Shown piece after piece: positions 1 through 64,000 of a stretch of 64,000 nucleotides of DNA. The stretch is from Synechococcus sp. NOUM97013 (lineage in GTDB: Bacteria > Cyanobacteriota > Cyanobacteriia > PCC-6307 > Cyanobiaceae), in contig NZ_CP047941.1 in NCBI RefSeq assembly GCF_014279815.1, forward strand, positions 1,426,001-1,490,000, given 5' to 3'. A program made the translations under genes and the position numbers. The notes below the pieces were generated by a model. It saw only the letters and a program-made list of their open reading frames with translations, was not told where the DNA came from and ran no database searches. Positions within the stretch are counted from its first letter, which is position 1, and every line of letters starts with the position of its first letter.

Positions 1-46
1 GGGGCGAGCATCTGTCAGGCTCTCTGAATCTGAACAGCAGGCGGGC

Positions 47-1018
47 ATGTCGATCCCATCCGGATACCGCGGTACGGGCCGGGCGGTGAGTTCACCACCT
101 CTCGAGGTGCATCTCAGACGTGGTTCGTCGATCGAATCAACCCATCGCGTGCACGCCGTGGTATGCGACAGCCGCGGCCGCGTGCTGATGCGAGCCGGAC
201 AGCCCGACTTTGAGACCTTCATTCGCTCCGCACTGAAACCCTTTCAGGCACTGCCGCTGATCAGCAGTGGAGCCTCGGAAGCCTTCAATTGCGGAGAGCG
301 CGGCATCGCTATCAGCTGCGCCTCCCATGCGGGTACCCCCAGCCACGCACGCGAAGCCTTTCGAATGCTCTGGAATGCGGAGCTTGAAACCGAAATGCTG
401 CAGTGTCCGGTGCCAGCCGGTCGCACTAGTCCGCTGGAACACAACTGCTCTGGGAAGCATGCCGGCTTTCTGGTGACCGCCCGCAAGATGGGCTGGCCTC
501 TCGACAGTTACCTGCAGGGGGATCACCCCGTGCAGCAGGAAGTGACTCGCCGTGTGGCAGAACTTCTGGGGCTTCCTCAGGAGGAACTGGTCGCAGAGCG
601 GGATGACTGCGGCGCTCCAACCCTGCGCCTTGAGCTGGCGCAGATGGCACTGCTCTTTGCACACTTGGGATCCTCAACCCATGCCGAGCTCGAACAGATC
701 AGTCGAGCGATGCTGACCCACCCCGAACTGGTGGCAGGTGAGGGTCGCTTCGACACGGAGTTGATGCGTCGTTCGCATCGACAAGTGATCAGCAAGGGAG
801 GCGCAGAAGGCATCCAGTGTCTGAGCCGCACAGGTGAAGGCCTGGGGGTCGCCATCAAAGTGGAAGACGGTGCGCGTCGCGCCAAGCAAGCCGTGGCCTT
901 GCACCTGCTTCGCCAGCTCGACTGGATGACCCCCGGCGGCTTGGAAGAGCTGGAAGAAGACTTGCTGGTTCTCAATCCGGGCGTTCATCTCTCCGTGGAG
1001 GGCGAGCTGCGCTCCTGA
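47..1018 (+). CDS. L-asparaginase, type II-like (thermolabile/Rhizobium-type family)
   Basis: A 323-aa soluble protein matching the asparaginase family distinct from the classical AnsA/AnsB fold, which hydrolyses asparagine to aspartate and ammonia. The N-terminal half carries HLRRGSSIESTHRVHAVV and the RSALKPFQALPLI segment, followed by an ISCASHAGTP motif and a HNCSGKHAGFL motif near residue 135, all typical of this family. Length fits the family. No signal peptide, so it acts in the cytoplasm. The ATG at 47 is the first in-frame start seen in the window; the family core begins about 18 residues later, so a slightly later start is possible. It is followed by the initiator tRNA on the same strand. 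Confidence 0.85.
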   Translation: MSIPSGYRGTGRAVSSPPLEVHLRRGSSIESTHRVHAVVCDSRGRVLMRAGQPDFETFIRSALKPFQALPLISSGASEAFNCGERGIAISCASHAGTPSHAREAFRMLWNAELETEMLQCPVPAGRTSPLEHNCSGKHAGFLVTARKMGWPLDSYLQGDHPVQQEVTRRVAELLGLPQEELVAERDDCGAPTLRLELAQMALLFAHLGSSTHAELEQISRAMLTHPELVAGEGRFDTELMRRSHRQVISKGGAEGIQCLSRTGEGLGVAIKVEDGARRAKQAVALHLLRQLDWMTPGGLEELEEDLLVLNPGVHLSVEGELRS

Positions 1019-1069
1019 GGCAGAGCCGGTGGTCGAGTCGCCCACGGAGTTGTATGATTTAAGGGTCGA

Positions 1070-1146
<77 letters not shown>

Positions 1147-1150
1147 AATC

Positions 1151-1179
1151 AAAAAGCCTCACTTCGGTGGGGCTTTTTT
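1151..1179 (+). terminator. Rho-independent terminator of the tRNA
   Basis: An 8-bp stem AGCCTCAC/GTGGGGCT with a TTCG tetraloop is followed by a run of T, starting 5 nt after the tRNA CCA end. Confidence 0.85.
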
Positions 1180-1500
1180 GTTGCCAAATTGCCTGATCGC
1201 GATCAAGAACACAACAGGGAGTTCACTGTTGGCACAGCCACGCTGACGACAGCGTCCCGTCCGATTGATCAGTGCATTCGGCGTTGTGTCTGTGGGGACA
1301 ACAAGCGATCTCTCGTCCTCTGATCAGCCTCAAAAACCCACAATCTGCGATCAAGGGATGTTGAAGACTTCGTGTCGAGCGATGGCAACAGAGGCTATGG
1401 ATTGATTGCACGACTGGGAGCATATTCACGGCCAACTGCAACATCGTGGGCACGCTGATCCGGTCACATCGGAAACTATCGGGAGGTTGTTGCTGCTGCT
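1180..1500. other. Intergenic region
   Basis: About 320 bases between the tRNA terminator and the GMC oxidoreductase. I see no convincing gene. A purine-rich GGGAGG at 1481-1486 may serve as a ribosome binding site for the downstream GTG start, with rather long spacing (14 nt). Confidence 0.5.
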
Positions 1501-3156
1501 GTGCCCCTGCATCCCTTCGAAGCGATCGTGATCGGCTCGGGAGCAACCGGTGGGGTTGCCGCGATGACCTTGGCCGAAGCCGGCGTGAGGGTGCTGGTAG
1601 TTGAAGCCGGACCCGACCTGTCTGCAAGGGAGGCCCTGGGAGGTGAACCTGCCAACAGCCTTCGCCGAGCGGAGGGGTTGCTCAGTGGACGCCATCGACT
1701 GCAAGCTCAGCATCCGGGCTACTGGAAACAGAACCCCGCGCTCTACGCCGATGAACGGGCTTTCCCCTACCAGACACCGGAGGATCAGCCCTTTCTCTGG
1801 ACACAGGGCCGGCAGGTGGGGGGACGCAGCCTCACCTGGGGTGGCATCACGCTGCGGCTGTCGGACTACGAATTCAAGGCTGCTGATCACGATGGGTATG
1901 GCCAGAACTGGCCGATCAGTCACAACGATCTAGATCCTCACTACACCGCCCTCGAACAGCTTCTCAAGGTGCGTGGAGCGCGCGATGGCCTCAGCCATCT
2001 CCCCGATGGACAGCTGGAGCCGGCGCTGCCCTTGATGCCCGAAGAGTCACAGTTCCGCGACGCCCTGCACCGGGAACGTGATCTGACCTTGATCCACTCC
2101 CGCGGCTTTGAAGCCCACCAGCCATCAACCACTGCACCCTGGCCGCGATCGAGCAGCAATGGCTCCAGCCTGCAGCGCGCCCTGGACACCGGAAATGTCG
2201 AAGTCCTGAGCAATTGCGTTGCCGAGACGCTCGAACTGCATCCAGACCAGCAGCGGGCGCGATCGGTCGTGGTGGTGAACCGAACGACAGGTGAGCGACA
2301 ACGCCTCGACTGCGAACTGGTGGTGGTCTGCGCCTCCACCATCGCCAGCCTTCGGCTGTTGCTGCAGTCGGAACAACAGAACAACACGCAGGGATTCATC
2401 GACCCCTCAGGCCAACTGGGGAAAGGCCTGATGGACCACGTGTCCTGCTGCCGCTTCTTCTCCATCGCCAGTAAGACAGGACGCCAGGCGATGCAGCAAT
2501 GCGACCCCTCCAGCACCCTTTCAGGTGCGGGCAGTTTTTTCCTGCCCTTCGGGAACGCCCCCGGGCGACGCACCGACGGATCCTTCCTGCGGGGCTATGG
2601 ACTGTGGGGCGCGATCAACCGCTTTGATCCCCCCTGGTGGCTCAAACGCCATCCGGATCGTCGGCTGGGGTTCCTGATTGGCCACGGGGAAGTGCTGGCG
2701 GATGCGCGCAACCATGTGCGTCTCTCAGAGCAGTGCGATCCTTTCGGAATCCCCATGCCCCACATCAGCTGCCGCTGGGGCAAGAACGAGAAGGCCATGG
2801 TGCGCGACATGCAGCGCACGATTCAGGACTGCATCGCTGTGGCAGAAGGAACAGCTGCGTCCCTCGCCGACCTTGTGCATCTTCCCCTGGTCGAACCGAT
2901 CGTGCGAGGTGCCGCGGCCGTTCAGGATGATGCGCCTCCACCTGGCTACTACATCCACGAAGTGGGAGGAGCGGCAATGGGACATGACGAAGACACCAGT
3001 GTGGTGGACCGCTGGAATCGCCTCTGGCGCTGTCCGAATGTTCTGGTGGTGGATGGAGCCTGCTGGCCCAGCTCCGGATGGCAAAGCCCAACGCTGACAA
3101 TGATGGCGATCACACGCCGGGCCTGCCTGCAGGCCGTCAGGCCTGGGAACGGCTGA
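1501..3156 (+). CDS. GMC-family FAD-dependent oxidoreductase
   Basis: A 551-aa protein of the glucose-methanol-choline oxidoreductase superfamily. The N-terminal dinucleotide-binding motif GSGATGG lies at about residues 12-18 and is followed by VLVVEAGPD, the usual end of the ADP-binding fold. A GGRSLTWGG segment near residue 105 corresponds to the FAD-contacting GG.S..WGG motif, and the C-terminal part has HEVGGAAMG and NVLVVDGACWP, the conserved GMC C-terminal region. The start is a GTG, because the Rossmann motif begins only a few residues later. The substrate cannot be told from sequence; cyanobacterial members are usually annotated as choline or sugar dehydrogenase-like. It overlaps the converging DUF2811 gene by 20 bp. 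Confidence 0.85.
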   Translation: MPLHPFEAIVIGSGATGGVAAMTLAEAGVRVLVVEAGPDLSAREALGGEPANSLRRAEGLLSGRHRLQAQHPGYWKQNPALYADERAFPYQTPEDQPFLWTQGRQVGGRSLTWGGITLRLSDYEFKAADHDGYGQNWPISHNDLDPHYTALEQLLKVRGARDGLSHLPDGQLEPALPLMPEESQFRDALHRERDLTLIHSRGFEAHQPSTTAPWPRSSSNGSSLQRALDTGNVEVLSNCVAETLELHPDQQRARSVVVVNRTTGERQRLDCELVVVCASTIASLRLLLQSEQQNNTQGFIDPSGQLGKGLMDHVSCCRFFSIASKTGRQAMQQCDPSSTLSGAGSFFLPFGNAPGRRTDGSFLRGYGLWGAINRFDPPWWLKRHPDRRLGFLIGHGEVLADARNHVRLSEQCDPFGIPMPHISCRWGKNEKAMVRDMQRTIQDCIAVAEGTAASLADLVHLPLVEPIVRGAAAVQDDAPPPGYYIHEVGGAAMGHDEDTSVVDRWNRLWRCPNVLVVDGACWPSSGWQSPTLTMMAITRRACLQAVRPGNG

Positions 3157-3400
3157 ACAGGTCGTCGAGATAACGCTCGGTCACAGCGCGCTCTGAGCAG
3201 CCGTTTTGGAAGAGGAACTGCGCCAGCGCTGAGCTCATCACCTGGTATTGATCCCAGTTGGGGTTAGAACCGACGAAGTCCTTCAAGCCCCGATAGAGCA
3301 CCTCAGGAATTTCGGCCTCAAGACTGACAAAGGGCGCATCAACCTCCGTGGAAGGGACCGCTTGGGAGTCCATGCATCGTTCCAGGTGATTGCGATCCAT
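3137..3400 (-). CDS. DUF2811 family protein
   Basis: An 87-aa cytoplasmic protein. The core VSLEAEIPEVLYRGLKDFV followed by a WDQYQVMSSALAQFLFQNG segment is the pattern of the cyanobacterial DUF2811 family, whose function is unknown. The C-terminal helix is charged. A second in-frame ATG at 3373 would give a shorter 78-aa form, and the first start was kept because it leaves the core intact in either case. It converges on the GMC oxidoreductase gene. Confidence 0.75.
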   Translation of the reverse strand: MDRNHLERCMDSQAVPSTEVDAPFVSLEAEIPEVLYRGLKDFVGSNPNWDQYQVMSSALAQFLFQNGCSERAVTERYLDDLFSRSQA

Positions 3401-3788
3401 CCAGTCCGTCGTGCCTCGTGTTCACCAACAGGGAGCCACAAAACCATGGCGCTCGTCAAAGGGCGGGTCCAGATGCGACCAAATGCACATCTCATTTGAG
3501 ACTCACGTCAGCACAAGGAGCCTGAGAGATGACAGGCGCTGGTGGCGTTCAACTTGAAAGCGACCGTCCCACTGTCAAGTCGCCGATGTCACAAGATCGG
3601 GAACCCACAAACGCATACAGGAGAGCAGGGATTCAGGCGATCAACCGTGGAAAACCCCAGAAAAACTGTGGAAAAGACCACTTGTTCTCCACAAAACACA
3701 TCATTGATCAGCCACGCTTATCTTGCAAAGTCTCATTCGACTCATGCAAGACAGAGACGACTGAGCACGTCAACATCACCCAATTGCT
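3401..3788. promoter_or_regulatory. Intergenic region with three DnaA-box-like sites
   Basis: There is no convincing gene in these 388 bases. Between 3646 and 3693 are three sites close to the cyanobacterial DnaA box TTTTCCACA: CGTGGAAAA (3646-3654, one mismatch on the complementary strand), TGTGGAAAA (3667-3675, an exact reverse complement) and TTCTCCACA (3685-3693, one mismatch). No dnaN or dnaA is adjacent, so this may be a DnaA-binding regulatory cluster rather than the origin. Confidence 0.4.
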
Positions 3789-4916
3789 TCAGGTTTGAGG
3801 CTGAGATGTGTTGTCTTGTGACTTTGCCGCGCGCAGGGTGGTCGGACCGAGGGGGTGCTCAGCGTGCGGGTATGGGTAATGACCGTGGCTGTGATCGTGG
3901 GCATGGCTGTGGTCAGACCCATGGCTGTGGTCATGCGCATGGTGATGGCCGCCACCGAGCGGAATCGGCACTCCATCCGGTGAACAGGCTCCGGTGCATT
4001 CACGCTCGCAGAGATCACAGGCCTCGGTGAGGCCCTCCACGTGGTGATGGTGACTGGACTGATCCAGTCCGACTTCCTGCTCAAACCCCAGCACCTGAGC
4101 TCGGTACTTGCAAAGGGAGCAATTCATTGCAGCTTCCCCGCCCAGCACCTCTTGCACCCGCTCAACAAAAGTGTCGAGGACGTGATCGTGATCCCCCAGG
4201 TATGACGCATGAAGGAATTCCACTTCGGGATGATCCTCAGCGACGCGCTCGGTGTGCTGACGAATGCGGCTCACGAGTACCCCAGAAAAGAGGAAATAAG
4301 GGAACACCACAATCCGCTTGAACCCCAGCTTCACCACATGGCGCAGCCCAGGTTCCACCAGGGGGAAGGTGACACCGGAATAGACCGTTTCACCCCAGCC
4401 GAATCCGAACCCCTCCACCAACATCCGCATCACTTTGGACACGTTGGAGTTGGCATCAGGATCTGAAGAGCCGCGACCGACCACCACCAGCAAGGTGTCG
4501 GACATCGGCACCTCCGGGGCCTGAGCCAGGACCTCACGGATGCGTGCTCCTGCCGCAGCGATCATCAACCGGTCAACACCCAGTTCCCGGCCGTAGTCAA
4601 TTTGCAGTCCCGTTTCAGCGCTGTAGGTGTTGAGCACCGAAGGAATGTCGTTCTTTGCATGCCCAGCCGCAAAAAGCATGGCGGGAATTGCCAGCACTTT
4701 CTGCACGCCCTGGGCTCGCAGATTCTCGAGTCCATCACGCAGGATGGGCTGGGCGAATTCAAGGAATCCGTATTCCACCGGAAACCCTTTCAGCCGCTTT
4801 TTGAGGCCGATCGCCAGGCCCTCGAACTCCTCGACCGCCAGACGATTGCGACTGCCGTGACCACAGATCAGGACACCGTGCTTCGGTGCATCAGGAACAT
4901 CGATCTGCAGCGTCAC
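3789..4916 (-). CDS. cbiX: Sirohydrochlorin cobaltochelatase (CbiX-like) with His-rich C-terminus
   Basis: A 375-aa chelatase that inserts cobalt into sirohydrochlorin on the route to cobalamin, or possibly another metal in the siroheme branch. Two CbiX half-domains are visible. The first begins GVLICGHGSRN (about residues 14-24) and contains FAAGHAKNDIPSVL, where the two His residues are the expected metal ligands; the second begins LLVVVGRGSSDPDANSN. A Cys-rich segment (NCSLCKYRAQVLG, then CDLCERECTGAC) follows. The last 50 residues are a low-complexity tail of His-Asp-Ser-Gly repeats, probably for metal binding or storage. It is divergent from the FAD oxidase gene, with 53 bp between them. 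Confidence 0.82.
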   Translation of the reverse strand: MTLQIDVPDAPKHGVLICGHGSRNRLAVEEFEGLAIGLKKRLKGFPVEYGFLEFAQPILRDGLENLRAQGVQKVLAIPAMLFAAGHAKNDIPSVLNTYSAETGLQIDYGRELGVDRLMIAAAGARIREVLAQAPEVPMSDTLLVVVGRGSSDPDANSNVSKVMRMLVEGFGFGWGETVYSGVTFPLVEPGLRHVVKLGFKRIVVFPYFLFSGVLVSRIRQHTERVAEDHPEVEFLHASYLGDHDHVLDTFVERVQEVLGGEAAMNCSLCKYRAQVLGFEQEVGLDQSSHHHHVEGLTEACDLCERECTGACSPDGVPIPLGGGHHHAHDHSHGSDHSHAHDHSHGHYPYPHAEHPLGPTTLRAAKSQDNTSQPQT

Positions 4917-4969
4917 ACCAGAAATGCCTCTTCATTGAAGTTATTCGGTGCTGGAGAGGGAAAGCGGAG

Positions 4970-6238
4970 ATGAATACCCAGGCCCGCGATGCCAAGTCCC
5001 TCGGATCTCTGTGCCCAGGGCCAGAACTACTGCCAGAACTGATGCGTCAACCGCTGGGTGGAACGCCACTGCAGGTTCGATCCGGTGGCACCTCAAGCCG
5101 TTGCGCCGCTGACCAGCATTGGACGCTGGATCTACGTCGCCATCAGCAGTTCCGCTACCTCAGCGCAACGCAGGAAGTGGAATTCGGCACGGGCCTGTCC
5201 ATGGCCGACCTGCTCAGGCAGCTGCAGGCTTTCAATCGGGCCATCCCGATCGGCCTGTCCGGCCTCCCAGGCAGCGGCTTTGTGCTGACCGGCGGCATGG
5301 GTCCCCTCAGCCGAACGCAAGGGTTGGCCATCGATCACATCACACAGATCGAAGGGGTTTGGGGGTCGGGTGCGCCGTTCACACTCGATGTTGAACAAGC
5401 GAGGCACGATCCCACCCTCGCCGCAGAGTGTCGCGGCCTGCTGGGCGCAGCGCCCTTTCTCGCAGTGGTCACCAAACTGCGGCTGCGCACCCATCCCATC
5501 GTCAAGCTGCGGCTACGGAGGGGTTGGATCAACCCATCGGAGTTACCAGCCGTCATTGCCTTGGCAGAACAGTGGCCTGAGAGCTGCAGCCTGCAATGGA
5601 CCTGGGGCGAGAGGTTGGAGATCTACGCCGTGGACTGCAGTCCCCTGTCAGCCCCCAGCGCAGGCCTGCACGCACTGGATCCCTTTCTGAACGCTGGCTC
5701 AGGGGGCCAGGTGGAGCAGGTGCACGACCAGTTGGATCTGCCTGCCTTCGGCCAATTCGGGATGGAGACACCACGCACTGCGTCTGCCCCCTCCAACAAC
5801 CTTCTCCATAGCGAGGTGCTAGGTCGTCTTGGGCCCGCTTTTGCGGACCAAGCCGCGTCTGTGATTGAACAACTGCAGCGGCAGATGCGCCAACGCCCAC
5901 ACCCGGCTTGCCGAATCAGTGCACAGCAACTCGGTGGAGCAACTGCACGGATCGATCCGAGCTTCACAGCCTTCGTGCATCGGGATGCCCAGTGGAAGCC
6001 ATGGATCACAGCAGCCTGGACGCCAGGCGACCTTGAGGGTCGCTTGCGCAGCCTTGCCTGGATGGAAGGCGTCAGTGACGATCTACGCACGTGCTGCCCT
6101 GGGGTGCACCTCGCGCAGCTGCATGACCACCTTCCAAATCATCAACAGGAGCTCCGCGACGCCTTCGGCAGCTGGTTGCCGGAGCTGCAGCATTTGAAAG
6201 CGAACGTGGACCCAGACGCAAAGCTGCCGCCGCTCTGA
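4970..6238 (+). CDS. FAD-binding oxidase, GlcE-like (PCMH-type FAD domain)
   Basis: A 422-aa flavoprotein resembling the GlcE subunit of glycolate oxidase. Residues about 25-170 form the PCMH FAD-binding domain: LQVRSGGTSSR, an EVEFGTGLSMADLLRQLQ segment and GSGFVLTGGMGPLSRTQGLA. The remainder is less conserved. The ATG at 4970 was chosen because it follows a GCGGAG purine stretch and keeps the gene clear of the divergent cobaltochelatase; an earlier in-frame ATG at 4886 would run into that gene. No GlcD or GlcF partner is adjacent, so the role in photorespiration is inference. Confidence 0.75.
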   Translation: MNTQARDAKSLGSLCPGPELLPELMRQPLGGTPLQVRSGGTSSRCAADQHWTLDLRRHQQFRYLSATQEVEFGTGLSMADLLRQLQAFNRAIPIGLSGLPGSGFVLTGGMGPLSRTQGLAIDHITQIEGVWGSGAPFTLDVEQARHDPTLAAECRGLLGAAPFLAVVTKLRLRTHPIVKLRLRRGWINPSELPAVIALAEQWPESCSLQWTWGERLEIYAVDCSPLSAPSAGLHALDPFLNAGSGGQVEQVHDQLDLPAFGQFGMETPRTASAPSNNLLHSEVLGRLGPAFADQAASVIEQLQRQMRQRPHPACRISAQQLGGATARIDPSFTAFVHRDAQWKPWITAAWTPGDLEGRLRSLAWMEGVSDDLRTCCPGVHLAQLHDHLPNHQQELRDAFGSWLPELQHLKANVDPDAKLPPL

Positions 6239-6268
6239 CGTACGGTCCCAGCAATTCATCCACCGCTG

Positions 6269-7861
6269 ATGGCCACAGGATCCGTGCCACGACAGTTGAA
6301 CATTGGTTTCGGCAATCCCTTCAAGGACCTGCTGTCAGGTCTGGTGGTGGCCTTCGCAATGATTCCCGAGGCGATCGCCTTCTCCGGCATCGCCGGAGTC
6401 GACCCGCAGGTGGGTCTGTTTGGCGCCTTTCTGCTGTCGATCACCATCGCTTTTGTTGGCGGTCGATCGGCAATGATCACTTCCGCCACGGGCTCCACAG
6501 CTCTTCTGATGACAGGCCTGGTGGCCACCGGCGAAGCCCGCGGTCCGGGTCTTGGACTGACTTATCTCCTGGTGGCTGGCGTGGTCACCGGCATCCTGCA
6601 AATCCTTTGGGGGTGGATGCGACTGGCGTATCAGATGCGCTTCGTGCCGCTGGGTGTATTGAGCGGTTTCGTCAACGCGCTGGCCCTGCTCATCTTCCAA
6701 GCGCAATTGCCGGAATTAGGCATCAATCTGCATTTCGGAGAAACGCAAGCAGCTGGACATGGCCATGCAGTGATCCTCAGTGGTGTGCAACTGCCGATCA
6801 TCTGGGGGCTGGTTCTGCTGGGTCTGGTGATCATTTATGGCCTGCCCCGTCTGACGCGGTTGGTGCCGTCTCAGCTGGTAGCCATCGTGGTGCTAACAGC
6901 AATTTCCATGGTCTTCAACTTGGCGGAAAACTTCGGTATTCCGACAGTGAGCGGCCTCGGTGATCTGCCGACAGGACTGCCAGTACCGAGCTGGCCCTTC
7001 GGTTCACCTGAAGACATGAAGGTGCCCTTCAGCCTGGAAACCCTGGGCATTGTGCTTCCCACAGCCCTGGCCATTTCACTGGTGGGGCTGATGGAAACCT
7101 TCCTCACCCAGGACATCCTGGATGACCGCACCGACAGCAACTCCAACAAGAACGTGGAGGCACGGGGTCAAGGGATCGCCAACATCGTGTCGTCACTATT
7201 CGGTGGCATGGCTGGCTGTGCCTTGGTGGGTCAGTCGGTGATGAACATCGACAACGGTGGACGCACGCGCCTGTCGACCCTGTTTTCCGGCATCAGCCTG
7301 CTGACCATGATCCTGGTCGCCAGACCCTGGCTTCAGCAGATTCCAATGGCCGCCCTGGTGGCCGTGATGATCAGTATCGCTGTGAGCACGGCAGATGTGG
7401 CCGGTCTGAAGCGGATCCGCTCAATCCCCAAAAGCGACACGGCCGTGATGCTGATGACCTTCGCGGTCACCATGCTGACCACACCCCACAATCTGGCCCT
7501 AGGCGTGATCGCCGGTGTGGCCCTTGCCGGCATCCTGTTCAGCCGCAAGGTGGCCAAGGTGATCCGTGTGGAAGCGGTGGATGTCACGCCCAACCTGCGC
7601 CGTTACGTGGTGACTGGGCAGCTGTTCTTCGTCAGCAAGATCTATTTCATGCAGGGATTTGACGTGCATGACCACCCCAGTCAGATCACGATTGACATGT
7701 CTGCTGCTCACATCTGGGATCAGAGCGGCGTCGGTGCCCTCAATCAACTGATCCGCAAACTGCAGAAGGGTGGATCGCAGGTGGAGGTTGTTGGTCTCAA
7801 CAAAGAGAGCCTGGATCTCTTTGAAAGGATCGGTAGCCAGCCCGCAGGAGAGCACGGCTGA
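6269..7861 (+). CDS. SulP family anion transporter with STAS domain
   Basis: A 530-aa inner-membrane protein of the SulP/SLC26 family. Roughly residues 15-430 are a run of hydrophobic helices including [20 protein letters not shown] and a [18 protein letters not shown] loop followed by [19 protein letters not shown], both signature regions of the family. Residues about 440-530 form a cytoplasmic STAS domain ([20 protein letters not shown]). Substrates in cyanobacteria include sulfate and bicarbonate (BicA is a SulP protein), and the sequence alone does not decide between them. It starts 30 bp after the FAD oxidase, possibly cotranscribed. Confidence 0.88.
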
Positions 7862-7876
7862 GCCTCTCCAGCGGGT

Positions 7877-8200
7877 TTAAAGGCTGTTACCGAGCAGACC
7901 GATGCAAGCGGAGAAGTCGTCGCGCATTCCATTGAGGCGCTGGCGGATCTGCTGATCGCTGGTCTGCTCTTGCAGATACAACTCGGTGACATCGTTGCCG
8001 ATGCTCATCACCAGGCACAGGGTTTCCAGATCGTCAGCCTCCACGGCTCTCTGCTTGGCCCCTTCAAGGATCACAGTGAGCAGCGCCATCTTGTTGTTGT
8101 AAGCCTGGCGATCACTCACCTGCCAAGCCGAAACAGGCGCACAGAAACCGGCCATCGCCATCACCAATGCAGGGATAGAACCCAGCAGGCAACGGAACAT
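7877..8200 (-). CDS. Small secreted protein of unknown function
   Basis: A 107-aa protein with a clear N-terminal signal peptide (hydrophobic core LGSIPALVMAMAGFCAPVSA, cleavage expected after Ala about residue 25). The mature part is helical and carries two Cys (LCLVMS and ACIGLL) that could form a disulfide. I do not recognise a named family. It converges on the SulP gene and is divergent from the ABC transporter operon, whose promoter must lie in 8201-8302. Confidence 0.65.
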   Translation of the reverse strand: MFRCLLGSIPALVMAMAGFCAPVSAWQVSDRQAYNNKMALLTVILEGAKQRAVEADDLETLCLVMSIGNDVTELYLQEQTSDQQIRQRLNGMRDDFSACIGLLGNSL

Positions 8201-8302
8201 TTCAGCGCGACTGATTAACGTTGGGTAAAAACTAGAGAGTTTCGAGAACGTCGGCAGAAAGTGACATCAACCCGTCAAAAGCTCTGACAGGATTGCTTCT
8301 CG

Positions 8303-9367
8303 ATGTTCACTGTGATGACAGCGCGACGACAGGTGATTTCTCTGCTGAGCGCCCTACTCGCCCTCGGTGGTTGCGCAACGCTCGGGGAAGGCGGCGCTTC
8401 AAGGCTCGATCAGATCCGCAACCGAGGCGAACTGCGCTGCGGCGTCAGCGGCAAGATTCCTGGATTCAGCTTTCTGCAGCGCGATGGCCGCTACGCCGGG
8501 CTCGATGTGGATCTATGCAAGGCCTTCGCAGCCGCGTTTGTCGGTGATGGCGGCAAGGTTCAATATCGCCCCCTGACGGCACCGGAGCGGTTCACGGCCC
8601 TGCGGACGGGCGAAATCGATCTGTTGTCACGCAACACAACCTTCAACCTCAGCCGTGATGCGGCCGGTGGCAATGGCGTGAGCTTTGCTCCGGTGGTGTT
8701 TCATGACGGCCAAGGCCTGCTGGTTCGTCGCGAAAGCGGCATCCGCAGCCTTGAGGATCTTGGTGGACAGACCATCTGTGTGGGATCTGGCACCACCACA
8801 GAGCAGAACCTCAACGATGCCTTTCAAGCGCGGGGATTGCCTTACACCCCGATCAAATATCAAGACCTGAATCAGGTGGTGGCGGGCTACCTGCAAAGTC
8901 GATGCAGCGCCTTCACCTCAGACCGATCCCAGCTGGCTTCGGCCCGCTCCGGCTTCGAACGTCCCGACGATCACGTGATCCTTCCCGACGTGCTGAGCAA
9001 AGAACCCCTGGCACCCCTTTCCTCCGGGGGGGATCAACGCCTTGCCGATGCCATGCGCTGGGTGGTGTTTGGCCTGATCACGGCTGAAGAGATGGGAATC
9101 ACTCAGGCCAATGTGAACGCGACACTGGAGAAAGCCACCGACAATCCTGATCTCACCCGGATCAGGCGTTTCCTCGGTGTGGAGGGTGATCTGGGCAGCA
9201 AGCTCGGCCTCCCTGACGACTTCATGGTGCAGGTGATCCGCACCACAGGGAATTACGGGGAGATCTACAACCGCCATCTCGGGCCCGACAGTGTGGTGCC
9301 GATTCCCCGCGGTCTCAACAATCTGTCCAGCCAGGGCGGCGTCTTGACAGCCCCTCCCTTCCAATGA
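8303..9367 (+). CDS. Amino acid ABC transporter, substrate-binding lipoprotein (AapJ/NatF-like)
   Basis: A 354-aa periplasmic solute-binding protein (SBP family 3) for polar or general L-amino acids. The N-terminus has a lipobox-like ALGGC at about residues 21-25, so it is probably membrane-anchored. Family signatures include LDQIRNRGELRCGV, PGFSFLQRDGRYAGLDVDLC and ALRTGEIDLLSRNTTF near residue 105, which are typical of AapJ. The next ATG at 8315 is an alternative start giving a tidier signal peptide. It is the first gene of an operon with two permeases and an ATPase, overlapping the next gene by 4 bp (ATGA). Confidence 0.88.
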   Translation: MFTVMTARRQVISLLSALLALGGCATLGEGGASRLDQIRNRGELRCGVSGKIPGFSFLQRDGRYAGLDVDLCKAFAAAFVGDGGKVQYRPLTAPERFTALRTGEIDLLSRNTTFNLSRDAAGGNGVSFAPVVFHDGQGLLVRRESGIRSLEDLGGQTICVGSGTTTEQNLNDAFQARGLPYTPIKYQDLNQVVAGYLQSRCSAFTSDRSQLASARSGFERPDDHVILPDVLSKEPLAPLSSGGDQRLADAMRWVVFGLITAEEMGITQANVNATLEKATDNPDLTRIRRFLGVEGDLGSKLGLPDDFMVQVIRTTGNYGEIYNRHLGPDSVVPIPRGLNNLSSQGGVLTAPPFQ

Positions 9368-10263
9368 AGCTGCGTCGCTCCACCTGGTTCCAGCTGCTGC
9401 TGACGGTCGCGGTGCTCACCGTGGTGGGAATCCTGGTGAACAACCTGTCGGTGAATCTGATCCGCACAGGGCTCGGCCTCAGTTTTCGCTGGCTCTGGCG
9501 CCCAGCAGGGTTCGCTCTGGGCGAACATCCGCTGCCTTATGACCCCGGCGACAGCACCGCCTGGGCTCTGGTGATGGGGTGGCTGAACAGCCTGCGTGTG
9601 ATCGGCTGCAGCATGGTGGTGGCCACTGCCCTGGGGGTCAGCGCAGGCGCGGCGCGGCGCAGTCTCAATCCACTGTTGTGCAGGCTCGCGGCGCTCTACG
9701 TCGGTGTGATCCGCCAGATCCCACTGTTGCTGCAGCTGCTGTTCTGGTATTTCGTGGCCTTCCTTGGCCTTCCCTCAGAACCTCTGGCGCCTCTGGGGGC
9801 TCTGATCCGTCTCTCCAATCAGGGCATCGGCATCCTCGGACTCAATCTGAGCGTGGAATTTGCAGCCGTGCTCGTTGGTTTGAGCGTGTTCACGGGGGCG
9901 TCGATCGCCGAAATCGTGCGTGGTGGCCTGGACGCGGTCCCGACTGGTCAATGGGAAGCCTTCCGCAGCCTTGGATTGAGCGAAACCATGGGCATGCGAA
10001 AGGTGGTGCTGCCACAGGCGTTGCCGGCCATTCTTCCGGCCCTGAGCAGTCAGTATCTGAATCTCGCCAAGAACAGCACCCTGGCCATCGCCGTGGGATA
10101 CGCCGATCTCTATGCCGTCAGCGACACGGCCATCACCCAGACGGGCAGAGCGATCGAAGGCTTTCTGATCCTGCTGGTCAGTTTTCTGGTGCTCAATCTG
10201 CTGATCAATGCAGGCATGCAGATCCTCAACCGAATCGTGCTGGTTCCCGGCCGACGGACGTAA
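9364..10263 (+). CDS. Amino acid ABC transporter permease (AapQ/NatG-like)
   Basis: A 299-aa His/Glu/Gln/Arg-type permease with one N-terminal membrane helix and a core of about five helices. The cytoplasmic EAA loop GQWEAFRSLGLSETMGMRKVVLPQALP (read from about residue 196, quoted in part: EAFRSLGLSE and VVLPQALPAILPAL) contacts the ATPase. It pairs with the second permease at 10788. The start codon overlaps the stop of the binding protein (ATGA), indicating translational coupling. Confidence 0.88.
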   Translation: MKLRRSTWFQLLLTVAVLTVVGILVNNLSVNLIRTGLGLSFRWLWRPAGFALGEHPLPYDPGDSTAWALVMGWLNSLRVIGCSMVVATALGVSAGAARRSLNPLLCRLAALYVGVIRQIPLLLQLLFWYFVAFLGLPSEPLAPLGALIRLSNQGIGILGLNLSVEFAAVLVGLSVFTGASIAEIVRGGLDAVPTGQWEAFRSLGLSETMGMRKVVLPQALPAILPALSSQYLNLAKNSTLAIAVGYADLYAVSDTAITQTGRAIEGFLILLVSFLVLNLLINAGMQILNRIVLVPGRRT

Positions 10264-10287
10264 CATCCGCCCACCCACCAGCTCTCC

Positions 10288-10788
10288 ATGAACTCTCGAC
10301 GCATCGCAGCTGTGCTGCTGCTCGTCGCCGCAGTGGCCGCACTCCTTCTGCCCTTTGCTTCAGCCACGCTGCTGACGATCGGCATCGGCGGCATCGCTTT
10401 TGCAGCAGGCATGGGACAGCTGCTGAGACTTGGCGCCGAGAACGGTGTTCAGGCCAAGCTGTTCCGCGTCCTATCTGCGCTGCTGTACATCGGTGGTTCG
10501 ATCTTCATCTTGATCGACCCGATCGACAGCGAAATCAGCCTCACGCTGTTTGCAGGTGTGCTGCTGCTGGTGGAAGGCGTGATGGAACTGGCCTCCGGCG
10601 CGACGGCATCCGGTCCTGCATCCGGGCTGATCGTGGTGGATGGAATCCTGACGGCATTGTTCGGAGTGCTGCTGGTGGTGGAATGGCCTTCCGACAGTCT
10701 GTGGGCACTGGGCACCCTGTTTGGGGCAGCCCTGTTCCTGTCTGCGCTAAACCTGTTCCGGGCTCCGGCTGAACAAGCCGGCAGCTGA
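10288..10788 (+). CDS. DUF308/HdeD-like membrane protein inside the transporter operon
   Basis: A 166-aa protein that is almost entirely hydrophobic, with about six membrane helices arranged as three similar pairs, as in the HdeD/DUF308 family. The family has been linked to acid resistance in enterobacteria, but its biochemical role is unknown. It lies 24 bp after the first permease and its stop overlaps the start of the second permease by one base (TGATG), so it is translated as part of the amino acid transporter operon. No ATP-binding or substrate-binding motif is visible. Confidence 0.7.
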   Translation: MNSRRIAAVLLLVAAVAALLLPFASATLLTIGIGGIAFAAGMGQLLRLGAENGVQAKLFRVLSALLYIGGSIFILIDPIDSEISLTLFAGVLLLVEGVMELASGATASGPASGLIVVDGILTALFGVLLVVEWPSDSLWALGTLFGAALFLSALNLFRAPAEQAGS

Positions 10789-11828
10789 TGGCGCCAAGCC
10801 GCAACGTCAGAAGCAGAAGCCTGTGGCAACCCCGGCGTCATCCGCTTGAAACAGCGATGAGCCTGGTGGTCCTTGTCCTGATCGCCTGGGTGGTCTGGTC
10901 GACAGGAGCCTGGCTGTTCACCGCTGCCGACTGGTCAGTCGTCAGCGAGAACCTGCCCCTTTTTGCCGTTGGCAGCTATCCGGCCGAAGAGCGCTGGCGC
11001 CCCATGGTCTGGCTTCTACTGCTCGTTGTGATCACTTTGGCCACACTGCTGCAGCCGGTTGCGGGTTCCCGTTTGCGCTTCAGCGGCAGGGCCTTGTCGT
11101 TGGGATGGCTGGCCATGCTGCCGATCGGCTGGCTGCTCCTCTCAGGTGGACTAGGCCTTCCGCCGGTGAGCACCCGGGACTGGGGAGGACTGACACTCAC
11201 CCTGGTGCTCACCGGAGCCAGCGGACTGATGGCTCTTCCTCTGGGCATTCTTCTGGCCTTAGGCCGCCGCAGTCGTCTGGCACTGCCGCGCATGCTCAGT
11301 CGCCTCTACATCGATGGCCTGCGGGCGGTGCCATTGATCGCCGTGCTGTTCTTCGGTCAGCTGCTGCTGCCGCTCTTCTTGCCAGTGGAGATCGAAATCA
11401 ACCGGGTGCTGCGCGCGGTGACCGCTTTCGCCCTGTTCGCAGCCGCCTACGTCGCGGAGGACGTGCGGGGTGGCTTGCAGGCCATTCCTCACACCCAGAC
11501 GGAAGCCGCACAGGCCTTGGGCCTCAGTCCTTGGCAAACCCAACGCTTGGTGGTGCTGCCCCAGGCTCTGCGCATCGCTGTGCCAGCCCTGACCAATCAG
11601 GCCATCGGTCTGCTGCAAAACACCAGTTTGATGGCAATTTTGGGCCTCGTTGAGTTGCTGGGCATCAGCCGCAGCCTGTTGGCCAACCCCGAGTACATCG
11701 GGCGATATCTGGAGACTTACGTCTGGCTGGGAGGTCTCTATTGGGTGATCTGCACCGTGATGGCTTTGCTGGCCAGACAACTTGAAGTCAAGACCGCCAC
11801 ACCGTCCACATCCGCCGAGCGTTTATGA
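10788..11828 (+). CDS. Amino acid ABC transporter permease (AapM/NatH-like)
   Basis: A 346-aa permease of the polar amino acid type, longer than the first permease because of an N-terminal extension with several helices, as usual for AapM. The permease core begins near residue 125 (LTLVLTGASGLMALPLGILL). The EAA loop reads TEAAQALGLSPWQTQRLVVL, followed by PQALRIAVPALTNQAIGLL. It forms a heterodimer with the 9364 permease by family precedent. It overlaps the ATPase gene by 4 bp. Confidence 0.88.
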   Translation: MAPSRNVRSRSLWQPRRHPLETAMSLVVLVLIAWVVWSTGAWLFTAADWSVVSENLPLFAVGSYPAEERWRPMVWLLLLVVITLATLLQPVAGSRLRFSGRALSLGWLAMLPIGWLLLSGGLGLPPVSTRDWGGLTLTLVLTGASGLMALPLGILLALGRRSRLALPRMLSRLYIDGLRAVPLIAVLFFGQLLLPLFLPVEIEINRVLRAVTAFALFAAAYVAEDVRGGLQAIPHTQTEAAQALGLSPWQTQRLVVLPQALRIAVPALTNQAIGLLQNTSLMAILGLVELLGISRSLLANPEYIGRYLETYVWLGGLYWVICTVMALLARQLEVKTATPSTSAERL

Positions 11829-12568
11829 CCGTTGCCGTCCGCGCCGATTCGATCAGCAAAAGCTTCCAGCAGGGGCAACGCGCCCTGGATGCCGTGACCC
11901 TCGAGGTGCAACACGGCGAAGTGCTGGTGGTGATGGGTCCATCGGGGTCCGGCAAAAGCACCTTGATCCGCACCTTCAACGGCCTGGAGGCGATCGATGG
12001 CGGACAGCTCGAAGTGGTGGGGCTCAGCCTGGATGCAGACCAAGATGAACGCCAGATCCGGCGCATCCGCCGGCGTGTGGGCATGGTGTTTCAGCAGTTC
12101 AATCTCTTCCCGCATCTGACGATCCTCGACAACATCACCCTGGCGCCTAGACGGGTGAACCAAGTGCCCCGGATCGATGCCGAAGAGCGTGCTCACGGCC
12201 TTCTAGCCCAGATGGGAATCGCCGATCAGGCGACTAAATTCCCCGCCCAACTCAGCGGTGGCCAACAACAACGGGTGGCGATCGCCAGAGCCCTGGCGAT
12301 GGACCCAGAGCTGATGCTGTTCGATGAGCCCACCAGCGCCCTCGACCCGGAACGGGTCAAGGAAGTGCTCGATGCGATGCGTCAGCTGGCATCCGACGGC
12401 ATGACGATGGTGGTCGTGACCCATGAACTGGGATTCGCCCGTGAGGTGGCCGACCGGGTGTTGTTTATGGATGCCGGCCGTGTGGTCGAGCTCAGCGATG
12501 CCAACAGCTTCTTCACGCAAGCCAAGGAAGAACGCAGCCGGCGCTTCCTCAACCAGATGGACCATTGA
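11825..12568 (+). CDS. Amino acid ABC transporter ATP-binding protein (AapP/GlnQ-like)
   Basis: A 247-aa ATPase that powers the importer. Walker A is GPSGSGKST (about residues 38-46), the Q-loop [11 protein letters not shown] is near 96, the signature is [16 protein letters not shown] and Walker B is [12 protein letters not shown]; the H-loop is [15 protein letters not shown]. All catalytic elements are intact. In Anabaena a similar ATPase (BgtA) is shared among several amino acid importers. It closes the operon started at 8303. Confidence 0.93.
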
Positions 12569-12850
12569 ACAACCTGCGTCTTCAATCCTCAACAATCGAC
12601 CGCGACGATGTCGTGACGGGCTCTACTACTGCCCCTAAGGCTCGAAACACGCAAACAGTCCCTGAAGAAGTCATGGACTGGACCGCCGTCCAATGAGATC
12701 GACCCAATGGTGTCCACCTGGTGGAGAGACCGTGTGTCGTTTCTGATCAAGGAAGGTCGTCAAAGAGATGCTGCAGCACTTTTGCTGGAGTTCTGCTTTC
12801 CTAGAAGTCGAGCGATTGAGCTCTCAGCCCATCCACACCCGGACTAGGCC

Positions 12851-13357
12851 ATGGACCAAAGACAACAGGTCCAGCAGCTCTGCGAAGACCACGCTGAAGC
12901 GCTACAGCAACTCGCTCGCGACGTGGCCAAGCGACAGCAATGGGACCTGAATCTGCCCGTCGCCGTGATCGATGCCCGCACCGAGCGGCGATCGTTCCAC
13001 GTCACTGGGGTCGGCAGCGTCGGCAATGTGGTGCGGGTCTCCACGACCATTGATCACCCTTTGATGCAGCAGCTTTTCGCGTTGGTGCAATCGAGCAGCG
13101 ATGACGCTGCCGTGGACACCATGCGCAACAATCCGGACATAGGCGAGGAGTTCGCGACCATCTTTGAGATGTATCGCGACGAACGCCGCGGTGGTGCCCC
13201 ACTCTGGAGCGCTACGGACGCAGCCTCATTCGTGGTGAAGTCCAAGGAGGCTTATGACGACCGCGAGCTGGCCATCGTTGCTCTACTCCCCGGTGATCCC
13301 CATGCTGTGGTGACCTTCGGCGTTCCGCTGAGCTACTACGGCGCCGAAAACGCCTGA
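12851..13357 (+). CDS. Conserved hypothetical protein
   Basis: A 168-aa soluble acidic protein with an N-terminal helical segment (QQVQQLCEDHAEALQQLARDVAKR) partly quoted here only as QLARDVAKRQQWDLNLPVAV, then an alpha/beta part. No signal peptide, no membrane segment and no motif that I recognise. It stands alone after a 280-bp non-coding gap that contains the palindrome TCCACCTGGTGGA (12713-12725), possibly a regulator site. The 3' end overlaps the converging small gene by 22 bp. Confidence 0.65.
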   Translation: MDQRQQVQQLCEDHAEALQQLARDVAKRQQWDLNLPVAVIDARTERRSFHVTGVGSVGNVVRVSTTIDHPLMQQLFALVQSSSDDAAVDTMRNNPDIGEEFATIFEMYRDERRGGAPLWSATDAASFVVKSKEAYDDRELAIVALLPGDPHAVVTFGVPLSYYGAENA

Positions 13358-13554
13358 TTGATCCGCAGACGGTCTAAGGCCTGTTCCGCGGCAATCAATT
13401 CCCGTTCGGTCTGCAGCCAGCATTCATTGCCGAGCGGCAGGGTGGCCACCTGATCCGCCAATTCGAACTGAAGCAACTGGCAACGCTCCGAAAGGGCATC
13501 ACTGAGTTGAAGCAAATGCTGCTGAATCAGGCAGCAGGGAGCGGCGACACCCAA
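13336..13554 (-). CDS. Small helical protein, unknown function
   Basis: A 72-aa protein predicted to be mostly alpha-helical (QLSDALSERCQLLQFELADQ and ECWLQTERELIAAEQALDRL). The start is a TTG supported by an unusually good ribosome binding site, GGAGGAG, five bases upstream. No family recognised. It is convergent with, and overlaps the last 22 bp of, the gene at 12851. Confidence 0.5.
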   Translation of the reverse strand: MGVAAPCCLIQQHLLQLSDALSERCQLLQFELADQVATLPLGNECWLQTERELIAAEQALDRLRINQAFSAP

Positions 13555-13635
13555 ACCAGCTCCTCCAACAAGGACGATTACAACTTTGGCACATTCCCTA
13601 GGTTTTTCTAAACTGATCGTCCCGGAAGGTCTGCA

Positions 13636-14559
13636 GTGCTGAACCTCCTCTGGGAGATGGGTCCCTGCCTGATCGTGGGCGCCTTGATCGGTCGCTGGCG
13701 ACCGCAGTGGATTGCGCCTCTGGCGACACCACTCGTGCGTTTCGGGGTGCCGGTGAGCCTGATGGGCCTATTGCTGCATGGCGGCCTGAACGGCTCGCTG
13801 CTGGGCATGGCGATGCTGGCCGTCACCGTGATTGCGGTCATGCTCACCCTGCTGCGCTTGGCGACACCCTTCGCGGCGGCCCTCTCCCATCCCGATCTGC
13901 AGCTAGGCAGCTGCATCGGAAACACGGCGTACTTCGGCGTCCCCGCTGCCCTGGCACTGCTACCGGCTGAGGCCTTGCCGGTCAGCATCGGCTACGACTT
14001 CGGCGCCACCCTTTTGGCCTGGGGGCTTGGCCCTCTCTGGCTCACCCGCAAGCAAGCATCCAATGAACAAGACCGCAGGTGGCAAAGGCTGATCGGTCAC
14101 CTGAGTGCCAGCCCAGCCACCCGCGGCCTGCTCGGCGCGTTGATCGTGATGGCCACCCCTTGGCACCAGGCGATCAGCGAGGCACTGTGGCTGCCCTCAA
14201 GGGCTGTGATCGTGCTGGCCTTGGCCGTGGTGGGCATGCGCCTGGGAAGCATTGCCTCACGAAATGCTCCGCGCCTCGACGTGAGCCTCACCACGCCGCT
14301 GATCTGCAAACTGCTGCTATTTCCGGCGCTGATGCTGATGGTCAGCCTGGCGCTTCCACTGCCAGGCGTTGCGCGCCAGGCGCTTGTGCTTCAGGCCGCC
14401 GCTCCAACGGCAATTTCGGTGTTGCTCATGGCGGAGTCCGAGCAGCTGAACGCGGCAGCATCGGCGCAACTGATCTTGCGCAGCACCCTGCTGGCGTTAA
14501 TCAGCGTGCCGCTCTGGAGCCTGCTGCTTCGTCCGCTTGGCGGAACACCCGGAATGTGA
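13636..14559 (+). CDS. AEC-family (auxin efflux carrier-like) transporter
   Basis: A 307-aa membrane protein of about ten helices. The N-terminal pattern GPCLIVGALIGRWRPQ, the VRFGVPVSLMGLLL segment and the discontinuous-helix motif GNTAYFGVPAALALL near residue 95 match bacterial members of the auxin efflux carrier family, which move organic anions. The start is a GTG at 13636. The C-terminal end is covered on the other strand by the last 59 bp of the AlkB-like gene. Confidence 0.75.
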   Translation: MLNLLWEMGPCLIVGALIGRWRPQWIAPLATPLVRFGVPVSLMGLLLHGGLNGSLLGMAMLAVTVIAVMLTLLRLATPFAAALSHPDLQLGSCIGNTAYFGVPAALALLPAEALPVSIGYDFGATLLAWGLGPLWLTRKQASNEQDRRWQRLIGHLSASPATRGLLGALIVMATPWHQAISEALWLPSRAVIVLALAVVGMRLGSIASRNAPRLDVSLTTPLICKLLLFPALMLMVSLALPLPGVARQALVLQAAAPTAISVLLMAESEQLNAAASAQLILRSTLLALISVPLWSLLLRPLGGTPGM

Positions 14560-15115
14560 GATTCAAACGCGGTTCACGCACCCGCTTACGAACCGGCAAC
14601 CCATGCATCCACTGCTGCTGGCAGCGGCAATCCATCAGCAGCAGATCGCCATCGGCCAGAGGAAGATCGTGGCGACGGCCACTGATGCGATGTCGAAACT
14701 GCAGATCACGGGTTGCGCCGAGCGATAAGGACGCAATCGGAAAGGCGTCATCAATTTCAGGCTCATCATCCGCATGCCAGCCCATGCGGTCTTCACCGTC
14801 GCGATAGAGATTGAACAGACAACCGTTGAAGGGAGCGGAACAGCGCTGACTCACTTGCTCCAGCAGGGGCTGAAACCATGCTGGCCAGCCTTCACCACGA
14901 TGAACCGCTCCGCTGTAGCGATAGGCCACATCGTGATCAGCCAGAAAAGCTGTTAGCCGGGGCACCCGATGCCAACGCCCGTACACCCGCACCTGCGGCT
15001 GATCCCACTGGATCTGCTGCACGCAACGATCCATCCATTCACGGCTGGTGGAGGGGCTCAGCCAGGTGCGCGCATGCGTCCAGTTGATGGATTCAGGAGC
15101 GTCGTCATCGAGCAT
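14501..15115 (-). CDS. alkB: AlkB-like 2-oxoglutarate/Fe(II) dioxygenase
   Basis: A 204-aa protein of the AlkB family, which repairs alkylated bases by oxidative demethylation. Key residues are visible: the iron-binding H-x-D in MGWHADDEPEI, the distal His in QQWMHGLPVRK, and the 2-oxoglutarate-binding Arg residues in PRLNLTFRVF. The substrate lid region has FNGCLFNLYRDGED. The ATG at 15115 (MLDDDAPESINWT) was chosen over an upstream in-frame start at 15268 because the longer form would overlap the divergent gene at 15225. The 3' end overlaps the AEC transporter gene by 59 bp. Confidence 0.85.
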   Translation of the reverse strand: MLDDDAPESINWTHARTWLSPSTSREWMDRCVQQIQWDQPQVRVYGRWHRVPRLTAFLADHDVAYRYSGAVHRGEGWPAWFQPLLEQVSQRCSAPFNGCLFNLYRDGEDRMGWHADDEPEIDDAFPIASLSLGATRDLQFRHRISGRRHDLPLADGDLLLMDCRCQQQWMHGLPVRKRVREPRLNLTFRVFRQADEAAGSRAAR

Positions 15116-15224
15116 GCCAGCCACCCCATCACGGCGAGCACTCTCGCGCCCAGCAAGCAGAAGCGTGAGTGAAGACGAATAACAGACCTGGATCAGCCTC
15201 AAAACCAGCTCATAGATTGCTCCT

Positions 15225-15563
15225 ATGGGAGCTCGGATCACACAGCAGGTTTTTCTGGAACGCGCCAAGCAGCGCTTCGGAGATCAATTCGATTACTCAG
15301 GCATGCAGTGGCGCAGCTACAAGAGCCCCGTGAAAATTCGCTGCCGCAAACATCCTGTTCAGGAAATCACCATCACTCCTGAAAAACATCTGCAAACCAC
15401 AGGCGGCTGCCGTCATTGCCTGCGTGAACGCCGCATTGAGGCCCTGGAACGGGAATTGAATCGTTCAGCGGCCAAACCAGCTGCAGAAATCACCACTCCA
15501 GCTGCGAAAGCGAAACCAACACCACAACCCGAGGTGGACGTGTCGGAATCAGTTGTTGTCTGA
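15225..15563 (+). CDS. Zinc-ribbon-like small protein (DUF723-type pattern)
   Basis: A 112-aa protein. Residues about 8-67 show the pattern F..RAKQRFGDQFDYS, then VKIRCRKHP and TTGGCRHCLRERR, which resembles the single zinc-ribbon-like repeat (DUF723) found beside many nuclease domains. The four ligands would be C, H and the CRHC pair. The tail is rich in Ala, Pro, Thr and Lys and likely disordered. Function unknown; DNA binding is inference from the family. Divergent from the AlkB-like gene with 109 bp between them. Confidence 0.6.
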   Translation: MGARITQQVFLERAKQRFGDQFDYSGMQWRSYKSPVKIRCRKHPVQEITITPEKHLQTTGGCRHCLRERRIEALERELNRSAAKPAAEITTPAAKAKPTPQPEVDVSESVVV

Positions 15564-15574
15564 TCCGGAGTGGT

Positions 15575-15685
15575 TCATCCGTTCAACTTGGCGTACCAGC
15601 CCACGGCAAGCTGCCAACTCGACCAGAGAAAGATGGCGAGGAACACCCAATTGAGCCAGGCAGGTCGATTCTTGTTTTCGAACAT
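15575..15685 (-). CDS. 36-aa single-span membrane protein
   Basis: A short open frame encoding a positively charged N-terminus (MFENKNRPAW) followed by one Trp-rich membrane helix (LNWVFLAIFLWSSWQLAVGW) and a short AKLNG tail. The composition and sharp stop are typical of the small membrane proteins of picocyanobacteria. Function unknown. It ends 11 bp from the converging gene at 15225-15563. Confidence 0.5.
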   Translation of the reverse strand: MFENKNRPAWLNWVFLAIFLWSSWQLAVGWYAKLNG

Positions 15686-15765
15686 CGCCTCTTGATCAGC
15701 AAAGTCATTCTCTGACAACCCGCCGGGCTTTCGACACAACCGTCACGCACGATGACGGAGCCTGT

Positions 15766-15954
15766 TCAAGGCGTCGTGATCGGCATGGTGCGCTTGAGAT
15801 CGTGCATGCCTTCGAGCTGTTGATGCACGGATTTCAACTGACGCTGGATATGGTCGCTTTGAGGAAGCGTGTTGAGGGACACCAATGCCGATTCGACGTG
15901 CTTTTTGGCGTCGATCAACAAACGGCATTCAAGACTTCCGGGTTCGTAACTCAT
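15766..15954 (-). CDS. Small helical protein, unknown function
   Basis: A 62-aa soluble protein starting MSYEPGSLECRLLIDAKKHV, predicted to form two helices (KKHVESALVSLNTL and HIQRQLKSVHQQLEGMH). The ATG at 15954 was preferred to an in-frame start at 16020 because GGAGAAG lies upstream at a workable distance and the added residues look non-coding. No family recognised. Confidence 0.5.
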   Translation of the reverse strand: MSYEPGSLECRLLIDAKKHVESALVSLNTLPQSDHIQRQLKSVHQQLEGMHDLKRTMPITTP

Positions 15955-16032
15955 CGCGATGGATCTTCTTCTCCAATTAAGGAACAGCGCAACGCACTTG
16001 GTTGTGCCCGTCACAACCATTGTGAGGATCCG

Positions 16033-16614
16033 TCAGGGCGTCAGCATGCCGCCCGAGGCTTCAATCAGGTCCCAAGGGCGCTCCAAACCTCCCTTCACAC
16101 GCCAGATTCCACGGGAGGCATTCTTTGCCTGCGCTTCCAGATCGACATAAGGAAGGTCATCACAACGACCGAGATAGCCGTCGTAAGCGAAGACGGCTCC
16201 CTGCCTGAGCAGTGGCTGAGCGACATCGTTGTCCTCAATGAGCAAACGGGCCACCAGACGTCCGTACACATCCCTGGCGCGCAATTCCAGGATGACCTCG
16301 CTGTTCACAGGAAGTTCACGCTGCAACTGCTCTGACGCCAAGCGAGCCCACGGCTGCTGCTGGGCCAAAGGCGCCTGGACACAGGCCAAGCGCACCGCAC
16401 GCGCCTGATCACCCAGATCGACGAGCACCTCCTGGCCATTGTTGACCGCCAGAACCGTGACGGATTGACGCGGGTGCGGCTCTGCTTTTGCTTCGGGAGT
16501 GAGGCTTGCACCGAGGATCGCCGCACTAAGCAGCAGCCGGGGAATCAGGCGAGCCGCGAAAGCGTCAAAACGGAACCGTGGCATTGGCGGTGGCAGTGAC
16601 CGTGGAAGTGACAT
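16033..16614 (-). CDS. SNase-like (thermonuclease-fold) exported protein, probably catalytically inactive
   Basis: A 193-aa protein with an N-terminal signal-like segment (LIPRLLLSAAILGASLTPEAKA) cleaved near residue 44, partly quoted as LLLSAAILGASL. The rest follows the staphylococcal nuclease fold: VRLACVQAP, QPWARLASEQLQREL, YGRLVARLL and YVDLEAQAKNASRGIWR. The Arg residues matching R35 and R87 are present, but the Ca-binding Asp residues (DGDT and VDTP of the family) and the catalytic Glu43 appear replaced (NGQE, VQAPL). Its start overlaps the stop of the upstream gene by one base (TGATG), so the pair is coupled. Confidence 0.72.
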   Translation of the reverse strand: MSLPRSLPPPMPRFRFDAFAARLIPRLLLSAAILGASLTPEAKAEPHPRQSVTVLAVNNGQEVLVDLGDQARAVRLACVQAPLAQQQPWARLASEQLQRELPVNSEVILELRARDVYGRLVARLLIEDNDVAQPLLRQGAVFAYDGYLGRCDDLPYVDLEAQAKNASRGIWRVKGGLERPWDLIEASGGMLTP

Positions 16615-17264
16615 CAGGCTTGAACCACCTGCACATCCACCAGTTCCACGCTGTCCATGGCCTGATCTGTGAGATAGCGAAGCGTCCGGTTGCGGATCAA
16701 CTGAACTTCAACGGCATTCCAGGTGCCTCCGATCACGCATCCCACCAGAGGGATGGTTTTGGTGAGCAGCGCTCTCTGGGTGACCCGCCGACCAAACACC
16801 CGAGTCATCACCGCATTGATCAGCTGAAGTCCACCCTGATCGATCAACTGTCGAACCACCTGACGCGTGGCATTTTGAGCCATCCGTAACCCGACTTCCA
16901 CACCCAGCTGACTGAGCACACTGGTGCCGAACACGGGCACCAGCAACTCGAGCCGAGCCGAGTCCCGATCGAGGAAGCCGGGAAGGATCAACTCCGCCGC
17001 GCAGGCGGCAGCAAACACTTGCGTTCGGGTGGTCACAGACAGATCAGCAAGTGCACCGGCAACACTCAGCACAGGGTTGGCCGCCAGACCCATCACCGCA
17101 CCGGCAGCAATCACCTGAAGACGTGCATCGCTGAACGCCTGCTCCGCCAGTTCATGGCTGCTGGCGGCTGGAAAACGCGCACGCAACTGATCGACTTCAC
17201 AGCGAACCCGCATCGCGTCAAAACTGACCACCCAATTGAGAGCATCAGCCGCGGAGCCAACCAT
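16614..17264 (-). CDS. EcsC-like conserved protein
   Basis: A 216-aa protein with amphipathic or membrane-associated helices (VIAAGAVMGLAANPVLSVAG and PLVGCVIGGTWNAVEVQLIR). The terminal KTIPLVGCVIGGTWN pattern and overall length resemble the EcsC family, which is of unknown biochemical function. The match is by eye and moderate. It is the first gene of a two-gene unit with the SNase-like protein. Confidence 0.5.
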   Translation of the reverse strand: MVGSAADALNWVVSFDAMRVRCEVDQLRARFPAASSHELAEQAFSDARLQVIAAGAVMGLAANPVLSVAGALADLSVTTRTQVFAAACAAELILPGFLDRDSARLELLVPVFGTSVLSQLGVEVGLRMAQNATRQVVRQLIDQGGLQLINAVMTRVFGRRVTQRALLTKTIPLVGCVIGGTWNAVEVQLIRNRTLRYLTDQAMDSVELVDVQVVQA

Positions 17265-17372
17265 GACTCAAGATCCAGACCGAACCGACACGTCAACGTT
17301 GGCGCATGGCCGAGCAGCTCACAAGGCTTCCAGGGCAAGTTGATAACGGTGCTGCGTCAAGAACCAGACACA

Positions 17373-18644
17373 TCAGGTTGCTGTCGCTCGATTCGAGACG
17401 ATGGGCTGAATCCTCGGCAGCTTCAGACAGGTCAATGCCGACAGCAAGACCAACAGTGAAGACGTCCAGAGACAGGCCTGCATTCCGGCGGCCGCCGACC
17501 GTCCCAGCATGAACGCCGCTCCCGACAGCAGGGTTCCAACGAGACGCCCAGCCGCATTGGCCATGTAATAGAAACCCACATTGAGGCTCACGCTCTCGGT
17601 ATCGGTGTAGGCGAGCACCAGGTAGGAGTGAATGGACGAATTCATGGCGAACACCACCCCAAAAGCGGCGAGGCCTGCGGTGATTGCAATCGACACCTCC
17701 ACCTGACGCCAGAGCGCCACCGCAATCAAAGCCGGAATCGCCGTGAGCAACGCACTCCAGAACTGCAAGGCTGAAGCACCAGGGGAGCTGGTCTGCCCCC
17801 AGAGCCGTCGCAGTGCCGGCGCCGATCCCTGGACGATGCCGTAGCCAATCACCCAGAGACCGAGGAAGCCGCCGATCTCTCCGAAACCCCACCCCAGAGA
17901 CGCTTCCAAAAACACCGGTAACGCCACCACAAACCAGACATCCCGGGCACCGAACAGGAAGAAGCGGGCCAGCGACAGCACGTTGATGCCCTGGGACTTG
18001 GAGAACAGCGAAGAGAAGGCGGCCTTGGACTTCATCTTTCCGATCTCCCCGGGCAGCACCAGCGTGAGCAGGAAGGCGAGGGCCAGGCCTGCAGCCATCG
18101 AACCCACAGCTGCATTGAAGCCAAAGGCGGTGAGCAGCACCCCACCGAGAAAGAAACCCACACCCTTGAGGGCGTTCTTGGATCCCGTCAGGATCGCCAC
18201 CCACTTGAACAGCTGCTGCTGCCCCTGCTGCTGATCAGCCGGGGTTTCCGGCACGACGGTCTTGATGGCGCTCTTGGCGCTCATCTTGTTGAGGTCTTTA
18301 GCGATGCCGCTGATCGCCTGGGCGGCCATCACGTAGATCACGCTCAATAGTTTCGGCCAGCTGGCAGCGACGGGCACCAGCATCAGCAACGCCAGGATCT
18401 GCAGCAGCGTGCCCACCCAGAGAGTGAGCCGTAGCCCATAGCGGGCACCAATCCAGCCCCCATAGAGGTTGGTGATCACCCCGAACAATTCATAGAAGAG
18501 AAACAGGAAGGCAATCTCGAGGGTGGAGTAGCCGAGCTGGTGGAAGTGGAACACCACCAGCATGCGCAGAGCGCCATCAGTGAGCGTGAACGCCCAGTAA
18601 TTGGCGGTGACGATGCCGTACTGCTGCAGAGGGGAGAGTTTCAT
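17373..18644 (-). CDS. arsJ: ArsJ, organoarsenical (1-arseno-3-phosphoglycerate) efflux MFS transporter
   Basis: A 423-aa major facilitator protein with about twelve membrane helices. The N-terminus [20 protein letters not shown] and the [19 protein letters not shown] loop are typical of ArsJ. By family knowledge, it exports 1-arseno-3-phosphoglycerate, which the adjacent GAPDH makes from arsenate and glyceraldehyde 3-phosphate. The product then decomposes outside the cell, giving arsenate resistance. Its start overlaps the stop of that GAPDH gene by 4 bp, confirming the functional pairing. Two ArsR-type boxes lie upstream of the pair. Confidence 0.9.
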
Positions 18645-19663
18645 ACCTCAAGCCCCACCACATGGGCCACCAGATCGGCCATGCGGCTGCTGTAGCCCCA
18701 TTCATTGTCGTACCAGGCGTAGACCTTCAGCTGCGTGCCATCCACCACCATCGTCGAGAGGGCATCGACGATCGCGCTGCGGTTGTCGTTGGTGTAGTCA
18801 CACGACACCAGTGGGCGCTCCTCATAACCCAGGATTCCCTTGAGCGGACCGTCTGCCGCGGTCTTGAATGCCGCATTCACCTGCTCTGCCGTGACGCTCT
18901 GCTTGAGCTCGAACACCGCATCGGTGAGCGATCCATTCAGCAGGGGAACACGCACAGCGTGACCGTTGAGCTTGCCCTTCAGCTCGGGAAAGATCATCGC
19001 GATCGCCTTGGCCGAACCGGTGGTGGTGGGGATCAGTGAGGTGAGCCCGGAGCGCGCCCGACGCAGATCGCTTTTGAAAGAATCGATCGGCACCTGGGTG
19101 TTGGTGATGTCGTGAATGGTGGTGATCAGACCGTGTTCGATGCCGAAGCTCTCGTGCACCACCTTCACCACCGGTGCCAGGCAGTTGGTGGTGCAGGAGG
19201 CGGCCGTCACCAACTTGTGCCGCGCCGGTTCATAGAAGTGGTGATTGATCCCATAAACGATGTTGAGCGCCTCTTCACCGGCGACCACACCCTTCACCGG
19301 ACAGGCCACCACCACACGCTTCAAACCCACCTGCTCGAAATAGGGGTTGAGGGTCTCCGGCGTTTTGATCGCGCCGCTGGCCTCGAGCACCATCTCCACA
19401 CCGCGTTCAGCCCAGGGCACGGCGGTGGGGTCTTGTTCGCTGGACCAGGTGAGTGGGGATCCCTCCACGCTGAAGCCAGTAGCGCTGCTGGTGATGCCTC
19501 GGTCCCAGCGCCCATGCACGGAATCGAACTCCAGCAGGTGGGCCGCTGCTGACGCATCGCCGGCGGGATCATTGACGTGCACCAGCTCGATGCCAGGCCG
19601 GCCCCAGAGGGCACGGAACACCAGGCGACCAATCCGTCCAAAGCCATTGATGCCGATGCGCAT
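18641..19663 (-). CDS. ArsJ-associated glyceraldehyde-3-phosphate dehydrogenase
   Basis: A 340-aa GAPDH. The NAD-binding motif [13 protein letters not shown] opens the protein and the catalytic Cys lies in [13 protein letters not shown] (about residue 154). The substrate-binding ITNTQ and [10 protein letters not shown] regions are intact, and the C-terminus has [12 protein letters not shown]. Because it is coupled to arsJ by an ATGA overlap, it is assigned as the dedicated arsenate-using paralogue rather than a glycolytic or Calvin-cycle GAPDH. The ATG at 19663 places the Rossmann motif at the N-terminus as in the family; an upstream start would cut into the operator region. Confidence 0.9.
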
Positions 19664-19692
19664 GGTGACCAATAGGGCCGATCGCCCCATAG

Positions 19693-19726
19693 ATCAACCA
19701 ATCTTGATTGATCAACCAGACTTGAT
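19693..19726. promoter_or_regulatory. Two tandem ArsR-type operator boxes
   Basis: Two copies of ATCAA-N6-TTGAT, at 19693-19708 and 19711-19726, spaced 18 bp start to start, lie between the GAPDH/arsJ pair (minus strand) and mscS (plus strand). Inverted repeats of this kind are typical binding sites of ArsR repressors, and an arsR gene is present at 20867. Which of the flanking promoters they control is inference; the minus-strand arsenic pair is the obvious candidate. Confidence 0.65.
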
Positions 19727-19789
19727 GCAAGCCTCTTGCAAGCAGCGACACGGCGCTGCAGAATTTTTTCCAATTGCAGTGAATCGCCG

Positions 19790-20815
19790 ATGAACCTGGG
19801 TCATCTCCTCTGGACGGTCTTCGGCGGCGCAGCCATCACCCTGGCGCTGTCTTACCTGCTGCGGCGAGTACTTCCCCGACTGACGCAGAAAACCAACAGC
19901 GATTTCGACGACTTCGTGCTCGCAGCCCTGGCGGATGCCGTGATTCCGATCGGGCTGGTCACTGTGCTGGTGCTCACGGAAATTGATCTCAACTTTCCCG
20001 CCAACATCAAGACGGCCTACGACATCGCCCTGCGCGGCCTGGTCACGATCGTGCTGGTGCGCTTCACCAATCGGGTGGGTGCTCGCTTCCTCACAAGTGC
20101 CGCGCGACGCACCGGCGGCGAAGACCTTCAGCAGCTGCTCAAAAGCCTGCTGCCTCTCCTAAGGGCTGTGGTGTGGACCGTGGGCATCCTGGTGCTTCTT
20201 CAGAGCCTGGGCGTGCAAATGACGGTGGTCTGGGGTCTGCTCAGCGCCGGCGGCATCGGTATCGGCTTGGCCCTCAAAGAACCGGCGCAGGAGCTGTTCG
20301 CTTACCTGATGATCCTGCTCGACAAACCGTTCACCGTCGGCCAGTTCATCAGCACGGGATCCACGTCGGCCACGGTGGAGAAAATCGGCGTGCGCTCCAC
20401 CCATCTGCGCAGCACCCGCGGCGAACTTGTGGTGGTCAGCAACAGCTCGCTGACGGGAAAAACCATTCAAAACTTCGCCGAAATGAAACAAAGGCGCATG
20501 CTCTATTCCATCGGCGTCACCTACGACACCACCGTGGAACAGATGAAAGCCATTCCCTCCATGATCCAGGCGATCATCGACCAGCAGGAGCACAGCAGCT
20601 TCGGCCGTTGTCACTTCACTGAATTCGCCGACTCAAGCCTGAATTTCGAGCTGGCCTATTACATCGACACCCGTGATTACACCGTCGCCCTGAACGATCA
20701 GCAGGCGATCAACCTGGCCATCATGGAAGCCTTTGCACAGGAAGGCATCGAGTTTGCCTTCCCGAGCCAGACCGTCTATCTGGAAAGCGATTCAGGAGCG
20801 AGCCAGGCCAGATGA
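19790..20815 (+). CDS. MscS-family mechanosensitive channel
   Basis: A 341-aa membrane protein with three to four N-terminal helices (LLWTVFGGAAITLALSYLL first) and a MscS core. The pore-lining region is the Gly/Ala-rich VVWGLLSAGGIGIGLALKEP, and the beta domain follows (PFTVGQFI then VVVSNSSLTGKTIQNFA). It releases solutes on hypo-osmotic shock. The ATG at 19790 (MNLGHLLW) was preferred to an upstream start at 19736, because it places the first helix at the N-terminus and leaves the operator boxes and the divergent promoter free. Confidence 0.85.
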   Translation: MNLGHLLWTVFGGAAITLALSYLLRRVLPRLTQKTNSDFDDFVLAALADAVIPIGLVTVLVLTEIDLNFPANIKTAYDIALRGLVTIVLVRFTNRVGARFLTSAARRTGGEDLQQLLKSLLPLLRAVVWTVGILVLLQSLGVQMTVVWGLLSAGGIGIGLALKEPAQELFAYLMILLDKPFTVGQFISTGSTSATVEKIGVRSTHLRSTRGELVVVSNSSLTGKTIQNFAEMKQRRMLYSIGVTYDTTVEQMKAIPSMIQAIIDQQEHSSFGRCHFTEFADSSLNFELAYYIDTRDYTVALNDQQAINLAIMEAFAQEGIEFAFPSQTVYLESDSGASQAR

Positions 20816-20866
20816 GCACTGCTAAAGCCTGGCACTCCTAGGCTGAAACCTGACCGGACGCAGTCC

Positions 20867-21271
20867 ATGACACCCCCGGTGGAAACAGCCTTGCAGGACA
20901 AAACAGCCTTGCAGGACAAAACAGTCTTGAAGGGGAACCAAGGCTCGGCAGTGGACACAGCTGACCCCCTGGACACCCACAAGGCCCAGGCCATGCTCAA
21001 AGGGCTGTCCGACCCGATCCGACTGAGGGTGATAGAGCAGCTGGGTGCCGGCGAGCGCTGCGTCTGCGATCTCACCACGGATCTGCAGCTCTCCCAGTCA
21101 CGACTCTCCTTTCACCTCAAGGTGCTCCGCGAGGCAGGCCTAATTAGCGATCGCCAGAGCGGTCGCTGGGTCTACTACCGGCTGCGGCCCGAAGCCCTGG
21201 GAGCACTGCAACAGTGGCTGCAAGGGCTCTCCATCAGCTGCGAAGCACGCAGCAGCTGCTGCGACGGCTGA
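20867..21271 (+). CDS. arsR: ArsR-family arsenic-sensing repressor
   Basis: A 134-aa winged-helix repressor. The DNA-binding helix is LQLSQSRLSFHLKVLREAGL, and the preceding ERCVCDL is the type I As(III)-binding CxC motif of ArsR. Further Cys residues at the C-terminus (CEARSSCCDG) may contribute to metalloid sensing. The N-terminal 40 residues are unusual, including a 6-residue repeat TALQDK-TALQDK-TVLKGN; an internal ATG (MLKGLSDPIRL) could be the real start. It most likely binds the two boxes upstream of the GAPDH/arsJ pair. Confidence 0.85.
   Translation: MTPPVETALQDKTALQDKTVLKGNQGSAVDTADPLDTHKAQAMLKGLSDPIRLRVIEQLGAGERCVCDLTTDLQLSQSRLSFHLKVLREAGLISDRQSGRWVYYRLRPEALGALQQWLQGLSISCEARSSCCDG
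20884..20937 (+). repeat. 18-bp tandem repeat, three units, in the arsR 5' end
   Basis: Two identical copies of AACAGCCTTGCAGGACAA and one degenerate third copy follow head to tail, keeping the reading frame and giving a repeated hexapeptide. Tandem duplication by slippage is likely. Confidence 0.8.
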
Positions 21272-21274
21272 ACG

Positions 21275-21898
21275 ATGACAGGCGAAGCCGAGGACGAACG
21301 CCTGCTGTTTCCCGCCACACAGCGCAATCGCATTCCCATTGGAGACGCGCTGGAGCGCCATCTGCCCAGCCAGGGTTTGGTGCTCGAACTCGCCAGCGGC
21401 TCGGGGGAGCACGGCGTGACTTTTCAACAACGCTTTCCCGGGCTGACCTGGCAATGCAGTGACCCCGATCCGGACCACTGCCGCAGCATCAACAGCTGGA
21501 TCCGTCATGAGGGACTCAGCGGAACCATGCCCACTGCACTGGCACTCGACGTGCGTGAACGTCACTGGCGCCAGCACCTGAGCGCTGCACCGCAGGCCAT
21601 CGTCAGCATCAACCTGCTGCACATCGCTCCCTGGGAGTGCACGCTTGCACTGCTGGACAACGCCGCGGAGCTGCTGCAAGCGGGCAGCACACTCAGCGTG
21701 TATGGGCCGTTCCGCGTCGATGGCGTCCACGTCAGCGAGAGCAACCGCCAGTTCGATCTGACCTTGCGACAGCGCGACCCCAGCTGGGGTGTGCGCGACC
21801 AGACGACCGTGATCGATCGGGCCGCGGCCGTGGGCCTGACGCTGCGCGAAATCGCGATGCTGCCGGCCAACAACCGCATGATCACCTGGAGCCGCTGA
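21275..21898 (+). CDS. DUF938 SAM-dependent methyltransferase-like protein
   Basis: A 207-aa protein that matches the DUF938 pattern: FPATQRNRIPIGDAL near the N-terminus, the SAM-binding glycine motif LVLELASGSGEHG (about residues 35-47), SINLLHIAPWECTLALL and a GVHVSESNRQFD segment. It starts 3 bp after the arsR stop and is probably cotranscribed. The target is unknown. It lacks the Cys pattern of an arsenite methyltransferase. Confidence 0.8.
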   Translation: MTGEAEDERLLFPATQRNRIPIGDALERHLPSQGLVLELASGSGEHGVTFQQRFPGLTWQCSDPDPDHCRSINSWIRHEGLSGTMPTALALDVRERHWRQHLSAAPQAIVSINLLHIAPWECTLALLDNAAELLQAGSTLSVYGPFRVDGVHVSESNRQFDLTLRQRDPSWGVRDQTTVIDRAAAVGLTLREIAMLPANNRMITWSR

Positions 21899-22100
21899 GC
21901 GTTCAGACAAGCTCCAAGACTGCGCAGACGCCAGCCTTTGAGGGCCTTGGCTTTGCGGGGACGCATGAGCACGCTGGTCATCAGCTGTCAGCCAAGCAAG
22001 CCCAAAGACAGACAAAGCACTCCAAAGGAACTCGAGAGATACTCCACAGTGACTTTGCAGACACTACAGGCTAGATTCTGGCCAACAGCGCACACGCTGA

Positions 22101-22337
22101 ATGGCTCCTGCCCGGGAAAACCAGGTGAAGCTGACGGTTTCGGTTCCCCCGAGCCTGCACGTCTTGCTGCGCAGCTGGGCTCAGTGCGAGGGGCGCGAAC
22201 TCACCAGCGTCGTCCTGCAATGCGTTGAGCTGTCCGTCCGGCAGCTGAAGAGCAACGGATCAATCCCCGCCAGCGCCGTGACCAGTTACGAACGAGCCTG
22301 CGAAGAACGCCTGGCCGCCGCCAACGCCGCGCCATGA
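22101..22337 (+). CDS. Small protein with ribbon-helix-helix-like N-terminus
   Basis: A 78-aa protein beginning NQVKLTVSVPPSLHVLLRSW followed by EGRELTSVVLQCVELSVRQL, which resembles a CopG-type beta-strand plus two helices used for DNA binding. The tail is basic then Ala-rich. Its stop overlaps the start of the next gene by 4 bp (ATGA). The antitoxin or regulator role suggested by the fold is inference only. Confidence 0.55.
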   Translation: MAPARENQVKLTVSVPPSLHVLLRSWAQCEGRELTSVVLQCVELSVRQLKSNGSIPASAVTSYERACEERLAAANAAP

Positions 22338-22771
22338 CCCTCAACACCACCAAGCTGGATCCAGCCCAAATCGAACAGGCCTTGCTGGCGCCGTGCATGG
22401 ATGCCGTGATCGCCGTCACCGAGCGCTATCAATTTCTGGAACACCACCGCGGCGCCAGAGTCTTCACCGCCTACAGGGAAATCGACCACGTGCTGCACCT
22501 GGGCTTCCACGACGACCTCACGCACCAGGCCCGAAAGGAACTGCAGGAGCGGGGTTTCCAGCTTATGGAAGCCCGCGAAGGCACCAAACGAGAGCATCGG
22601 CTGCTGTTGCTCACGCTCAAAGAAATCGGCTTTTCCCATCACTACGGAGAAGGCTTTTACCAGGCGTCACGCAGCCTGGTGCGTCACCTGCGCAACCTGG
22701 GCTGGCCCCTGGGAACGCTGACCAGCACCCTCAACAACTCCCGCAGCAACCCGGAAGGATCCACCAACTGA
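22334..22771 (+). CDS. Conserved hypothetical protein coupled to the RHH-like gene
   Basis: A 145-aa soluble protein rich in His, Arg and Leu, with FLEHHRGARVFTAYREIDHV and GFSHHYGEGFYQASRSLVRH segments. No signal peptide, no membrane helix and no catalytic motif that I recognise. It is translationally coupled to the preceding ribbon-helix-helix-like protein, so the two may act together. Confidence 0.55.
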   Translation: MTLNTTKLDPAQIEQALLAPCMDAVIAVTERYQFLEHHRGARVFTAYREIDHVLHLGFHDDLTHQARKELQERGFQLMEAREGTKREHRLLLLTLKEIGFSHHYGEGFYQASRSLVRHLRNLGWPLGTLTSTLNNSRSNPEGSTN

Positions 22772-22778
22772 GCTGAGC

Positions 22779-23021
22779 TCAGAATTCGATGCCGGCCTCA
22801 GGGCCGATCTCGCCATCAGGCCAATCATCACCAATGTCCTCCACCACGGGTTGGTCCTTGGGAATCGGACCGGAACTGGGTTGCGATCCATCGATGCAGC
22901 CATCCGGCGTGGTGAAGCCACTGGAGAAGGCCTCGCAATTCACGAGGTCCTGTTCTGCCCGGGCGGGCAGCAGCCCGGCTAACAGGACAACAGCCAGCAC
23001 AAACCTGAAGGGATGATGCAT
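22779..23021 (-). CDS. Small secreted acidic protein
   Basis: An 80-aa protein with a signal peptide (FRFVLAVVLLAGLLPARA, cleavage after Ala about residue 22) and a short acidic mature region with two Cys (VNCEAF, DGCIDG) that could form a disulfide. Function unknown. It is downstream of the GDSL hydrolase on the same strand. Confidence 0.6.
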   Translation of the reverse strand: MHHPFRFVLAVVLLAGLLPARAEQDLVNCEAFSSGFTTPDGCIDGSQPSSGPIPKDQPVVEDIGDDWPDGEIGPEAGIEF

Positions 23022-23055
23022 CGTTCACCAGCAAACCCCCCGAGTCTGGCGGCCG

Positions 23056-23724
23056 TCACCAGGGTGTGAGCTGCGTGCGTGTTTCCAAACCAGCCCAGCG
23101 TTGCAAGGCATCCCAGCCACGCACACGCTGGTCGATCCAGACATGGCCGCAACCGTTGAGATGGATGCCATCGGGTTCCATCCACTGCAGCCAATCGGGA
23201 TCCGCCTGCATCGCAGCATGCAGCGCCAGGAAGGGCACATCCACTTCGAGGCAGGCTTCCTCGATCTGGGCTTCGTGCACCGCCACATCCCCATTGCCAT
23301 ACCAAAGGCAGTCCGCAAAGGGCATGGCCTGTTCATCCACAGGCGTCAGTCCCAGCACAAACACCGAAGCCCGCGGCTGGATCGCCCGCAGCAGCTGCTC
23401 AAATCCGAAGCGAAACGCCTCGGCATCCAGAGGTTGGCGGCCATCGGGGCGACCAACCCGCGCGGTGTCGTTGAGACCGACCGCCAGCAGGATCGCTTCC
23501 GGTTGTTTGCGCCGCAGCTCACCACGACAGGCCCATTCACGCTCCCAGCGCGCTGACACCGCTTCAAGACCATCACCGCGCACACCGAGGCCATAGATCA
23601 GCGGAGCATCAGGGAGCTCCATCCAGTGCCGACGCAACCGTTCACACCAACCGCCGCCTTCGCGATCCCCCCAGCCGACAACGCCGCTATCGCCGATCAC
23701 CACCAGTTGCCGGGGAGCCCGCAT
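23056..23724 (-). CDS. SGNH/GDSL-type hydrolase
   Basis: A 222-aa protein of the SGNH hydrolase superfamily (esterases and lipases). The four blocks are visible: GDSGVVGWGD with the nucleophile Ser near residue 13, the oxyanion Gly in YGLGVRGDG, GLND near residue 104, and DGIHLNGCGH with the catalytic Asp and His at the C-terminus. No signal peptide, so it is cytoplasmic. It starts 29 bp after the PhnE gene and may belong to the same transcript. Confidence 0.82.
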   Translation of the reverse strand: MRAPRQLVVIGDSGVVGWGDREGGGWCERLRRHWMELPDAPLIYGLGVRGDGLEAVSARWEREWACRGELRRKQPEAILLAVGLNDTARVGRPDGRQPLDAEAFRFGFEQLLRAIQPRASVFVLGLTPVDEQAMPFADCLWYGNGDVAVHEAQIEEACLEVDVPFLALHAAMQADPDWLQWMEPDGIHLNGCGHVWIDQRVRGWDALQRWAGLETRTQLTPW

Positions 23725-23753
23725 CGATATGCCGTTGCTTCAGAAAGACCGAA

Positions 23754-25283
23754 TCAGCTTTGCAGCCAGTGCTGCCGGGAGCCATCACTGAGCACTTCGC
23801 CGCAAAGCGTGATTAAGGCGTAGCTAGCCAGCAGCAGCAACACCGCAGCCCAGTGGAAGGAGCTGAGCGACTCAAGCAGCTGCCAACCCAGCCCACTGCC
23901 ACCGATCAGACCCACCACGACCGTCTCACGCAGGATCACGTCACTGCGATAGGCGCCATAAGCGAGGTGGGACGGGCTGCGCGGGCTGAGCAAGCCATAC
24001 AGCCAACTCACCCGTTGCGATGCACCACTACTGCGCAGGGCGGTGCGGGAGCCATCGTCCTGCTGATCCAACCCCTCCTGCAGCAATCGCCCCATTACAC
24101 CAGCATTGTGGAGTCCTAGGGCCAAAGCACCGATGGCCAGGGTCGGGCGGTTGCTCAGCAACAGCAGCAGCACGGTGAGCGGCGGTGGAATCAAGCGCAA
24201 AAGGGTCCAGAGCGCCCCAAGGCAAGACCGCCATAGCCGACAGGAGGACAGCAGCAGCACCAGTGGCGGCAGACCGATGGCGATGCCGGCCGCCAACACC
24301 GTGAGCATCAGCGTTTCCCAGATCATCGGCAGCCAGGGAAGCTCCTGCGCCGCCAGCAGCAGCGCGCGGCCATCCGGCCAGATCAGCGGCATCCAGCTGA
24401 GAGGGCCGGCATCCGGGAACAGACGCGCCAGCCAGAGACCACCGACCACCACAGCCATCACCACCACAGCAACAAAGCCAAGCACCTGCCGTTGTGCCAG
24501 CCGCGCCTGACCGCTGTGCTGGCGCCACTGCCGCAATCCCTGCTCGAGGGCGATGCTCACCAGAGCCAGCAGCCAGAGGCCCGTCCAGAGCTCCTGAAAA
24601 CGCAGCGATTTGAGACTGAGTTCAAGATCGGTTCCGAGGCCACCAAGCCCGAACACTCCCAGCAGGGTGGCACTGCGCAGAGCGCACTCCAACCGATAGC
24701 CGCCGTAGCTCATCAACACCCCCCCCATGGCCGGCGCAAAGGCGGTGAAGCAGGCCGACAGTGGCGACGCACCGGCCTGAAGCAGGGCCTCCAGCCGGGA
24801 AGGGTCGAGGCTCTGCAACTGATCGCGCCAGACACGCGCCACCAGGGCGGCATAGGGAATGGTGATCGCGGCAACAGCGACCCAGGGATGCAGTCCAAAC
24901 ACCTGCAGCAGCAGCAAGCCCCAGATCAGTTCATGCACCGAACGCGGCAAGGCCAGCAGCCGGCGCAGAAGCATCGCTGGCAAGCCGGGCCAGCGGAACG
25001 TGAGCCAGAGACGCTCTGAACTCAGGCAACCCAGTACGACGCCGATCAGCAGGCTGCAGCCCCAGCCCGTGAGCGCCGTGGCCACGGTCACCTCAAGTGC
25101 CCTGAGCAGAGACCCGATCAGAACAGGATCCAAGGAGGGGCGGACAGCACCGAGCAGGAATGCGGCCCAGATCTCGCTGCCACCGCCATGGACGGCCTGA
25201 AGCACCACGATCAGAACCGGCACCAGAGCCAGGGCTGGCAGCAGGGCCAGGGCCGGGGCCGTCGGCCGAAGCGCCCTGATCAT
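23754..25283 (-). CDS. phnE: Phosphonate/phosphate ABC transporter permease, fused double PhnE
   Basis: A 509-aa membrane protein about twice the usual PhnE length, so both permease halves are fused. The first half has ALPRSVHELIWGLLLLQVFG, the second ALGLHNAGVMGRLLQEGLDQ followed by YRSDVILRETVVVGLIGGSG, both hallmarks of PhnE permeases. Each half carries about six helices. It overlaps the ATPase gene by 4 bp. Such fused forms pair with PhnC and PhnD to import phosphonates, phosphite or phosphate. Confidence 0.83.
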   Translation of the reverse strand: MIRALRPTAPALALLPALALVPVLIVVLQAVHGGGSEIWAAFLLGAVRPSLDPVLIGSLLRALEVTVATALTGWGCSLLIGVVLGCLSSERLWLTFRWPGLPAMLLRRLLALPRSVHELIWGLLLLQVFGLHPWVAVAAITIPYAALVARVWRDQLQSLDPSRLEALLQAGASPLSACFTAFAPAMGGVLMSYGGYRLECALRSATLLGVFGLGGLGTDLELSLKSLRFQELWTGLWLLALVSIALEQGLRQWRQHSGQARLAQRQVLGFVAVVVMAVVVGGLWLARLFPDAGPLSWMPLIWPDGRALLLAAQELPWLPMIWETLMLTVLAAGIAIGLPPLVLLLSSCRLWRSCLGALWTLLRLIPPPLTVLLLLLSNRPTLAIGALALGLHNAGVMGRLLQEGLDQQDDGSRTALRSSGASQRVSWLYGLLSPRSPSHLAYGAYRSDVILRETVVVGLIGGSGLGWQLLESLSSFHWAAVLLLLASYALITLCGEVLSDGSRQHWLQS

Positions 25284-26038
25284 GAGGCGTACAAGCCGTT
25301 GAGATCATCGGCCGACACACTCGCGGCCTGTGCATCGATCACCAGGGCGCCATCGCGCAGTCCGAGCACACGATCAAAACGGTCGATCAGCTCAGGGCGA
25401 TGCAACGACACCACGACGGCCTCCGCGCCGCTGCACAGCGCCCCATCCTGATCACAGGCAAGCAACCGGTCCAGCACCTCGGCGGCAATGGCCGGATCCA
25501 GGCTGGCCAACGGCTCATCGGCGAGCATTAAAGCCGGCTGCTGGCGGAACAGGCGTGCCAGCGCCACCCGTTGGCGTTGACCACCCGACAGCTGCCGCAC
25601 AGGACGATCCAGGGCTGCATCCGCCAGCAGCGCCTCTTCCAGTCCGGCCTGCCTCAAGCAGTGACGGCTGGGTTCGCTGCCGATCCGAAACAGCAAATTG
25701 GCAAGAGCCCAGCCCAGGCGATGACGGGCCAAGGCACCGGCATTGACGTTCTGACCAATGCTGAGCTCATCAATCAGCCGCAGGTCCTGCCAAAGCGTGC
25801 CGATCTCAGCCCGTTGGCGCCGGGTCAGGCGCGTCAGCGGCACTCCCTTGAAGCGCACCTGACCGGACTCGGGCCTCAGGCTGCCGTTGATCACCGCCAG
25901 CAGGGAACTCTTGCCAGCGCCACTGCGACCAAGCAGGGCGACCCGGTCACCGGCCTGGAGCTGGAGCGACAAGGCTTTGAGCCGATCCCCATGGGGTCCG
26001 GCCAGCTGAACCTGCTCCAGCTCCAAAAGCGACGTCAC
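25280..26038 (-). CDS. phnC: Phosphonate/phosphate ABC transporter ATP-binding protein
   Basis: A 252-aa ATPase. Walker A is LGRSGAGKSSLL (about residues 36-47), the Q-loop is TLWQDLRLIDELS, the signature LSGGQRQRVALARLF and Walker B LMLADEPLASLDP. The GPHGDRLKALSL N-terminus and PhnC-like spacing, with the phnD and phnE neighbours, fix the assignment. It overlaps both neighbours by 4 bp. Confidence 0.88.
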   Translation of the reverse strand: MTSLLELEQVQLAGPHGDRLKALSLQLQAGDRVALLGRSGAGKSSLLAVINGSLRPESGQVRFKGVPLTRLTRRQRAEIGTLWQDLRLIDELSIGQNVNAGALARHRLGWALANLLFRIGSEPSRHCLRQAGLEEALLADAALDRPVRQLSGGQRQRVALARLFRQQPALMLADEPLASLDPAIAAEVLDRLLACDQDGALCSGAEAVVVSLHRPELIDRFDRVLGLRDGALVIDAQAASVSADDLNGLYAS

Positions 26039-26934
26039 CGGATCTTGCCCAGTTCGCGGCCCACCCGTTCGATCGGTTCGTACTGGCTGGCCTCAGCTGG
26101 GATGAAACGCTTGGCAGCGAAGAGCTCCAGGATCATGGCCTGACGGGGCGTGGTGGGTTGAATCGCCAGGATCGCCTTGCGCAAGCGGCCGGTGAAGCCT
26201 GCCCCGAAGCGCTGATCCAGGTTGGGACGCACCACCCAGTGGTAATCGACGTATTCAGGGGTGCGCCAGATCACCGTCACCTTCTCAGTGTTAACCCGCC
26301 CGTCCTTCACCGCCGAGGTCCACACCTGCTCATTGAGAGCGCCAGCTTCGTAGGCACCGCTTTGCACCACAGCGATCGTGGCGTCGTGGCTGCCGCTGAA
26401 TCCAGGCCGGCCACCACTGAATTGGCTGGGGGTCACCCCCGCTTTGGCCAGGAAATGCTGCGGCATCAGCCGACCTGAGGTGGAACTCTCCGAACCAAAG
26501 GAGAAACGCTTGCCGCGCAGGCTGGTCAGACCATTGATGGAGGTGATGGGCTGCAGACCGGAATTGGTGTTCGCGATGAAGACACTGCGGAAACGGGCGT
26601 CGATGTCGCGCTGGGCCAGCACCTGGGCACCGGGTGTCTGCAGACGCGCCTGCACACCGGTGAGACCTCCGAACCAGGCCAGGTCCAAACCACCACTGCG
26701 GAAGGCACTCACGGCCGCCGGGTAATTGCTGACGGGCACGTAACGCACCTTGACGTCGAGGCGTTCACTCAGCTCGTCAGACAGCTGACCATAGAGACGA
26801 TTGAGTCGCTCAGGATTCTGATCAGGAATGGCTCCCACCTTGAGGGTGGGCTGAGCAACCACGGGAAGAACCGTTGCCCCTTGGCAAAGAAGGACGGCCA
26901 GCAGGGCAACGGCCCGACGTTCGCGTGTCGGCAT
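26035..26934 (-). CDS. phnD: Phosphonate/phosphate ABC transporter substrate-binding protein
   Basis: A 299-aa periplasmic binding protein with a signal peptide ending near VLPVVA-QP (residues about 20-28). Family signatures are KVGAIPDQNPERLNRLY, GLDLAWFGGLTGVQA and SFGSESSTSGRLMPQHFL, the last being the PhnD anion-binding loop. Family members bind phosphonates, phosphite or phosphate. No carbon-phosphorus lyase or phosphonatase is in the window, so the ligand is undecided. Confidence 0.85.
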   Translation of the reverse strand: MPTRERRAVALLAVLLCQGATVLPVVAQPTLKVGAIPDQNPERLNRLYGQLSDELSERLDVKVRYVPVSNYPAAVSAFRSGGLDLAWFGGLTGVQARLQTPGAQVLAQRDIDARFRSVFIANTNSGLQPITSINGLTSLRGKRFSFGSESSTSGRLMPQHFLAKAGVTPSQFSGGRPGFSGSHDATIAVVQSGAYEAGALNEQVWTSAVKDGRVNTEKVTVIWRTPEYVDYHWVVRPNLDQRFGAGFTGRLRKAILAIQPTTPRQAMILELFAAKRFIPAEASQYEPIERVGRELGKIR

Positions 26935-26973
26935 TCAGAAGCAAATCATTTGGATCGAAACCGGAAGGCCCGC

Positions 26974-28152
26974 TCAGCCGGCGGGCAACAGGCGAGAGAG
27001 GCGAGCGAGTCCATCTGTGATCGTCTCATGCGAGACAGCACAGGACAGCCGAACGCAGCGGTCATCGCCGAAGGCGCCACCGGGAACAATGGCCAGCCCC
27101 TCGTGCTCCAGTGCGGTCTGGCAGAACGTCATCGAATCGGCGCAGCCTTCGGGCAGCTGCGGGAACGCATAAAACGCCCCAGTGGGCGGGATCAGCGTGA
27201 TCCCAGGCAGAGCCTGCAGGCCCTCGGTGAGCAGACGCCGGCGTGCGCTGTAACTCGCCGCCATCTCCCGCACGCAGGCCCGCGAGCCCTCGATCGCCGC
27301 GAGGGCGCCGCGCTGGGCGAAGCTGCACACATTGCTGGTGCTCTGACTCTGCAGGGCTGACGCTGCCTTGATCACCGCGGCGTGGCCGCTGAGGTAGCCG
27401 AGCCGCCAGCCGGTCATGGCCCAACCCTTGGCAAAGCCATTGACCAGGAAGCAGCGTTCCTTCAGGTCAGGCGCTACCGCAGCAAAACTGTGGTGGGTCA
27501 CCCCATCCTCCAGCAGATATTCATAGATCTCATCGGTCATCACCATCAGACGCGGATGACGACGCACCAGCTCCGCCAGACCGTTCAGTTCCTCAAGGCT
27601 GAGCACCCTGCCGGTGGGGTTGCCTGGTGAATTGATCACCAGCAGCCGGCTGGCCGGCGTGATTGCCGCTTCCAGGGCCGCCAGATCCAAGGCGAAACCG
27701 CTTGCAGCCGAGGAGGGCACCGGCACGGGTCGGGCCTGCGCCAGTCTGGCCATCTCGGGATAACTCAGCCAATAGGGCGCAGGGATGAGCACCTCATCGC
27801 CAGGGTTGAGCAAAACCTGGAACAGGTTGTAGATGGCCTGCTTGCCACCGTTGGTCACCATCACCTCAGCGGCCGTGGTGGGAATGCCGTTCTCAGCGCT
27901 GAGCTTGCGGGCAATGGCCTCACGCAGTTCGGGGTCTCCGCCGGCGGGGCCATAGCGGGTCAGACCGTCGCGGAGGGCCTGAATGGAGGCCTCAATAATG
28001 AAGTCAGGCGTGCCGAAATCAGGCTCGCCGGCACTGAGGCTGCAGATGTCCCGGCCTTCCAGTTTCAGAGCCTTGGCCCGGGCACTGATGGCCAGCGTGA
28101 GCGAAGGCTGCAGGGCTTCGGCACGACTGGACAGGGATGGCGAGCGTGACAT
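26974..28152 (-). CDS. Aspartate/aromatic aminotransferase (class I, PLP)
   Basis: A 392-aa PLP enzyme of aminotransferase subgroup I. LSAGEPDFGTPDFI and NSPGNPTGRVLS are signature segments, TDEIYEYLL carries the cofactor-binding Asp and Tyr, and the Schiff-base Lys is in NGFAKGWAMTGWRLGYL (about residue 235). Close relatives act on aspartate and on prephenate. The ATG at 28152 (MSRSPSLSSRAEAL) was chosen over an upstream in-frame start at 28224, which adds a basic stretch unlike the family. It lies 39 bp upstream of phnD on the same strand, so readthrough into the transporter is possible. Confidence 0.88.
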   Translation of the reverse strand: MSRSPSLSSRAEALQPSLTLAISARAKALKLEGRDICSLSAGEPDFGTPDFIIEASIQALRDGLTRYGPAGGDPELREAIARKLSAENGIPTTAAEVMVTNGGKQAIYNLFQVLLNPGDEVLIPAPYWLSYPEMARLAQARPVPVPSSAASGFALDLAALEAAITPASRLLVINSPGNPTGRVLSLEELNGLAELVRRHPRLMVMTDEIYEYLLEDGVTHHSFAAVAPDLKERCFLVNGFAKGWAMTGWRLGYLSGHAAVIKAASALQSQSTSNVCSFAQRGALAAIEGSRACVREMAASYSARRRLLTEGLQALPGITLIPPTGAFYAFPQLPEGCADSMTFCQTALEHEGLAIVPGGAFGDDRCVRLSCAVSHETITDGLARLSRLLPAG

Positions 28153-28283
28153 CGGCGCGGCAACCCTCCGGTGGGTGCGCAGGTACGAGCGTTCACATCC
28201 TGCCTGATGTGGTGTCCCAGACAACCAAGTACGCGGTCAGACCTGGGGCTTCGAGACAATGCGGATCCAACGCATGAGGTGTG

Positions 28284-28697
28284 ATGTCCGCTGAGGCGAC
28301 GTCGCTGAGCTGGATCCTGGCGTCCCGACAGCCACGCCAACTGGCGGGGTTTTATGCCGAGCTGCTGAACACCAGCGTCCGCACGGGACTGGCCGACCAT
28401 CACTGGATCGTGCCGCTCGGAACCAGCGGCACTCTGCAGATCTACACACCGTCCCGCAATCGCCCCTGGCCGAGCTCAGGCTCCGTGCTGGCGCCATGCC
28501 TGCAGCGACAGGTGGAGGCCGATCCACTGGAAGCCTTGACCGCCTGGCAGGAGAAGGTGATGGCCCTGGGAGGGCGGAGCACAGAACCACCGAGGCTGGA
28601 GCCCTTCGGTGCCGAGTGCTGGATGGAGGATCCAGAAGGTCAGCGATTTCTGCTGCTGGTGCTTCCCGCTAGACCCACCACAGAAGCGAAAGCATGA
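28284..28697 (+). CDS. VOC (glyoxalase/bleomycin resistance-like) family protein
   Basis: A 137-aa protein with the VOC pattern: ILASRQPRQLAGFYAELLNT at the N-terminus and ECWMEDPEGQRFLLLVLP at the C-terminus. Metal ligands of glyoxalase I are not clearly conserved, so the activity is unknown. The ATG at 28284 was chosen, since it directly follows a GTG in frame. It overlaps the DNA glycosylase gene by 4 bp. Confidence 0.7.
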   Translation: MSAEATSLSWILASRQPRQLAGFYAELLNTSVRTGLADHHWIVPLGTSGTLQIYTPSRNRPWPSSGSVLAPCLQRQVEADPLEALTAWQEKVMALGGRSTEPPRLEPFGAECWMEDPEGQRFLLLVLPARPTTEAKA

Positions 28698-29293
28698 CGT
28701 CACCGATCTCCCGTGCGCTGCAGACCCTGGAGCAGAGCTGCGCCGCGTGCAGCAACTGCGGGCTGGCGGAGGAGCGCCAGCGGGCGGTGGTGGGTCGCGG
28801 CAATCCCGAGGCACGCCTGATGCTGATCGGTGAAGCACCGGGAGCTGAAGAGGACGCCAGTGGCCTGCCCTTTGTAGGGCGGTCAGGCCAGCTGCTCAGC
28901 GGCCTCATCGCCGAAGCAGGACTGGATGAAGACGACGACCTCTACATCTGCAATGTGATCAAGTGCCGTCCACCGGGAAACCGCAAACCGACGGCGCAGG
29001 AAATGGACCAGTGCCGACCTTGGCTGGAGCAGCAGCTGACCCTGATCAACCCGCCGCTGGTGCTTCTCGCCGGTGCCACGGCACTGCAGTCGCTGCTGGG
29101 GATCCGTAGCGGCATCAGCAAACGCCGCGGGCAATGGCATGACCAGGACCAGCGCGCCTTCATGCCGGTGTTTCATCCCTCTTATCTGCTGCGTTTCCGC
29201 TCCCGCGAACCGGGCAGTCCTCAGGACCTCACCCTGCAGGACCTGAAGGAGGCCCGGCGGCGTTTATACAGCGAACGTCAGTCACTGCGGTGA
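28694..29293 (+). CDS. Uracil-DNA glycosylase, family 4 (iron-sulfur)
   Basis: A 199-aa repair enzyme that removes uracil from DNA. GEAPGAEEDASGLPFVGRSG is the family 4 motif 1 with its catalytic acid, and HPSYLLRFRSREPG is motif 2. The four Cys of the [4Fe-4S] cluster fit CAACSNC near residue 17 and CNVIKC plus CRPWL. Length is typical. Coupled to the VOC gene by ATGA. Confidence 0.9.
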   Translation: MTSPISRALQTLEQSCAACSNCGLAEERQRAVVGRGNPEARLMLIGEAPGAEEDASGLPFVGRSGQLLSGLIAEAGLDEDDDLYICNVIKCRPPGNRKPTAQEMDQCRPWLEQQLTLINPPLVLLAGATALQSLLGIRSGISKRRGQWHDQDQRAFMPVFHPSYLLRFRSREPGSPQDLTLQDLKEARRRLYSERQSLR

Positions 29294-29331
29294 CGGCTAT
29301 GCCAAGGTTTGGCTGAGATTCCACGCGATCC

Positions 29332-30567
29332 ATGACCGGCACCCTGGCCAGCACGACCGAGACCGGCAGTGACGTTGCCAGCAACTCCCGCTACGACACG
29401 GTGATTCACCGGCGTCAGACGCGCACGGTGATGGTGGGTGATGTGGCGATTGGCAGCGAGCACCCGGTGGTGGTGCAATCGATGATCAATGAGGACACCC
29501 TCGACATCGAAGGGTCGGTTGCCGGCATTCGCAGGCTTGTGGATGCCGGCTGCGAAATCGTGCGGGTGACCACGCCATCAATGGCCCATGCCAAGGCCAT
29601 GGGCAAGATCCGATCCAGCTTGCGCGAGCAGGGATGCACCGTGCCGCTGGTGGCGGACGTGCATCACAACGGCATCAAGATCGCCCTTGAGGTGGTCAAG
29701 CATGTCGACAAGGTGCGGATCAATCCCGGCCTGTTCGTCTTTGAAACCGCTGATCCCAATCGCCAGGACTTCAGCAAGGAGGAGTTCGACGCCATCGGCG
29801 AACGCATCAAGGAGACATTCGCCCCGCTGGTGGAAGCCCTGAAGCGGGAGAACAAGGCCCTGCGCATCGGCGTGAATCACGGTTCGCTGGCCGAACGGAT
29901 GCTGTTCACCTACGGCGACACGCCTGAAGGGATGGTTGAGTCGGCGATGGAATTCGTGCGCATCTGCGATGAACTCGACTTCCACAACATCGTGATCTCG
30001 ATGAAAGCCTCCCGGGCGCCCGTGATGCTGGCGGCCTATCGCCTTATGGCCGACACTCTCGACAAAGAGGGGTTCAACTATCCATTGCACCTCGGCGTGA
30101 CGGAAGCTGGCGACGGTGACTACGGCCGGATCAAGAGCACCGCTGGCATCGCCACCCTGCTCGCCGAAGGACTTGGGGACACCATCCGCGTATCGCTGAC
30201 AGAAGCCCCGGAAAAGGAAATTCCTGTTTGCTATTCGATCCTTCAGGCCATCGGACTGCGCAAGACGATGGTCGAATACGTGGCCTGTCCGAGCTGCGGT
30301 CGCACTTTGTTTAATCTTGAGGAGGTGCTGAATCAGGTGCGCGACGCCACCTCACATCTCTCCGGTTTGGACATCGCCGTGATGGGTTGCATCGTGAACG
30401 GCCCCGGCGAAATGGCAGACGCTGACTACGGTTATGTGGGCAAGGGCCCGGGGACGATCGCCCTCTACAGAGGTCGGGAAGAGATTCGCAAGGTCCCTGA
30501 AGCCGAAGGGGTCGACGCCCTGGTTCAGCTGATCAAGGACGACGGACGCTGGGTGGATCCTGCCTGA
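29332..30567 (+). CDS. ispG: 4-hydroxy-3-methylbut-2-enyl diphosphate synthase
   Basis: A 411-aa iron-sulfur enzyme of the MEP isoprenoid pathway, needed for carotenoid, chlorophyll and quinone side chains. The TIM-barrel half has [19 protein letters not shown] and [16 protein letters not shown], and the C-terminal half carries the cluster Cys in [14 protein letters not shown] and [17 protein letters not shown]. In cyanobacteria electrons come from ferredoxin. No truncation seen. Confidence 0.95.
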
Positions 30568-30604
30568 TCTCGTTAATCTGAGATCTCGGTCCTGAAGGCC
30601 ATCC

Positions 30605-31957
30605 ATGCCCACCGTCACCCCCCGCTCTGGACATTCCCGTCACCGGGGGCTGCTGATGATCCTTGGGGCAGGAGGACTGACAGCGGCCGTGGCCGTAGCC
30701 GCCCCTGGTCTGGGGTTGCCCAGCACCTCGAATTCATCGATCACCAACAGCCCCAAGGAGGTGATTGACCAGGTCTGGCAGATCGTCTACCGCGATTTCC
30801 TGGATTCCACCGGCAAGTACTCCGCCGACAGCTGGACCCGTCTGCGCAAGGACCTGCTCTCCAAGAGCTATGCCGGTCCGGATGAGTCGTATGAGGCGAT
30901 CCGAGGCATGCTCGCCAGCCTCGATGATCCCTACACCCGTTTCCTTGACCCGAAAGAGTTCAAGGAGATGCAGATCGACACCTCCGGAGAACTGACCGGT
31001 GTCGGCATCCAGATCTCCCTCGACAAAGACACCAAGGAGATCTTGGTGGTGTCGCCGATCGAAGGCACACCGGCGTCCAGGGCTGGCGTTCTGCCCAAGG
31101 ATGTGATCGTCTCGATCGATGGGAAGTCCACCAAGGGGATGACCACCGAAGATGCGGTGAAGCTGATCCGAGGCCAGGAAGGCACCCAAGTCATCCTCGG
31201 TTTGCGGAGGAAAGGTGAGGTGGTGACCGTGCCCCTGGAGCGGGCGCGCATTGAGATTCAAGCTGTCGACAGTCGACTCAACACCACCAAAAATGGCAAA
31301 AAGGTCGGATACATCCGACTGAAGCAGTTCAATGCCAATGCCTCCCGAGAAATGCGGGCGGCGATCCGCGAGCTCGAAGCCGAAGGTGCTGAGGGCTATG
31401 TGCTCGACCTGCGCAGCAACCCAGGCGGACTGCTGGAAGCCAGCATCGACATTGCGCGTCAATGGCTCGACGAAGGCACGATCGTCAGCACCAAAACACG
31501 GGATGGCATCCAGGACGTGCGCCGGGCCACCGGCAGTGCACTGACCGATCGCCCCGTGGTGGTGCTGGTGAATGAAGGCTCGGCCAGTGCCAGCGAAATT
31601 CTTTCCGGGGCCTTGCAGGACAATGATCGCGCCGTGCTGGTGGGTCAGAAGACCTTCGGCAAGGGACTGGTGCAATCGGTGCGTGGGCTCTCCGACGGCT
31701 CCGGCCTGACGGTGACGATTGCCCAGTACCTGACTCCCAAGGGCACCGACATCCACAAGAACGGCATCCTCCCGGATGTTCCCGTGGAACTGAGCGAAAA
31801 GGAAATCCGCACGCTCACCATGGAGCAGCTCGGCACCAGCAAAGACAGCCAGTACCGAGCTGCGGAGACAACCTTGCTGAAAGCCCTGCGCTCCCCCGAA
31901 CGTGGCCAGGCGTATCAGCCCGGCTCGGCCAACCTGCAATCAGCACTTCAGCGATAG
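30605..31957 (+). CDS. Carboxyl-terminal processing protease (S41 family)
   Basis: A 450-aa exported serine protease. A signal-anchor near residues 15-40 is followed by a PDZ domain (ELTGVGIQISLDKDTKEILV onward) and the S41 catalytic core. The nucleophile Ser is in NEGSASASEILSGAL and the catalytic Lys in VGQKTFGKGLVQS. Cyanobacteria have CtpA, B and C; CtpA matures the D1 protein, and the sequence seen here is not enough to assign which paralogue this is. It is 37 bp downstream of ispG. Confidence 0.88.
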   Translation: MPTVTPRSGHSRHRGLLMILGAGGLTAAVAVAAPGLGLPSTSNSSITNSPKEVIDQVWQIVYRDFLDSTGKYSADSWTRLRKDLLSKSYAGPDESYEAIRGMLASLDDPYTRFLDPKEFKEMQIDTSGELTGVGIQISLDKDTKEILVVSPIEGTPASRAGVLPKDVIVSIDGKSTKGMTTEDAVKLIRGQEGTQVILGLRRKGEVVTVPLERARIEIQAVDSRLNTTKNGKKVGYIRLKQFNANASREMRAAIRELEAEGAEGYVLDLRSNPGGLLEASIDIARQWLDEGTIVSTKTRDGIQDVRRATGSALTDRPVVVLVNEGSASASEILSGALQDNDRAVLVGQKTFGKGLVQSVRGLSDGSGLTVTIAQYLTPKGTDIHKNGILPDVPVELSEKEIRTLTMEQLGTSKDSQYRAAETTLLKALRSPERGQAYQPGSANLQSALQR

Positions 31958-32451
31958 GGGTACAACCCAAATCCTTCCCGTTCGCTGCGCGTACGGGGAG
32001 AACGCACCGATGGCCCCACAGGCTGCGATGCCACAGGCGGATGACTGAGGTGACTGTCCTGAATCCTGCGCACCATGGCCCTGCAACCTCCCGCGGAACG
32101 GATTGTCTGATCCACCCGCGCCAGAGGTATGCGCTGCCCCCACTGAGGCGACCATCCCCACATCTGGCCCTGTCGTTGCAGCAGATCGAGGGCTTGACTG
32201 CGGTTGATTTGCCCCTCGCGCATCAAACAGGTGGCGGTTGCCAGCGACGCGAGCTGCAGTGAGGCTGTCCGTTCGCCACTAGGTGCCATCGGAGCCTGAG
32301 GCATCGGCCTCGACACGGGCACCAACGGAAAACCATTGCCCGTCGGCATTCCGCCCATGGGCCCCATGGGCATCGGTCCAGCGGGCATACCACCACCAGC
32401 GCCAAACTGACCAAGGGCAGCCATGGCGAGCTGCATCAGCAAACGTTCCAT
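31948..32451 (-). CDS. Gly/Met/Pro-rich N-terminus protein, unknown function
   Basis: A 167-aa protein. After MERLLMQLAMAALGQFGAGG comes a Gly-Met-Pro low-complexity stretch (residues about 17-45), then a helical region ATATCLMREGQINRSQALDL and a basic C-terminus. No family recognised. The ATG at 32451 was preferred over an upstream in-frame ATG at 32532. It overlaps the end of the converging protease gene by 10 bp. Confidence 0.55.
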   Translation of the reverse strand: MERLLMQLAMAALGQFGAGGGMPAGPMPMGPMGGMPTGNGFPLVPVSRPMPQAPMAPSGERTASLQLASLATATCLMREGQINRSQALDLLQRQGQMWGWSPQWGQRIPLARVDQTIRSAGGCRAMVRRIQDSHLSHPPVASQPVGPSVRSPRTRSEREGFGLYPYR

Positions 32452-32570
32452 ATAGACAAGAGGCGAGATGTGAGCAATTTCAGCGCTGAACCACCAGCCA
32501 GATCCCAACGATTCAACGGACAGTGCTTGCACACAACTGAGTCAGCCAATCGCAAGGGAATGGAGGACAG

Positions 32571-32648
32571 ATGAAACCTGCTTCCTTCCTAAAGGGTGCA
32601 TGCGCCCTAAAACATCACCCAAATGGGGGAGAAGCCTTCAAGATGTGA
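32571..32648 (+). CDS. Possible 25-aa leader or small peptide
   Basis: A very short frame (MKPASFLKGACALKHHPNGG, then EAFKM) with a strong ribosome binding site, GGAGGA, 4-5 bases before the ATG. It includes the near-perfect inverted repeat AGGGTGCATGCGCCCT (32593-32608). It may be a leader peptide or regulatory hairpin instead of a stable protein. The remaining bases of 32452-32884 hold no gene that I can support. Confidence 0.25.
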   Translation: MKPASFLKGACALKHHPNGGEAFKM

Positions 32649-32884
32649 CTCGGACGCATTCCTAGCCACACACCAAAGGGCCTCTAAAAGATCGCGCAGA
32701 GACGATTGAACGTGATCGGATCATCCACACGCAAGCGCAATCACAATTCCATGAACAAAAGAGATCTCACAGAAAAGCAACACTGATCGACACCACGCCC
32801 AGGCAGCAACAAACAAGCAATTGATTAAATCAAGACAAACGGACGCATCACTGCTAGCAATGCAGAAAGTGATCGCCATGCACC

Positions 32885-33112
32885 ATGCCTGACGAGCAAT
32901 TTCAAGCCTTTCTCAAAACAGCACAATCCGACCCAAGCCTCCAAAGGGCACTGCGAGAAGCAACCAGCAGCGACGAGGTGATCACACTGGCCCAGGAAGC
33001 TGGCTTCACGATTCAAGCTGATTTCACGACAACGCCATCACCTTTGTCCGACGAAGAGCTTGAAGGCATTGATGGTGGCAACTGCGTGACAGCATCATGG
33101 TTCAAGATATAG
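32885..33112 (+). CDS. Nif11-leader peptide precursor (RiPP), short core
   Basis: A 75-aa protein with the Nif11-type leader: MPDEQFQAFLKTAQSDPSLQ, then a VITLAQEAGFTIQA segment and the acidic LSDEELEGIDGG that ends in a double-Gly cleavage site (residues 64-65). The core would be NCVTASWFKI, with one Cys, one Thr and one Ser. By family knowledge such leaders direct prochlorosin-type lanthipeptides or related modified peptides to a synthetase and a peptidase-containing exporter, none of which is in this window. A second precursor is at 48581. Confidence 0.75.
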   Translation: MPDEQFQAFLKTAQSDPSLQRALREATSSDEVITLAQEAGFTIQADFTTTPSPLSDEELEGIDGGNCVTASWFKI

Positions 33113-33264
33113 AAACACGAAAGACCGCTGCAAACAACCAAAAATTCAAATCAAAGGAATCAAAAAGCCCAGGAAACAATCCTAATAGGGCCAATAAAAC
33201 AGACGAGACTAAAAAGTACGAACAACATCAATCATTACCACCCCCATCATTCAATTGAAAAAAT

Positions 33265-33606
33265 GTGGCAGTTCGTATGAGATCCCTATTTCGAACATGG
33301 CGACAAGGTCGCACGCAAACCATTGCCTTCGAGGATTATCAATGGAGTGATGGACTCCTCAGCACCAAGGTTGGAATCAAACGCGTCGAGACCCAATATC
33401 TGGTCCGCTTTGAACGACTTTCCTTTCAGGAAACAGACAACGGATTTCGTTATTACAGAACATCAGACTGGTTCATCAACGTCCCCTTCTGCCAGACCGA
33501 CACCCAGCTCTGGCTCACCAATGCGGCCATGCTGCTGCTGGTGGGCACGCTCCTGGGCAACCTGATGATCGCCATTTTGAAAGCTGCGTTCCAACACTTC
33601 CGCTGA
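33265..33606 (+). CDS. Hypothetical protein with one C-terminal membrane helix
   Basis: A 113-aa protein with an N-terminal basic, beta-rich part (FEDYQWSDGLLSTKVGIKRV, then TQYLVRFERLSFQETDNGF) and one membrane helix near the C-terminus (AAMLLLVGTLLGNLMIAIL). The GTG at 33265 was used; the ATG at 33277 is an alternative. Function unknown, and it is the gene following the Nif11 peptide, but 150 bp away. Confidence 0.55.
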   Translation: MAVRMRSLFRTWRQGRTQTIAFEDYQWSDGLLSTKVGIKRVETQYLVRFERLSFQETDNGFRYYRTSDWFINVPFCQTDTQLWLTNAAMLLLVGTLLGNLMIAILKAAFQHFR

Positions 33607-33627
33607 TCAAGAAGCCCCGTTTCTTGC

Positions 33628-34116
33628 TCAAGCGCAATAACGATCGAACAAGCGGAACACCTCCTTGGGTGGAAGCTTGGCGGTGTAGCGAGCTTCCAGT
33701 TCCGCCAACTGCTGCTGGCGGGGATAGCCGCGCATGGAGCGCACCTCATCAGGATGCGAGCGGGACAGAGCCGCATACATGGCGCGATGGTGGCGTCGAT
33801 CTGTGATCGAACCGCCGGCGCATCGCTGCATGCGGTGGGTGGCCTCATGGGCAAGGGTGTCCCACACCTGTGCCGGCGTTCGGTGGGAACGACACACCAC
33901 GACGCTGTCACTGCGGGGGTGATAGAGACCCTGCAAACCGCGGCGTGAACAGTCCTGCTGGACCACGCGAACACCAGCCTGCGTCAACCGGTCGCGCAAG
34001 GCATCGATGGCATCCCAGGAACGCGCTGATGCCGGGCCGGCACTCAACAAGCCCAGAACGCAGGGAGCCAGCAGCCAACCAGATCGCAGCACAGACCGTT
34101 TCAAGAGCAGCATCAT
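33628..34116 (-). CDS. Secreted protein with HExxH motif (putative metallopeptidase)
   Basis: A 162-aa protein with a signal peptide (LRSGWLLAPCVLGLLSAGPA, cleavage after ASA near residue 31). The mature part contains DTLAHEATHRMQRC, an HEATH zincin-type motif, and a matched set of Cys residues that may form disulfides. No named family was recognised; a peptidase role is inference from HExxH alone. Confidence 0.65.
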   Translation of the reverse strand: MMLLLKRSVLRSGWLLAPCVLGLLSAGPASARSWDAIDALRDRLTQAGVRVVQQDCSRRGLQGLYHPRSDSVVVCRSHRTPAQVWDTLAHEATHRMQRCAGGSITDRRHHRAMYAALSRSHPDEVRSMRGYPRQQQLAELEARYTAKLPPKEVFRLFDRYCA

Positions 34117-34148
34117 CGAGGACCACGTCCAACCTCGGATGCAGACAT

Positions 34149-34179
34149 AAAAAAACCATCACTCAACTGGGTGATGGTT
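34149..34179 (-). terminator. Rho-independent terminator
   Basis: A perfect 9-bp stem AACCATCAC/GTGATGGTT is preceded on the plus strand by seven A, which read as a T run on the minus strand. It sits 57 bp after the stop of the small gene at 34236. Confidence 0.85.
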
Positions 34180-34235
34180 GCTATCAGATGTGACCAAAAA
34201 AATGTCTTTAGAGCTCAACTAGCCAAAGGTTTGGG

Positions 34236-34409
34236 TCAAGCTACGGGCTGCATCAAGCCGCCACCCGGGGTGGAATCGTCATCGTCGTTGTTCTGAGAAT
34301 CACCATCCCAGAGGGCGTAGATGCCGATGGCTGCAGCACCGATGAGGCTGGAGAACAAGCCGAGGGAACCGCTGCTGATCGGATCGATGAATTCGCCCAC
34401 AAGCCTCAC
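34236..34409 (-). CDS. 57-aa single-helix protein with acidic, Gly-rich tail
   Basis: A 57-aa protein with a short N-terminus MRLVGEFIDPISSGS, one hydrophobic helix (LGLFSSLIGAAAIGIYALW) and a tail with an Asp run and STPGGGLMQPVA. The frame starts with GTG at 34409. It has its own terminator. A small thylakoid or plasma-membrane peptide is likely. Function unknown. Confidence 0.6.
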   Translation of the reverse strand: MRLVGEFIDPISSGSLGLFSSLIGAAAIGIYALWDGDSQNNDDDDSTPGGGLMQPVA

Positions 34410-34495
34410 GAAGCTGAGAACACGGTAACGAAAAATTGCGCAATGTGTCGCTGGCTTCTCATTTTCAGCATTTGCGCATGATCGCGGTCGTCCGC

Positions 34496-37400
34496 TCAAA
34501 CGCTGAGAACGGCCTCGTTGCGGTCCTTCTGCTGCTGTTCGCGCTGCTCGGCCGTCAGGCCATCGGCGTCGGGAATCTGAGAAGCCATCTGCTCCAGCCA
34601 GTTCTTGAGCTCGTCCAGCTGCTTCTCCATCGGCAGCACTCCCAGGCCGCGCGCCATCACCTTGGCGATGGCGCCGGTGCCGGCCTGATACACAAGGCGG
34701 CCATGCAAATGCTGGGGCAAGCCCTGGCGCAGCAAGCGGAATGCAGGCTCCTCCATCGGCGTTTCCAGCGCGATGTTTGGCTTCTCCGGACGAATTCGGG
34801 AGAACCCGCAACGCTTGGCCAGCAGCTTCAGATCCATCAACTGCAGCAGTGACTGCACGGGGCCCGGCAGGGCACCGTAACGATCGGCCCAGATCGCCGC
34901 CAGTTCCACCAGCGACTCACTGCTGACGCATTCAGCGGCCGCGCGATAAGCCGCCATCTTCTCGTCGGCATCGGTGATCCAGTCCGCCGGAATGAATGCC
35001 GTGACCTGCAGATCCACCTGGGTGTCATCCACAGCGGGGATGTCCTGCCCCTGAATCTCAGCAAGGGATTCCTGGAGCATCTCCATATAAAGGTCAAAAC
35101 CGATGGCCTCCATCTGACCGCTCTGCTCCACACCGAGCAGGTTGCCGACGCCCCGGATTTCCATGTCGCGCATCGCCAGCTGATAACCACTGCCCAACTG
35201 GGCGAATTCCTGAATCGCGCGCAGCCGCTGGCGTGCCGCTTCGCTCAACGAAGCATTGCCTGGATAGAACAACCACGCATGAGCCTGAATGCCGCTGCGT
35301 CCCACCCGACCACGCAACTGATAAAGCTGCGCGAGGCCAAAGCGATGCGCATCTTCGATCAGGATGGTGTTGACGCGGGGGATGTCGAGACCGCTTTCCA
35401 CGATTGTGGTGCAGAGCATCACATCCGCTTCCCCGCCGTTGAACGCCACCATGGCGCTCTCCAGTTCGCCCTCGGCCATCTGGCCATGGGCCACCAGCAG
35501 ACGCAGACCGGGAAGCATCTGGCGCAACTGACCGGCAACATCTTCAATGCCCTCCACGCGAGGCACCACGTAAAACACCTGGCCGCCGCGGTCGAGCTCC
35601 TGACGGATGGCACTGCGAACGGCCTCCTCATCGAGTGCCGCGAGGTGGGTTTTGATCGGCCGACGCAAGGGCGGCGGCGTGGTGATCAGGCTCATCTCCC
35701 TCACCCCAGACAGGCTCATGTAGAGCGTGCGGGGGATCGGCGTGGCCGAGAGGGTCAGAACATCCACGTCCTTGCGCAGTGCCTTGATCTTCTCCTTCTG
35801 ATTCACGCCAAAGCGCTGTTCTTCATCCACCACCAGCAGTCCGAGCTTGTCGAAGACGGTGTTCTTGCTCAGCAGCTGGTGAGTCCCCACCACCGCATCG
35901 ATCGTGCCGTTTTTCAGACCCTCAAGAATTGCCTTGCGCTCACTGGCGGTGCGGAACCGGTTCAACAGCGCCACCTTGATCGGATAGGGAGCAAAACGCT
36001 CGGACAGCGTGCGCCAGTGCTGCTGCGCCAGCACCGTGGTGGGAGCCAGCATGGCCACCTGCTTGCCAGCGGTGATCGCCTTGAAAATCGCCCGGATCGC
36101 CACTTCGGTTTTGCCGAAGCCCACATCGCCGCACACCAAGCGATCCATCGGTTGCGACTTCTCCATGTCGCGCTTCACATCGGCCGTCGCCTTCAACTGA
36201 TCCGGCGTGGGTTCGTAAGGGAATGAGTCCTCCAGTTCGTTTTGCCAGGGACCATCCACCGGGAAAGCAAAGCCTGGCGCCTGATGACGCTCGGCATAGA
36301 GCTTCACCAGATCCAGCGCCACCTTGCGCACGGCCTTGCTGGCACGCTCCTTGGCCTTCACCCAGGCCGAGCCACCCATCTTGCTGAGCTGCGGCGGGGC
36401 ATCACTGTTGGCGCGGTAACGGCCGAGGCTGCCCAACTGATCCGCGGCAACCCGCAGGATGCCGTCGGCGTACTGAACCACCAGGTAGTCGCGCACCTCA
36501 CCGCTGATGGCGAGCTTTTCAAGCTTTTGGAAGCGACCGATGCCGTGGTTGCGATGCACCACGAAATCACCGGGCTGCATCTTGTTGGGGTCAACGGTGC
36601 GGCTAGCGGCCTTGCGCCGGCGACGCACGTATCCCGTGCTGGTGAGGGTCTGCTGCCCGAAGAACTCACGATCCGTGATCAGCACCACACGCCAGGCGGG
36701 CAGCTGCAGACCTTCCAGATCAGCCGTGCCGCGGATCTTCAAGGCCACGGGCGTGGCTTGCTCAATCAGCCGCTCAATCGCCGGGGCATCGGCGGCATTA
36801 GGCACAAAACGGCTGATGCAGTCGTGCTCTTCCAACAACGCCACGGCACGACTGGGCTGGGCGGATAACAGCCACACCGCCTGCTTGTCCTGGCGATACC
36901 CCTTGATCAGTTCGCCGAGCTTGCCGAACTGGTTGGGATAGGCCGGCACGGGGCGGCTGTTGAGATCGAAGGCATTGGGGTGAGCGTCACTCTCCTGAAG
37001 TTCAGCCAGATCAAAACCGGTGAAGGCTTCGGCGAGAGCCATGGCCTCATCGACATCGCGATGCAGCAGCGGAATCGGCAACGCCAGTTCCTCATGGTGT
37101 TCGCGGGCATGATCCAGCCATTGCTCGCCGTGGGAGCGGCCATGGCGGCGCTCATCAATGGCAACGCAGCACTCGGCCGGCAGGTAATCGAGCAAAGAGG
37201 CGGGCTGCTGCCAGGCCAAGCCCATCAAACGACGCATGCCCTCCGGGGTTCCCCCCTCCAGAAGCTCCGTGATTGCCTCCTCACTGAGCAGCTGCTCCAG
37301 GCCATCCGGCATGGCGTCACGCAGACTCTCCGCAATCAACGGACTGAAGCCCGTTGGGGTTAGTCGCAGGCTGTCGATCGGATCCAGTGAGCGTTGGCTG

Positions 37401-38038
37401 GCCGGATCGAATTCCCGCAGCTTGTCGAGCTCATCCCCGAAGAACTCCAGCCGCACCGGAAGCTCACTGCTGACTGGAAACACATCCACGATGTCGCCGC
37501 GACGACTCCAGCTGCCTTCCTGATCAATGGTCGAGACGCGCTCGTAGCCAAGCTGGGTGAGGCTGGTGGCGAGCTCTTCGAGGTCCACGGTGTCGCCCTT
37601 GCGCAGGGTGCGACAGCGATCCGCCAGAGCCTGCGGCGGCGGCAGATGCGGCTGCAAACAACGCTCGGTGGCAACGATCGCCAGATCACTGCTCTGGCCT
37701 TCAATCTGCAGCTCGCTGAGCACCTGTAGCTGCCCCCAGGTGATCTCACTGGTGGGGTCGAAAGGTTCATAGGGCGACCCTTCGCTGGTGGGGTACAGCT
37801 GGGCGCTGCGCCAACCCATCAATTCCAGTAGCGCCGTCCAGCGACCGGCCTCCTCCAGGGTCGGCACCACCACCAACAGCGGTCGGTCCTGGTGACGCGC
37901 CAGCGCACTGGCCACCAGGGCACGAGCACCACGGCCTCCCCCGCGCAACAGCAAGCGATCCGAACGGTCCTGCCGCTCACACAATTCACCGCTCAGTGCG
38001 GAGGTCTGCAGCAGACGCACCAAAGAACTGAGAGGCAT
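34496..38038 (-). CDS. mfd: Transcription-repair coupling factor
   Basis: A 1180-aa ATPase that removes RNA polymerase stalled at DNA lesions and recruits UvrA. In order: the UvrB-homology domain (residues about 1-330), the RNA polymerase-interacting domain around GDFVVHRNHGIGRFQKLEKL, the RecG-like helicase with Walker A GDVGFGKTEVAIRA, DEEQRFGV and the TRG-type LYQLRGRVGRSG motif, and a C-terminal regulatory domain. Length is normal for the family. The ATG at 38038 starts MPLSSLVRLLQTS; an upstream start at 38074 adds residues unlike the family. Confidence 0.95.
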   Translation of the reverse strand: MPLSSLVRLLQTSALSGELCERQDRSDRLLLRGGGRGARALVASALARHQDRPLLVVVPTLEEAGRWTALLELMGWRSAQLYPTSEGSPYEPFDPTSEITWGQLQVLSELQIEGQSSDLAIVATERCLQPHLPPPQALADRCRTLRKGDTVDLEELATSLTQLGYERVSTIDQEGSWSRRGDIVDVFPVSSELPVRLEFFGDELDKLREFDPASQRSLDPIDSLRLTPTGFSPLIAESLRDAMPDGLEQLLSEEAITELLEGGTPEGMRRLMGLAWQQPASLLDYLPAECCVAIDERRHGRSHGEQWLDHAREHHEELALPIPLLHRDVDEAMALAEAFTGFDLAELQESDAHPNAFDLNSRPVPAYPNQFGKLGELIKGYRQDKQAVWLLSAQPSRAVALLEEHDCISRFVPNAADAPAIERLIEQATPVALKIRGTADLEGLQLPAWRVVLITDREFFGQQTLTSTGYVRRRRKAASRTVDPNKMQPGDFVVHRNHGIGRFQKLEKLAISGEVRDYLVVQYADGILRVAADQLGSLGRYRANSDAPPQLSKMGGSAWVKAKERASKAVRKVALDLVKLYAERHQAPGFAFPVDGPWQNELEDSFPYEPTPDQLKATADVKRDMEKSQPMDRLVCGDVGFGKTEVAIRAIFKAITAGKQVAMLAPTTVLAQQHWRTLSERFAPYPIKVALLNRFRTASERKAILEGLKNGTIDAVVGTHQLLSKNTVFDKLGLLVVDEEQRFGVNQKEKIKALRKDVDVLTLSATPIPRTLYMSLSGVREMSLITTPPPLRRPIKTHLAALDEEAVRSAIRQELDRGGQVFYVVPRVEGIEDVAGQLRQMLPGLRLLVAHGQMAEGELESAMVAFNGGEADVMLCTTIVESGLDIPRVNTILIEDAHRFGLAQLYQLRGRVGRSGIQAHAWLFYPGNASLSEAARQRLRAIQEFAQLGSGYQLAMRDMEIRGVGNLLGVEQSGQMEAIGFDLYMEMLQESLAEIQGQDIPAVDDTQVDLQVTAFIPADWITDADEKMAAYRAAAECVSSESLVELAAIWADRYGALPGPVQSLLQLMDLKLLAKRCGFSRIRPEKPNIALETPMEEPAFRLLRQGLPQHLHGRLVYQAGTGAIAKVMARGLGVLPMEKQLDELKNWLEQMASQIPDADGLTAEQREQQQKDRNEAVLSV

Positions 38039-38112
38039 GGCGTGACCACTGGCGGCAACGCATGATTGTCGCAATCAACTGATCTGCCCTGCGGGCCTCT
38101 CGCCTCTCCCCC

Positions 38113-38352
38113 ATGCCACGGTTTCGCTGTCGAGAGTGCTGCTGCGGGCCAGCAGTGGTGCTGCATCCCCCCAAAGGCGCCCTACCGGTCTGTTCCAGCT
38201 GCGGCGCGGTGATGGAGCGGCAACCCCTGGTAAAGCCCGTGCCGTTTCTGGTGTTGCTGGCGGTGGGGTCCGCCTTGATCACCATGTCGCTACCGGGACT
38301 GTTGCGTCCACCTGCCACACCGAAGCCGCCGACATCTGAAACCCTGGCATGA
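38113..38352 (+). CDS. Small zinc-ribbon membrane protein
   Basis: A 79-aa protein. Residues 5-30 have FRCRECCCGPAVV and LPVCSSCGAVMER, two CxxC-like pairs likely to bind zinc, and a membrane helix follows (PFLVLLAVGSALITMSLPGL). The C-terminus is Pro/Thr-rich. It overlaps the next gene by 4 bp, so they are coupled. Confidence 0.6.
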   Translation: MPRFRCRECCCGPAVVLHPPKGALPVCSSCGAVMERQPLVKPVPFLVLLAVGSALITMSLPGLLRPPATPKPPTSETLA

Positions 38353-38888
38353 CGATGAGTAGACCGACTTCTCGGGCCAGTCGTATTGAGCGACGGTTCG
38401 AATCACTGATCTGGAAATTCCGGCTGGTCACCTTGATCCCGGTGGTGATGAGCCTGATCGGAAGCATCAGCTGTTTCGTACTGGGCACCTACGCCGAATT
38501 GAGCGTTCTCTACAAGGTGGCTCAAGGCGAATTCAACAACGACAACAGCAACTTCCTGATTGGAAAAGTGGTGGGAGGAATCGACTACTACCTGATCGGA
38601 ATCGCGCTGCTGATTTTTGGCTATGGCATCTACGAGCTGGTGATCTCCGACATCGATCCGCGCCAGGCACATCAATCACCAGACCGCCGCAATCTGCTGA
38701 ACATCGATTCCCTCGACACGCTCAAGCAGAAGCTCACCAAGGTGATCATCGTGGCCCTGATCGTGACCGCCTTCAAGGTGATGGTGAGCTTCGAAGTGGG
38801 CACCATCACAGAGTTGCTGCAGTACTGCGCCGGCGTGCTGATGCTGGCGTTCAGCGCCTACCTGATCGGACGCACCGGAACACACTGA
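38349..38888 (+). CDS. YqhA family (UPF0114) membrane protein
   Basis: A 179-aa inner-membrane protein with about four helices. The N-terminus FESLIWKFRLVTLIPVVMSL and the IDYYLIGIALLIFGYGIYEL helix followed by FKVMVSFEVGTITELLQYCA are typical of YqhA. Function unknown; some members associate with K+ or metal homeostasis regions, but no evidence here. Confidence 0.8.
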   Translation: MTMSRPTSRASRIERRFESLIWKFRLVTLIPVVMSLIGSISCFVLGTYAELSVLYKVAQGEFNNDNSNFLIGKVVGGIDYYLIGIALLIFGYGIYELVISDIDPRQAHQSPDRRNLLNIDSLDTLKQKLTKVIIVALIVTAFKVMVSFEVGTITELLQYCAGVLMLAFSAYLIGRTGTH

Positions 38889-38927
38889 TGCCCCGATAGC
38901 TTGCAGCAACCAGGCCCAGCAGGACCG

Positions 38928-40190
38928 ATGACCGCCGCAACGTTGCCGAGCACAGGAGCCGTGACGGGGTTGAAGGAAACCCTCGACTTCTTCAACGATC
39001 CGGGGTTCGCCCAACGCCGCTTTGACGCCCACGGCGATGTGTTCGAAACCAAGCTGCTGGCTCAGCGCATCGTGTTCATCCGCGGCGAACGGGCGATCAC
39101 CGATCTGCTCAAGCAAAGCGACGCCCTGGAGGGATGGTGGCCCGAAAGCGTGCGTCAGCTGCTGGGCAGCCGCTCTCTGGCCAACCGCAGCGGCGAAGGC
39201 CATAAGGCACGACGGCGCGTGGTGGGGCAGCTGTTTTCCAGTGCAGCCCTCAGCCGTTACACCCCATCCATCCAAACGCTGGTGGAACAGTTGCGGGAGG
39301 ACCTGCTCACCGCCACAGCTCCAGTTCCCTTGGCAGCACGGATGCGCCGCTTTGCGTTTGGAGTGATCGCCACGACCGTGCTGGGTCTTGAGGCTGACCG
39401 CCGTGACGCCCTGTTCGCGGATTTTGAAATCTGGACACGGGCCCTGTTCTCGATTCCCATGGCGATCCCCGGCACACCCTTTGCCAAGGCGATGGCGGCA
39501 CGTCAGAGACTGCTCGAACAACTGACCGAGGTTCTGCAATCCAACCAGCAGCGATGCGGTGGACTGGATCTGCTCAGTGGGGGCCTGGATGAAGCCGGCA
39601 TCCCCCTCGACGACGAGGATCTGGCTGAACAACTGCTGCTGCTGCTGTTTGCCGGCTACGAGACGACGGCGTCATCATTGAGCTGTCTGTTCCGGGCCCT
39701 GCTGCTCAATCCTGACGTGGAGGCCTGGCTGCTGGAGGAACTGCAAACCTCGCCATGGCCCTACGAGACCAGTCACCGCTCGCCTCGGCTGGATGCCACG
39801 GTGTTGGAAGTGATGCGACAGACCCCACCGGTGGGTGGTTTCTTTCGGCGCAACCGGCAAGCCGTGCTGCTGGGTGGCATACGGGTTCCGGAAGACCGCG
39901 TGATCCAGGTGGTGCTGGGCGGCTCCAGCAACGCCGATGACGATGATCTTGCCCAGTTCCGTCCGCAACGCCACCTGGATGGCTCATTCGATCAGACCCT
40001 GTTGCCATTCGGAGGTGGAGAGCGTGTCTGTCTGGGAAAGGCGCTCGCGGAACTTGAAATCCGACTGATGGCGGTGGGCTTGCTGCAGTCACTCCAGCTC
40101 AACCTGGAACCGGATCAGGATCTCTCCCTACAGCTGATCCCAAGCCCCACACCCCGCGATGGATTGCTGGTGCGCGCAACAGCGCGTTGA
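38928..40190 (+). CDS. Cytochrome P450
   Basis: A 420-aa heme monooxygenase. The I-helix motif is LFAGYETTASSLSCLF (about residues 240-255), the E-x-x-R region is LDATVLEVMRQTPPVGGFFR, and the heme-binding loop is LPFGGGERVCLGKALAELE, with the axial Cys near residue 366. The pattern resembles the CYP120 group of cyanobacterial P450s, which act on retinoids, but this is only a pattern match. The ATG at 38928 was chosen over an upstream one at 38901, since the sequence before it is Pro/Gln-rich and unlike the family. Confidence 0.9.
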   Translation: MTAATLPSTGAVTGLKETLDFFNDPGFAQRRFDAHGDVFETKLLAQRIVFIRGERAITDLLKQSDALEGWWPESVRQLLGSRSLANRSGEGHKARRRVVGQLFSSAALSRYTPSIQTLVEQLREDLLTATAPVPLAARMRRFAFGVIATTVLGLEADRRDALFADFEIWTRALFSIPMAIPGTPFAKAMAARQRLLEQLTEVLQSNQQRCGGLDLLSGGLDEAGIPLDDEDLAEQLLLLLFAGYETTASSLSCLFRALLLNPDVEAWLLEELQTSPWPYETSHRSPRLDATVLEVMRQTPPVGGFFRRNRQAVLLGGIRVPEDRVIQVVLGGSSNADDDDLAQFRPQRHLDGSFDQTLLPFGGGERVCLGKALAELEIRLMAVGLLQSLQLNLEPDQDLSLQLIPSPTPRDGLLVRATAR

Positions 40191-40205
40191 GCCCACAGGC
40201 TGGAA

Positions 40206-40532
40206 TTAATCGCTGGGAAGTGCGCAAAATTCCGTCGCGACCCAATCCGCTTGACCCTGGTCGAGGTTGCCGCGACTTTCCCAGTCCACGACATAACGTC
40301 CGTCGCAAACGATGGTCAGTTTTTCGGATTCATCGCCGTTGCGGTAATCGATTTTGAACACATCGCCGTAGTCCGTGGTCATCACGTGATAGCCGCACCA
40401 TTCACCGTGGGGGGGCAACTCACCGCAACTCACGGAGCCTGCTCTGGCGGATGGCCAAAACAGCAAAGGGCTGACCAGAGCTGCTGCCAGGGCGATGGAT
40501 CGAAAACCAGCCGTCATCGCGATTCTCAACAA
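40206..40532 (-). CDS. Small secreted protein of unknown function
   Basis: A 108-aa protein with a signal peptide (GFRSIALAAALVSPLLFWPS, cleavage after ARA near residue 31). The mature domain has four Cys (SCGELP, EWCGYH, VCDGRY, EFCALP), probably two disulfides. A later in-frame ATG at 40517 is possible. No family recognised. Confidence 0.55.
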   Translation of the reverse strand: MLRIAMTAGFRSIALAAALVSPLLFWPSARAGSVSCGELPPHGEWCGYHVMTTDYGDVFKIDYRNGDESEKLTIVCDGRYVVDWESRGNLDQGQADWVATEFCALPSD

Positions 40533-40640
40533 TCGATACGGCGCAATCTATCGGTGATTAACGACGTGCAGAGTTTCTGACTGTGCCGAATCGTCAGAGT
40601 GGTCGTCTTGCAAAAGACAGAGGCGTTCATGATGAACATC

Positions 40641-40847
40641 TCAGCTGATCATCCAGGCAACAAACAGATAGACGGCTGCAATCACCACAAGCTCCGCCCA
40701 TGTCCCGAACAATTAAATCGACAGTCCAGCCACGTAAGGGACAGCGAACACAAGAAACCCCACCATGATCCAGAAGAGCAAGGGTTTTACCCACTGCGGA
40801 TAATCGACCAGAACCTCCTGAAGAACGTCCCGCAAAAATCTCTTCAT
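40641..40847 (-). pseudogene. Small membrane protein gene interrupted by an in-frame TAA
   Basis: Reading from the ATG at 40847, a 44-aa frame encodes MKRFLRDVLQEVLVDYPQWV and one membrane helix (PLLFWIMVGFLVFAVPYVAG), then stops at TAA (40713-40715). The same frame continues without break for 23 codons and encodes a second helix (ELVVIAAVYLFVAWMIS) before a TGA at 40641. This looks like a two-helix protein of about 68 aa with a nonsense change. A genuine 44-aa protein (40713-40847) is the alternative. Confidence 0.45.
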
Positions 40848-40967
40848 TGACAGCCAAGCATTTTCCGAAGAGCCGATTGATCAACCGAAAAAGAAGACCA
40901 GATGCAGCTTGCGACGAAGGCAGTCAAACCATAGATTAGTCAGAGCAAAAACTTAAGGAGACATCCC

Positions 40968-41255
40968 TTGAAAACCTTGATTTTGATGGGCAGCTTGTTG
41001 ATCTCAACGACTGCCGTTCAAGCCGAAGAGAAGGACAAAGGATTTTATTACTACGGAAGCATCTACGGAGCTGGCAGCACCCTATGCGCCCTGGTCAATG
41101 ACGGCAAAATCGAGAAGGACTATGCCTCCAAATTCCTCTCTGATGTGGTGAAAATGTTCTCCGATGATCAGGAGCTCGATGATGTTTTTCCCTACATCGA
41201 AAATGCGTATGAGGGGATCACCAAGGAGACGCAATGTGAAGGTATTTATGACTAA
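40968..41255 (+). CDS. Small secreted protein of unknown function
   Basis: A 95-aa protein with a signal peptide (TLILMGSLLISTTAVQA, cleavage after Ala about residue 19). The mature part is acidic with two Cys and an AGSTLCALVNDGKIEKDYAS segment. The start is a TTG with AAGGAGA about 7 bases upstream. A similar small secreted protein follows at 41369; both have AxxxACAM or STLCAL motifs in the same place, so they may belong to one family. Confidence 0.6.
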   Translation: MKTLILMGSLLISTTAVQAEEKDKGFYYYGSIYGAGSTLCALVNDGKIEKDYASKFLSDVVKMFSDDQELDDVFPYIENAYEGITKETQCEGIYD

Positions 41256-41368
41256 CTATGCCAATCCTCATTGGGCTTGGCACGCAACAAAGTCAAAACC
41301 ATTGACAACAGCGGGTAGAGCTTGATGCGCTCCAGCTAGCGTAAAATTCGCTGGATTAAACCAGGGTC

Positions 41369-41650
41369 ATGCGCTCATTACTGCTGCTGCTTTCTGTGTC
41401 CGTCGCCTCTTCCGGTCTGCTGGCACCCGCGGCACGGGCTTGGCGCAATGATTTCGGCATGGGTGCCGCATCCGTGGCCTGCGCCATGCTCGACAGCGGC
41501 TACAGCCGACGCCAGGTAGAGCAAGTGCTGAATCGACTGGAGCGGGACATCATCCGCAGTGGCATCAGCTCACGCGAACAACGCCAAATGGCTAACGGGT
41601 TCAATGACCAGGCGCGTCGCAATGACTGCAGCCTGCGATATCGCGACTGA
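41369..41650 (+). CDS. Small secreted protein of unknown function
   Basis: A 93-aa protein with a signal peptide (RSLLLLLSVSVASSGLLAPA, cleavage after ARA near residue 24). The mature part is basic with two Cys (SVACAMLDSG and NDCSLRY) and helices such as RRQVEQVLNRLERDII. No family recognised. Positioning of the first Cys resembles the preceding protein at 40968. Confidence 0.6.
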   Translation: MRSLLLLLSVSVASSGLLAPAARAWRNDFGMGAASVACAMLDSGYSRRQVEQVLNRLERDIIRSGISSREQRQMANGFNDQARRNDCSLRYRD

Positions 41651-41680
41651 CACCTGACCGCCTTCATCCACCAGGCCGCA

Positions 41681-41854
41681 TCAGTCACTCGGTCGGATGA
41701 ACAGTTTTTCAACAATCGCGATCGCGATCACGAGTGCAAGGGCGGTCATCGAACCACCAGGTGTGATCACAACGGTAATGATCAACAGGAAGGCGCCGAC
41801 ATTCCAGAGACGCCTCTGCTTTTGCGTGAGTGTCCACGTAGGGCGGCGACGCAT
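41681..41854 (-). CDS. 57-aa two-helix membrane protein
   Basis: A short frame starting MRRRPTWTLTQKQRRLWN, with two membrane helices (VGAFLLIITVVI and ALALVIAIAIVEKLF) separated by TPGGSMT, and ending FIRPSD. The basic N-terminus and clean hydrophobic segments argue for a real gene. Function unknown; convergent with 41369. Confidence 0.55.
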   Translation of the reverse strand: MRRRPTWTLTQKQRRLWNVGAFLLIITVVITPGGSMTALALVIAIAIVEKLFIRPSD

Positions 41855-41948
41855 CGACAGAGTGAGCTCTGGGTGCGCAACGTCCTAACAGACCCACAGG
41901 GCGCAATCGTTGCTAAAACCGCAGGCTTGAACTCTCGACAAAAAGGCA

Positions 41949-42530
41949 GTGAGCATCAAGCTTTACGGCGGTCAACAAACGCGTGCCTCCATGCCGCGCT
42001 GGTACATGGAGGAGAAGGGGATTGCCTATGAGCTGGTGGACGTGTCGATCGGCAGCGGCCAGAACCTGCAACCGGACTTTCTGGCAATCAACCCCTTTGG
42101 CAAGCTCCCCGCCATGCGCGATGAGAGCGTGCTCGACGCCAGCGGACAACCAGTCACCATCTGCGAATCCGGCGCGATTCTGCTGCATCTGGCGGAGCAC
42201 CACGGCGGGGAAATCGCCGCACCTGGCGATCGGTCCTTGATCAGTCAGTGGACCCACTTCGCCAATTCCACCCTGGCCTTCGCCATTTTTGTTCCCGATC
42301 AGAAAGCAAAGGTGCTGCCGCGGCTGCTCAAGCAACTCGACAAGCAGCTGAGCGAGGGGTTCCTCGTGGGCAACAACTGGGGCGCAGCCGACTGCGCCGT
42401 GACGGCTTATCTCGCTTACATCAAGCTGTTCTTCCCCAGCGAAGACCTGAGCGCCTACCCAAGAATCGAAACCTTGATCACAGCCACCCAGCAACGACCG
42501 GCTTACCGCAAGGTGATGGGCATGGGCTGA
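41949..42530 (+). CDS. Glutathione S-transferase family protein
   Basis: A 193-aa protein. The thioredoxin-like N-terminal domain has KLYGGQQTRASMPRWYMEEK, NPFGKLPAM with the cis-Pro, and CESGAILLHLAEHHGG, where Glu-Ser binds the glutathione gamma-glutamyl group. The C-terminal helical domain has GNNWGAADCAVTAYLAYIKL. The start is a GTG at 41949. Substrate unknown. Confidence 0.88.
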   Translation: MSIKLYGGQQTRASMPRWYMEEKGIAYELVDVSIGSGQNLQPDFLAINPFGKLPAMRDESVLDASGQPVTICESGAILLHLAEHHGGEIAAPGDRSLISQWTHFANSTLAFAIFVPDQKAKVLPRLLKQLDKQLSEGFLVGNNWGAADCAVTAYLAYIKLFFPSEDLSAYPRIETLITATQQRPAYRKVMGMG

Positions 42531-42536
42531 AGGCAC

Positions 42537-42564
42537 AAAAAAGGAGGCTTGTTCAAGGCCTCCT
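42537..42564 (-). terminator. Rho-independent terminator read on the minus strand
   Basis: Stem AGGAGGC/GCCTCCT with loop TTGTTCAAG is preceded on the plus strand by six A, so the T run follows the stem only on the minus strand. It would end a minus-strand transcript from about 42.8-43.0 kb rather than the GST gene. Confidence 0.65.
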
Positions 42565-42689
42565 CGTGCGCCGTGATGACACAAGCCAATCTTGACAACC
42601 CTTTCAGAGAAAATCACGCACGATTGGGATCACCGGACAAAACGGGAAGCATCCAACAAGTCACAGACTGAGACTAAGCGCGTTACAGT

Positions 42690-42810
42690 TTGTAAAGCGC
42701 CCGGGGACGGGATGCTTTGGGGACCTGGATCAAAGAGGCTGCGACTGGACGTCGTCTCTTTGAGATGGCGACCTCATCGAAGAGCGGTGGTGGGACACCG
42801 CTCTTTTTTG
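42690..42810 (+). ncRNA. Candidate structured small RNA ending in an intrinsic terminator
   Basis: No plus-strand gene lies between the GST stop (42530) and 43.3 kb, yet there is a strong hairpin at 42730-42763 (TCAAAGAG/CTCTTTGA outer stem, CGAC/GTCG inner stem, loop TGGAC) followed by an intrinsic terminator at 42781-42809. The 5' end is a guess. No known family was recognised. Confidence 0.45.
42781..42809 (+). terminator. Rho-independent terminator of the candidate small RNA
   Basis: A perfect 9-bp stem AGAGCGGTG/CACCGCTCT with loop GTGGGA, followed by six T. Confidence 0.85.
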
Positions 42811-42827
42811 ATGCGCAGAACCTCCGC

Positions 42828-43031
42828 TCACTGCCGGGGATCCGTGGAGTAGGTCTTGATGATCAAGCTGATGGCCTGCTCAATCGTCTGCGCCTGGGAC
42901 AAATCCGTCGCTTCAATGGCCCTGAGAACCTTCTCCCGTGCTTCCACGGAGGTTTCGAGCAGCTTGATCTCCTCGCGAATCACGAGAACGTGATCAACGA
43001 GCGTTGGACGACCCTGAAAGGATTGACTCAT
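42828..43031 (-). CDS. Small helical protein, unknown function
   Basis: A 67-aa protein predicted to be a long amphipathic helix or coiled coil (VLVIREEIKLLETSVEAREK followed by VLRAIEATDLSQAQ). The ribosome binding site is weak (GCGGA). No family recognised. The minus-strand terminator at 42537 may end its transcript. Confidence 0.45.
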   Translation of the reverse strand: MSQSFQGRPTLVDHVLVIREEIKLLETSVEAREKVLRAIEATDLSQAQTIEQAISLIIKTYSTDPRQ

Positions 43032-43226
43032 TCCGCGATGGAATCCGCAGGCTTGCCCGCAGATTGGCCAACCCCATCGACGCGTGCAATCACCCTTGTC
43101 TGAATCCGTATCGGTTTCGCTGAATCCAGAGGCATTGGGTAGTGCCTGAGATCAGCGGCGCACACCACATGCAGTGTTGACCCGGCCCATCTCGCACGGC
43201 AAACTGTGCATTCCCCCATCACCCGG

Positions 43227-43261
43227 CCACCGCAGGACCTGTCTGTCGCGGTGGTTTTTTT
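43227..43261 (+). terminator. Rho-independent terminator without an upstream plus-strand gene
   Basis: Stem CCACCGC/GCGGTGG with a 14-nt loop is followed by seven T. The upstream 200 bp (43032-43226) has no plus-strand gene but contains short inverted repeats such as GGCATTGGGTAGTGCC, so another small RNA may end here. Confidence 0.7.
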
Positions 43262-43312
43262 ATTGTCAATTCCCAGAGAGCCATTGGTGCTGGAACGGCT
43301 CCATTGACACGG

Positions 43313-44020
43313 TCATCCCATCGGGTCGATCAAGCCGTAGAGCAAGGCGAGCACCGCCAGCTGGGTGCGATCCCGGGCTCCGAGCTTGCCCATGGCATTC
43401 ACCACATGGGTCTTCACCGTTTCCACCGAGAGCCCAAGGCTGGCGGCGATGGTCTTGTTGGTGAGGCCGCGAGCCACAGCAGAGGTGACCTCCAACTCAC
43501 GCTCACTGAGCTGTTCGATCAACGGCGGCAGATCCGGACGCGGTGCCTCTGAACCAAGTTTGCGGATCTGCTCCGGCAGATACACACCACCCTCAGCAAG
43601 AGTTGCCAAGGCCTGCACGAAATCCCCCTGTCCAGTCCCCAGGCTTGATTTGAAGATCACCGCATCCGCAAAAGCCCCCAGCGCTTCCTGAACCACGGCC
43701 TGGGTTTCACGCACCAGAAGGATCATCAGCTTGCAACTGGGCCATTCCCGCTTCACCCGCCGGAGCAGTTCGATGCCGTAACCGCTCTCGAGATCAGAGC
43801 TGCAGATCAACAGCGATGGCCGATGCCGTTGCACCAGCTCGAAACCTTCATCTTCCGTGGTGGCAGCACCCACGATCGAGCGACGAATCGGCTCGGTCAT
43901 GCACAGGCAACTCAGAGCGAAGCGATCGCCCATGCAGGCCACCACCTGCTCCCTCTCAAAGAACTCACTGACGGCATCAAGGGCTTGATGCATCGTGCGC
44001 GACTCAAGCCGCAGCTCCAT
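43313..44020 (-). CDS. LuxR/NarL-type response regulator with atypical receiver
   Basis: A 235-aa regulator. The C-terminal LuxR helix-turn-helix is complete (LSERELEVTSAVARGLTNKT then IAASLGLSVETVKTHVVNAM, residues about 168-207). The N-terminal 130 residues look like a receiver domain (LLICSSDLESGYGIELLRRV), but a Ser appears to occupy the phospho-acceptor Asp position, so phosphorylation may be lost. No histidine kinase is adjacent. It may control nearby genes; targets unknown. Confidence 0.82.
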   Translation of the reverse strand: MELRLESRTMHQALDAVSEFFEREQVVACMGDRFALSCLCMTEPIRRSIVGAATTEDEGFELVQRHRPSLLICSSDLESGYGIELLRRVKREWPSCKLMILLVRETQAVVQEALGAFADAVIFKSSLGTGQGDFVQALATLAEGGVYLPEQIRKLGSEAPRPDLPPLIEQLSERELEVTSAVARGLTNKTIAASLGLSVETVKTHVVNAMGKLGARDRTQLAVLALLYGLIDPMG

Positions 44021-44046
44021 GACAGGGCATCTGCTTTAGACCTGTT

Positions 44047-44268
44047 TTAGCGATGGCCGGACGGTTCAGCTGCAGCTGTGTCCTGACAAACCACCGCCCG
44101 AATGCTCTCGGGATAACGCTCCCGGGCCAGACGCCAAGCTTCAGCCGCATCCGCCACATGAATGGTACGCGTGATCAGGCCACCCGATTTCTTGAGAATG
44201 AGGTCGTAGGCGGGAGGCATGCCGACATGAAGTGCATGTCCACCCATTGAGACAGCCCATTGATGCAT
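44047..44268 (-). CDS. Small hypothetical protein
   Basis: A 73-aa protein (MHQWAVSMGGHALHVGMPPA, then YDLILKKSGGLITRTIHVAD). The ATG at 44268 was chosen because GAGGG lies six bases upstream; an in-frame ATG at 44274 directly abuts that site. The second half resembles a short alpha/beta domain with RLARERYPESIRAVVCQD. No family recognised. Confidence 0.5.
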   Translation of the reverse strand: MHQWAVSMGGHALHVGMPPAYDLILKKSGGLITRTIHVADAAEAWRLARERYPESIRAVVCQDTAAAEPSGHR

Positions 44269-44298
44269 CCGCATCCCTCATTCGAGGGAGAGCTCTTG

Positions 44299-44613
44299 TT
44301 AGTCAGGGATGTATTCGAGAGGGTTATCGCCATTGCCGTTGCTACACGGCGTTTGCGCACGCCCGCCAGGAAGAAGCGTGTCGTCGATCAAACCGCTCGC
44401 ATAGATCTCGCAGAGCTCAGCTGGATTGCGGCTGTCGACCCACTGCTCGAAGCCCGCATCCTGGGCCAGTAACTGAGCAATGAGAACAAGAGAATGCATG
44501 GCGTCGATGCCGACCTTTCTGTTGTAGTCATATCGATCTTGATCATCGAAGCCACCAGCAATCCCCTCGATCTCGCGGTTGGGACTTAAACGCGACAAGA
44601 TTTCCTCAACCAT
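44299..44613 (-). CDS. Hypothetical acidic protein
   Basis: A 104-aa soluble acidic protein (EEILSRLSPNREIEGIAGGF, later ELCEIYASGLIDDTLLPGG). Its start is only 10 bp from the divergent start at 44624, so one of the two starts may be different. No family recognised. Confidence 0.5.
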   Translation of the reverse strand: MVEEILSRLSPNREIEGIAGGFDDQDRYDYNRKVGIDAMHSLVLIAQLLAQDAGFEQWVDSRNPAELCEIYASGLIDDTLLPGGRAQTPCSNGNGDNPLEYIPD

Positions 44614-44623
44614 TCAGCACGCC

Positions 44624-45091
44624 ATGCAACTGATCAAGCAACTGAGCGGCCCCGGTGCAGCAGGCGTGGGCGTGCTGGGGCTGGCCATCTCCGGCACGGT
44701 GTGGAACTTCTACGGCGTGCAATTCGGCTTGAGCGGCACCGTGGCCTCACTGCTGGCACTCTCGGTGGGTCTGTTTCTGCTGAGACCGCTGCCACTGGTG
44801 CCAGAGGCAGCTACCGATGCCATCACCCAATCTGACGAGGCCACGACATCGGAGATCGCGGCTGTTGCCGACGCCACCAACGCGATATCCGAGCCAACCA
44901 GCGTGCTCACCACCGCCGAAGCAATCGCTCTTGAGCTGGCCACAGAAGCCGAAAATCAGCCTGCAGCGCTGATGGTGAACTACGCACCCGAGCACCTGCT
45001 GGCAGGCAAAAATCTGCCCAGCCGCAAGCGCCAGCCCGGACCCTCACTGCAGCGCTATCGCACCATGACCAGCGAGCTGTTCAAAAGTTGA
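44624..45091 (+). CDS. Hypothetical membrane protein with acidic Ala-rich tail
   Basis: A 155-aa protein with two hydrophobic segments (AGVGVLGLAISGTVWNFYGV and GTVASLLALSVGLFLLRPL) and a long acidic Ala/Thr/Glu-rich region, then a basic C-terminal patch (NLPSRKRQPGPSLQRYR). The ATG at 44624 gives a clean N-terminus; an in-frame TTG at 44579 is possible. No family recognised. Confidence 0.55.
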   Translation: MQLIKQLSGPGAAGVGVLGLAISGTVWNFYGVQFGLSGTVASLLALSVGLFLLRPLPLVPEAATDAITQSDEATTSEIAAVADATNAISEPTSVLTTAEAIALELATEAENQPAALMVNYAPEHLLAGKNLPSRKRQPGPSLQRYRTMTSELFKS

Positions 45092-45362
45092 CGAATTTCT
45101 AGAGAGATTCCTTTCAGGGATAAAAAGCAACGTGTGATTTGAGGCGATTGATGCAACAAACGTGTGACAAATTCGTTGACGCCGATCCTTGATACAATCG
45201 AAATCCTTGGGGGGTAAAGTTGCCGTCTTCCAGCGAGTGGAAGTAGGCGACTGGTGATTGCGCTACTGAATCCCAGCCGAAAGCGCCCGGATCGTCCAAA
45301 GCCTGTAGACAAAAAATCGCGGCCCAGAAATCCAGCTCGCCACAGAGCGCACGCCCGATGGC

Positions 45363-45767
45363 GTGAGCAAAGATCACTTGGGCACGAAGGTCGTCAGCAA
45401 CACGCTTCGAGACGCCATCAATGCTTTCAAGACAAAGCAGATCTCGCGCCTGGTGAGAGGTGAGATCAAGTGCCTCATTCGCAATCACGGCCTGCAACTC
45501 GGGACTCCGCTGATTCCTGACTTCAACCACCTGGTGGTGCCCAAAGATCAGCGATCGCGACGCGAGAAAACGATCACAGAGGAGCAGTTCGAGGAGCTGG
45601 TCAAAGCGCTGATCGTATTCATGGGCTTTGAAGACAAGGAGAACCGCAAGTCCGTCAGGACGTTGCGACTGGCTCACCACATCCCACAGACGACAACGGC
45701 ACGAGGCATGGACCAGAAGCTCGAACGACACCTACGGAGCATGCATCAACACCGAGAGTTTTCTTAG
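45363..45767 (+). CDS. Hypothetical basic protein
   Basis: A 134-aa basic protein starting with GTG (MSKDHLGTKVVSNTLRDAIN). Helical, with RSRREKTITEEQFEELVKAL in the middle. No family recognised. A 205-codon open frame exists on the other strand over the same DNA, but its residue composition is less protein-like. Lies at the edge of the accessory stretch. Confidence 0.45.
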   Translation: MSKDHLGTKVVSNTLRDAINAFKTKQISRLVRGEIKCLIRNHGLQLGTPLIPDFNHLVVPKDQRSRREKTITEEQFEELVKALIVFMGFEDKENRKSVRTLRLAHHIPQTTTARGMDQKLERHLRSMHQHREFS

Positions 45768-45788
45768 GGGAAAGACTGGCCTCGTAGC

Positions 45789-45983
45789 TCAAATAGGACA
45801 ACGAAAGACCTTGAGCAACTGTCCCTCATCCGTTTCGACCTCCCCTGACTGAAAACATCCCGCTTCGGAGGGAGGGGTCCGTGAACCGATGTGGGTCGTG
45901 TAGCTGTCGGATCCCTTCACACCAGTCATCAAGACGACCACCAAAGCTGTGAGGGAGAGCAGAACAGTGAAAAGGACTCGCAT
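45789..45983 (-). CDS. Small exported or membrane-anchored protein
   Basis: A 64-aa protein with an N-terminal hydrophobic helix (VLFTVLLSLTALVVVLMTGV) and a short mature part with two Cys (EAGCFQSGEVE and KVFRCPI). Function unknown. Confidence 0.5.
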   Translation of the reverse strand: MRVLFTVLLSLTALVVVLMTGVKGSDSYTTHIGSRTPPSEAGCFQSGEVETDEGQLLKVFRCPI

Positions 45984-46014
45984 CAAGTTTTGCTGAGCGG
46001 CCAATCAATTTTAA

Positions 46015-46467
46015 CTAGAAACCCAATGCCTTATTCGGTAGCGGACAACCAGCAAAAAACTTACCATCAAATTCATTTACATCATCCTCTTGAAAATAGT
46101 CTGCCATCGCCTGAGGACCGTCCGCTAGAAGCTTCATAAGCTTAGAAAAGGTTTTATTTGCTTCAGCAGTGGGGTTTTCAATCGCATAACTTTTGTAGAG
46201 AATGCGATAAGCCTCTGGCAATTCTGACTCAGCAAAAAATCCCTTTTTATAGAGGTCACATGCACCCTCTAACCGTGGCAGCCAAACCAACATTGCGAAA
46301 GCCACCGCAACTTGTTCGACATCCTCTTGTTCAAGAACTTCTTCTTCCAACGCATCTTGGACAGAAGTTGTTTCAGCTAAAACACCTGGTGGTGAAGCAA
46401 TGGAAGCAAAGCTAGAAAGAGCTAATGCTGCCGTGATGCTGAGGCAAATACGATTGAGAGTGACCAT
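46015..46467 (-). CDS. Secreted acidic protein of unknown function
   Basis: A 150-aa protein with a signal peptide (ICLSITAALALSSFASIASP, cleavage after LAE near residue 32). The mature part is acidic and helical (LEEEVLEQEDVEQVAVAFAM) with two Cys (GACDLYKKG, AGCPLPNK). GGAG lies about 9 bases before the ATG. Local base composition is more AT-rich than the flanking core genes. Confidence 0.6.
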   Translation of the reverse strand: MVTLNRICLSITAALALSSFASIASPPGVLAETTSVQDALEEEVLEQEDVEQVAVAFAMLVWLPRLEGACDLYKKGFFAESELPEAYRILYKSYAIENPTAEANKTFSKLMKLLADGPQAMADYFQEDDVNEFDGKFFAGCPLPNKALGF

Positions 46468-46520
46468 GGTTCCACTCCTAACATCAAAGGGGCTTGCCAA
46501 TGATGTTAGCGACTTCAGAA

Positions 46521-46694
46521 TCAGGGAACGATGCGGGTCGCCAGATCAGCGGTGAGCCGGGTGATCTCGCAAGTATTGACATCATCCACTGGAACAATCT
46601 TGGAACCTTGGGCTTCTCTCAGAGCAACCCACTGCGAGTCAATCGGTGCAGAGTTGGGTTTGAACTGCACCAACGGCTGCTGTTGAGCATTCAC
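46521..46694 (-). CDS. DUF3104-like short protein, degenerate
   Basis: A 57-aa frame starting with GTG. Its second half (VPVDDVNTCEITRLTADLAT, then RIVP) parallels the end of the DUF3104 protein at 47899 (IADVDTGEIRWVNADLVTHI), but the glycine- and tryptophan-rich first half of that family is absent. It may be a decayed paralogue. Confidence 0.4.
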   Translation of the reverse strand: MNAQQQPLVQFKPNSAPIDSQWVALREAQGSKIVPVDDVNTCEITRLTADLATRIVP

Positions 46695-46814
46695 TAACTA
46701 GCCCTCTCCGCCTGGCTGGGTCGAAACGATCAACGAGAGGCCGACCTTGTTGGGCATGCCGCTGGTGGCCAACGACAGCCTCTGATTAAGTCAGCGCGTG
46801 ATCGAACTTCAGGC

Positions 46815-46958
46815 ATGACCACCAGCATCCAACTACTGGTCATCAATCAGTCGCTTCAGGACAACGAGGACCTCTGTCGAAGGCTTGGCAACCGCGAGAT
46901 CCCGATGCCATCTGCTGACAAGGATGGCTACATCGATGAAATGAAGTCCGACGTCTAG
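46815..46958 (+). CDS. Possible 47-aa protein
   Basis: A short acidic frame (MTTSIQLLVINQSLQDNEDL, then CRRLGNREIPMPSADKDGYI). The composition is protein-like, but no ribosome binding site is evident and no family was recognised. Confidence 0.3.
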   Translation: MTTSIQLLVINQSLQDNEDLCRRLGNREIPMPSADKDGYIDEMKSDV

Positions 46959-46960
46959 CT

Positions 46961-47347
46961 CTAGTTACTGACTTCTTCAACTTTGCATTTTCCAGTCACA
47001 TTGATCAACCGTCTCCTTTTGTTTGGGTCATTGAAAAGAGGCAGAGAGTCGTTCCATTCAAAGTAGCCATCGGCCAGGCCGATGTATAGATCGAAGTCCC
47101 TCGTCACACCATAATCTTCCTCGTAGTCCACTCTTACATCTCCATTTCCAATCACGGCTTCATACGCATTCCCATCAATCAAAACCGAGCCTGTGCTTTT
47201 CTCGACAGTGATGCGCTTATCAGCTATTTCGCTTTGAGTCGTTTCTCTCATGCCGTTATTGAAGACATCTGTCTGCGTTCCAAATCCTGAGCAGCTGAAA
47301 ACAATAAGTGCGGCTATGAGCTCCATGACTGAGAAAAAGCGGTTCAC
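46961..47347 (-). CDS. Putative lipoprotein of unknown function
   Basis: A 128-aa protein starting with GTG (MNRFFSVMELIAALIVFSCS). The VFSC at about residues 16-19 resembles a lipobox. The mature part has KRITVEKSTGSVLIDGNAYE and VRVDYEEDYGVTRDFDLYIG, probably beta-rich. No family recognised. Confidence 0.5.
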   Translation of the reverse strand: MNRFFSVMELIAALIVFSCSGFGTQTDVFNNGMRETTQSEIADKRITVEKSTGSVLIDGNAYEAVIGNGDVRVDYEEDYGVTRDFDLYIGLADGYFEWNDSLPLFNDPNKRRRLINVTGKCKVEEVSN

Positions 47348-47898
47348 ATCATAATCCTGACATCAATAGCGGAGGCCAAACCTCCTCGGAGAGACAGATA
47401 AGGAATGGTTGATGCTTGACATTCATAAGCAGCTTGCGTAGTAGATCGCAGAGATGCGATTCGAGAATTGGAAAAGGCAGAGGTGGATATGTACAGAGCT
47501 GGTCGAGCTGCAACCGGCGTATAAGAACTGCTGCCATGACACACGGTGTTCGAGGACCTCGGCTCTCGTGCACTGACACAGACGCTCCGGAATGGACAGG
47601 CAACATTTGATGAGATGTGGCAAATCATCGACTCAGCCGACATGTCGATGGACGAGCTGACGGGCTTCGTCGTTCAGATTGAGACAAATGCTGACCTGAA
47701 CCTCCACACCGACACATGGAAAGACGTCGCAGTGGAGCGCAGGGACGGCTCTGTCCGCTGTGATCCTTGCCGAACCACTGGCACAGCTGGGGTCTTTAAT
47801 CACCACCGAACCCTTCAAGCGCTCAGTGGACTTGCAATAGCCCCGTTGCAGCAACGGACAAGAGAGCTACCGTCAGTAGATCATCTGTTCTACTACTC
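47348..47898. other. Region without a convincing gene
   Basis: These 551 bases contain competing short frames on both strands. A plus-strand frame from a GTG at 47546 begins like a protein (FEDLGSRALTQTLRNGQATF, with DEMWQIIDSADMSMDELTGF) for about 65 codons and then degenerates, suggesting a decayed gene. I cannot support an intact product. Confidence 0.35.
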
Positions 47899-48165
47899 TT
47901 GTCCATCGATCACGGCATCCACGAGTCTTTGATCCCCAGTCCTCAGTTCTTGGACGTGAGAGCAGGCATGACCGTCATCGTCAGATGTGACGTCCTGCCT
48001 GGTGAAAGCCAGGACAGGGACTGGTGGATGGGCCAAGTGATCCACTGCGGTGGCGGTGCTCGAAAACCAGAAGACTTCAACCTCTGCCAGATAGCCGATG
48101 TGGATACAGGGGAAATCCGTTGGGTGAATGCCGACCTGGTGACTCACATCCTTCCTCAGTGCTGA
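47899..48165 (+). CDS. DUF3104 family protein
   Basis: An 88-aa protein. FLDVRAGMTVIVRCDVLPGE, then DWWMGQVIHCGGGARKPEDF, and finally CQIADVDTGEIRWVNADLVT are the hallmark pattern of DUF3104, a short family known from marine picocyanobacteria, function unknown. The start is taken as a TTG at 47899; no ATG gives the full domain. A degenerate relative may be at 46521. Confidence 0.6.
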   Translation: MSIDHGIHESLIPSPQFLDVRAGMTVIVRCDVLPGESQDRDWWMGQVIHCGGGARKPEDFNLCQIADVDTGEIRWVNADLVTHILPQC

Positions 48166-48246
48166 TGACAAAGTGGAAAGCACATCAAGCCCCAGCTAGA
48201 AAAGACTGCTGCCGCAGGAATGCTCATGGCTGAAGGCACTTAAACC

Positions 48247-48492
48247 ATGGCAACGAAAATCTCCCCAAAACAGCTTTTTATCAAGCTTTCCCCATTTCTC
48301 CTCATAGCTTTATTCGCTTTTGAGATGGAACCTCGTGCAGGTGTTAGTCGTAACGGCGCTTTCTGGATCTTCTCCTGCAACTACTCACTTGGGGCAGGGC
48401 TCGGACCCGAAGGGTTCGAAGGTGTTGCTTACAGCGACTTCAACGCAAAATGGGTGGCAAGCAATTTCTCCACCCCGATTGAATGTCAATGA
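48247..48492 (+). CDS. Small putative exported protein
   Basis: An 81-aa protein with an N-terminal basic stretch then a hydrophobic helix (QLFIKLSPFLLIALFAFEME). The rest is Gly-rich with two Cys (WIFSCNYSLG and STPIECQ). No family recognised. It lies upstream of the RiPP precursor, in another frame. Confidence 0.45.
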   Translation: MATKISPKQLFIKLSPFLLIALFAFEMEPRAGVSRNGAFWIFSCNYSLGAGLGPEGFEGVAYSDFNAKWVASNFSTPIECQ

Positions 48493-48580
48493 TTTCGCTC
48501 TTTTCTTTTTCATCATCGCGCAAGCGGTCGTCACCACTACCGACCGTTGCTATGACCAGGCTGTAGCTCTACGCCCTCCG

Positions 48581-48841
48581 ATGTCAGAAGAGAATCTCAA
48601 AGCGTTTATTAATGCTCTGAAGGGCGACAGTTCATTAATCGAAAAAGTTCGAACTGCAAATAGTCACGCAGCGATCGCAAAGATCGCGACAGACGAGGGT
48701 TTTGCGATTACCGAAGACCACGTGATTGCAAAACACGACATCAGCGCTGAAGAGCTTGAAGCAGTTAGCGGCGCTGGCAATCCTTCGCTTGTCGGGACAT
48801 GCGGTGGCTGGACAGGCTGTCCCTTCACAATGAAATGCTGA
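48581..48841 (+). CDS. Prochlorosin-like lanthipeptide precursor (Nif11 leader)
   Basis: An 86-aa precursor. The Nif11-type leader starts MSEENLKAFINALKGDSSLI and ends ISAEELEAVSGAG, with cleavage expected after GA/GG (residues 64-66). The core carries S69, T73, C74, T78, C80, T83 and C86, enough for up to three thioether rings (core NPSLVGTCGGWTGCPFTMKC). By family knowledge a LanM-type synthetase would dehydrate the Ser/Thr residues and join them to Cys; none is in the window, so it may act in trans from elsewhere in the genome. Confidence 0.8.
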   Translation: MSEENLKAFINALKGDSSLIEKVRTANSHAAIAKIATDEGFAITEDHVIAKHDISAEELEAVSGAGNPSLVGTCGGWTGCPFTMKC

Positions 48842-48875
48842 AAATCAAGGATTGATCACCACGAGGGTAATCGCA

Positions 48876-49097
48876 TCAATCAGCCTTCAACACCTGGCAC
48901 CATCGCCCGCACTTCGCGGTTTTTTTGTTGTCTGAATCCCTATTTAGAATTGATTCTCGGCAACCATCGCAATTCATAAAAAAGAGGCGACCACCCCCGT
49001 GGTCGACCTCCCAACCCATTTGCAGTCCACTCACCGTGGACTCTTGGGTTTTGGCATAGGACTGGAAACAAATACCTGAGAAGAACTGCTCATTCAC
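48876..49097 (-). CDS. Small Cys-containing protein or leader peptide with internal hairpins
   Basis: A 73-aa frame starting with GTG (MNEQFFSGICFQSYAKTQES) with a strong ribosome binding site, AAGGAG, six bases upstream. Residues about 29-45 (EVDHGGGRLFFMNCDGCRES) are encoded across an intrinsic terminator (48978-49010), and a second hairpin lies before it. Translation through a terminator is unusual; a regulated leader or attenuator is possible. Function unknown. Confidence 0.45.
   Translation of the reverse strand: MNEQFFSGICFQSYAKTQESTVSGLQMGWEVDHGGGRLFFMNCDGCRESILNRDSDNKKTAKCGRWCQVLKAD
48907..48927 (+). terminator. Weak intrinsic terminator downstream of the RiPP precursor
   Basis: A short stem CCGC/GCGG with loop ACTTC is followed by eight T. 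The stem is only 4 bp, so the signal is modest. Confidence 0.5.
48978..49010 (-). terminator. Strong intrinsic terminator inside the 48876-49097 frame
   Basis: On the minus strand, stem GAGG-(T)-CGACCAC with GTGGTCGCCTC (11 bp, one bulge), loop GGGG, then six T. An upstream 7-bp hairpin AGTCCAC/GTGGACT lies at 49024-49042. Confidence 0.75.
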
Positions 49098-49296
49098 CGA
49101 TTACTCCTTAGGGAGTGCTCACAACGGGCGCATCTTTGGCAGCCAAGCATCCACAACACAGCCCAACGCCAAATGCTGGAGCTGGACGCGGTGGATGAGC
49201 TGTAGCGGGACTTCCTAGTGCCATTGATGAGCGAGGAGGAAGCGGATCGGATTGTGGGCTGCAACTGATGCTCCGTGACCAACATCACAGCTCCAG

Positions 49297-49944
49297 ATGA
49301 CTGAGGTCATTACCTGGGTTGTTGATTGCGGAGATGGTGAGTGCATCGAGAGGGAACAACCCTCCACCGCTTTCAAACCAATGCCTGCTTACGGCGCACT
49401 TAACAGCAGCTTCACTGCCAATCCCAACCTCAACAAACCTGAAGCCGATGGCTTCATGAAGCTCGGCGACATCGCTGGTGACGACCGCTTCAAGCCAAGT
49501 CCTGGCGGTGACTCCCTAACCGGTGAAGATCGTCCAATGAATGTCTGGACCAATGGCAGTGCCACATCCTTTGAAGATCAAACGACTCAGGACTTTGATT
49601 CAAACGATGTGGTGATCGGCGTTAAGGAGAACATCGACTGGACTGCAGCTAATGGTGGTCCTGGTTCGAGTTACCTGACAGCAAAGGCCGCCAGCAAAAC
49701 CAATGCTTATGTCGATGAGGATGTGGATGGCTTTATGAAGCTCGGCGACATCAAGGGCGAATTACAAACAACTGACCTAAGAGGCGATAACCGCTTTGTC
49801 ATCGAGCCCGTCAACCTTGTGCAAGGTCTTGTTTCAGGAGGAATGAACGATGCCGAAGCCATCGGGCTGGATTCATCCAGCGTTGATATCGTAAATAACC
49901 TCGTTAGCACCATCGACCCTGGCGGTTCACCAACTGTTTTCTAG
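49297..49944 (+). CDS. Acidic protein with internal repeat, unknown function
   Basis: A 215-aa very acidic protein, rich in Asp, Asn, Gly and Ser, with only two Cys (near the N-terminus). A block DGFMKLGDIAGDDRF near residue 52 recurs as DGFMKLGDIKGELQ near residue 147, followed in each case by a related DDRF or DNRF segment, so the protein is partly duplicated. No signal peptide. The composition would suit a secreted or surface protein, perhaps calcium-binding, but this is inference. Its own terminator follows at 49979. Confidence 0.6.
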   Translation: MTEVITWVVDCGDGECIEREQPSTAFKPMPAYGALNSSFTANPNLNKPEADGFMKLGDIAGDDRFKPSPGGDSLTGEDRPMNVWTNGSATSFEDQTTQDFDSNDVVIGVKENIDWTAANGGPGSSYLTAKAASKTNAYVDEDVDGFMKLGDIKGELQTTDLRGDNRFVIEPVNLVQGLVSGGMNDAEAIGLDSSSVDIVNNLVSTIDPGGSPTVF

Positions 49945-49978
49945 AAATCAACGTTATTGCAACACCATCGCCTCATCA

Positions 49979-50001
49979 CCCCGTCGGAAGGCGGGGTTTT
50001 T
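49979..50001 (+). terminator. Rho-independent terminator
   Basis: Stem CCCCG/CGGGG with an 8-nt loop (TCGGAAGG) followed by five T, 35 bp after the stop of the acidic repeat protein. Confidence 0.8.
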
Positions 50002-50133
50002 CATTGCTAGGCAGCTGATGAAATTCCTAACAAGAGTCGATCAGCTCTTTTTGCCACGAGGGTCTGCAGCAACGGGAAGCCAACATGACAGCCAAACAAA
50101 TCACCAATTGAGGAGAAGCATCGACTCGATCAA

Positions 50134-50499
50134 TCACCAAGGGACAAATAGTTTGTGCGAGAACGCCCGTTCATGCTTGATACAGAAATCATGAGCGATC
50201 GTCTCAGCTATTTCACGGGGATCCTCTGCCAGAAATCCAAACGATGCCGTGTAAGTGCCAAAACTACAGTTCACGAAAATTGCAGTCGACAGAGGAAGTC
50301 CGTTATCGGCCTTGGCTGGGTCGTCGGCAGTTGTAATCGAAAGTGCAAACTCAACGGGATTATCCTCCGACTGCGCATAAGTGATGGTTAATGGTGGGTC
50401 ACTCTGGCTGATCAGACCGGATTCAATCGTCGATGCGGGCAGCCCCTGCGCTTGTAAAGGAGAACTCAAAGCAAGCAAGGCGATCAGAACTTTGTTCAT
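50134..50499 (-). CDS. Small secreted protein of unknown function
   Basis: A 121-aa protein with a signal peptide (NKVLIALLALSSPLQAQG, cleavage after QAQ near residue 17). The mature part is beta-rich (DPPLTITYAQSEDNPVEFAL) with two Cys and a helical C-terminus. The ATG at 50499 was preferred over an in-frame ATG at 50511. No family recognised. Confidence 0.55.
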   Translation of the reverse strand: MNKVLIALLALSSPLQAQGLPASTIESGLISQSDPPLTITYAQSEDNPVEFALSITTADDPAKADNGLPLSTAIFVNCSFGTYTASFGFLAEDPREIAETIAHDFCIKHERAFSHKLFVPW

Positions 50500-50808
50500 A
50501 GCGCTGTCCACTTGATCTATTGATTACTCTGCACGCTGGCAAGGAACGCTGAAAAGACTGGTCTCTGAGCACAGCTGCGATTTGATCATCCGGGTCACTG
50601 AACGTGCGCGATCACACGACACCTTCCCAACAAGTTGACACCTGCGCTTTGCCTGTAATCACTGAGCACAGGCCAACAACAGATGGGCGATGACCAGTTC
50701 CAGTGGATGGGGCCTGCACCTAGAGCGGCTGCACAACGGCATCGGCAACCTTCAGGCCTGAATCGCCCGAAGCGACCATCCTTGAGACAGCTTCACCACG
50801 GTGCCGCG

Positions 50809-51537
50809 ATGCCCTCCCTTGATTTCGATGGCGAGTACGGACGCACCTACCGCAAGAGCATTCAGGACTCGATCCCCGGCCACAACGTTCTGCACGAGAT
50901 CGCCAGAGCTGCGATCCAGGCCACAGCCAGCGATGCCCAGCGGGTGCTGGTGGTGGGTCCAGGCCCGGGCGATGAGCTTCCCCCCCTTCTCAACGCCTGC
51001 GCTGACGCTGCAGTGACGGTTCTCGAGCCCAGTGAGCTGATGCTGGAGCAATGCCGCAAAACCGTTGCCGATCACCCCGGCAGCAGCCGCTGCCGCTTGC
51101 TGCTCTCCTCCCTGGATGAGGCGCTCAAAAGCGAACTGAAAGGCGCCCACTTTGATCTGGTGGTGTGCCACAACGTGCTTCACCTGATGCCAAGCGAAGA
51201 GCAGAACGCGATGTTGCATGAACTGACGCAATGCACAGCGGATGGCGGGGTGCTGTTGCTGAGTTCTTACAGCGAAGCGGAGGACGACGAGAGTCAACGT
51301 GAGGTGTTCAATGTGGCCTGGCAACGACTACTCGACCGGGGCGTACCCGAAGAGACGCTTGCAAAGATCAAGGACAGTCGCAACACCGTGGTGTTTTCCT
51401 TGGATACCAGTCGGCTCGTTGCTGGGCTGAAGCAAGCCGGTTGGCGTGCACCTGTGCAGCTTTATCAGGGATTGTTCATCCGCCTCTGGCTGTGCCGAGC
51501 CGGCAATCAGGCTGAAGCGGCTTCACCAGAGACATAA
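50809..51537 (+). CDS. Class I SAM-dependent methyltransferase
   Basis: A 242-aa enzyme. Motif I is VLVVGPGPGDELPPLL (about residues 46-61), the post-I acidic residue is VTVLEPSELMLEQC, and FDLVVCHNVLHLMPSEEQNA is motif IV. The substrate cannot be told from sequence. The ATG at 50809 was chosen because the stretch before it has no family-like character. It overlaps the converging dehydrogenase gene by 31 bp. Confidence 0.82.
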   Translation: MPSLDFDGEYGRTYRKSIQDSIPGHNVLHEIARAAIQATASDAQRVLVVGPGPGDELPPLLNACADAAVTVLEPSELMLEQCRKTVADHPGSSRCRLLLSSLDEALKSELKGAHFDLVVCHNVLHLMPSEEQNAMLHELTQCTADGGVLLLSSYSEAEDDESQREVFNVAWQRLLDRGVPEETLAKIKDSRNTVVFSLDTSRLVAGLKQAGWRAPVQLYQGLFIRLWLCRAGNQAEAASPET

Positions 51538-52469
51538 GCCTGCAACTGTCCCACCAGGGTCTGCACTAAACGGCTGCGGGCCTGACGGGAACTCCAGCCC
51601 ATGTGGGGGCTGATCCACAGATTGGGGGTGTCCAGCAAGCCCTGCAGTTCAAGGCCGGGAGGTTCCACCGGCAGCACATCGAGAGCGGCACCAGCGATCT
51701 GGCCGCTGCGCAGGGCCACGCAGAGATCGTCGCAATTCACCAGCCCGCCGCGGGCCATGTTCACCAGCCGGGCGGTTGGCTTCATCCAACTGAGCCGCTG
51801 GGCATTGATCAGGTTCTGGGTCTGCGGCGTCAGCGGCGCATGCAGGCTGAGCACGTCGGCCTGACGCAGAGCTGCTTCCAGCTCGGCATCGCTGCTGCGG
51901 CTGGTGAGGCCGATGCACTGCATCCCGAAGGCCTCGCCGATGGCCAGCACACCACGACCGATGTCACCGGCACCGAGCACCACCAGGGTCTGACCCTCCA
52001 GTTCATCGAACTCCGGTTCGATCACCGAAAACACCGGGCTGCGCTGCCAGACACCCTGGCTCACATCCCGCCGCCGCTGATCCATGGCGCAGCAGAGCTC
52101 GAGGATCAACGCCCAGGTGATCTGCACCACCGAGGCGCGGCTGTAGCGGCCGGCGTTGTGCACGCGGATGCCCAGCTCCTGGCAGGCGGCATGGTCGATC
52201 TGATCGGTGCCAGTGGCGGCCACGCAGATCAGGCGCAGCTTCGGGAGCTGACGCAACAGCTCCCCATCCAGAGGGATCTTGTTCGTGATGGCTACTTCGG
52301 CGTCGCGCAACCGCTCCAAACGCTCGTCGTTGGCGGTGGATGGCCAGGCCGTCAGCTCACACCATTGCTCGATCGGTGCCAGATCCACGGGCCCGAGGCT
52401 GAGGGCATCCAGAAAGACGGCGCGGGGGAGCTGCCTTCCAACTGCTGTCTGCTGTGCATCCCCCGTCAT
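51507..52469 (-). CDS. D-isomer-specific 2-hydroxyacid dehydrogenase
   Basis: A 320-aa NAD(P)-dependent enzyme. The nucleotide motif VLGAGDIGRGVLAIGEAFGM lies near residue 155; the catalytic Arg is in VNMARGGLVNCDDLC region and the His in LWISPHMGWSSRQARSR. The nearest roles are glycerate dehydrogenase (hydroxypyruvate reductase) or a related 2-ketoacid reductase. The ATG at 52469 (MTGDAQQTAVGRQL) was chosen; an upstream frame start at 52580 would overlap the next gene. Confidence 0.85.
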   Translation of the reverse strand: MTGDAQQTAVGRQLPRAVFLDALSLGPVDLAPIEQWCELTAWPSTANDERLERLRDAEVAITNKIPLDGELLRQLPKLRLICVAATGTDQIDHAACQELGIRVHNAGRYSRASVVQITWALILELCCAMDQRRRDVSQGVWQRSPVFSVIEPEFDELEGQTLVVLGAGDIGRGVLAIGEAFGMQCIGLTSRSSDAELEAALRQADVLSLHAPLTPQTQNLINAQRLSWMKPTARLVNMARGGLVNCDDLCVALRSGQIAGAALDVLPVEPPGLELQGLLDTPNLWISPHMGWSSRQARSRLVQTLVGQLQAYVSGEAASA

Positions 52470-52519
52470 CGGTCTGTGATCGCTTTCATTGAGTTTGGGG
52501 GTAATGGCCCCCCTAAAGC

Positions 52520-52825
52520 TCAATCCAATTCGCAGTCTTCCACCTTCTGTCGAATCGCTCGCAGCAGCTCTCGAATCCATTCCTCATTGGATGAGAACCC
52601 ACCGCTATGACGTTCACGCCGTGCCTCAAAGAACAAACAACAGCGCAGCTCGGTGAGCGTGGTTGGCGTTCCGCTATTCGCCAGATCGGCGCATGGGGTA
52701 AAGCCGCCCATCACCTCGTAACCGTTGATGGTGTGGGCGAAGCGTTCCCATCCCCAAAGCTCTGCCTCCGGATCAGGGATGCGCTCCAGCAGCAACTGCT
52801 CATTGGGAATCAAGTGCAGTGGCAT
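52520..52825 (-). CDS. Conserved hypothetical protein
   Basis: A 101-aa soluble protein (MPLHLIPNEQLLLERIPDPE, then LWGWERFAHTINGYEVMGGF). Charged and helical C-terminus. No family recognised. The ATG at 52825 was preferred over an in-frame start at 52873. It lies just upstream, on the other strand, of the nuclease-helicase operon, whose promoter must be in 52826-52975. Confidence 0.6.
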   Translation of the reverse strand: MPLHLIPNEQLLLERIPDPEAELWGWERFAHTINGYEVMGGFTPCADLANSGTPTTLTELRCCLFFEARRERHSGGFSSNEEWIRELLRAIRQKVEDCELD

Positions 52826-52975
52826 GCCCAATCCAGGGGAAATGACCTGAGCTTCGGTGGCACGGGCAAACAAGACATCCCTCGAATGAGGGAGACATCA
52901 CCCCCAACACCCCACTCGTTTGGGTGATGCGAATTCCAAACAACCGACAAAGAATGAACAGACCAAAATGCAGCC

Positions 52976-55900
52976 ATGCCCACGCGCCTGATCACACCCA
53001 GCCAGCTGTCGCTGTTCAGCATCAGCCCCGTGATTGGTGCCTGGTGGGAGGAGCTGCAGGCGCAGAAGCTGTTTGAAGGCAGCAAGCCAGCGGTGAGTGA
53101 GCTCGATCAGCAGCTGTTTGCCGATGGCCTGCGCCACGAGCAGGTGCTGCTCACCAAGTTGGAAAAAGCAGGCCACAGCATTGCCCGGCTGCCCGGCAAA
53201 CAAACCGACGCCGACTACGCCGCCACCCGTGAAGCGATGGCCCAAGGAGTGGAGTTCATCCACCAGGCCTCGCTCTGCAACGACGAAATGCGCGGCAGTG
53301 CCGACCTGCTCAAGCGCATTGATCGCCCCTCGTTGCTGGGGGAGTGGAGCTACATCCCGATCGAGTGCAAGCTCGCCAGCAAGCCGAAAACCACCTTCCT
53401 GGTGCAGGCCTCGGCCTACTGCGAACTGCTCACCCCAATGCTGGGGCATCTCCCCGATCAGTTCGAGCTCTACCTGGGCGGCGGCAAGTTTCAGCCCTAT
53501 GGCACCGATCAGTTCTGGGCTTGGTACCAATTACTGAGGCAGCGCTACCGCCGGTTCCGCGAAGGCTTCGATCCAGCGGTAATTCCTGAGGATGCACCGG
53601 GAGATCACGGCAGCTGGTCGACATTCATCGAGCAACGGCTCGAGGAGGCCCGCGATCTGATGCTGGTGGCGGGCATGCGCCAGAGCCAGCGCCAGAAGCT
53701 GCGCGCTTCTGGCATCAGCACGATGGAAGATCTCGCCGCTGTTCCGGCTGGCACCGCCATCGCGGGCCTGACTGGAGAAGCCCTGCATGAGCTGCGCCAG
53801 CAGGCCGAACTCCAGCTGCAGCCATTGGATGCTGATGGCCGACCGGCCTATCGCCTGCGGCCTATCGAATCAGGCAAAGGCCTGGCGGCTCTGCCGGCGG
53901 CTGATGCCGGAGACATCTGGTTCGACATGGAAGGCATCCATGACCCGGTGGGCGGCAGCAAACTCGAATACCTCTTCGGCGCCTGCTACCGCAACACCCC
54001 AGAGGGGGAACCGTTGTTCAAAGCGTTCTGGGCCCACAGCGAAGCGGAGGAAAAACGCGCCTTCGAGGGATGGGTGGATTGGGTGGAAGAGCGGCGCCGG
54101 CAGTTCCCAGGCCTGCGGATCTATCACTACGCCGCCTACGAGAAAACAGCGATGCGCCGCCTGGCACAGCAGCACGCCACTCGCGAAGCCGAGATCGATG
54201 GGTGGCTGCGCGGCGAACTGCTGGTGGACCTGCTGCCAATCGTGACCAGCTCGATCGTGCTGGGCGAGCCCAGCTACTCGATCAAGAAGGTGGAATACCT
54301 TTATATGGATGCCCGCCAGGCGGGGGTGACCAATGCCGGTGATTCCGTGGTGGCCTACCTGCACTGGCAGAGCTCCGGTGAACCCGCCATCCCAGGCGAT
54401 GCGCCAAATGCCAGCCCGAAGCTGCAGGCGATTGAGGACTACAACCGCGAAGACTGCGAGAGCACCGTCTTCCTGCACGACTGGCTGCTCAAGCTCAGGC
54501 GTGAGCAAGGCCTGCCGGAGCAACCGCTGCAGCTCACCACAGACGAAGAGCAGGAAGCGCGGGAGGCCTATCCCCTCGAACTGCTCAGCCAAAGGCTGCT
54601 TGATGAACTCCCCGACCCACTCACGGACCCTGATGCAATCGGGCCACGGGGCCTGAGCTGGCGGGCCCAACAACTGCTAGCCCAGTTGCTGCCCTTCCAT
54701 CATCGCGAAGCCAAGGTGGGCTGGTGGGCCTACTTCGATCGGAGGAACAAAGCGCAGCTCAGCCCCGATGCACTGATCGATGACGGCGAAGCCATTGCCG
54801 CTGCTGAGTGGACGGGGGTGGAGGAACGCCCCAGCGCCCGCACCGGCGCCGACATCCACCACTTCCGTTTTGATCCCAGCCAGCCGCTGAAGCTGCATGG
54901 CGGCGAAGGCGACAAGCGCCTGCAACTGGAGCTACCCGATACGGGCCTGAAGCTGGATGTGGATGCACTTGATGCCGAGCAGGGGCGGGTGAGCCTGAAG
55001 CTGCCCTGGAGCAAACGCGATCAACGCATAGCCAATGGTGACGGCGACGGCATCCCCAAGGGCCCCACCAGCCTGATCAAGGTGCCGGCCGACATCAGCA
55101 AATCGATCAGAGCAAGCCTGGAAGAACAGGCTGAAGCCTGGATCGATCGCAACCAACGGCTCCCAGCTGCGATCCAGCAACTGCTGGAACGCCAACCGCT
55201 GCCCGCACTCAAAGCGCTCAACGACGAACTCAAGGGCGATGCCAACCGGGTGAGTGCACTGATAACGGACTTTCTCGCCAGCCACAGCGGCATCACCCTG
55301 GCCTTGCAGGGGCCACCGGGGACGGGTAAATCCACCGTCACTAGCCAGGTGATCGCGCAGCTGGCCCAGCATGGAAAGCGGATTGCGATCAGCTCCAACA
55401 GCCACGCCGCCATCAACAACCTGCTCAAAAAAGCCAAACGCACCTGCGCGGACGCTGGGGTGAGCGGCCAGGTGGTGAAGTGCAGCAACTCCAAAGAAGA
55501 GGCGATGGCCGATGCAGGCATCGCTGTGATGAAGCCAGGCCAGTTAGATGAGAGCTCAGCTGTGGTGGGCGGCACCACCTGGATGTTCTGCAGGGAAGAG
55601 CTCGCTGATCAATTCGATCTGCTGGTGGTGGATGAAGCCGGGCAGATGTCGCTCGCCAATCTGCTGGTGATGGCGCGCTGCGCCCGCTCAATCCTCGTGG
55701 TGGGCGATCAACAGCAACTGGCCCAGCCCTCCCAGGCCGATCACCATGGCGACTCGGGGCAGAGCTGCCTGGAGTTTTGGATGCAAGGGGAAGCCGTGGT
55801 GCCCGACGATCGCGGGGTGTTCCTCCCCACCAGCTGGCGGATGGAGCCAAGCCTCACGGCGATGGTGAGCGAGCTCTTCTACGAAAGCCGTCTGCAAGCC

Positions 55901-56449
55901 AACCCAGGGAATTGCACAAACTGCATCACCTGGCGCACGGCCTGCCAGGGCAGTGATGGCTCGCTATACCCAGGTCAAGGACTGGTGTTTGAAGCGGTGG
56001 AGCACAGCGGCAGAAGCGTGCATGCCCCAGAGGAGATCGATCGAATTGAGCAGCTGGTGGATGCACTGCTGGGCAGCCGTTACGCCATTTCCCGCGGCAA
56101 CCGCACAGAAGAAGGCGTGCTTGATGCCAACACCATCCTGGTGACAGCGCCATACAACTTGCAGGTGAACCGTCTGCAGCAACGGCTGCATGGCCGGGCA
56201 CGGGTTGGCACAGTGGACAAGTTTCAAGGGCAGGAGGCCCCGGTTGCGATTCACTCGCTTACAGCGAGCAAAGGTGATGACGCCCCGCGCGGTGTTGGCT
56301 TTCTGCTGGAGCCCAACCGCCTGAATGTGGCGATCAGCCGGGCGCAATGCCTTTCGATCGTGGTGGGCTCGCCCGGCCTGGCCAGCGGCGTTGCCAACAC
56401 GGTGGCGGATGCCGAACAGATCAATCGGTTGTGTGAGGTAATGGGCTGA
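52976..56449 (+). CDS. TM0106-type RecB-like nuclease fused to a DNA2/UPF1-like helicase
   Basis: A 1157-aa protein. Residues about 1-290 are a RecB-like PD-(D/E)xK nuclease region (SYIPIECKLASKPKTTFLVQ holds the catalytic Glu and Lys), 290-540 contain an RNase H-like domain (DIWFDMEGIHDPVGG, YNREDCESTVFLHDWLL), and the C-terminal half is a superfamily 1 helicase: Walker A GPPGTGKSTVTSQ near residue 779, Walker B VVDEAGQMSLANLLV near 883 and terminal LNVAISRAQCLSIVVG. Relatives are found in defence islands. It is the first gene of the operon, with a TGATG overlap into hsdM. Confidence 0.85.
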   Translation: MPTRLITPSQLSLFSISPVIGAWWEELQAQKLFEGSKPAVSELDQQLFADGLRHEQVLLTKLEKAGHSIARLPGKQTDADYAATREAMAQGVEFIHQASLCNDEMRGSADLLKRIDRPSLLGEWSYIPIECKLASKPKTTFLVQASAYCELLTPMLGHLPDQFELYLGGGKFQPYGTDQFWAWYQLLRQRYRRFREGFDPAVIPEDAPGDHGSWSTFIEQRLEEARDLMLVAGMRQSQRQKLRASGISTMEDLAAVPAGTAIAGLTGEALHELRQQAELQLQPLDADGRPAYRLRPIESGKGLAALPAADAGDIWFDMEGIHDPVGGSKLEYLFGACYRNTPEGEPLFKAFWAHSEAEEKRAFEGWVDWVEERRRQFPGLRIYHYAAYEKTAMRRLAQQHATREAEIDGWLRGELLVDLLPIVTSSIVLGEPSYSIKKVEYLYMDARQAGVTNAGDSVVAYLHWQSSGEPAIPGDAPNASPKLQAIEDYNREDCESTVFLHDWLLKLRREQGLPEQPLQLTTDEEQEAREAYPLELLSQRLLDELPDPLTDPDAIGPRGLSWRAQQLLAQLLPFHHREAKVGWWAYFDRRNKAQLSPDALIDDGEAIAAAEWTGVEERPSARTGADIHHFRFDPSQPLKLHGGEGDKRLQLELPDTGLKLDVDALDAEQGRVSLKLPWSKRDQRIANGDGDGIPKGPTSLIKVPADISKSIRASLEEQAEAWIDRNQRLPAAIQQLLERQPLPALKALNDELKGDANRVSALITDFLASHSGITLALQGPPGTGKSTVTSQVIAQLAQHGKRIAISSNSHAAINNLLKKAKRTCADAGVSGQVVKCSNSKEEAMADAGIAVMKPGQLDESSAVVGGTTWMFCREELADQFDLLVVDEAGQMSLANLLVMARCARSILVVGDQQQLAQPSQADHHGDSGQSCLEFWMQGEAVVPDDRGVFLPTSWRMEPSLTAMVSELFYESRLQANPGNCTNCITWRTACQGSDGSLYPGQGLVFEAVEHSGRSVHAPEEIDRIEQLVDALLGSRYAISRGNRTEEGVLDANTILVTAPYNLQVNRLQQRLHGRARVGTVDKFQGQEAPVAIHSLTASKGDDAPRGVGFLLEPNRLNVAISRAQCLSIVVGSPGLASGVANTVADAEQINRLCEVMG

Positions 56450-58296
56450 TGAGTAATTTTGCAATGTCGACTGATATCAACGAGCTGAGCAATGAAGTTA
56501 TTCCGCTAATCCCAGAGGACGGCAGAAGGGTCAGCAACGAAGAAATACAAGATGCGCTCGAAAAAGCAGCTGGCGAGCCGGTTAGCGATATGACTCTGAA
56601 ACAAATAAAAGCTCGGATCATTGAGCTGGGGATAGCAGAAGCAGCGAAAGGGCCAGGGGGTGGACTCAAAGCAATTGGGGTCGAAACCCCATCCAAGACA
56701 AGCAGCAAAAAGGCAGAGAAAAAGATGGCCACAGCCAAGAGCACCAACTCGGACAAATCACTGGAATCATGGATTTGGGACGCCGCTTGCTCAATCCGTG
56801 GTGCAAAAGATGCGCCGAAATACAAGGACTACATCCTCCCGCTCGTTTTCACAAAGCGGCTCTGCGATGTTTTCGACGACGAACTTGACCGAATCGCGGA
56901 CGAAGTCGGCTCCCGCAAGAAAGCCTTCACCCTGGTCGACGCCGACCCAAAACTCGTCCGCTTCTACCTCCCCTTGAGGCCAGAAGATCCTAATCAGCCG
57001 GTTTGGTCATGCATTCGCAAACTCACTGAACAGATCGGTGAAGGCGTCACATCGCACATGCGAGCAATTGCTAGCTCTAATCCACTGCTCAAGGGCATCA
57101 TCGATCGAATTGACTTCAATGCCACAACCCATGGCCAACGCGACCTAGATGACGATCGCCTCTCCAATCTCATCGAGGCGATCAGCACTAAACGACTCGG
57201 CCTAAAAGACGTCGAGGCCGACATTATCGGCAAGAGTTACGAATACCTCATACGCAAGTTCGCTGAGGGTGGCGGCCAAAGCGCCGGCGAGTTTTACACC
57301 CCTGGGGAGGTCGGGGAAATCATGGCTCGCGTTCTCCTGCCCGAGCCTGGAATGGAGATCTACGACCCAACATGCGGATCTGGCAGCCTCATTATCAAAT
57401 GCGAACTCGCCATGCAGGAGCTTCAAAAAGCCACTGGTGTAAACAACTATGCACCGCTGAAACTCTTCGGCCAGGAGTACGTCCCTGAAACCTGGGCCAT
57501 GGCCAACATGAACATGATCATCCATGACATGGAAGGCCAGATCGAGATCGGCGACACCTTTAAGAACCCCAAGTTCCGAGCCGAGAAGAGCGGCAAACTC
57601 CGCACCTTCGATCGTGTCGTCGCCAATCCCATGTGGAACCAGGACTGGTTCACTGAAACCGACTATGACGCCGACGAACTCAGCCGGTTCCCAGCAGGCG
57701 CGGGCTTCCCCGGCAAATCCTCCGCCGACTGGGGCTGGATCCAGCACATGCTCGCCAGCCTCGATGAGCAGGGCCGGGCCGCCGTCGTCCTCGACACCGG
57801 GGCCGCCTCACGCGGCTCGGGCAATGCCGGCACCAACAAGGAAAAAACAGTCCGCCAGTGGTTCGTCGACCACGACCTCATTGAGAGTGTTCTTTACCTA
57901 CCAGAGAACCTCTTTTACAACACCCCCGCCCCTGGCATCGTCCTCTTCCTCAATAGGGATAAGCCCAAGAACAGGCAGGGGCAGATTTTCCTGGTCAACG
58001 CCAGCCAGATCTTCGAGAAGGGCGACCCCAAGAACTACATCCCTGAGGCAGGCATCAATCGCATCACAGCCACCCTCATCGAGTGGAAGGAAGAGGAAAA
58101 ACTCAGCCGCATCGTCGACCTCGAAGAGCTCAAGACAAACGACTACAACATCTCCCCAAGCCGCTACATCCACACAGGCGACGCCGAAACCTACCGGCCA
58201 ATCGGGGAAATCGTCGCTGAGCTCGAGGCTATCGAGGCGGAAGCCAAGGAAACCGACAAAGCCTTGCGGGAGATTCTGGAGCAGATCGGGATATGA
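56449..58296 (+). CDS. hsdM: Type I restriction-modification methyltransferase subunit
   Basis: A 615-aa adenine methyltransferase. The core has SLESWIWDAACSIRGAKDAP, then FYTPGEVGEIMARVLLPEPG, the SAM motif DPTCGSGSLIIKCELAM (about residues 305-320) and the catalytic motif read as VVANPMWNQDWF rather than the classic NPPY/F. Residues 1-90 form an extra N-terminal domain (VSNEEIQDALEKAAGEPVSD and KQIKARIIELGIAEAAKGPG) resembling a winged helix, joined by a Lys-rich linker. With HsdS it methylates the host site. Confidence 0.9.
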   Translation: MSNFAMSTDINELSNEVIPLIPEDGRRVSNEEIQDALEKAAGEPVSDMTLKQIKARIIELGIAEAAKGPGGGLKAIGVETPSKTSSKKAEKKMATAKSTNSDKSLESWIWDAACSIRGAKDAPKYKDYILPLVFTKRLCDVFDDELDRIADEVGSRKKAFTLVDADPKLVRFYLPLRPEDPNQPVWSCIRKLTEQIGEGVTSHMRAIASSNPLLKGIIDRIDFNATTHGQRDLDDDRLSNLIEAISTKRLGLKDVEADIIGKSYEYLIRKFAEGGGQSAGEFYTPGEVGEIMARVLLPEPGMEIYDPTCGSGSLIIKCELAMQELQKATGVNNYAPLKLFGQEYVPETWAMANMNMIIHDMEGQIEIGDTFKNPKFRAEKSGKLRTFDRVVANPMWNQDWFTETDYDADELSRFPAGAGFPGKSSADWGWIQHMLASLDEQGRAAVVLDTGAASRGSGNAGTNKEKTVRQWFVDHDLIESVLYLPENLFYNTPAPGIVLFLNRDKPKNRQGQIFLVNASQIFEKGDPKNYIPEAGINRITATLIEWKEEEKLSRIVDLEELKTNDYNISPSRYIHTGDAETYRPIGEIVAELEAIEAEAKETDKALREILEQIGI

Positions 58297-59579
58297 ACGA
58301 ATGGCCAGATTTCCAGCTTCCTGAGGATTGGACCCTCGTTCGGATAGACGAGCTTGCCACTACATTGAAGGCTGGCGGAACTCCTAGTAGAAAGAACAAG
58401 GATTACTTCGGCGGAGAGATCCCTTTCGTCCTGATTGACGATATGACAAGCAGCGGCATCTATTTAAAGTCGACTAAAGAAACTTTGACGCAAGAAGGCC
58501 TGAACTCCTGCAGCGCATGGGTAGTTCCTAAAAACACAGTCCTTTTGTCGATGTATGCGACGATCGGAGCGACGGTGATAACGACGTTTCCGGTCGCCAC
58601 AAATCAGGCAATCCTCGCAATAATCCCTCGAGAGGACTGCGACAGAGAATATCTCTCCTTCTGCTTGCAGGCACACAAGTCGCATTTGGCTCGTCTAAAC
58701 GTCGAATCAACCCAGAAGAATATCAACAAGGGAATCGTCTCCTCATTCTCTATACCAATCCCGCCACTCCCCGAGCAGAAAAAGATCGCGTACATACTTT
58801 CGACTGTGCAGCAAGCGATCGAAGCCCAGGAACGGATCATTCAGACCACCACCGAGCTCAAAAAGGCTCTCATACACAAGCTCTTCACCGAAGGCCTCCG
58901 CAACGAGCCCCAAAAGCAAACCGAAATCGGCCCCGTGCCAGAGAGCTGGGAAGTGGTGGAATTGGGGTCACTGTTAGCTAAACAGCCTCAAAACGGCCTC
59001 TATAAGCCAAAGAAAGACTATGGCGCAGGTACCCAAATTCTTCGAATCGACGACTTCAGCAATGATGGTGATGTCGTTACCCATGCAGGAAACGTCGTCG
59101 CGTTAGCTCGCACCGAGATCGAATCCTACGGATTAGAAATTGGCGATATTGTCATCAACCGAGTGAACAGCCTCTCTCATTTGGGCAAGACAGCCCTGGT
59201 CGGAAAGATCGACGGCGAGATGGTATTTGAATCGAATATGATGCGGTTCTCGGTCGATAAGTTAAAAGTTCAGAATGAATATGTATTCAAGTTCCTTAAC
59301 TCGCCACTGTGCAAGAAACAGATTATCGGGTCTGCAAAGCGGGCGGTTGCGCAGTCAAGCATCAACCAGGGTGACGTCAAATCGATCCTCGTTCCCAAGC
59401 CTTCGCTTGCGGTGCAAGCTGAGATTGTTGCGGCACTAAATGCCACCGAAGCAAGAACGGCCCACGCGTCTGACAAAACCAAGGTCCTCCGAAACCTCTT
59501 CCGCACCCTCCTCCACGAACTGATGACCGCAAAGACCCGCGTTCATGAACTCGAACTTAGCGAGGAGGCCGTCGCATGA
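58293..59579 (+). CDS. hsdS: Type I restriction-modification specificity subunit
   Basis: A 428-aa protein with two target recognition domains. TRD1 starts LPEDWTLVRIDELATTLKAG and ends with a helical spacer (LPEQKKIAYILSTVQQAIEA); TRD2 starts VPESWEVVELGSLLAKQPQN and ends LAVQAEIVAALNATEARTAH. These symmetric halves each recognise half of a bipartite target. TRDs are often exchanged between strains. Overlaps both neighbours by 4 bp (ATGA). Confidence 0.9.
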   Translation: MNEWPDFQLPEDWTLVRIDELATTLKAGGTPSRKNKDYFGGEIPFVLIDDMTSSGIYLKSTKETLTQEGLNSCSAWVVPKNTVLLSMYATIGATVITTFPVATNQAILAIIPREDCDREYLSFCLQAHKSHLARLNVESTQKNINKGIVSSFSIPIPPLPEQKKIAYILSTVQQAIEAQERIIQTTTELKKALIHKLFTEGLRNEPQKQTEIGPVPESWEVVELGSLLAKQPQNGLYKPKKDYGAGTQILRIDDFSNDGDVVTHAGNVVALARTEIESYGLEIGDIVINRVNSLSHLGKTALVGKIDGEMVFESNMMRFSVDKLKVQNEYVFKFLNSPLCKKQIIGSAKRAVAQSSINQGDVKSILVPKPSLAVQAEIVAALNATEARTAHASDKTKVLRNLFRTLLHELMTAKTRVHELELSEEAVA

Positions 59580-59917
59580 GTTTGCTGAACATGAGCGAAA
59601 AACCGGCGTCAAAGAAATTTCTTGGAATCGGCTGCCTCTATGTTCTGAATCTCTCAGACCGAATATTCAGTGTCTTCGCCCAAGAAGCCGCAAGTTTCGA
59701 GATTCAGGCTGACGATTGTACGACTCACGGGACGTCGAAAGAGAAGAAGTTCCGTGCCTTTTTGAACGTCGAATCTAATTACCTTGTTGGGAGTCTGCTC
59801 AACGGATTAATCGGAGAGAATAATCAGGTTCATGGCAAAGTTACTGCATTAACAGACCCCCGTAAGGCAAAAGTAAGTATTAACGATTTAGACGCACACC
59901 TTGTTTCAAAACGATAG
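59576..59917 (+). CDS. Orphan 113-aa protein inside the type I operon
   Basis: A soluble protein (MSLLNMSEKPASKKFLGIGC, then LNLSDRIFSVFAQEAASFEI) with KEKKFRAFLNVESNYLVGSL in the middle. It is translationally coupled to hsdS (ATGA) and ends 9 bp before hsdR. No family recognised and no catalytic motif seen. Its base composition is more AT-rich than hsdR. It may be an accessory, inhibitor or regulator of the restriction complex; this is inference from position only. Confidence 0.6.
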   Translation: MSLLNMSEKPASKKFLGIGCLYVLNLSDRIFSVFAQEAASFEIQADDCTTHGTSKEKKFRAFLNVESNYLVGSLLNGLIGENNQVHGKVTALTDPRKAKVSINDLDAHLVSKR

Positions 59918-59926
59918 AAGTTGACT

Positions 59927-62851
59927 ATGCCAACTCCCGGAGAACACAAAACTGTCCAAGCCCGGATCCTCGAATACGCCGAGGCCACCGGTTGGTCGAT
60001 TGTGTCCCGCGAGGAAGCCGAGCAGCGGCGTGGCTTTGAGACCAACCTCCCTCCTGCCGAACGCGCCAAAGGCTGCTCTCTCTTTTTCGACAACCTGCTT
60101 GTCGAAAAGGTGCGGGAATTTAACCCCCGCTACAGCGACGGCAAGGGCGCATTGCTCGGGGAGTTTCAACATCTCCATAACAATATCTACGGCAATCAAG
60201 AATTCGTTGAATACCTGCGAAACCATGGGAAGTTCTTCGATCACGAAGAAAACCGCGAGCGCGACCTGATCCTGATCGATTACGACGATCCGAAGAACAA
60301 CGTCTACGAAGTCACTGAGGAGTGGGCCTATGACAACGGCCACTACGGCACACGGGAGGATGTGGTTTTTCTCATCAACGGCATCCCTGTGCTGGTTATC
60401 GAATGCAAGAACGCCAGCAAGGATGAGGCAATCGCTCTCGGTGTGGACCAGATCCGTCGTTACCACCGCGAGACGCCCGAGCTCTTTGTCCCCCAGCAGC
60501 TCTTCACCGCCACAGATGCCATCGGCTTCTCCTACGGGGTTACATGGAACACGGTGCGGAGAAATATTTTCAACTGGAAAAACAAGGAAGTCGGCAACCT
60601 GGAGGCCAAAGTAAAGAGCTTCTGCGCCATCCCTCAGCTGCTCGCCTTCCTGAAGGATTACATCGTCTTCGCCGAGAAAGACGAGGAACTGAACAAATAC
60701 ATCCTTCGTCAGCACCAGACCGGCGCGGTTGATGCCGCCATCGTCCGTGCCTTGCAGCCAGAACGCACCCGCGGCCTCGTCTGGCATACCCAGGGCAGTG
60801 GCAAGACCTTCACCATGATCAAAACGGCGGAGAGACTGTTCCGAGAGAAGGCGGCCGACAAGCCCACCGTTCTCCTAATGATCGACCGGAACGAGCTGGA
60901 GGATCAGATGCTCAAAAACCTCGCCGCGCTGGGCCTAGGAAATCTGGAGCACGCCAGCAGCATCGCCAAGCTCAACCAGCTCCTGAAAGACGACTACCGA
61001 GGCATCGTGGTGTCGATGATCCACAAGTTCCGCGACATGCCAGCGGATCTCAACACGCGCTCAAATATCTACGTATTGATCGATGAAGCCCATCGCACCA
61101 CTGGCGGCGACCTCGGCAACTTCCTTATGGCCGGCCTGCCTAACGCCACCTTCCTCGGCTTCACTGGCACCCCGGTGGACAAAACCACCTACGGCAAGGG
61201 CACCTTCAAGACCTTCGGCTGCGAAGACGACAAGGGCTACCTGCACAAGTATTCCATCGCCGACAGCATCGAGGACGGCACCACCCTGCCGCTCTACTAC
61301 CAGCTAGCCCCCAACGAAATGCTCGTTCCCCACGAGACGCTCGATGAGGAGTTCCTCTCCCTCGCCGAGGCCGAGGGCGTTGCCGACATCGAGGAGCTGA
61401 ATAAGATCCTCGAGCGAGCGGTGAACCTCAAGAATTTCCTCAAGGGCAAAGAGCGCATCCAAAAGGTGGCGCAGTTCGTCGCCCAGCACTACCGCGAGAA
61501 CGTCGAGCCACTTGGCTACAAGGCCTTCCTCGTCGGCGTCGACCGCGAAGCCTGCGCCCACTACAAGCACGCCCTCGATCAGGTCCTTCCGCCTGAGTAT
61601 TCCGAGGTCGTCTACACGGGCAGCAACAACGACTCAGCCCTGCTCAAAGAATTCCACCTCGATCCAAAGAAGGAGCGGCAGATCCGCAAGAGCTTCTGCA
61701 AGCTCGACCAGCAGCCCAAGATCCTGATCGTCACCGAGAAACTCCTCACCGGCTTCGACGCGCCTGTGCTCTACGCGATGTATCTCGACAAGCCGATGCG
61801 CGACCACACCCTGCTCCAGGCGATCGCCCGGGTGAACCGCCCTTACGAGAACGAGGCCCAGGAGATGGTGAAGCCTCACGGATTTGTACTCGATTTCGTT
61901 GGCATCTTCGACAAGCTCGAGAAAGCCCTCGCCTTCGATAGCGAGGAAATCAATGCCATCGTTAAAAACCTCAAGCTGCTGATGGTGCTGTTCCAGAACA
62001 AGATGGAACAGAAAGCGCCCGAGTATCTCGCACTCATCGAGCAGAACTTCAACGACAAGGACGTCGACACCCTCATCGAGCACTTCCGTGACCCTGAACG
62101 TCGAAAGGAGTTTTTCAGGGAGTACAAGGCGATTGAAATGCTCTACGAGATCATCTCCCCCGACGCCTTTCTGCGCCCGTTCCTAGATGATTTCGCTTCG
62201 CTTTCTGCGATTTACTCCATTGTTCGGAAGGCCTACACGAACACAATCACAGTGGATCGTGAGTTTCAACGAAAAACCAATGCACTTGTGCAGGAGCACA
62301 TCAGCAGCCAATCCTTCAGCAACCCATTGGAGCCAGTGCTGATCAACAGTGAAACTATTGAACTGATCAAAGCCCAACAGGGGGGAGGCGGCTCCAAGGT
62401 GATCAACCTGGTGAAGAGCATCGAGAAATTTGCAGAAGAGAACAGCGACGATCCCTTCTTGATCGCAATGGCCGAACGGGCCAGGCTTGTGCAAGAGAGC
62501 TTTGAGCAACGGCAGACCTCCACCTCCGAGGCCCTCGAAGCACTGTTGCAAGAGCTTGAAAAGAACGAAACCCGCAAGCATGAGCAAGCGGAGAAGGGCT
62601 TCGATGAGCTCACCTTTTTCGTCTATCGCACCCTCCTTGATGCCAAGGTTAACAACCCCGAGGCCGTGAGCATCAAGATCAAGGCCGCTTTCCTATCCTT
62701 GCCTAACTGGAAGCGAAGTGAAAACTCTCTTCGAGAGCTGAGGAAGCAGATCACCTTTGCAATCTATGCCGAATGCGATGAACTGGATCAAGTCACACCG
62801 ATCGTTGATGAGCTTTTCACCCTGCTAGAGAAGGCGGATCGCATCGGATGA
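59927..62851 (+). CDS. hsdR: Type I restriction-modification endonuclease subunit
   Basis: A 974-aa motor and nuclease. The N-terminal nuclease has RED-X13-ECK (D145, E159 and K161; segment INGIPVLVIECKNASKDEA), and the SF2 helicase shows Walker A TQGSGKTFTMIKT (288-300), DEAHRTTGGDLGNF (from 386), FTGTPVDKTTYGKG and motif VI-like LLQAIARVNRPYENEAQEMV. All key motifs are intact. The ATG at 59927 (MPTPGEHKTVQARIL) was chosen over a TTG two codons upstream. Confidence 0.93.
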   Translation: MPTPGEHKTVQARILEYAEATGWSIVSREEAEQRRGFETNLPPAERAKGCSLFFDNLLVEKVREFNPRYSDGKGALLGEFQHLHNNIYGNQEFVEYLRNHGKFFDHEENRERDLILIDYDDPKNNVYEVTEEWAYDNGHYGTREDVVFLINGIPVLVIECKNASKDEAIALGVDQIRRYHRETPELFVPQQLFTATDAIGFSYGVTWNTVRRNIFNWKNKEVGNLEAKVKSFCAIPQLLAFLKDYIVFAEKDEELNKYILRQHQTGAVDAAIVRALQPERTRGLVWHTQGSGKTFTMIKTAERLFREKAADKPTVLLMIDRNELEDQMLKNLAALGLGNLEHASSIAKLNQLLKDDYRGIVVSMIHKFRDMPADLNTRSNIYVLIDEAHRTTGGDLGNFLMAGLPNATFLGFTGTPVDKTTYGKGTFKTFGCEDDKGYLHKYSIADSIEDGTTLPLYYQLAPNEMLVPHETLDEEFLSLAEAEGVADIEELNKILERAVNLKNFLKGKERIQKVAQFVAQHYRENVEPLGYKAFLVGVDREACAHYKHALDQVLPPEYSEVVYTGSNNDSALLKEFHLDPKKERQIRKSFCKLDQQPKILIVTEKLLTGFDAPVLYAMYLDKPMRDHTLLQAIARVNRPYENEAQEMVKPHGFVLDFVGIFDKLEKALAFDSEEINAIVKNLKLLMVLFQNKMEQKAPEYLALIEQNFNDKDVDTLIEHFRDPERRKEFFREYKAIEMLYEIISPDAFLRPFLDDFASLSAIYSIVRKAYTNTITVDREFQRKTNALVQEHISSQSFSNPLEPVLINSETIELIKAQQGGGGSKVINLVKSIEKFAEENSDDPFLIAMAERARLVQESFEQRQTSTSEALEALLQELEKNETRKHEQAEKGFDELTFFVYRTLLDAKVNNPEAVSIKIKAAFLSLPNWKRSENSLRELRKQITFAIYAECDELDQVTPIVDELFTLLEKADRIG

Positions 62852-63195
62852 CAACAGCCACCAAAGCAGCTTTCAAATCAAGGGTTCACGAATGGGCTCA
62901 ACAGCTTGAGGTGAATGTGGTGTGGATCGGCATGCGCCCGATGCGAAACAAGTGGGCCTCCTGCTCCACCAATGGACATCTCAACTTCAGCATCGACCTG
63001 CTCAACCTCGACCGTTCCCTTTGGGACTACGTGATCGTCCATGAACTGCTCCACTTCAGCGTTCCCAACCACGGGCGGCTCTGGAAGAGTTTGATGCGTG
63101 CTCATCTGGGTGATTGGGAACAAGCGGAGCAGGAGCTCAAACGCATCGCCAGCGAAACAATCACACCTAATCAAAGATTGAACAACGACCGATGA
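62848..63195 (+). CDS. YgjP-like zinc metallopeptidase (DUF45/M48-like)
   Basis: A 115-aa protein with the zinc motif VIVHELLHFSVPNHGRLW, where HELLH plus the downstream His of NHG form the usual ligand set, preceded by MRNKWASCSTNGHLNFSIDL. It matches the YgjP-like/DUF45 metallopeptidase family, which is often linked to type I restriction operons. The protein is short compared with the usual 200-plus residues, so only the peptidase core is present. Overlaps both neighbours by 4 bp. Confidence 0.8.
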   Translation: MTTATKAAFKSRVHEWAQQLEVNVVWIGMRPMRNKWASCSTNGHLNFSIDLLNLDRSLWDYVIVHELLHFSVPNHGRLWKSLMRAHLGDWEQAEQELKRIASETITPNQRLNNDR

Positions 63196-64000
63196 AGCCC
63201 AGCCGCCCATTCGCGTTACGCCTATTTGTTCCTTCTGGCCAACCAGAAGGCATGCGCATCGTCGAAAAGACGAACTGGAGCGGAATTGGCTTCGTCATAC
63301 CCCGCTCCCAACTGAAAGAGTTCACCCAAAGGCCAGAAGCCAGCCGTCCAGGCGTCTATCTACTATCAGGGCCAGGGCCTGAAGGAGGGTCTGACCGTGT
63401 ATATGTCGGTGAAGCTGATCCTCTTGGCCGCCGTTTGGAACAGCATCAAGCAAAAGAATTCTGGACTACAGCTTTTGCATTCACATCGAAAGACGGTTAC
63501 CTCAACAAAGCGCATGCCCAGCATCTTGAAGCTCAACTAATTCAACTTGCTGAAAAGGCAAAGCGATGTCGATTAGAAAATATTGTTCAAGGCCGCTCCA
63601 TCTCCCTGGCAGAGATGGATCTAGCTGAGGCTAACGGCTTCCTCGAAGAGCTCCTACTTTGTTGCCCAGTGCTTGGGTTTCGCGCTTTCGAACAGCCTGT
63701 ACGTAAGACACCAACATCAGACCAGAAGACATTTCATCTGAGTGGGCCAGATGCCTCTGGGAAAGGCTTTGAGTCGCCTGGTGGCTTCACCGTCCTTAAG
63801 GGTGCTGAAGCCAGGTCTGAGTTCGTTGAATCCACACCAGCAAATGTGATTGCAGCAAGATCTGAACTGGAGAACCAAGGCGTTTTCATACAGTCAAAAG
63901 GCCATTTAAGCCTTGCTCAGGATTACGAGTTCAACTCACCATCCCAAGCTGCTGTGATGCTTTTAGCCCGCTCAGCAAATGGACGGACCAATTGGAAAGA
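63192..64000 (+). CDS. GIY-YIG nuclease-like protein with DUF4357 domain (cut by window end)
   Basis: A frame of at least 269 codons, open at the window edge. After an N-terminal beta part comes the GIY-YIG-like core: RPGVYLLSGPGP with VYVGEADPLGRRLEQHQ, where Tyr, Tyr, Arg and the downstream Glu (EAQLIQLAEKAKRC) take the family positions. The C-terminal part (SPSQAAVMLLARSANGRTNW) matches DUF4357, a domain found with restriction systems. The start overlaps the YgjP-like stop by 4 bp (ATGA). Confidence 0.78.
   Translation, partial: MKPSRPFALRLFVPSGQPEGMRIVEKTNWSGIGFVIPRSQLKEFTQRPEASRPGVYLLSGPGPEGGSDRVYVGEADPLGRRLEQHQAKEFWTTAFAFTSKDGYLNKAHAQHLEAQLIQLAEKAKRCRLENIVQGRSISLAEMDLAEANGFLEELLLCCPVLGFRAFEQPVRKTPTSDQKTFHLSGPDASGKGFESPGGFTVLKGAEARSEFVESTPANVIAARSELENQGVFIQSKGHLSLAQDYEFNSPSQAAVMLLARSANGRTNWK

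What the first reader, a model, noticed from the sequence alone, without database searches (positions are those of the whole stretch)
52976..64000. One coupled defence operon joining a TM0106-type nuclease-helicase to a full type I RM system and two accessory nuclease/peptidase genes
Seen: seven plus-strand genes with 1-bp or 4-bp stop/start overlaps (TGATG at 56449; ATGA at 58293, 59576, 62848 and 63192) and only a 9-bp gap before hsdR. Known: TM0106/RecB-helicase proteins, HsdMSR, YgjP-like peptidases and GIY-YIG/DUF4357 proteins occur in defence islands, mostly separately. Inference: the tight coupling suggests one transcript and perhaps one composite system in which the nuclease-helicase acts with, or downstream of, the type I complex.
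Basis: partly seen in the sequence, partly recalled or inferred. Interest (0 to 1): 0.75.

Follow-up and report, generated by a model that had tools for sequence, protein, structure and literature searches.

The report
Nuclease-helicase heading interchangeable phage-defence operons
A DNA-processing enzyme gene in an ocean cyanobacterium sits directly in front of a restriction system, but in related strains the same gene sits in front of quite different phage-defence systems, so it looks like a shared, reusable part and not a dedicated piece of this one system.

Summary
Seven plus-strand genes (TM0106/RecB nuclease-helicase "TM", hsdM, hsdS, orf113, hsdR, YgjP-like, GIY-YIG/DUF4357) are packed with 1- or 4-base overlaps and one short gap; the last ends 73 bases past the window. 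A dedicated TM + type I composite is only partly supported. In relatives the same TM gene overlaps five other kinds of operon: a different type I RM, type III RM with SNF2, ARMADA-like, Hma-like and SbcD-like. Against the 91%-identical relative, homology ends at TM's last sense codon and resumes at the convergent rmuC, so the restriction genes occupy an exchangeable slot. TM is a recombination mosaic. Eight other family genomes carry this hsdR at 74% identity or more; none is TM-positive. In G266 the slot holds a type I system without TM. TM also stands alone and is under purifying selection. Best reading: a Dna2-like, probably general-purpose end-processing enzyme at the head of swappable defence cargo. 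Its biochemical role is inferred, not shown.

The parts
52876..52895 (.). palindrome CATCCCTCGAATGAGGGAGA in the promoter region of TM, 100 bases before its ATG; a near-copy lies upstream of the convergent rmuC at the far end
52976..56449 (+). TM0106-family (COG2251) RecB-like nuclease + RNase H-like exonuclease + SF1 (UPF1/Dna2-type) helicase, 1157 aa; head gene
56435..56439 (+). GAGGT inside the last codons of TM, 9 bases before the hsdM ATG: a likely built-in ribosome-binding site (GAGGTGATGGGCTGATG in L058 and L093, one base different in the remnants L065 and L137)
   Evidence: function inferred from sequence
56449..58296 (+). hsdM, N6-adenine methyltransferase subunit with about 100 extra N-terminal residues; first cargo gene
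58293..59579 (+). hsdS, two Methylase_S stretches
59576..59917 (+). orf113, no family match; not found at E 1e-4 in the homologous type I loci
59921..62851 (+). hsdR (TTG start, or ATG at 59927)
62848..63195 (+). YgjP-like metallopeptidase (HELLH), a conserved neighbour of this hsdR family
63192..64000 (+). GIY-YIG/DUF4357 protein (PADLOC candidate PDC-S14); continues to window-equivalent 64073

Best explanation
The segment is one occupant of a defence slot. A conserved nuclease-helicase gene (TM) is the left border and head gene, a convergent rmuC the right border, and a whole defence operon sits between them as exchangeable cargo; here the cargo is a type I RM system with its own accessory YgjP and GIY genes. 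SHOWN: adjacency and overlap; several unrelated cargoes behind the same TM; homology confined to TM and to rmuC with unrelated DNA between; mosaic TM genes, one of which shares both its 3' part and its cargo with another strain; TM under purifying selection with nuclease and helicase motifs kept; type I relatives, and one slot, without TM. INFERRED: cargo is swapped by homologous recombination within the shared border genes; TM is a Dna2-like enzyme that unwinds and degrades DNA ends, and so is useful next to many systems that cut or stall phage DNA, without being a subunit of the type I complex.
For: Cargoes that overlap an intact TM by 1 or 4 bases (9 of 48 intact TM genes with downstream DNA): own type I; L034 another type I (M, M, S, R); L059 SNF2 + type III; L058 and L093 ARMADA-like (DruE/YprA-like, BrxH/DrmD-like, Eco57I/PglX-like); L094 and L095 Hma-like; L040 and L063 two SbcD-like operons. 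Own against L034: homologous at L002:520-4447 (TM stop codon 4448-4450) and 12145-14619 (rmuC onward), no match of 150 bases or more between. L093 TM is 88-91% like own over the first 500 codons and 90-97% like L058 after that, and carries L058's cargo (DruE 99%); AU tests reject a shared tree. dN/dS 0.08-0.25 in all 55 pairs. In the genus, 6 of 7 TM-positive genomes (E 1e-30, one a remnant) of 31 also have rmuC (Fisher p 6e-5); in the family 13 of 30 rmuC-positive genomes are among the 52 TM-positive of 400, p 1.6e-5. Plasmid homologues lie by type I + McrBC, BREX/TrlF, SbcCD-like, ubiquitin-like and DUF4011 genes. Best Foldseek match is Dna2.
Against: 39 of 48 intact TM genes do not overlap the next gene and 32 of 48 have none of the labelled defence genes downstream, so 'head of a defence operon' is a property of the marine clade and scattered others, not of the family. 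Eight of the nine overlap cases come from one related group, so they are not independent; over all 48 the overlap rate (9 of 48) is not clearly above the control (61 of 473). 17 of 30 rmuC-positive family genomes are not TM-positive. Fisher tests treat related genomes as independent. Two of six SH tests do not reject. No experiment shows any activity of TM; the model has pTM 0.50 and TM-score 0.23 to Dna2. Shared hotspots can produce adjacency without any functional link.
Confidence: 0.7

Rival explanations
1. Dedicated composite system: TM acts with or after this type I complex as one machine.
For: One-base overlap with hsdM and a likely ribosome-binding site inside TM; type I genes beside TM again in L034 and, with YgjP, on the Acaryochloris plasmid.
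Against: Own hsdR family without TM in 8 of 8 other family genomes; the slot with type I but no TM in G266; TM with many other partners or alone.
Confidence: 0.08
2. Pure hitchhiking: TM is an independent, self-sufficient defence or repair gene, and the defence cargo lands behind it only because the site is a hotspot.
For: TM without coupled cargo and under strong selection (L060/L061 pair, dN/dS 0.078; freshwater strains); truncated TM remnants left in front of the YprA-like cargo in G014 and G101; cargo without TM in G266.
Against: Partner genes are repeatedly joined by overlap, with TM tails that go with the cargo; defence neighbours recur on plasmids of other phyla, both before and after TM.
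Confidence: 0.35
3. TM is mainly a DNA-repair or replication enzyme, with defence association secondary.
For: Fold and sequence nearest to Dna2/UPF1-type helicases; on one plasmid near SOS-peptidase and error-prone polymerase genes; a ligase gene set in front of TM in Prochlorococcus and an actinobacterium.
Against: Patchy: 52 of 400 family genomes, remnants included; on plasmids; often in defence neighbourhoods.
Confidence: 0.15

Closest known systems
COG2251 / TIGR03491 (TM0106) RecB-like nuclease with AAA tandem
   Same: PD-(D/E)XK-like domain, RNase H-like exonuclease domain and tandem AAA domains; a 2014 RNase H-like superfamily survey (PMC3985635, four passages read) reports this make-up for COG2251
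   Different: the passages read give no tested function and no genomic partners; here it heads interchangeable defence operons
Dna2 nuclease-helicase
   Same: RecB-type nuclease followed by an SF1 helicase; best Foldseek match and a strong profile match
   Different: has an RNase H-like exonuclease domain between them; no cysteine among the invariant alignment columns, so no sign of Dna2's Fe-S cluster (the Fe-S feature is recalled)
Type I restriction-modification (hsdMSR)
   Same: all three subunits with their domains
   Different: an orphan gene between S and R, YgjP and PDC-S14 accessory genes behind R, nuclease-helicase in front
ARMADA (YprA-helicase systems; PMC12458937, abstract and one section read)
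   Same: cargo of L058/L093 resembles its type I gene order: YprA-like, BrxHII-like, PglX-like (L058 with a GmrSD gene in between)
   Different: here it is only an alternative occupant of the slot; the paper's main text has no hit for RecB, Cas4, Dna2, UPF1 or RmuC
Defence hotspots with fixed border genes
   Same: variable defence cargo between conserved genes
   Different: the border gene is itself a probable defence enzyme, overlaps the cargo's first gene and shows recombination inside it

Membership tests
Type I RM system | HsdM, HsdS (two recognition domains) and HsdR with N-terminal and helicase domains | tested here: met
TM0106/COG2251 family | TIGR03491 above curated cut-off plus tandem AAA domains | tested here: met
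   208 bits against 97.45; AAA_11 and AAA_12
TM0106/COG2251 family | intact catalytic motifs | tested here: met
   D110, K132, Q144, Y148, D317, E319, D418, D493, K785, E887, Q890 in 50 of 50 proteins; E130 E or D in 50; R1122 in 49 with 1 gap
Dna2 | nuclease-then-helicase order and fold | tested here: inconclusive
   best Foldseek match over 1093 columns, but pTM 0.50 and TM-score 0.23
Dna2 | Fe-S cluster cysteines (recalled feature) | tested here: not met
   no cysteine among the invariant columns
Mokosh (MkoA) | match to MkoA beyond the helicase | tested here: not met
   best stretches lie in the helicase, 858-1155 and 859-1132
Dedicated TM + type I composite | TM present with homologous type I loci | tested here: not met
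   0 of 8 other family genomes with hsdR of 74% identity or more are TM-positive
Dedicated TM + type I composite | single transcript and joint phenotype | not testable with these tools
   needs RNA mapping and phage assays
PDC-S14 (last gene) | PADLOC model match | tested here: met
   4.5e-86

The most novel reading that the evidence does not exclude
TM is a general-purpose defence processing enzyme that works with whatever DNA-targeting system is plugged in behind it; its 3' end, with a built-in ribosome-binding site, serves as a docking point, and recombination inside TM and rmuC lets a cell exchange one defence system for another while keeping the enzyme.
Probability: 0.3. Interest if true: 0.72.

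Novelty: new variant of a known kind. Interest (0 to 1): 0.52.

Why it matters
Defence genes are known to cluster, but how whole systems are exchanged cleanly, and whether shared enzymes serve several systems, is open. Here is a case with sharp homology breaks: border enzyme, cargo, border gene, with mosaic border genes showing exchange. It gives a testable pair of claims: that one nuclease-helicase boosts several unrelated systems, and that cargo exchange occurs by ordinary recombination in the border genes. It also corrects a reading that would have filed a new composite type I system.

Tried and rejected
A composite unique to type I: rejected on the TM-free hsdR relatives and on the many other partners.

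Packing as evidence by itself: weak, since 61 of 473 control pairs overlap in the same way.

The palindrome as a defence-specific operator: not established. Three exact copies in the genome and ten with up to one mismatch, against 0 for the reversed pattern; two of the exact ones lie at the slot's two edges, but other near-copies lie at ordinary places, one just downstream of what looks like dnaB (dnaB is my reading of the sequence). It may be a dispersed repeat.

A tRNA attachment site: none found in L002/L003. Phage carriage: no match at E 1e-20 in the phage collection.

Partner test for HmaC across 400 genomes: the search failed twice and was left, so how often the Hma-like cargo lacks TM is not known.

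Literature: no paper in the library holds 'TM0106' with 'nuclease', or 'TIGR03491'; three hold 'COG2251', of which I read passages of one. Searches for the association in other words showed no report of it in titles and abstract starts. In PMC12458937 I read the abstract and one section, in PMC9122601 passages, in PMC12255303 the abstract and outline. The library omits most subscription journals, so this is not proof that the association is unpublished; I recall, unchecked, that older defence-island surveys list COG2251.

Rows dropped: of 83 neighbourhood loci, 1 without a TM hit and 17 duplicates were removed, leaving 65; 48 of these have TM of at least 1050 aa with 300 or more bases downstream or an unflagged end, and 2 of the 48 had no further gene called. 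Genes were called by my own simple script. Cargo labels come from Pfam/PADLOC scans of representative proteins, not of every neighbour, so 'no labelled defence gene' is an upper limit on solitude. Of 62 plasmid records, 18 regions were read, one per genus among the 40 listed records, leaving out two genera without annotation at the match and Legionella and Piscirickettsia; this is not a random sample.

Full report
WHAT IS THERE. The window is G000:C1:1426001-1490000 of a one-contig 2.55 Mb genome; the closest named relatives of the head gene are Synechococcus records, 91 and 93% identical. From 52976 seven plus-strand genes follow one another with 1- or 4-base overlaps and one short gap. The first encodes a 1157-aa protein with a TM0106/RecB nuclease region, an RNase H-like exonuclease region and an SF1 helicase. 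Then come hsdM, hsdS, an unmatched 113-aa gene, hsdR, a YgjP-like peptidase and a GIY-YIG/DUF4357 protein whose best match is the PADLOC candidate PDC-S14. The last gene ends 73 bases beyond the window, and 60 bases further on rmuC ends on the other strand. No promoter or terminator excess was found, and none of the plus-strand sites lies between genes.

SAME GENE, OTHER CARGO. TM homologues were collected from three sets: 35 of 60 relatives with a match at E 0.001, short TM0106 proteins included; 24 loci from genome contigs; and 52 of 400 family genomes at E 1e-30, remnants included. After removing 17 duplicates and one locus without TM, 65 neighbourhoods remained. Of 48 intact TM genes with downstream DNA, 9 overlap the next gene by 1 or 4 bases. 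The nine next genes belong to: the own type I RM; another type I RM with two M genes (L034); SNF2 plus type III RM (L059); a DruE/YprA-like helicase with BrxH/DrmD-like and PglX/Eco57I-like genes (L058, L093), close to the described order of ARMADA type I (PMC12458937, section read), L058 with a GmrSD gene in between; HmaC plus DUF1156 methylase plus an SNF2 helicase (L094, L095; the helicase matches several families better than HmaA); and SbcD-like operons (L040, L063). That is six kinds in all, five besides the own. Others lie close without overlap: a C5-methylase operon (L062, 54 bases), dynamin plus helicase (L107, 144) and Mrr-helicase (L122, 192). Against this, 32 of 48 have none of the labelled defence genes downstream, and several freshwater and Prochlorococcus TM genes stand alone as far as I could tell. 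Over all 48 the overlap rate is not clearly above the 61 of 473 seen in control pairs; the point is the variety of partners, not the packing.

AN EXCHANGEABLE SLOT. Between own and L034 (TM 91% identical) DNA homology covers the upstream gene and TM up to its last sense codon, is absent through the restriction genes, and resumes in the last codons of rmuC. With L040 it ends 7 bases before the stop codon. rmuC lies convergent behind the cargo in own, G322, G025, G027, G140 and G195, and behind a TM without coupled cargo in G013 and G030; a 67-residue rmuC remnant lies there in G209. In the genus, 7 of 31 genomes have rmuC and 6 of these are TM-positive at E 1e-30 (one, G009, only as a remnant); one TM-positive genome (G014) lacks rmuC and one rmuC-positive genome (G003, 80% complete) lacks TM. 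In the family 13 of 30 rmuC-positive genomes are TM-positive, 12 of the 13 on one contig within about 22 kb, two of these (G248, G330) with rmuC upstream on the same strand instead; 17 of 30 are not TM-positive. In G266 the slot, with the same upstream gene (89%) and rmuC (96%), holds a type I RM and a PDC-S02 nuclease but no TM. TM is therefore optional in the slot.

RECOMBINATION INSIDE TM. L093 resembles own/L040/L034 over the first 500 codons (88-91% nucleotide identity to own) and L058/L059/L094 afterwards (86-97%), and its cargo is that of L058. L062 resembles the own group (84-89%) only in about its last 200 codons. Trees of codons 110-450, 560-1000 and 1010-1157 reject each other's topologies by AU test in all six comparisons, most weakly the 560-1000 tree on the tail data (p 0.046); by SH test two of the six are not rejected. 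C-terminal tails go with cargo: near-identical ends in front of the YprA-like helicase (L058, L093, L065, L137), of HmaC (L094, L095) and of SbcD-like genes (L063, L052, L130), though L040 has its own tail. Truncated TM genes remain in front of cargo in G014 (213 codons) and G101 (102 codons), and as an internal deletion in G009.

WHAT BELONGS WITH THE TYPE I SYSTEM. hsdR relatives with at least 74% identity over most of the protein occur in 8 other family genomes (one with an in-frame stop, one split between contigs), none among the 52 TM-positive ones; two more genomes hold short fragments and are also not TM-positive. In the 8 fetched loci hsdM lies upstream in 7 (the eighth contig ends first), YgjP follows hsdR in 7 (the eighth ends inside hsdR), and GIY follows in 4, one as a partial match. 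orf113 was not found, and where the stretch is complete other genes stand between S and R. Likewise the YprA-like helicase of L058 is in 30 of 400 family genomes, but by the coordinates directly behind TM or a TM remnant in only 4 of them (G027, G209, G014, G101).

OTHER PHYLA. The plasmid collection has 62 records with TM-like proteins, 56 covering at least 80% of the query. Eighteen regions were read. Neighbours include, on an Acaryochloris plasmid, hsdM, a PDDEXK nuclease, hsdS, hsdR, SprT/YgjP (30% identical to the own YgjP), McrC, AAA and TM on one strand; BREX genes and TrlF; SbcCD-like pairs; multiubiquitin/ThiF genes, once with rmuC nearby; Abi and DUF4011 genes; and SIR2. A WYL regulator is adjacent or two genes away in 7 of 18. 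Six regions show no clearly recognised defence system near TM, and in two TM is interrupted by an insertion sequence.

WHAT TM DOES. The nuclease and helicase motifs are kept in 50 proteins, and dN/dS is 0.08-0.25 in all 55 pairs, lowest (0.078) in the pair without coupled cargo. The profile matches UPF1, IGHMBP2 and Dna2; the model (mean pLDDT 76, pTM 0.50) finds Dna2 first by Foldseek, at E 3.6e-19 but with low TM-score. A 2014 survey places COG2251 among presumed 3'-5' exonucleases with a PD-(D/E)XK-like domain and frequent AAA tandem (PMC3985635, passages read). A DNA unwinding and degrading enzyme that finishes off ends made or exposed by a neighbouring system is the simplest reading compatible with so many partners. 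It is an inference; a self-sufficient defence enzyme at a hotspot remains a strong rival.

VERDICT. The finding is better described as one state of an exchangeable defence slot headed by a shared nuclease-helicase.

Noticed in passing
window 52876-52895; L002:13622-13641; G000:C1:2048369: Palindrome of the form CATCCCTCNANTGAGGGA, three exact pattern matches in the genome (reversed control 0), two of them at the two edges of the defence slot, and variants 66-100 bases upstream of TM in several relatives; operator or dispersed repeat.
   Followed up: partly
L002:12135-13574 (window-equivalent 64134-65573): rmuC as right border of the slot; PADLOC places it near its DRT-associated RmuC model, and RmuC domains are known from the Shield system (PMC10270631, title and abstract start seen in search listings only).
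   Followed up: partly
L002:13737-14636: 299-aa gene beyond rmuC matches defence candidate PDC-S11 at 4e-85, so the island continues to the right.
   Followed up: no
L055:4909-7570, L125, L127, L053: Conserved three-gene set (199 aa, 231 aa, ATP-dependent DNA ligase) directly before TM in Prochlorococcus-type genomes and an actinobacterial bin: possibly a repair operon.
   Followed up: no
L044, L047, L041, L063, L116, L130; L056: SbcD-like + SMC-like (often + HIRAN) genes recur with TM, in L056 before TM and in another phylum; maybe a distinct TM system.
   Followed up: partly
L093:2153-2302 (oriented); L040:15503-16105: Extra TM fragments beside an intact TM: 50 N-terminal codons upstream in L093, a C-terminal fragment downstream of the cargo in L040.
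   Followed up: no
window 56449-56750: HsdM carries about 100 residues before its HsdM_N domain; their nature was not resolved.
   Followed up: no
window 32885-33112; L002:16372-16972: Small genes that look like Nif11-type leader peptides of natural-product clusters (label recalled from sequence, not searched).
   Followed up: no
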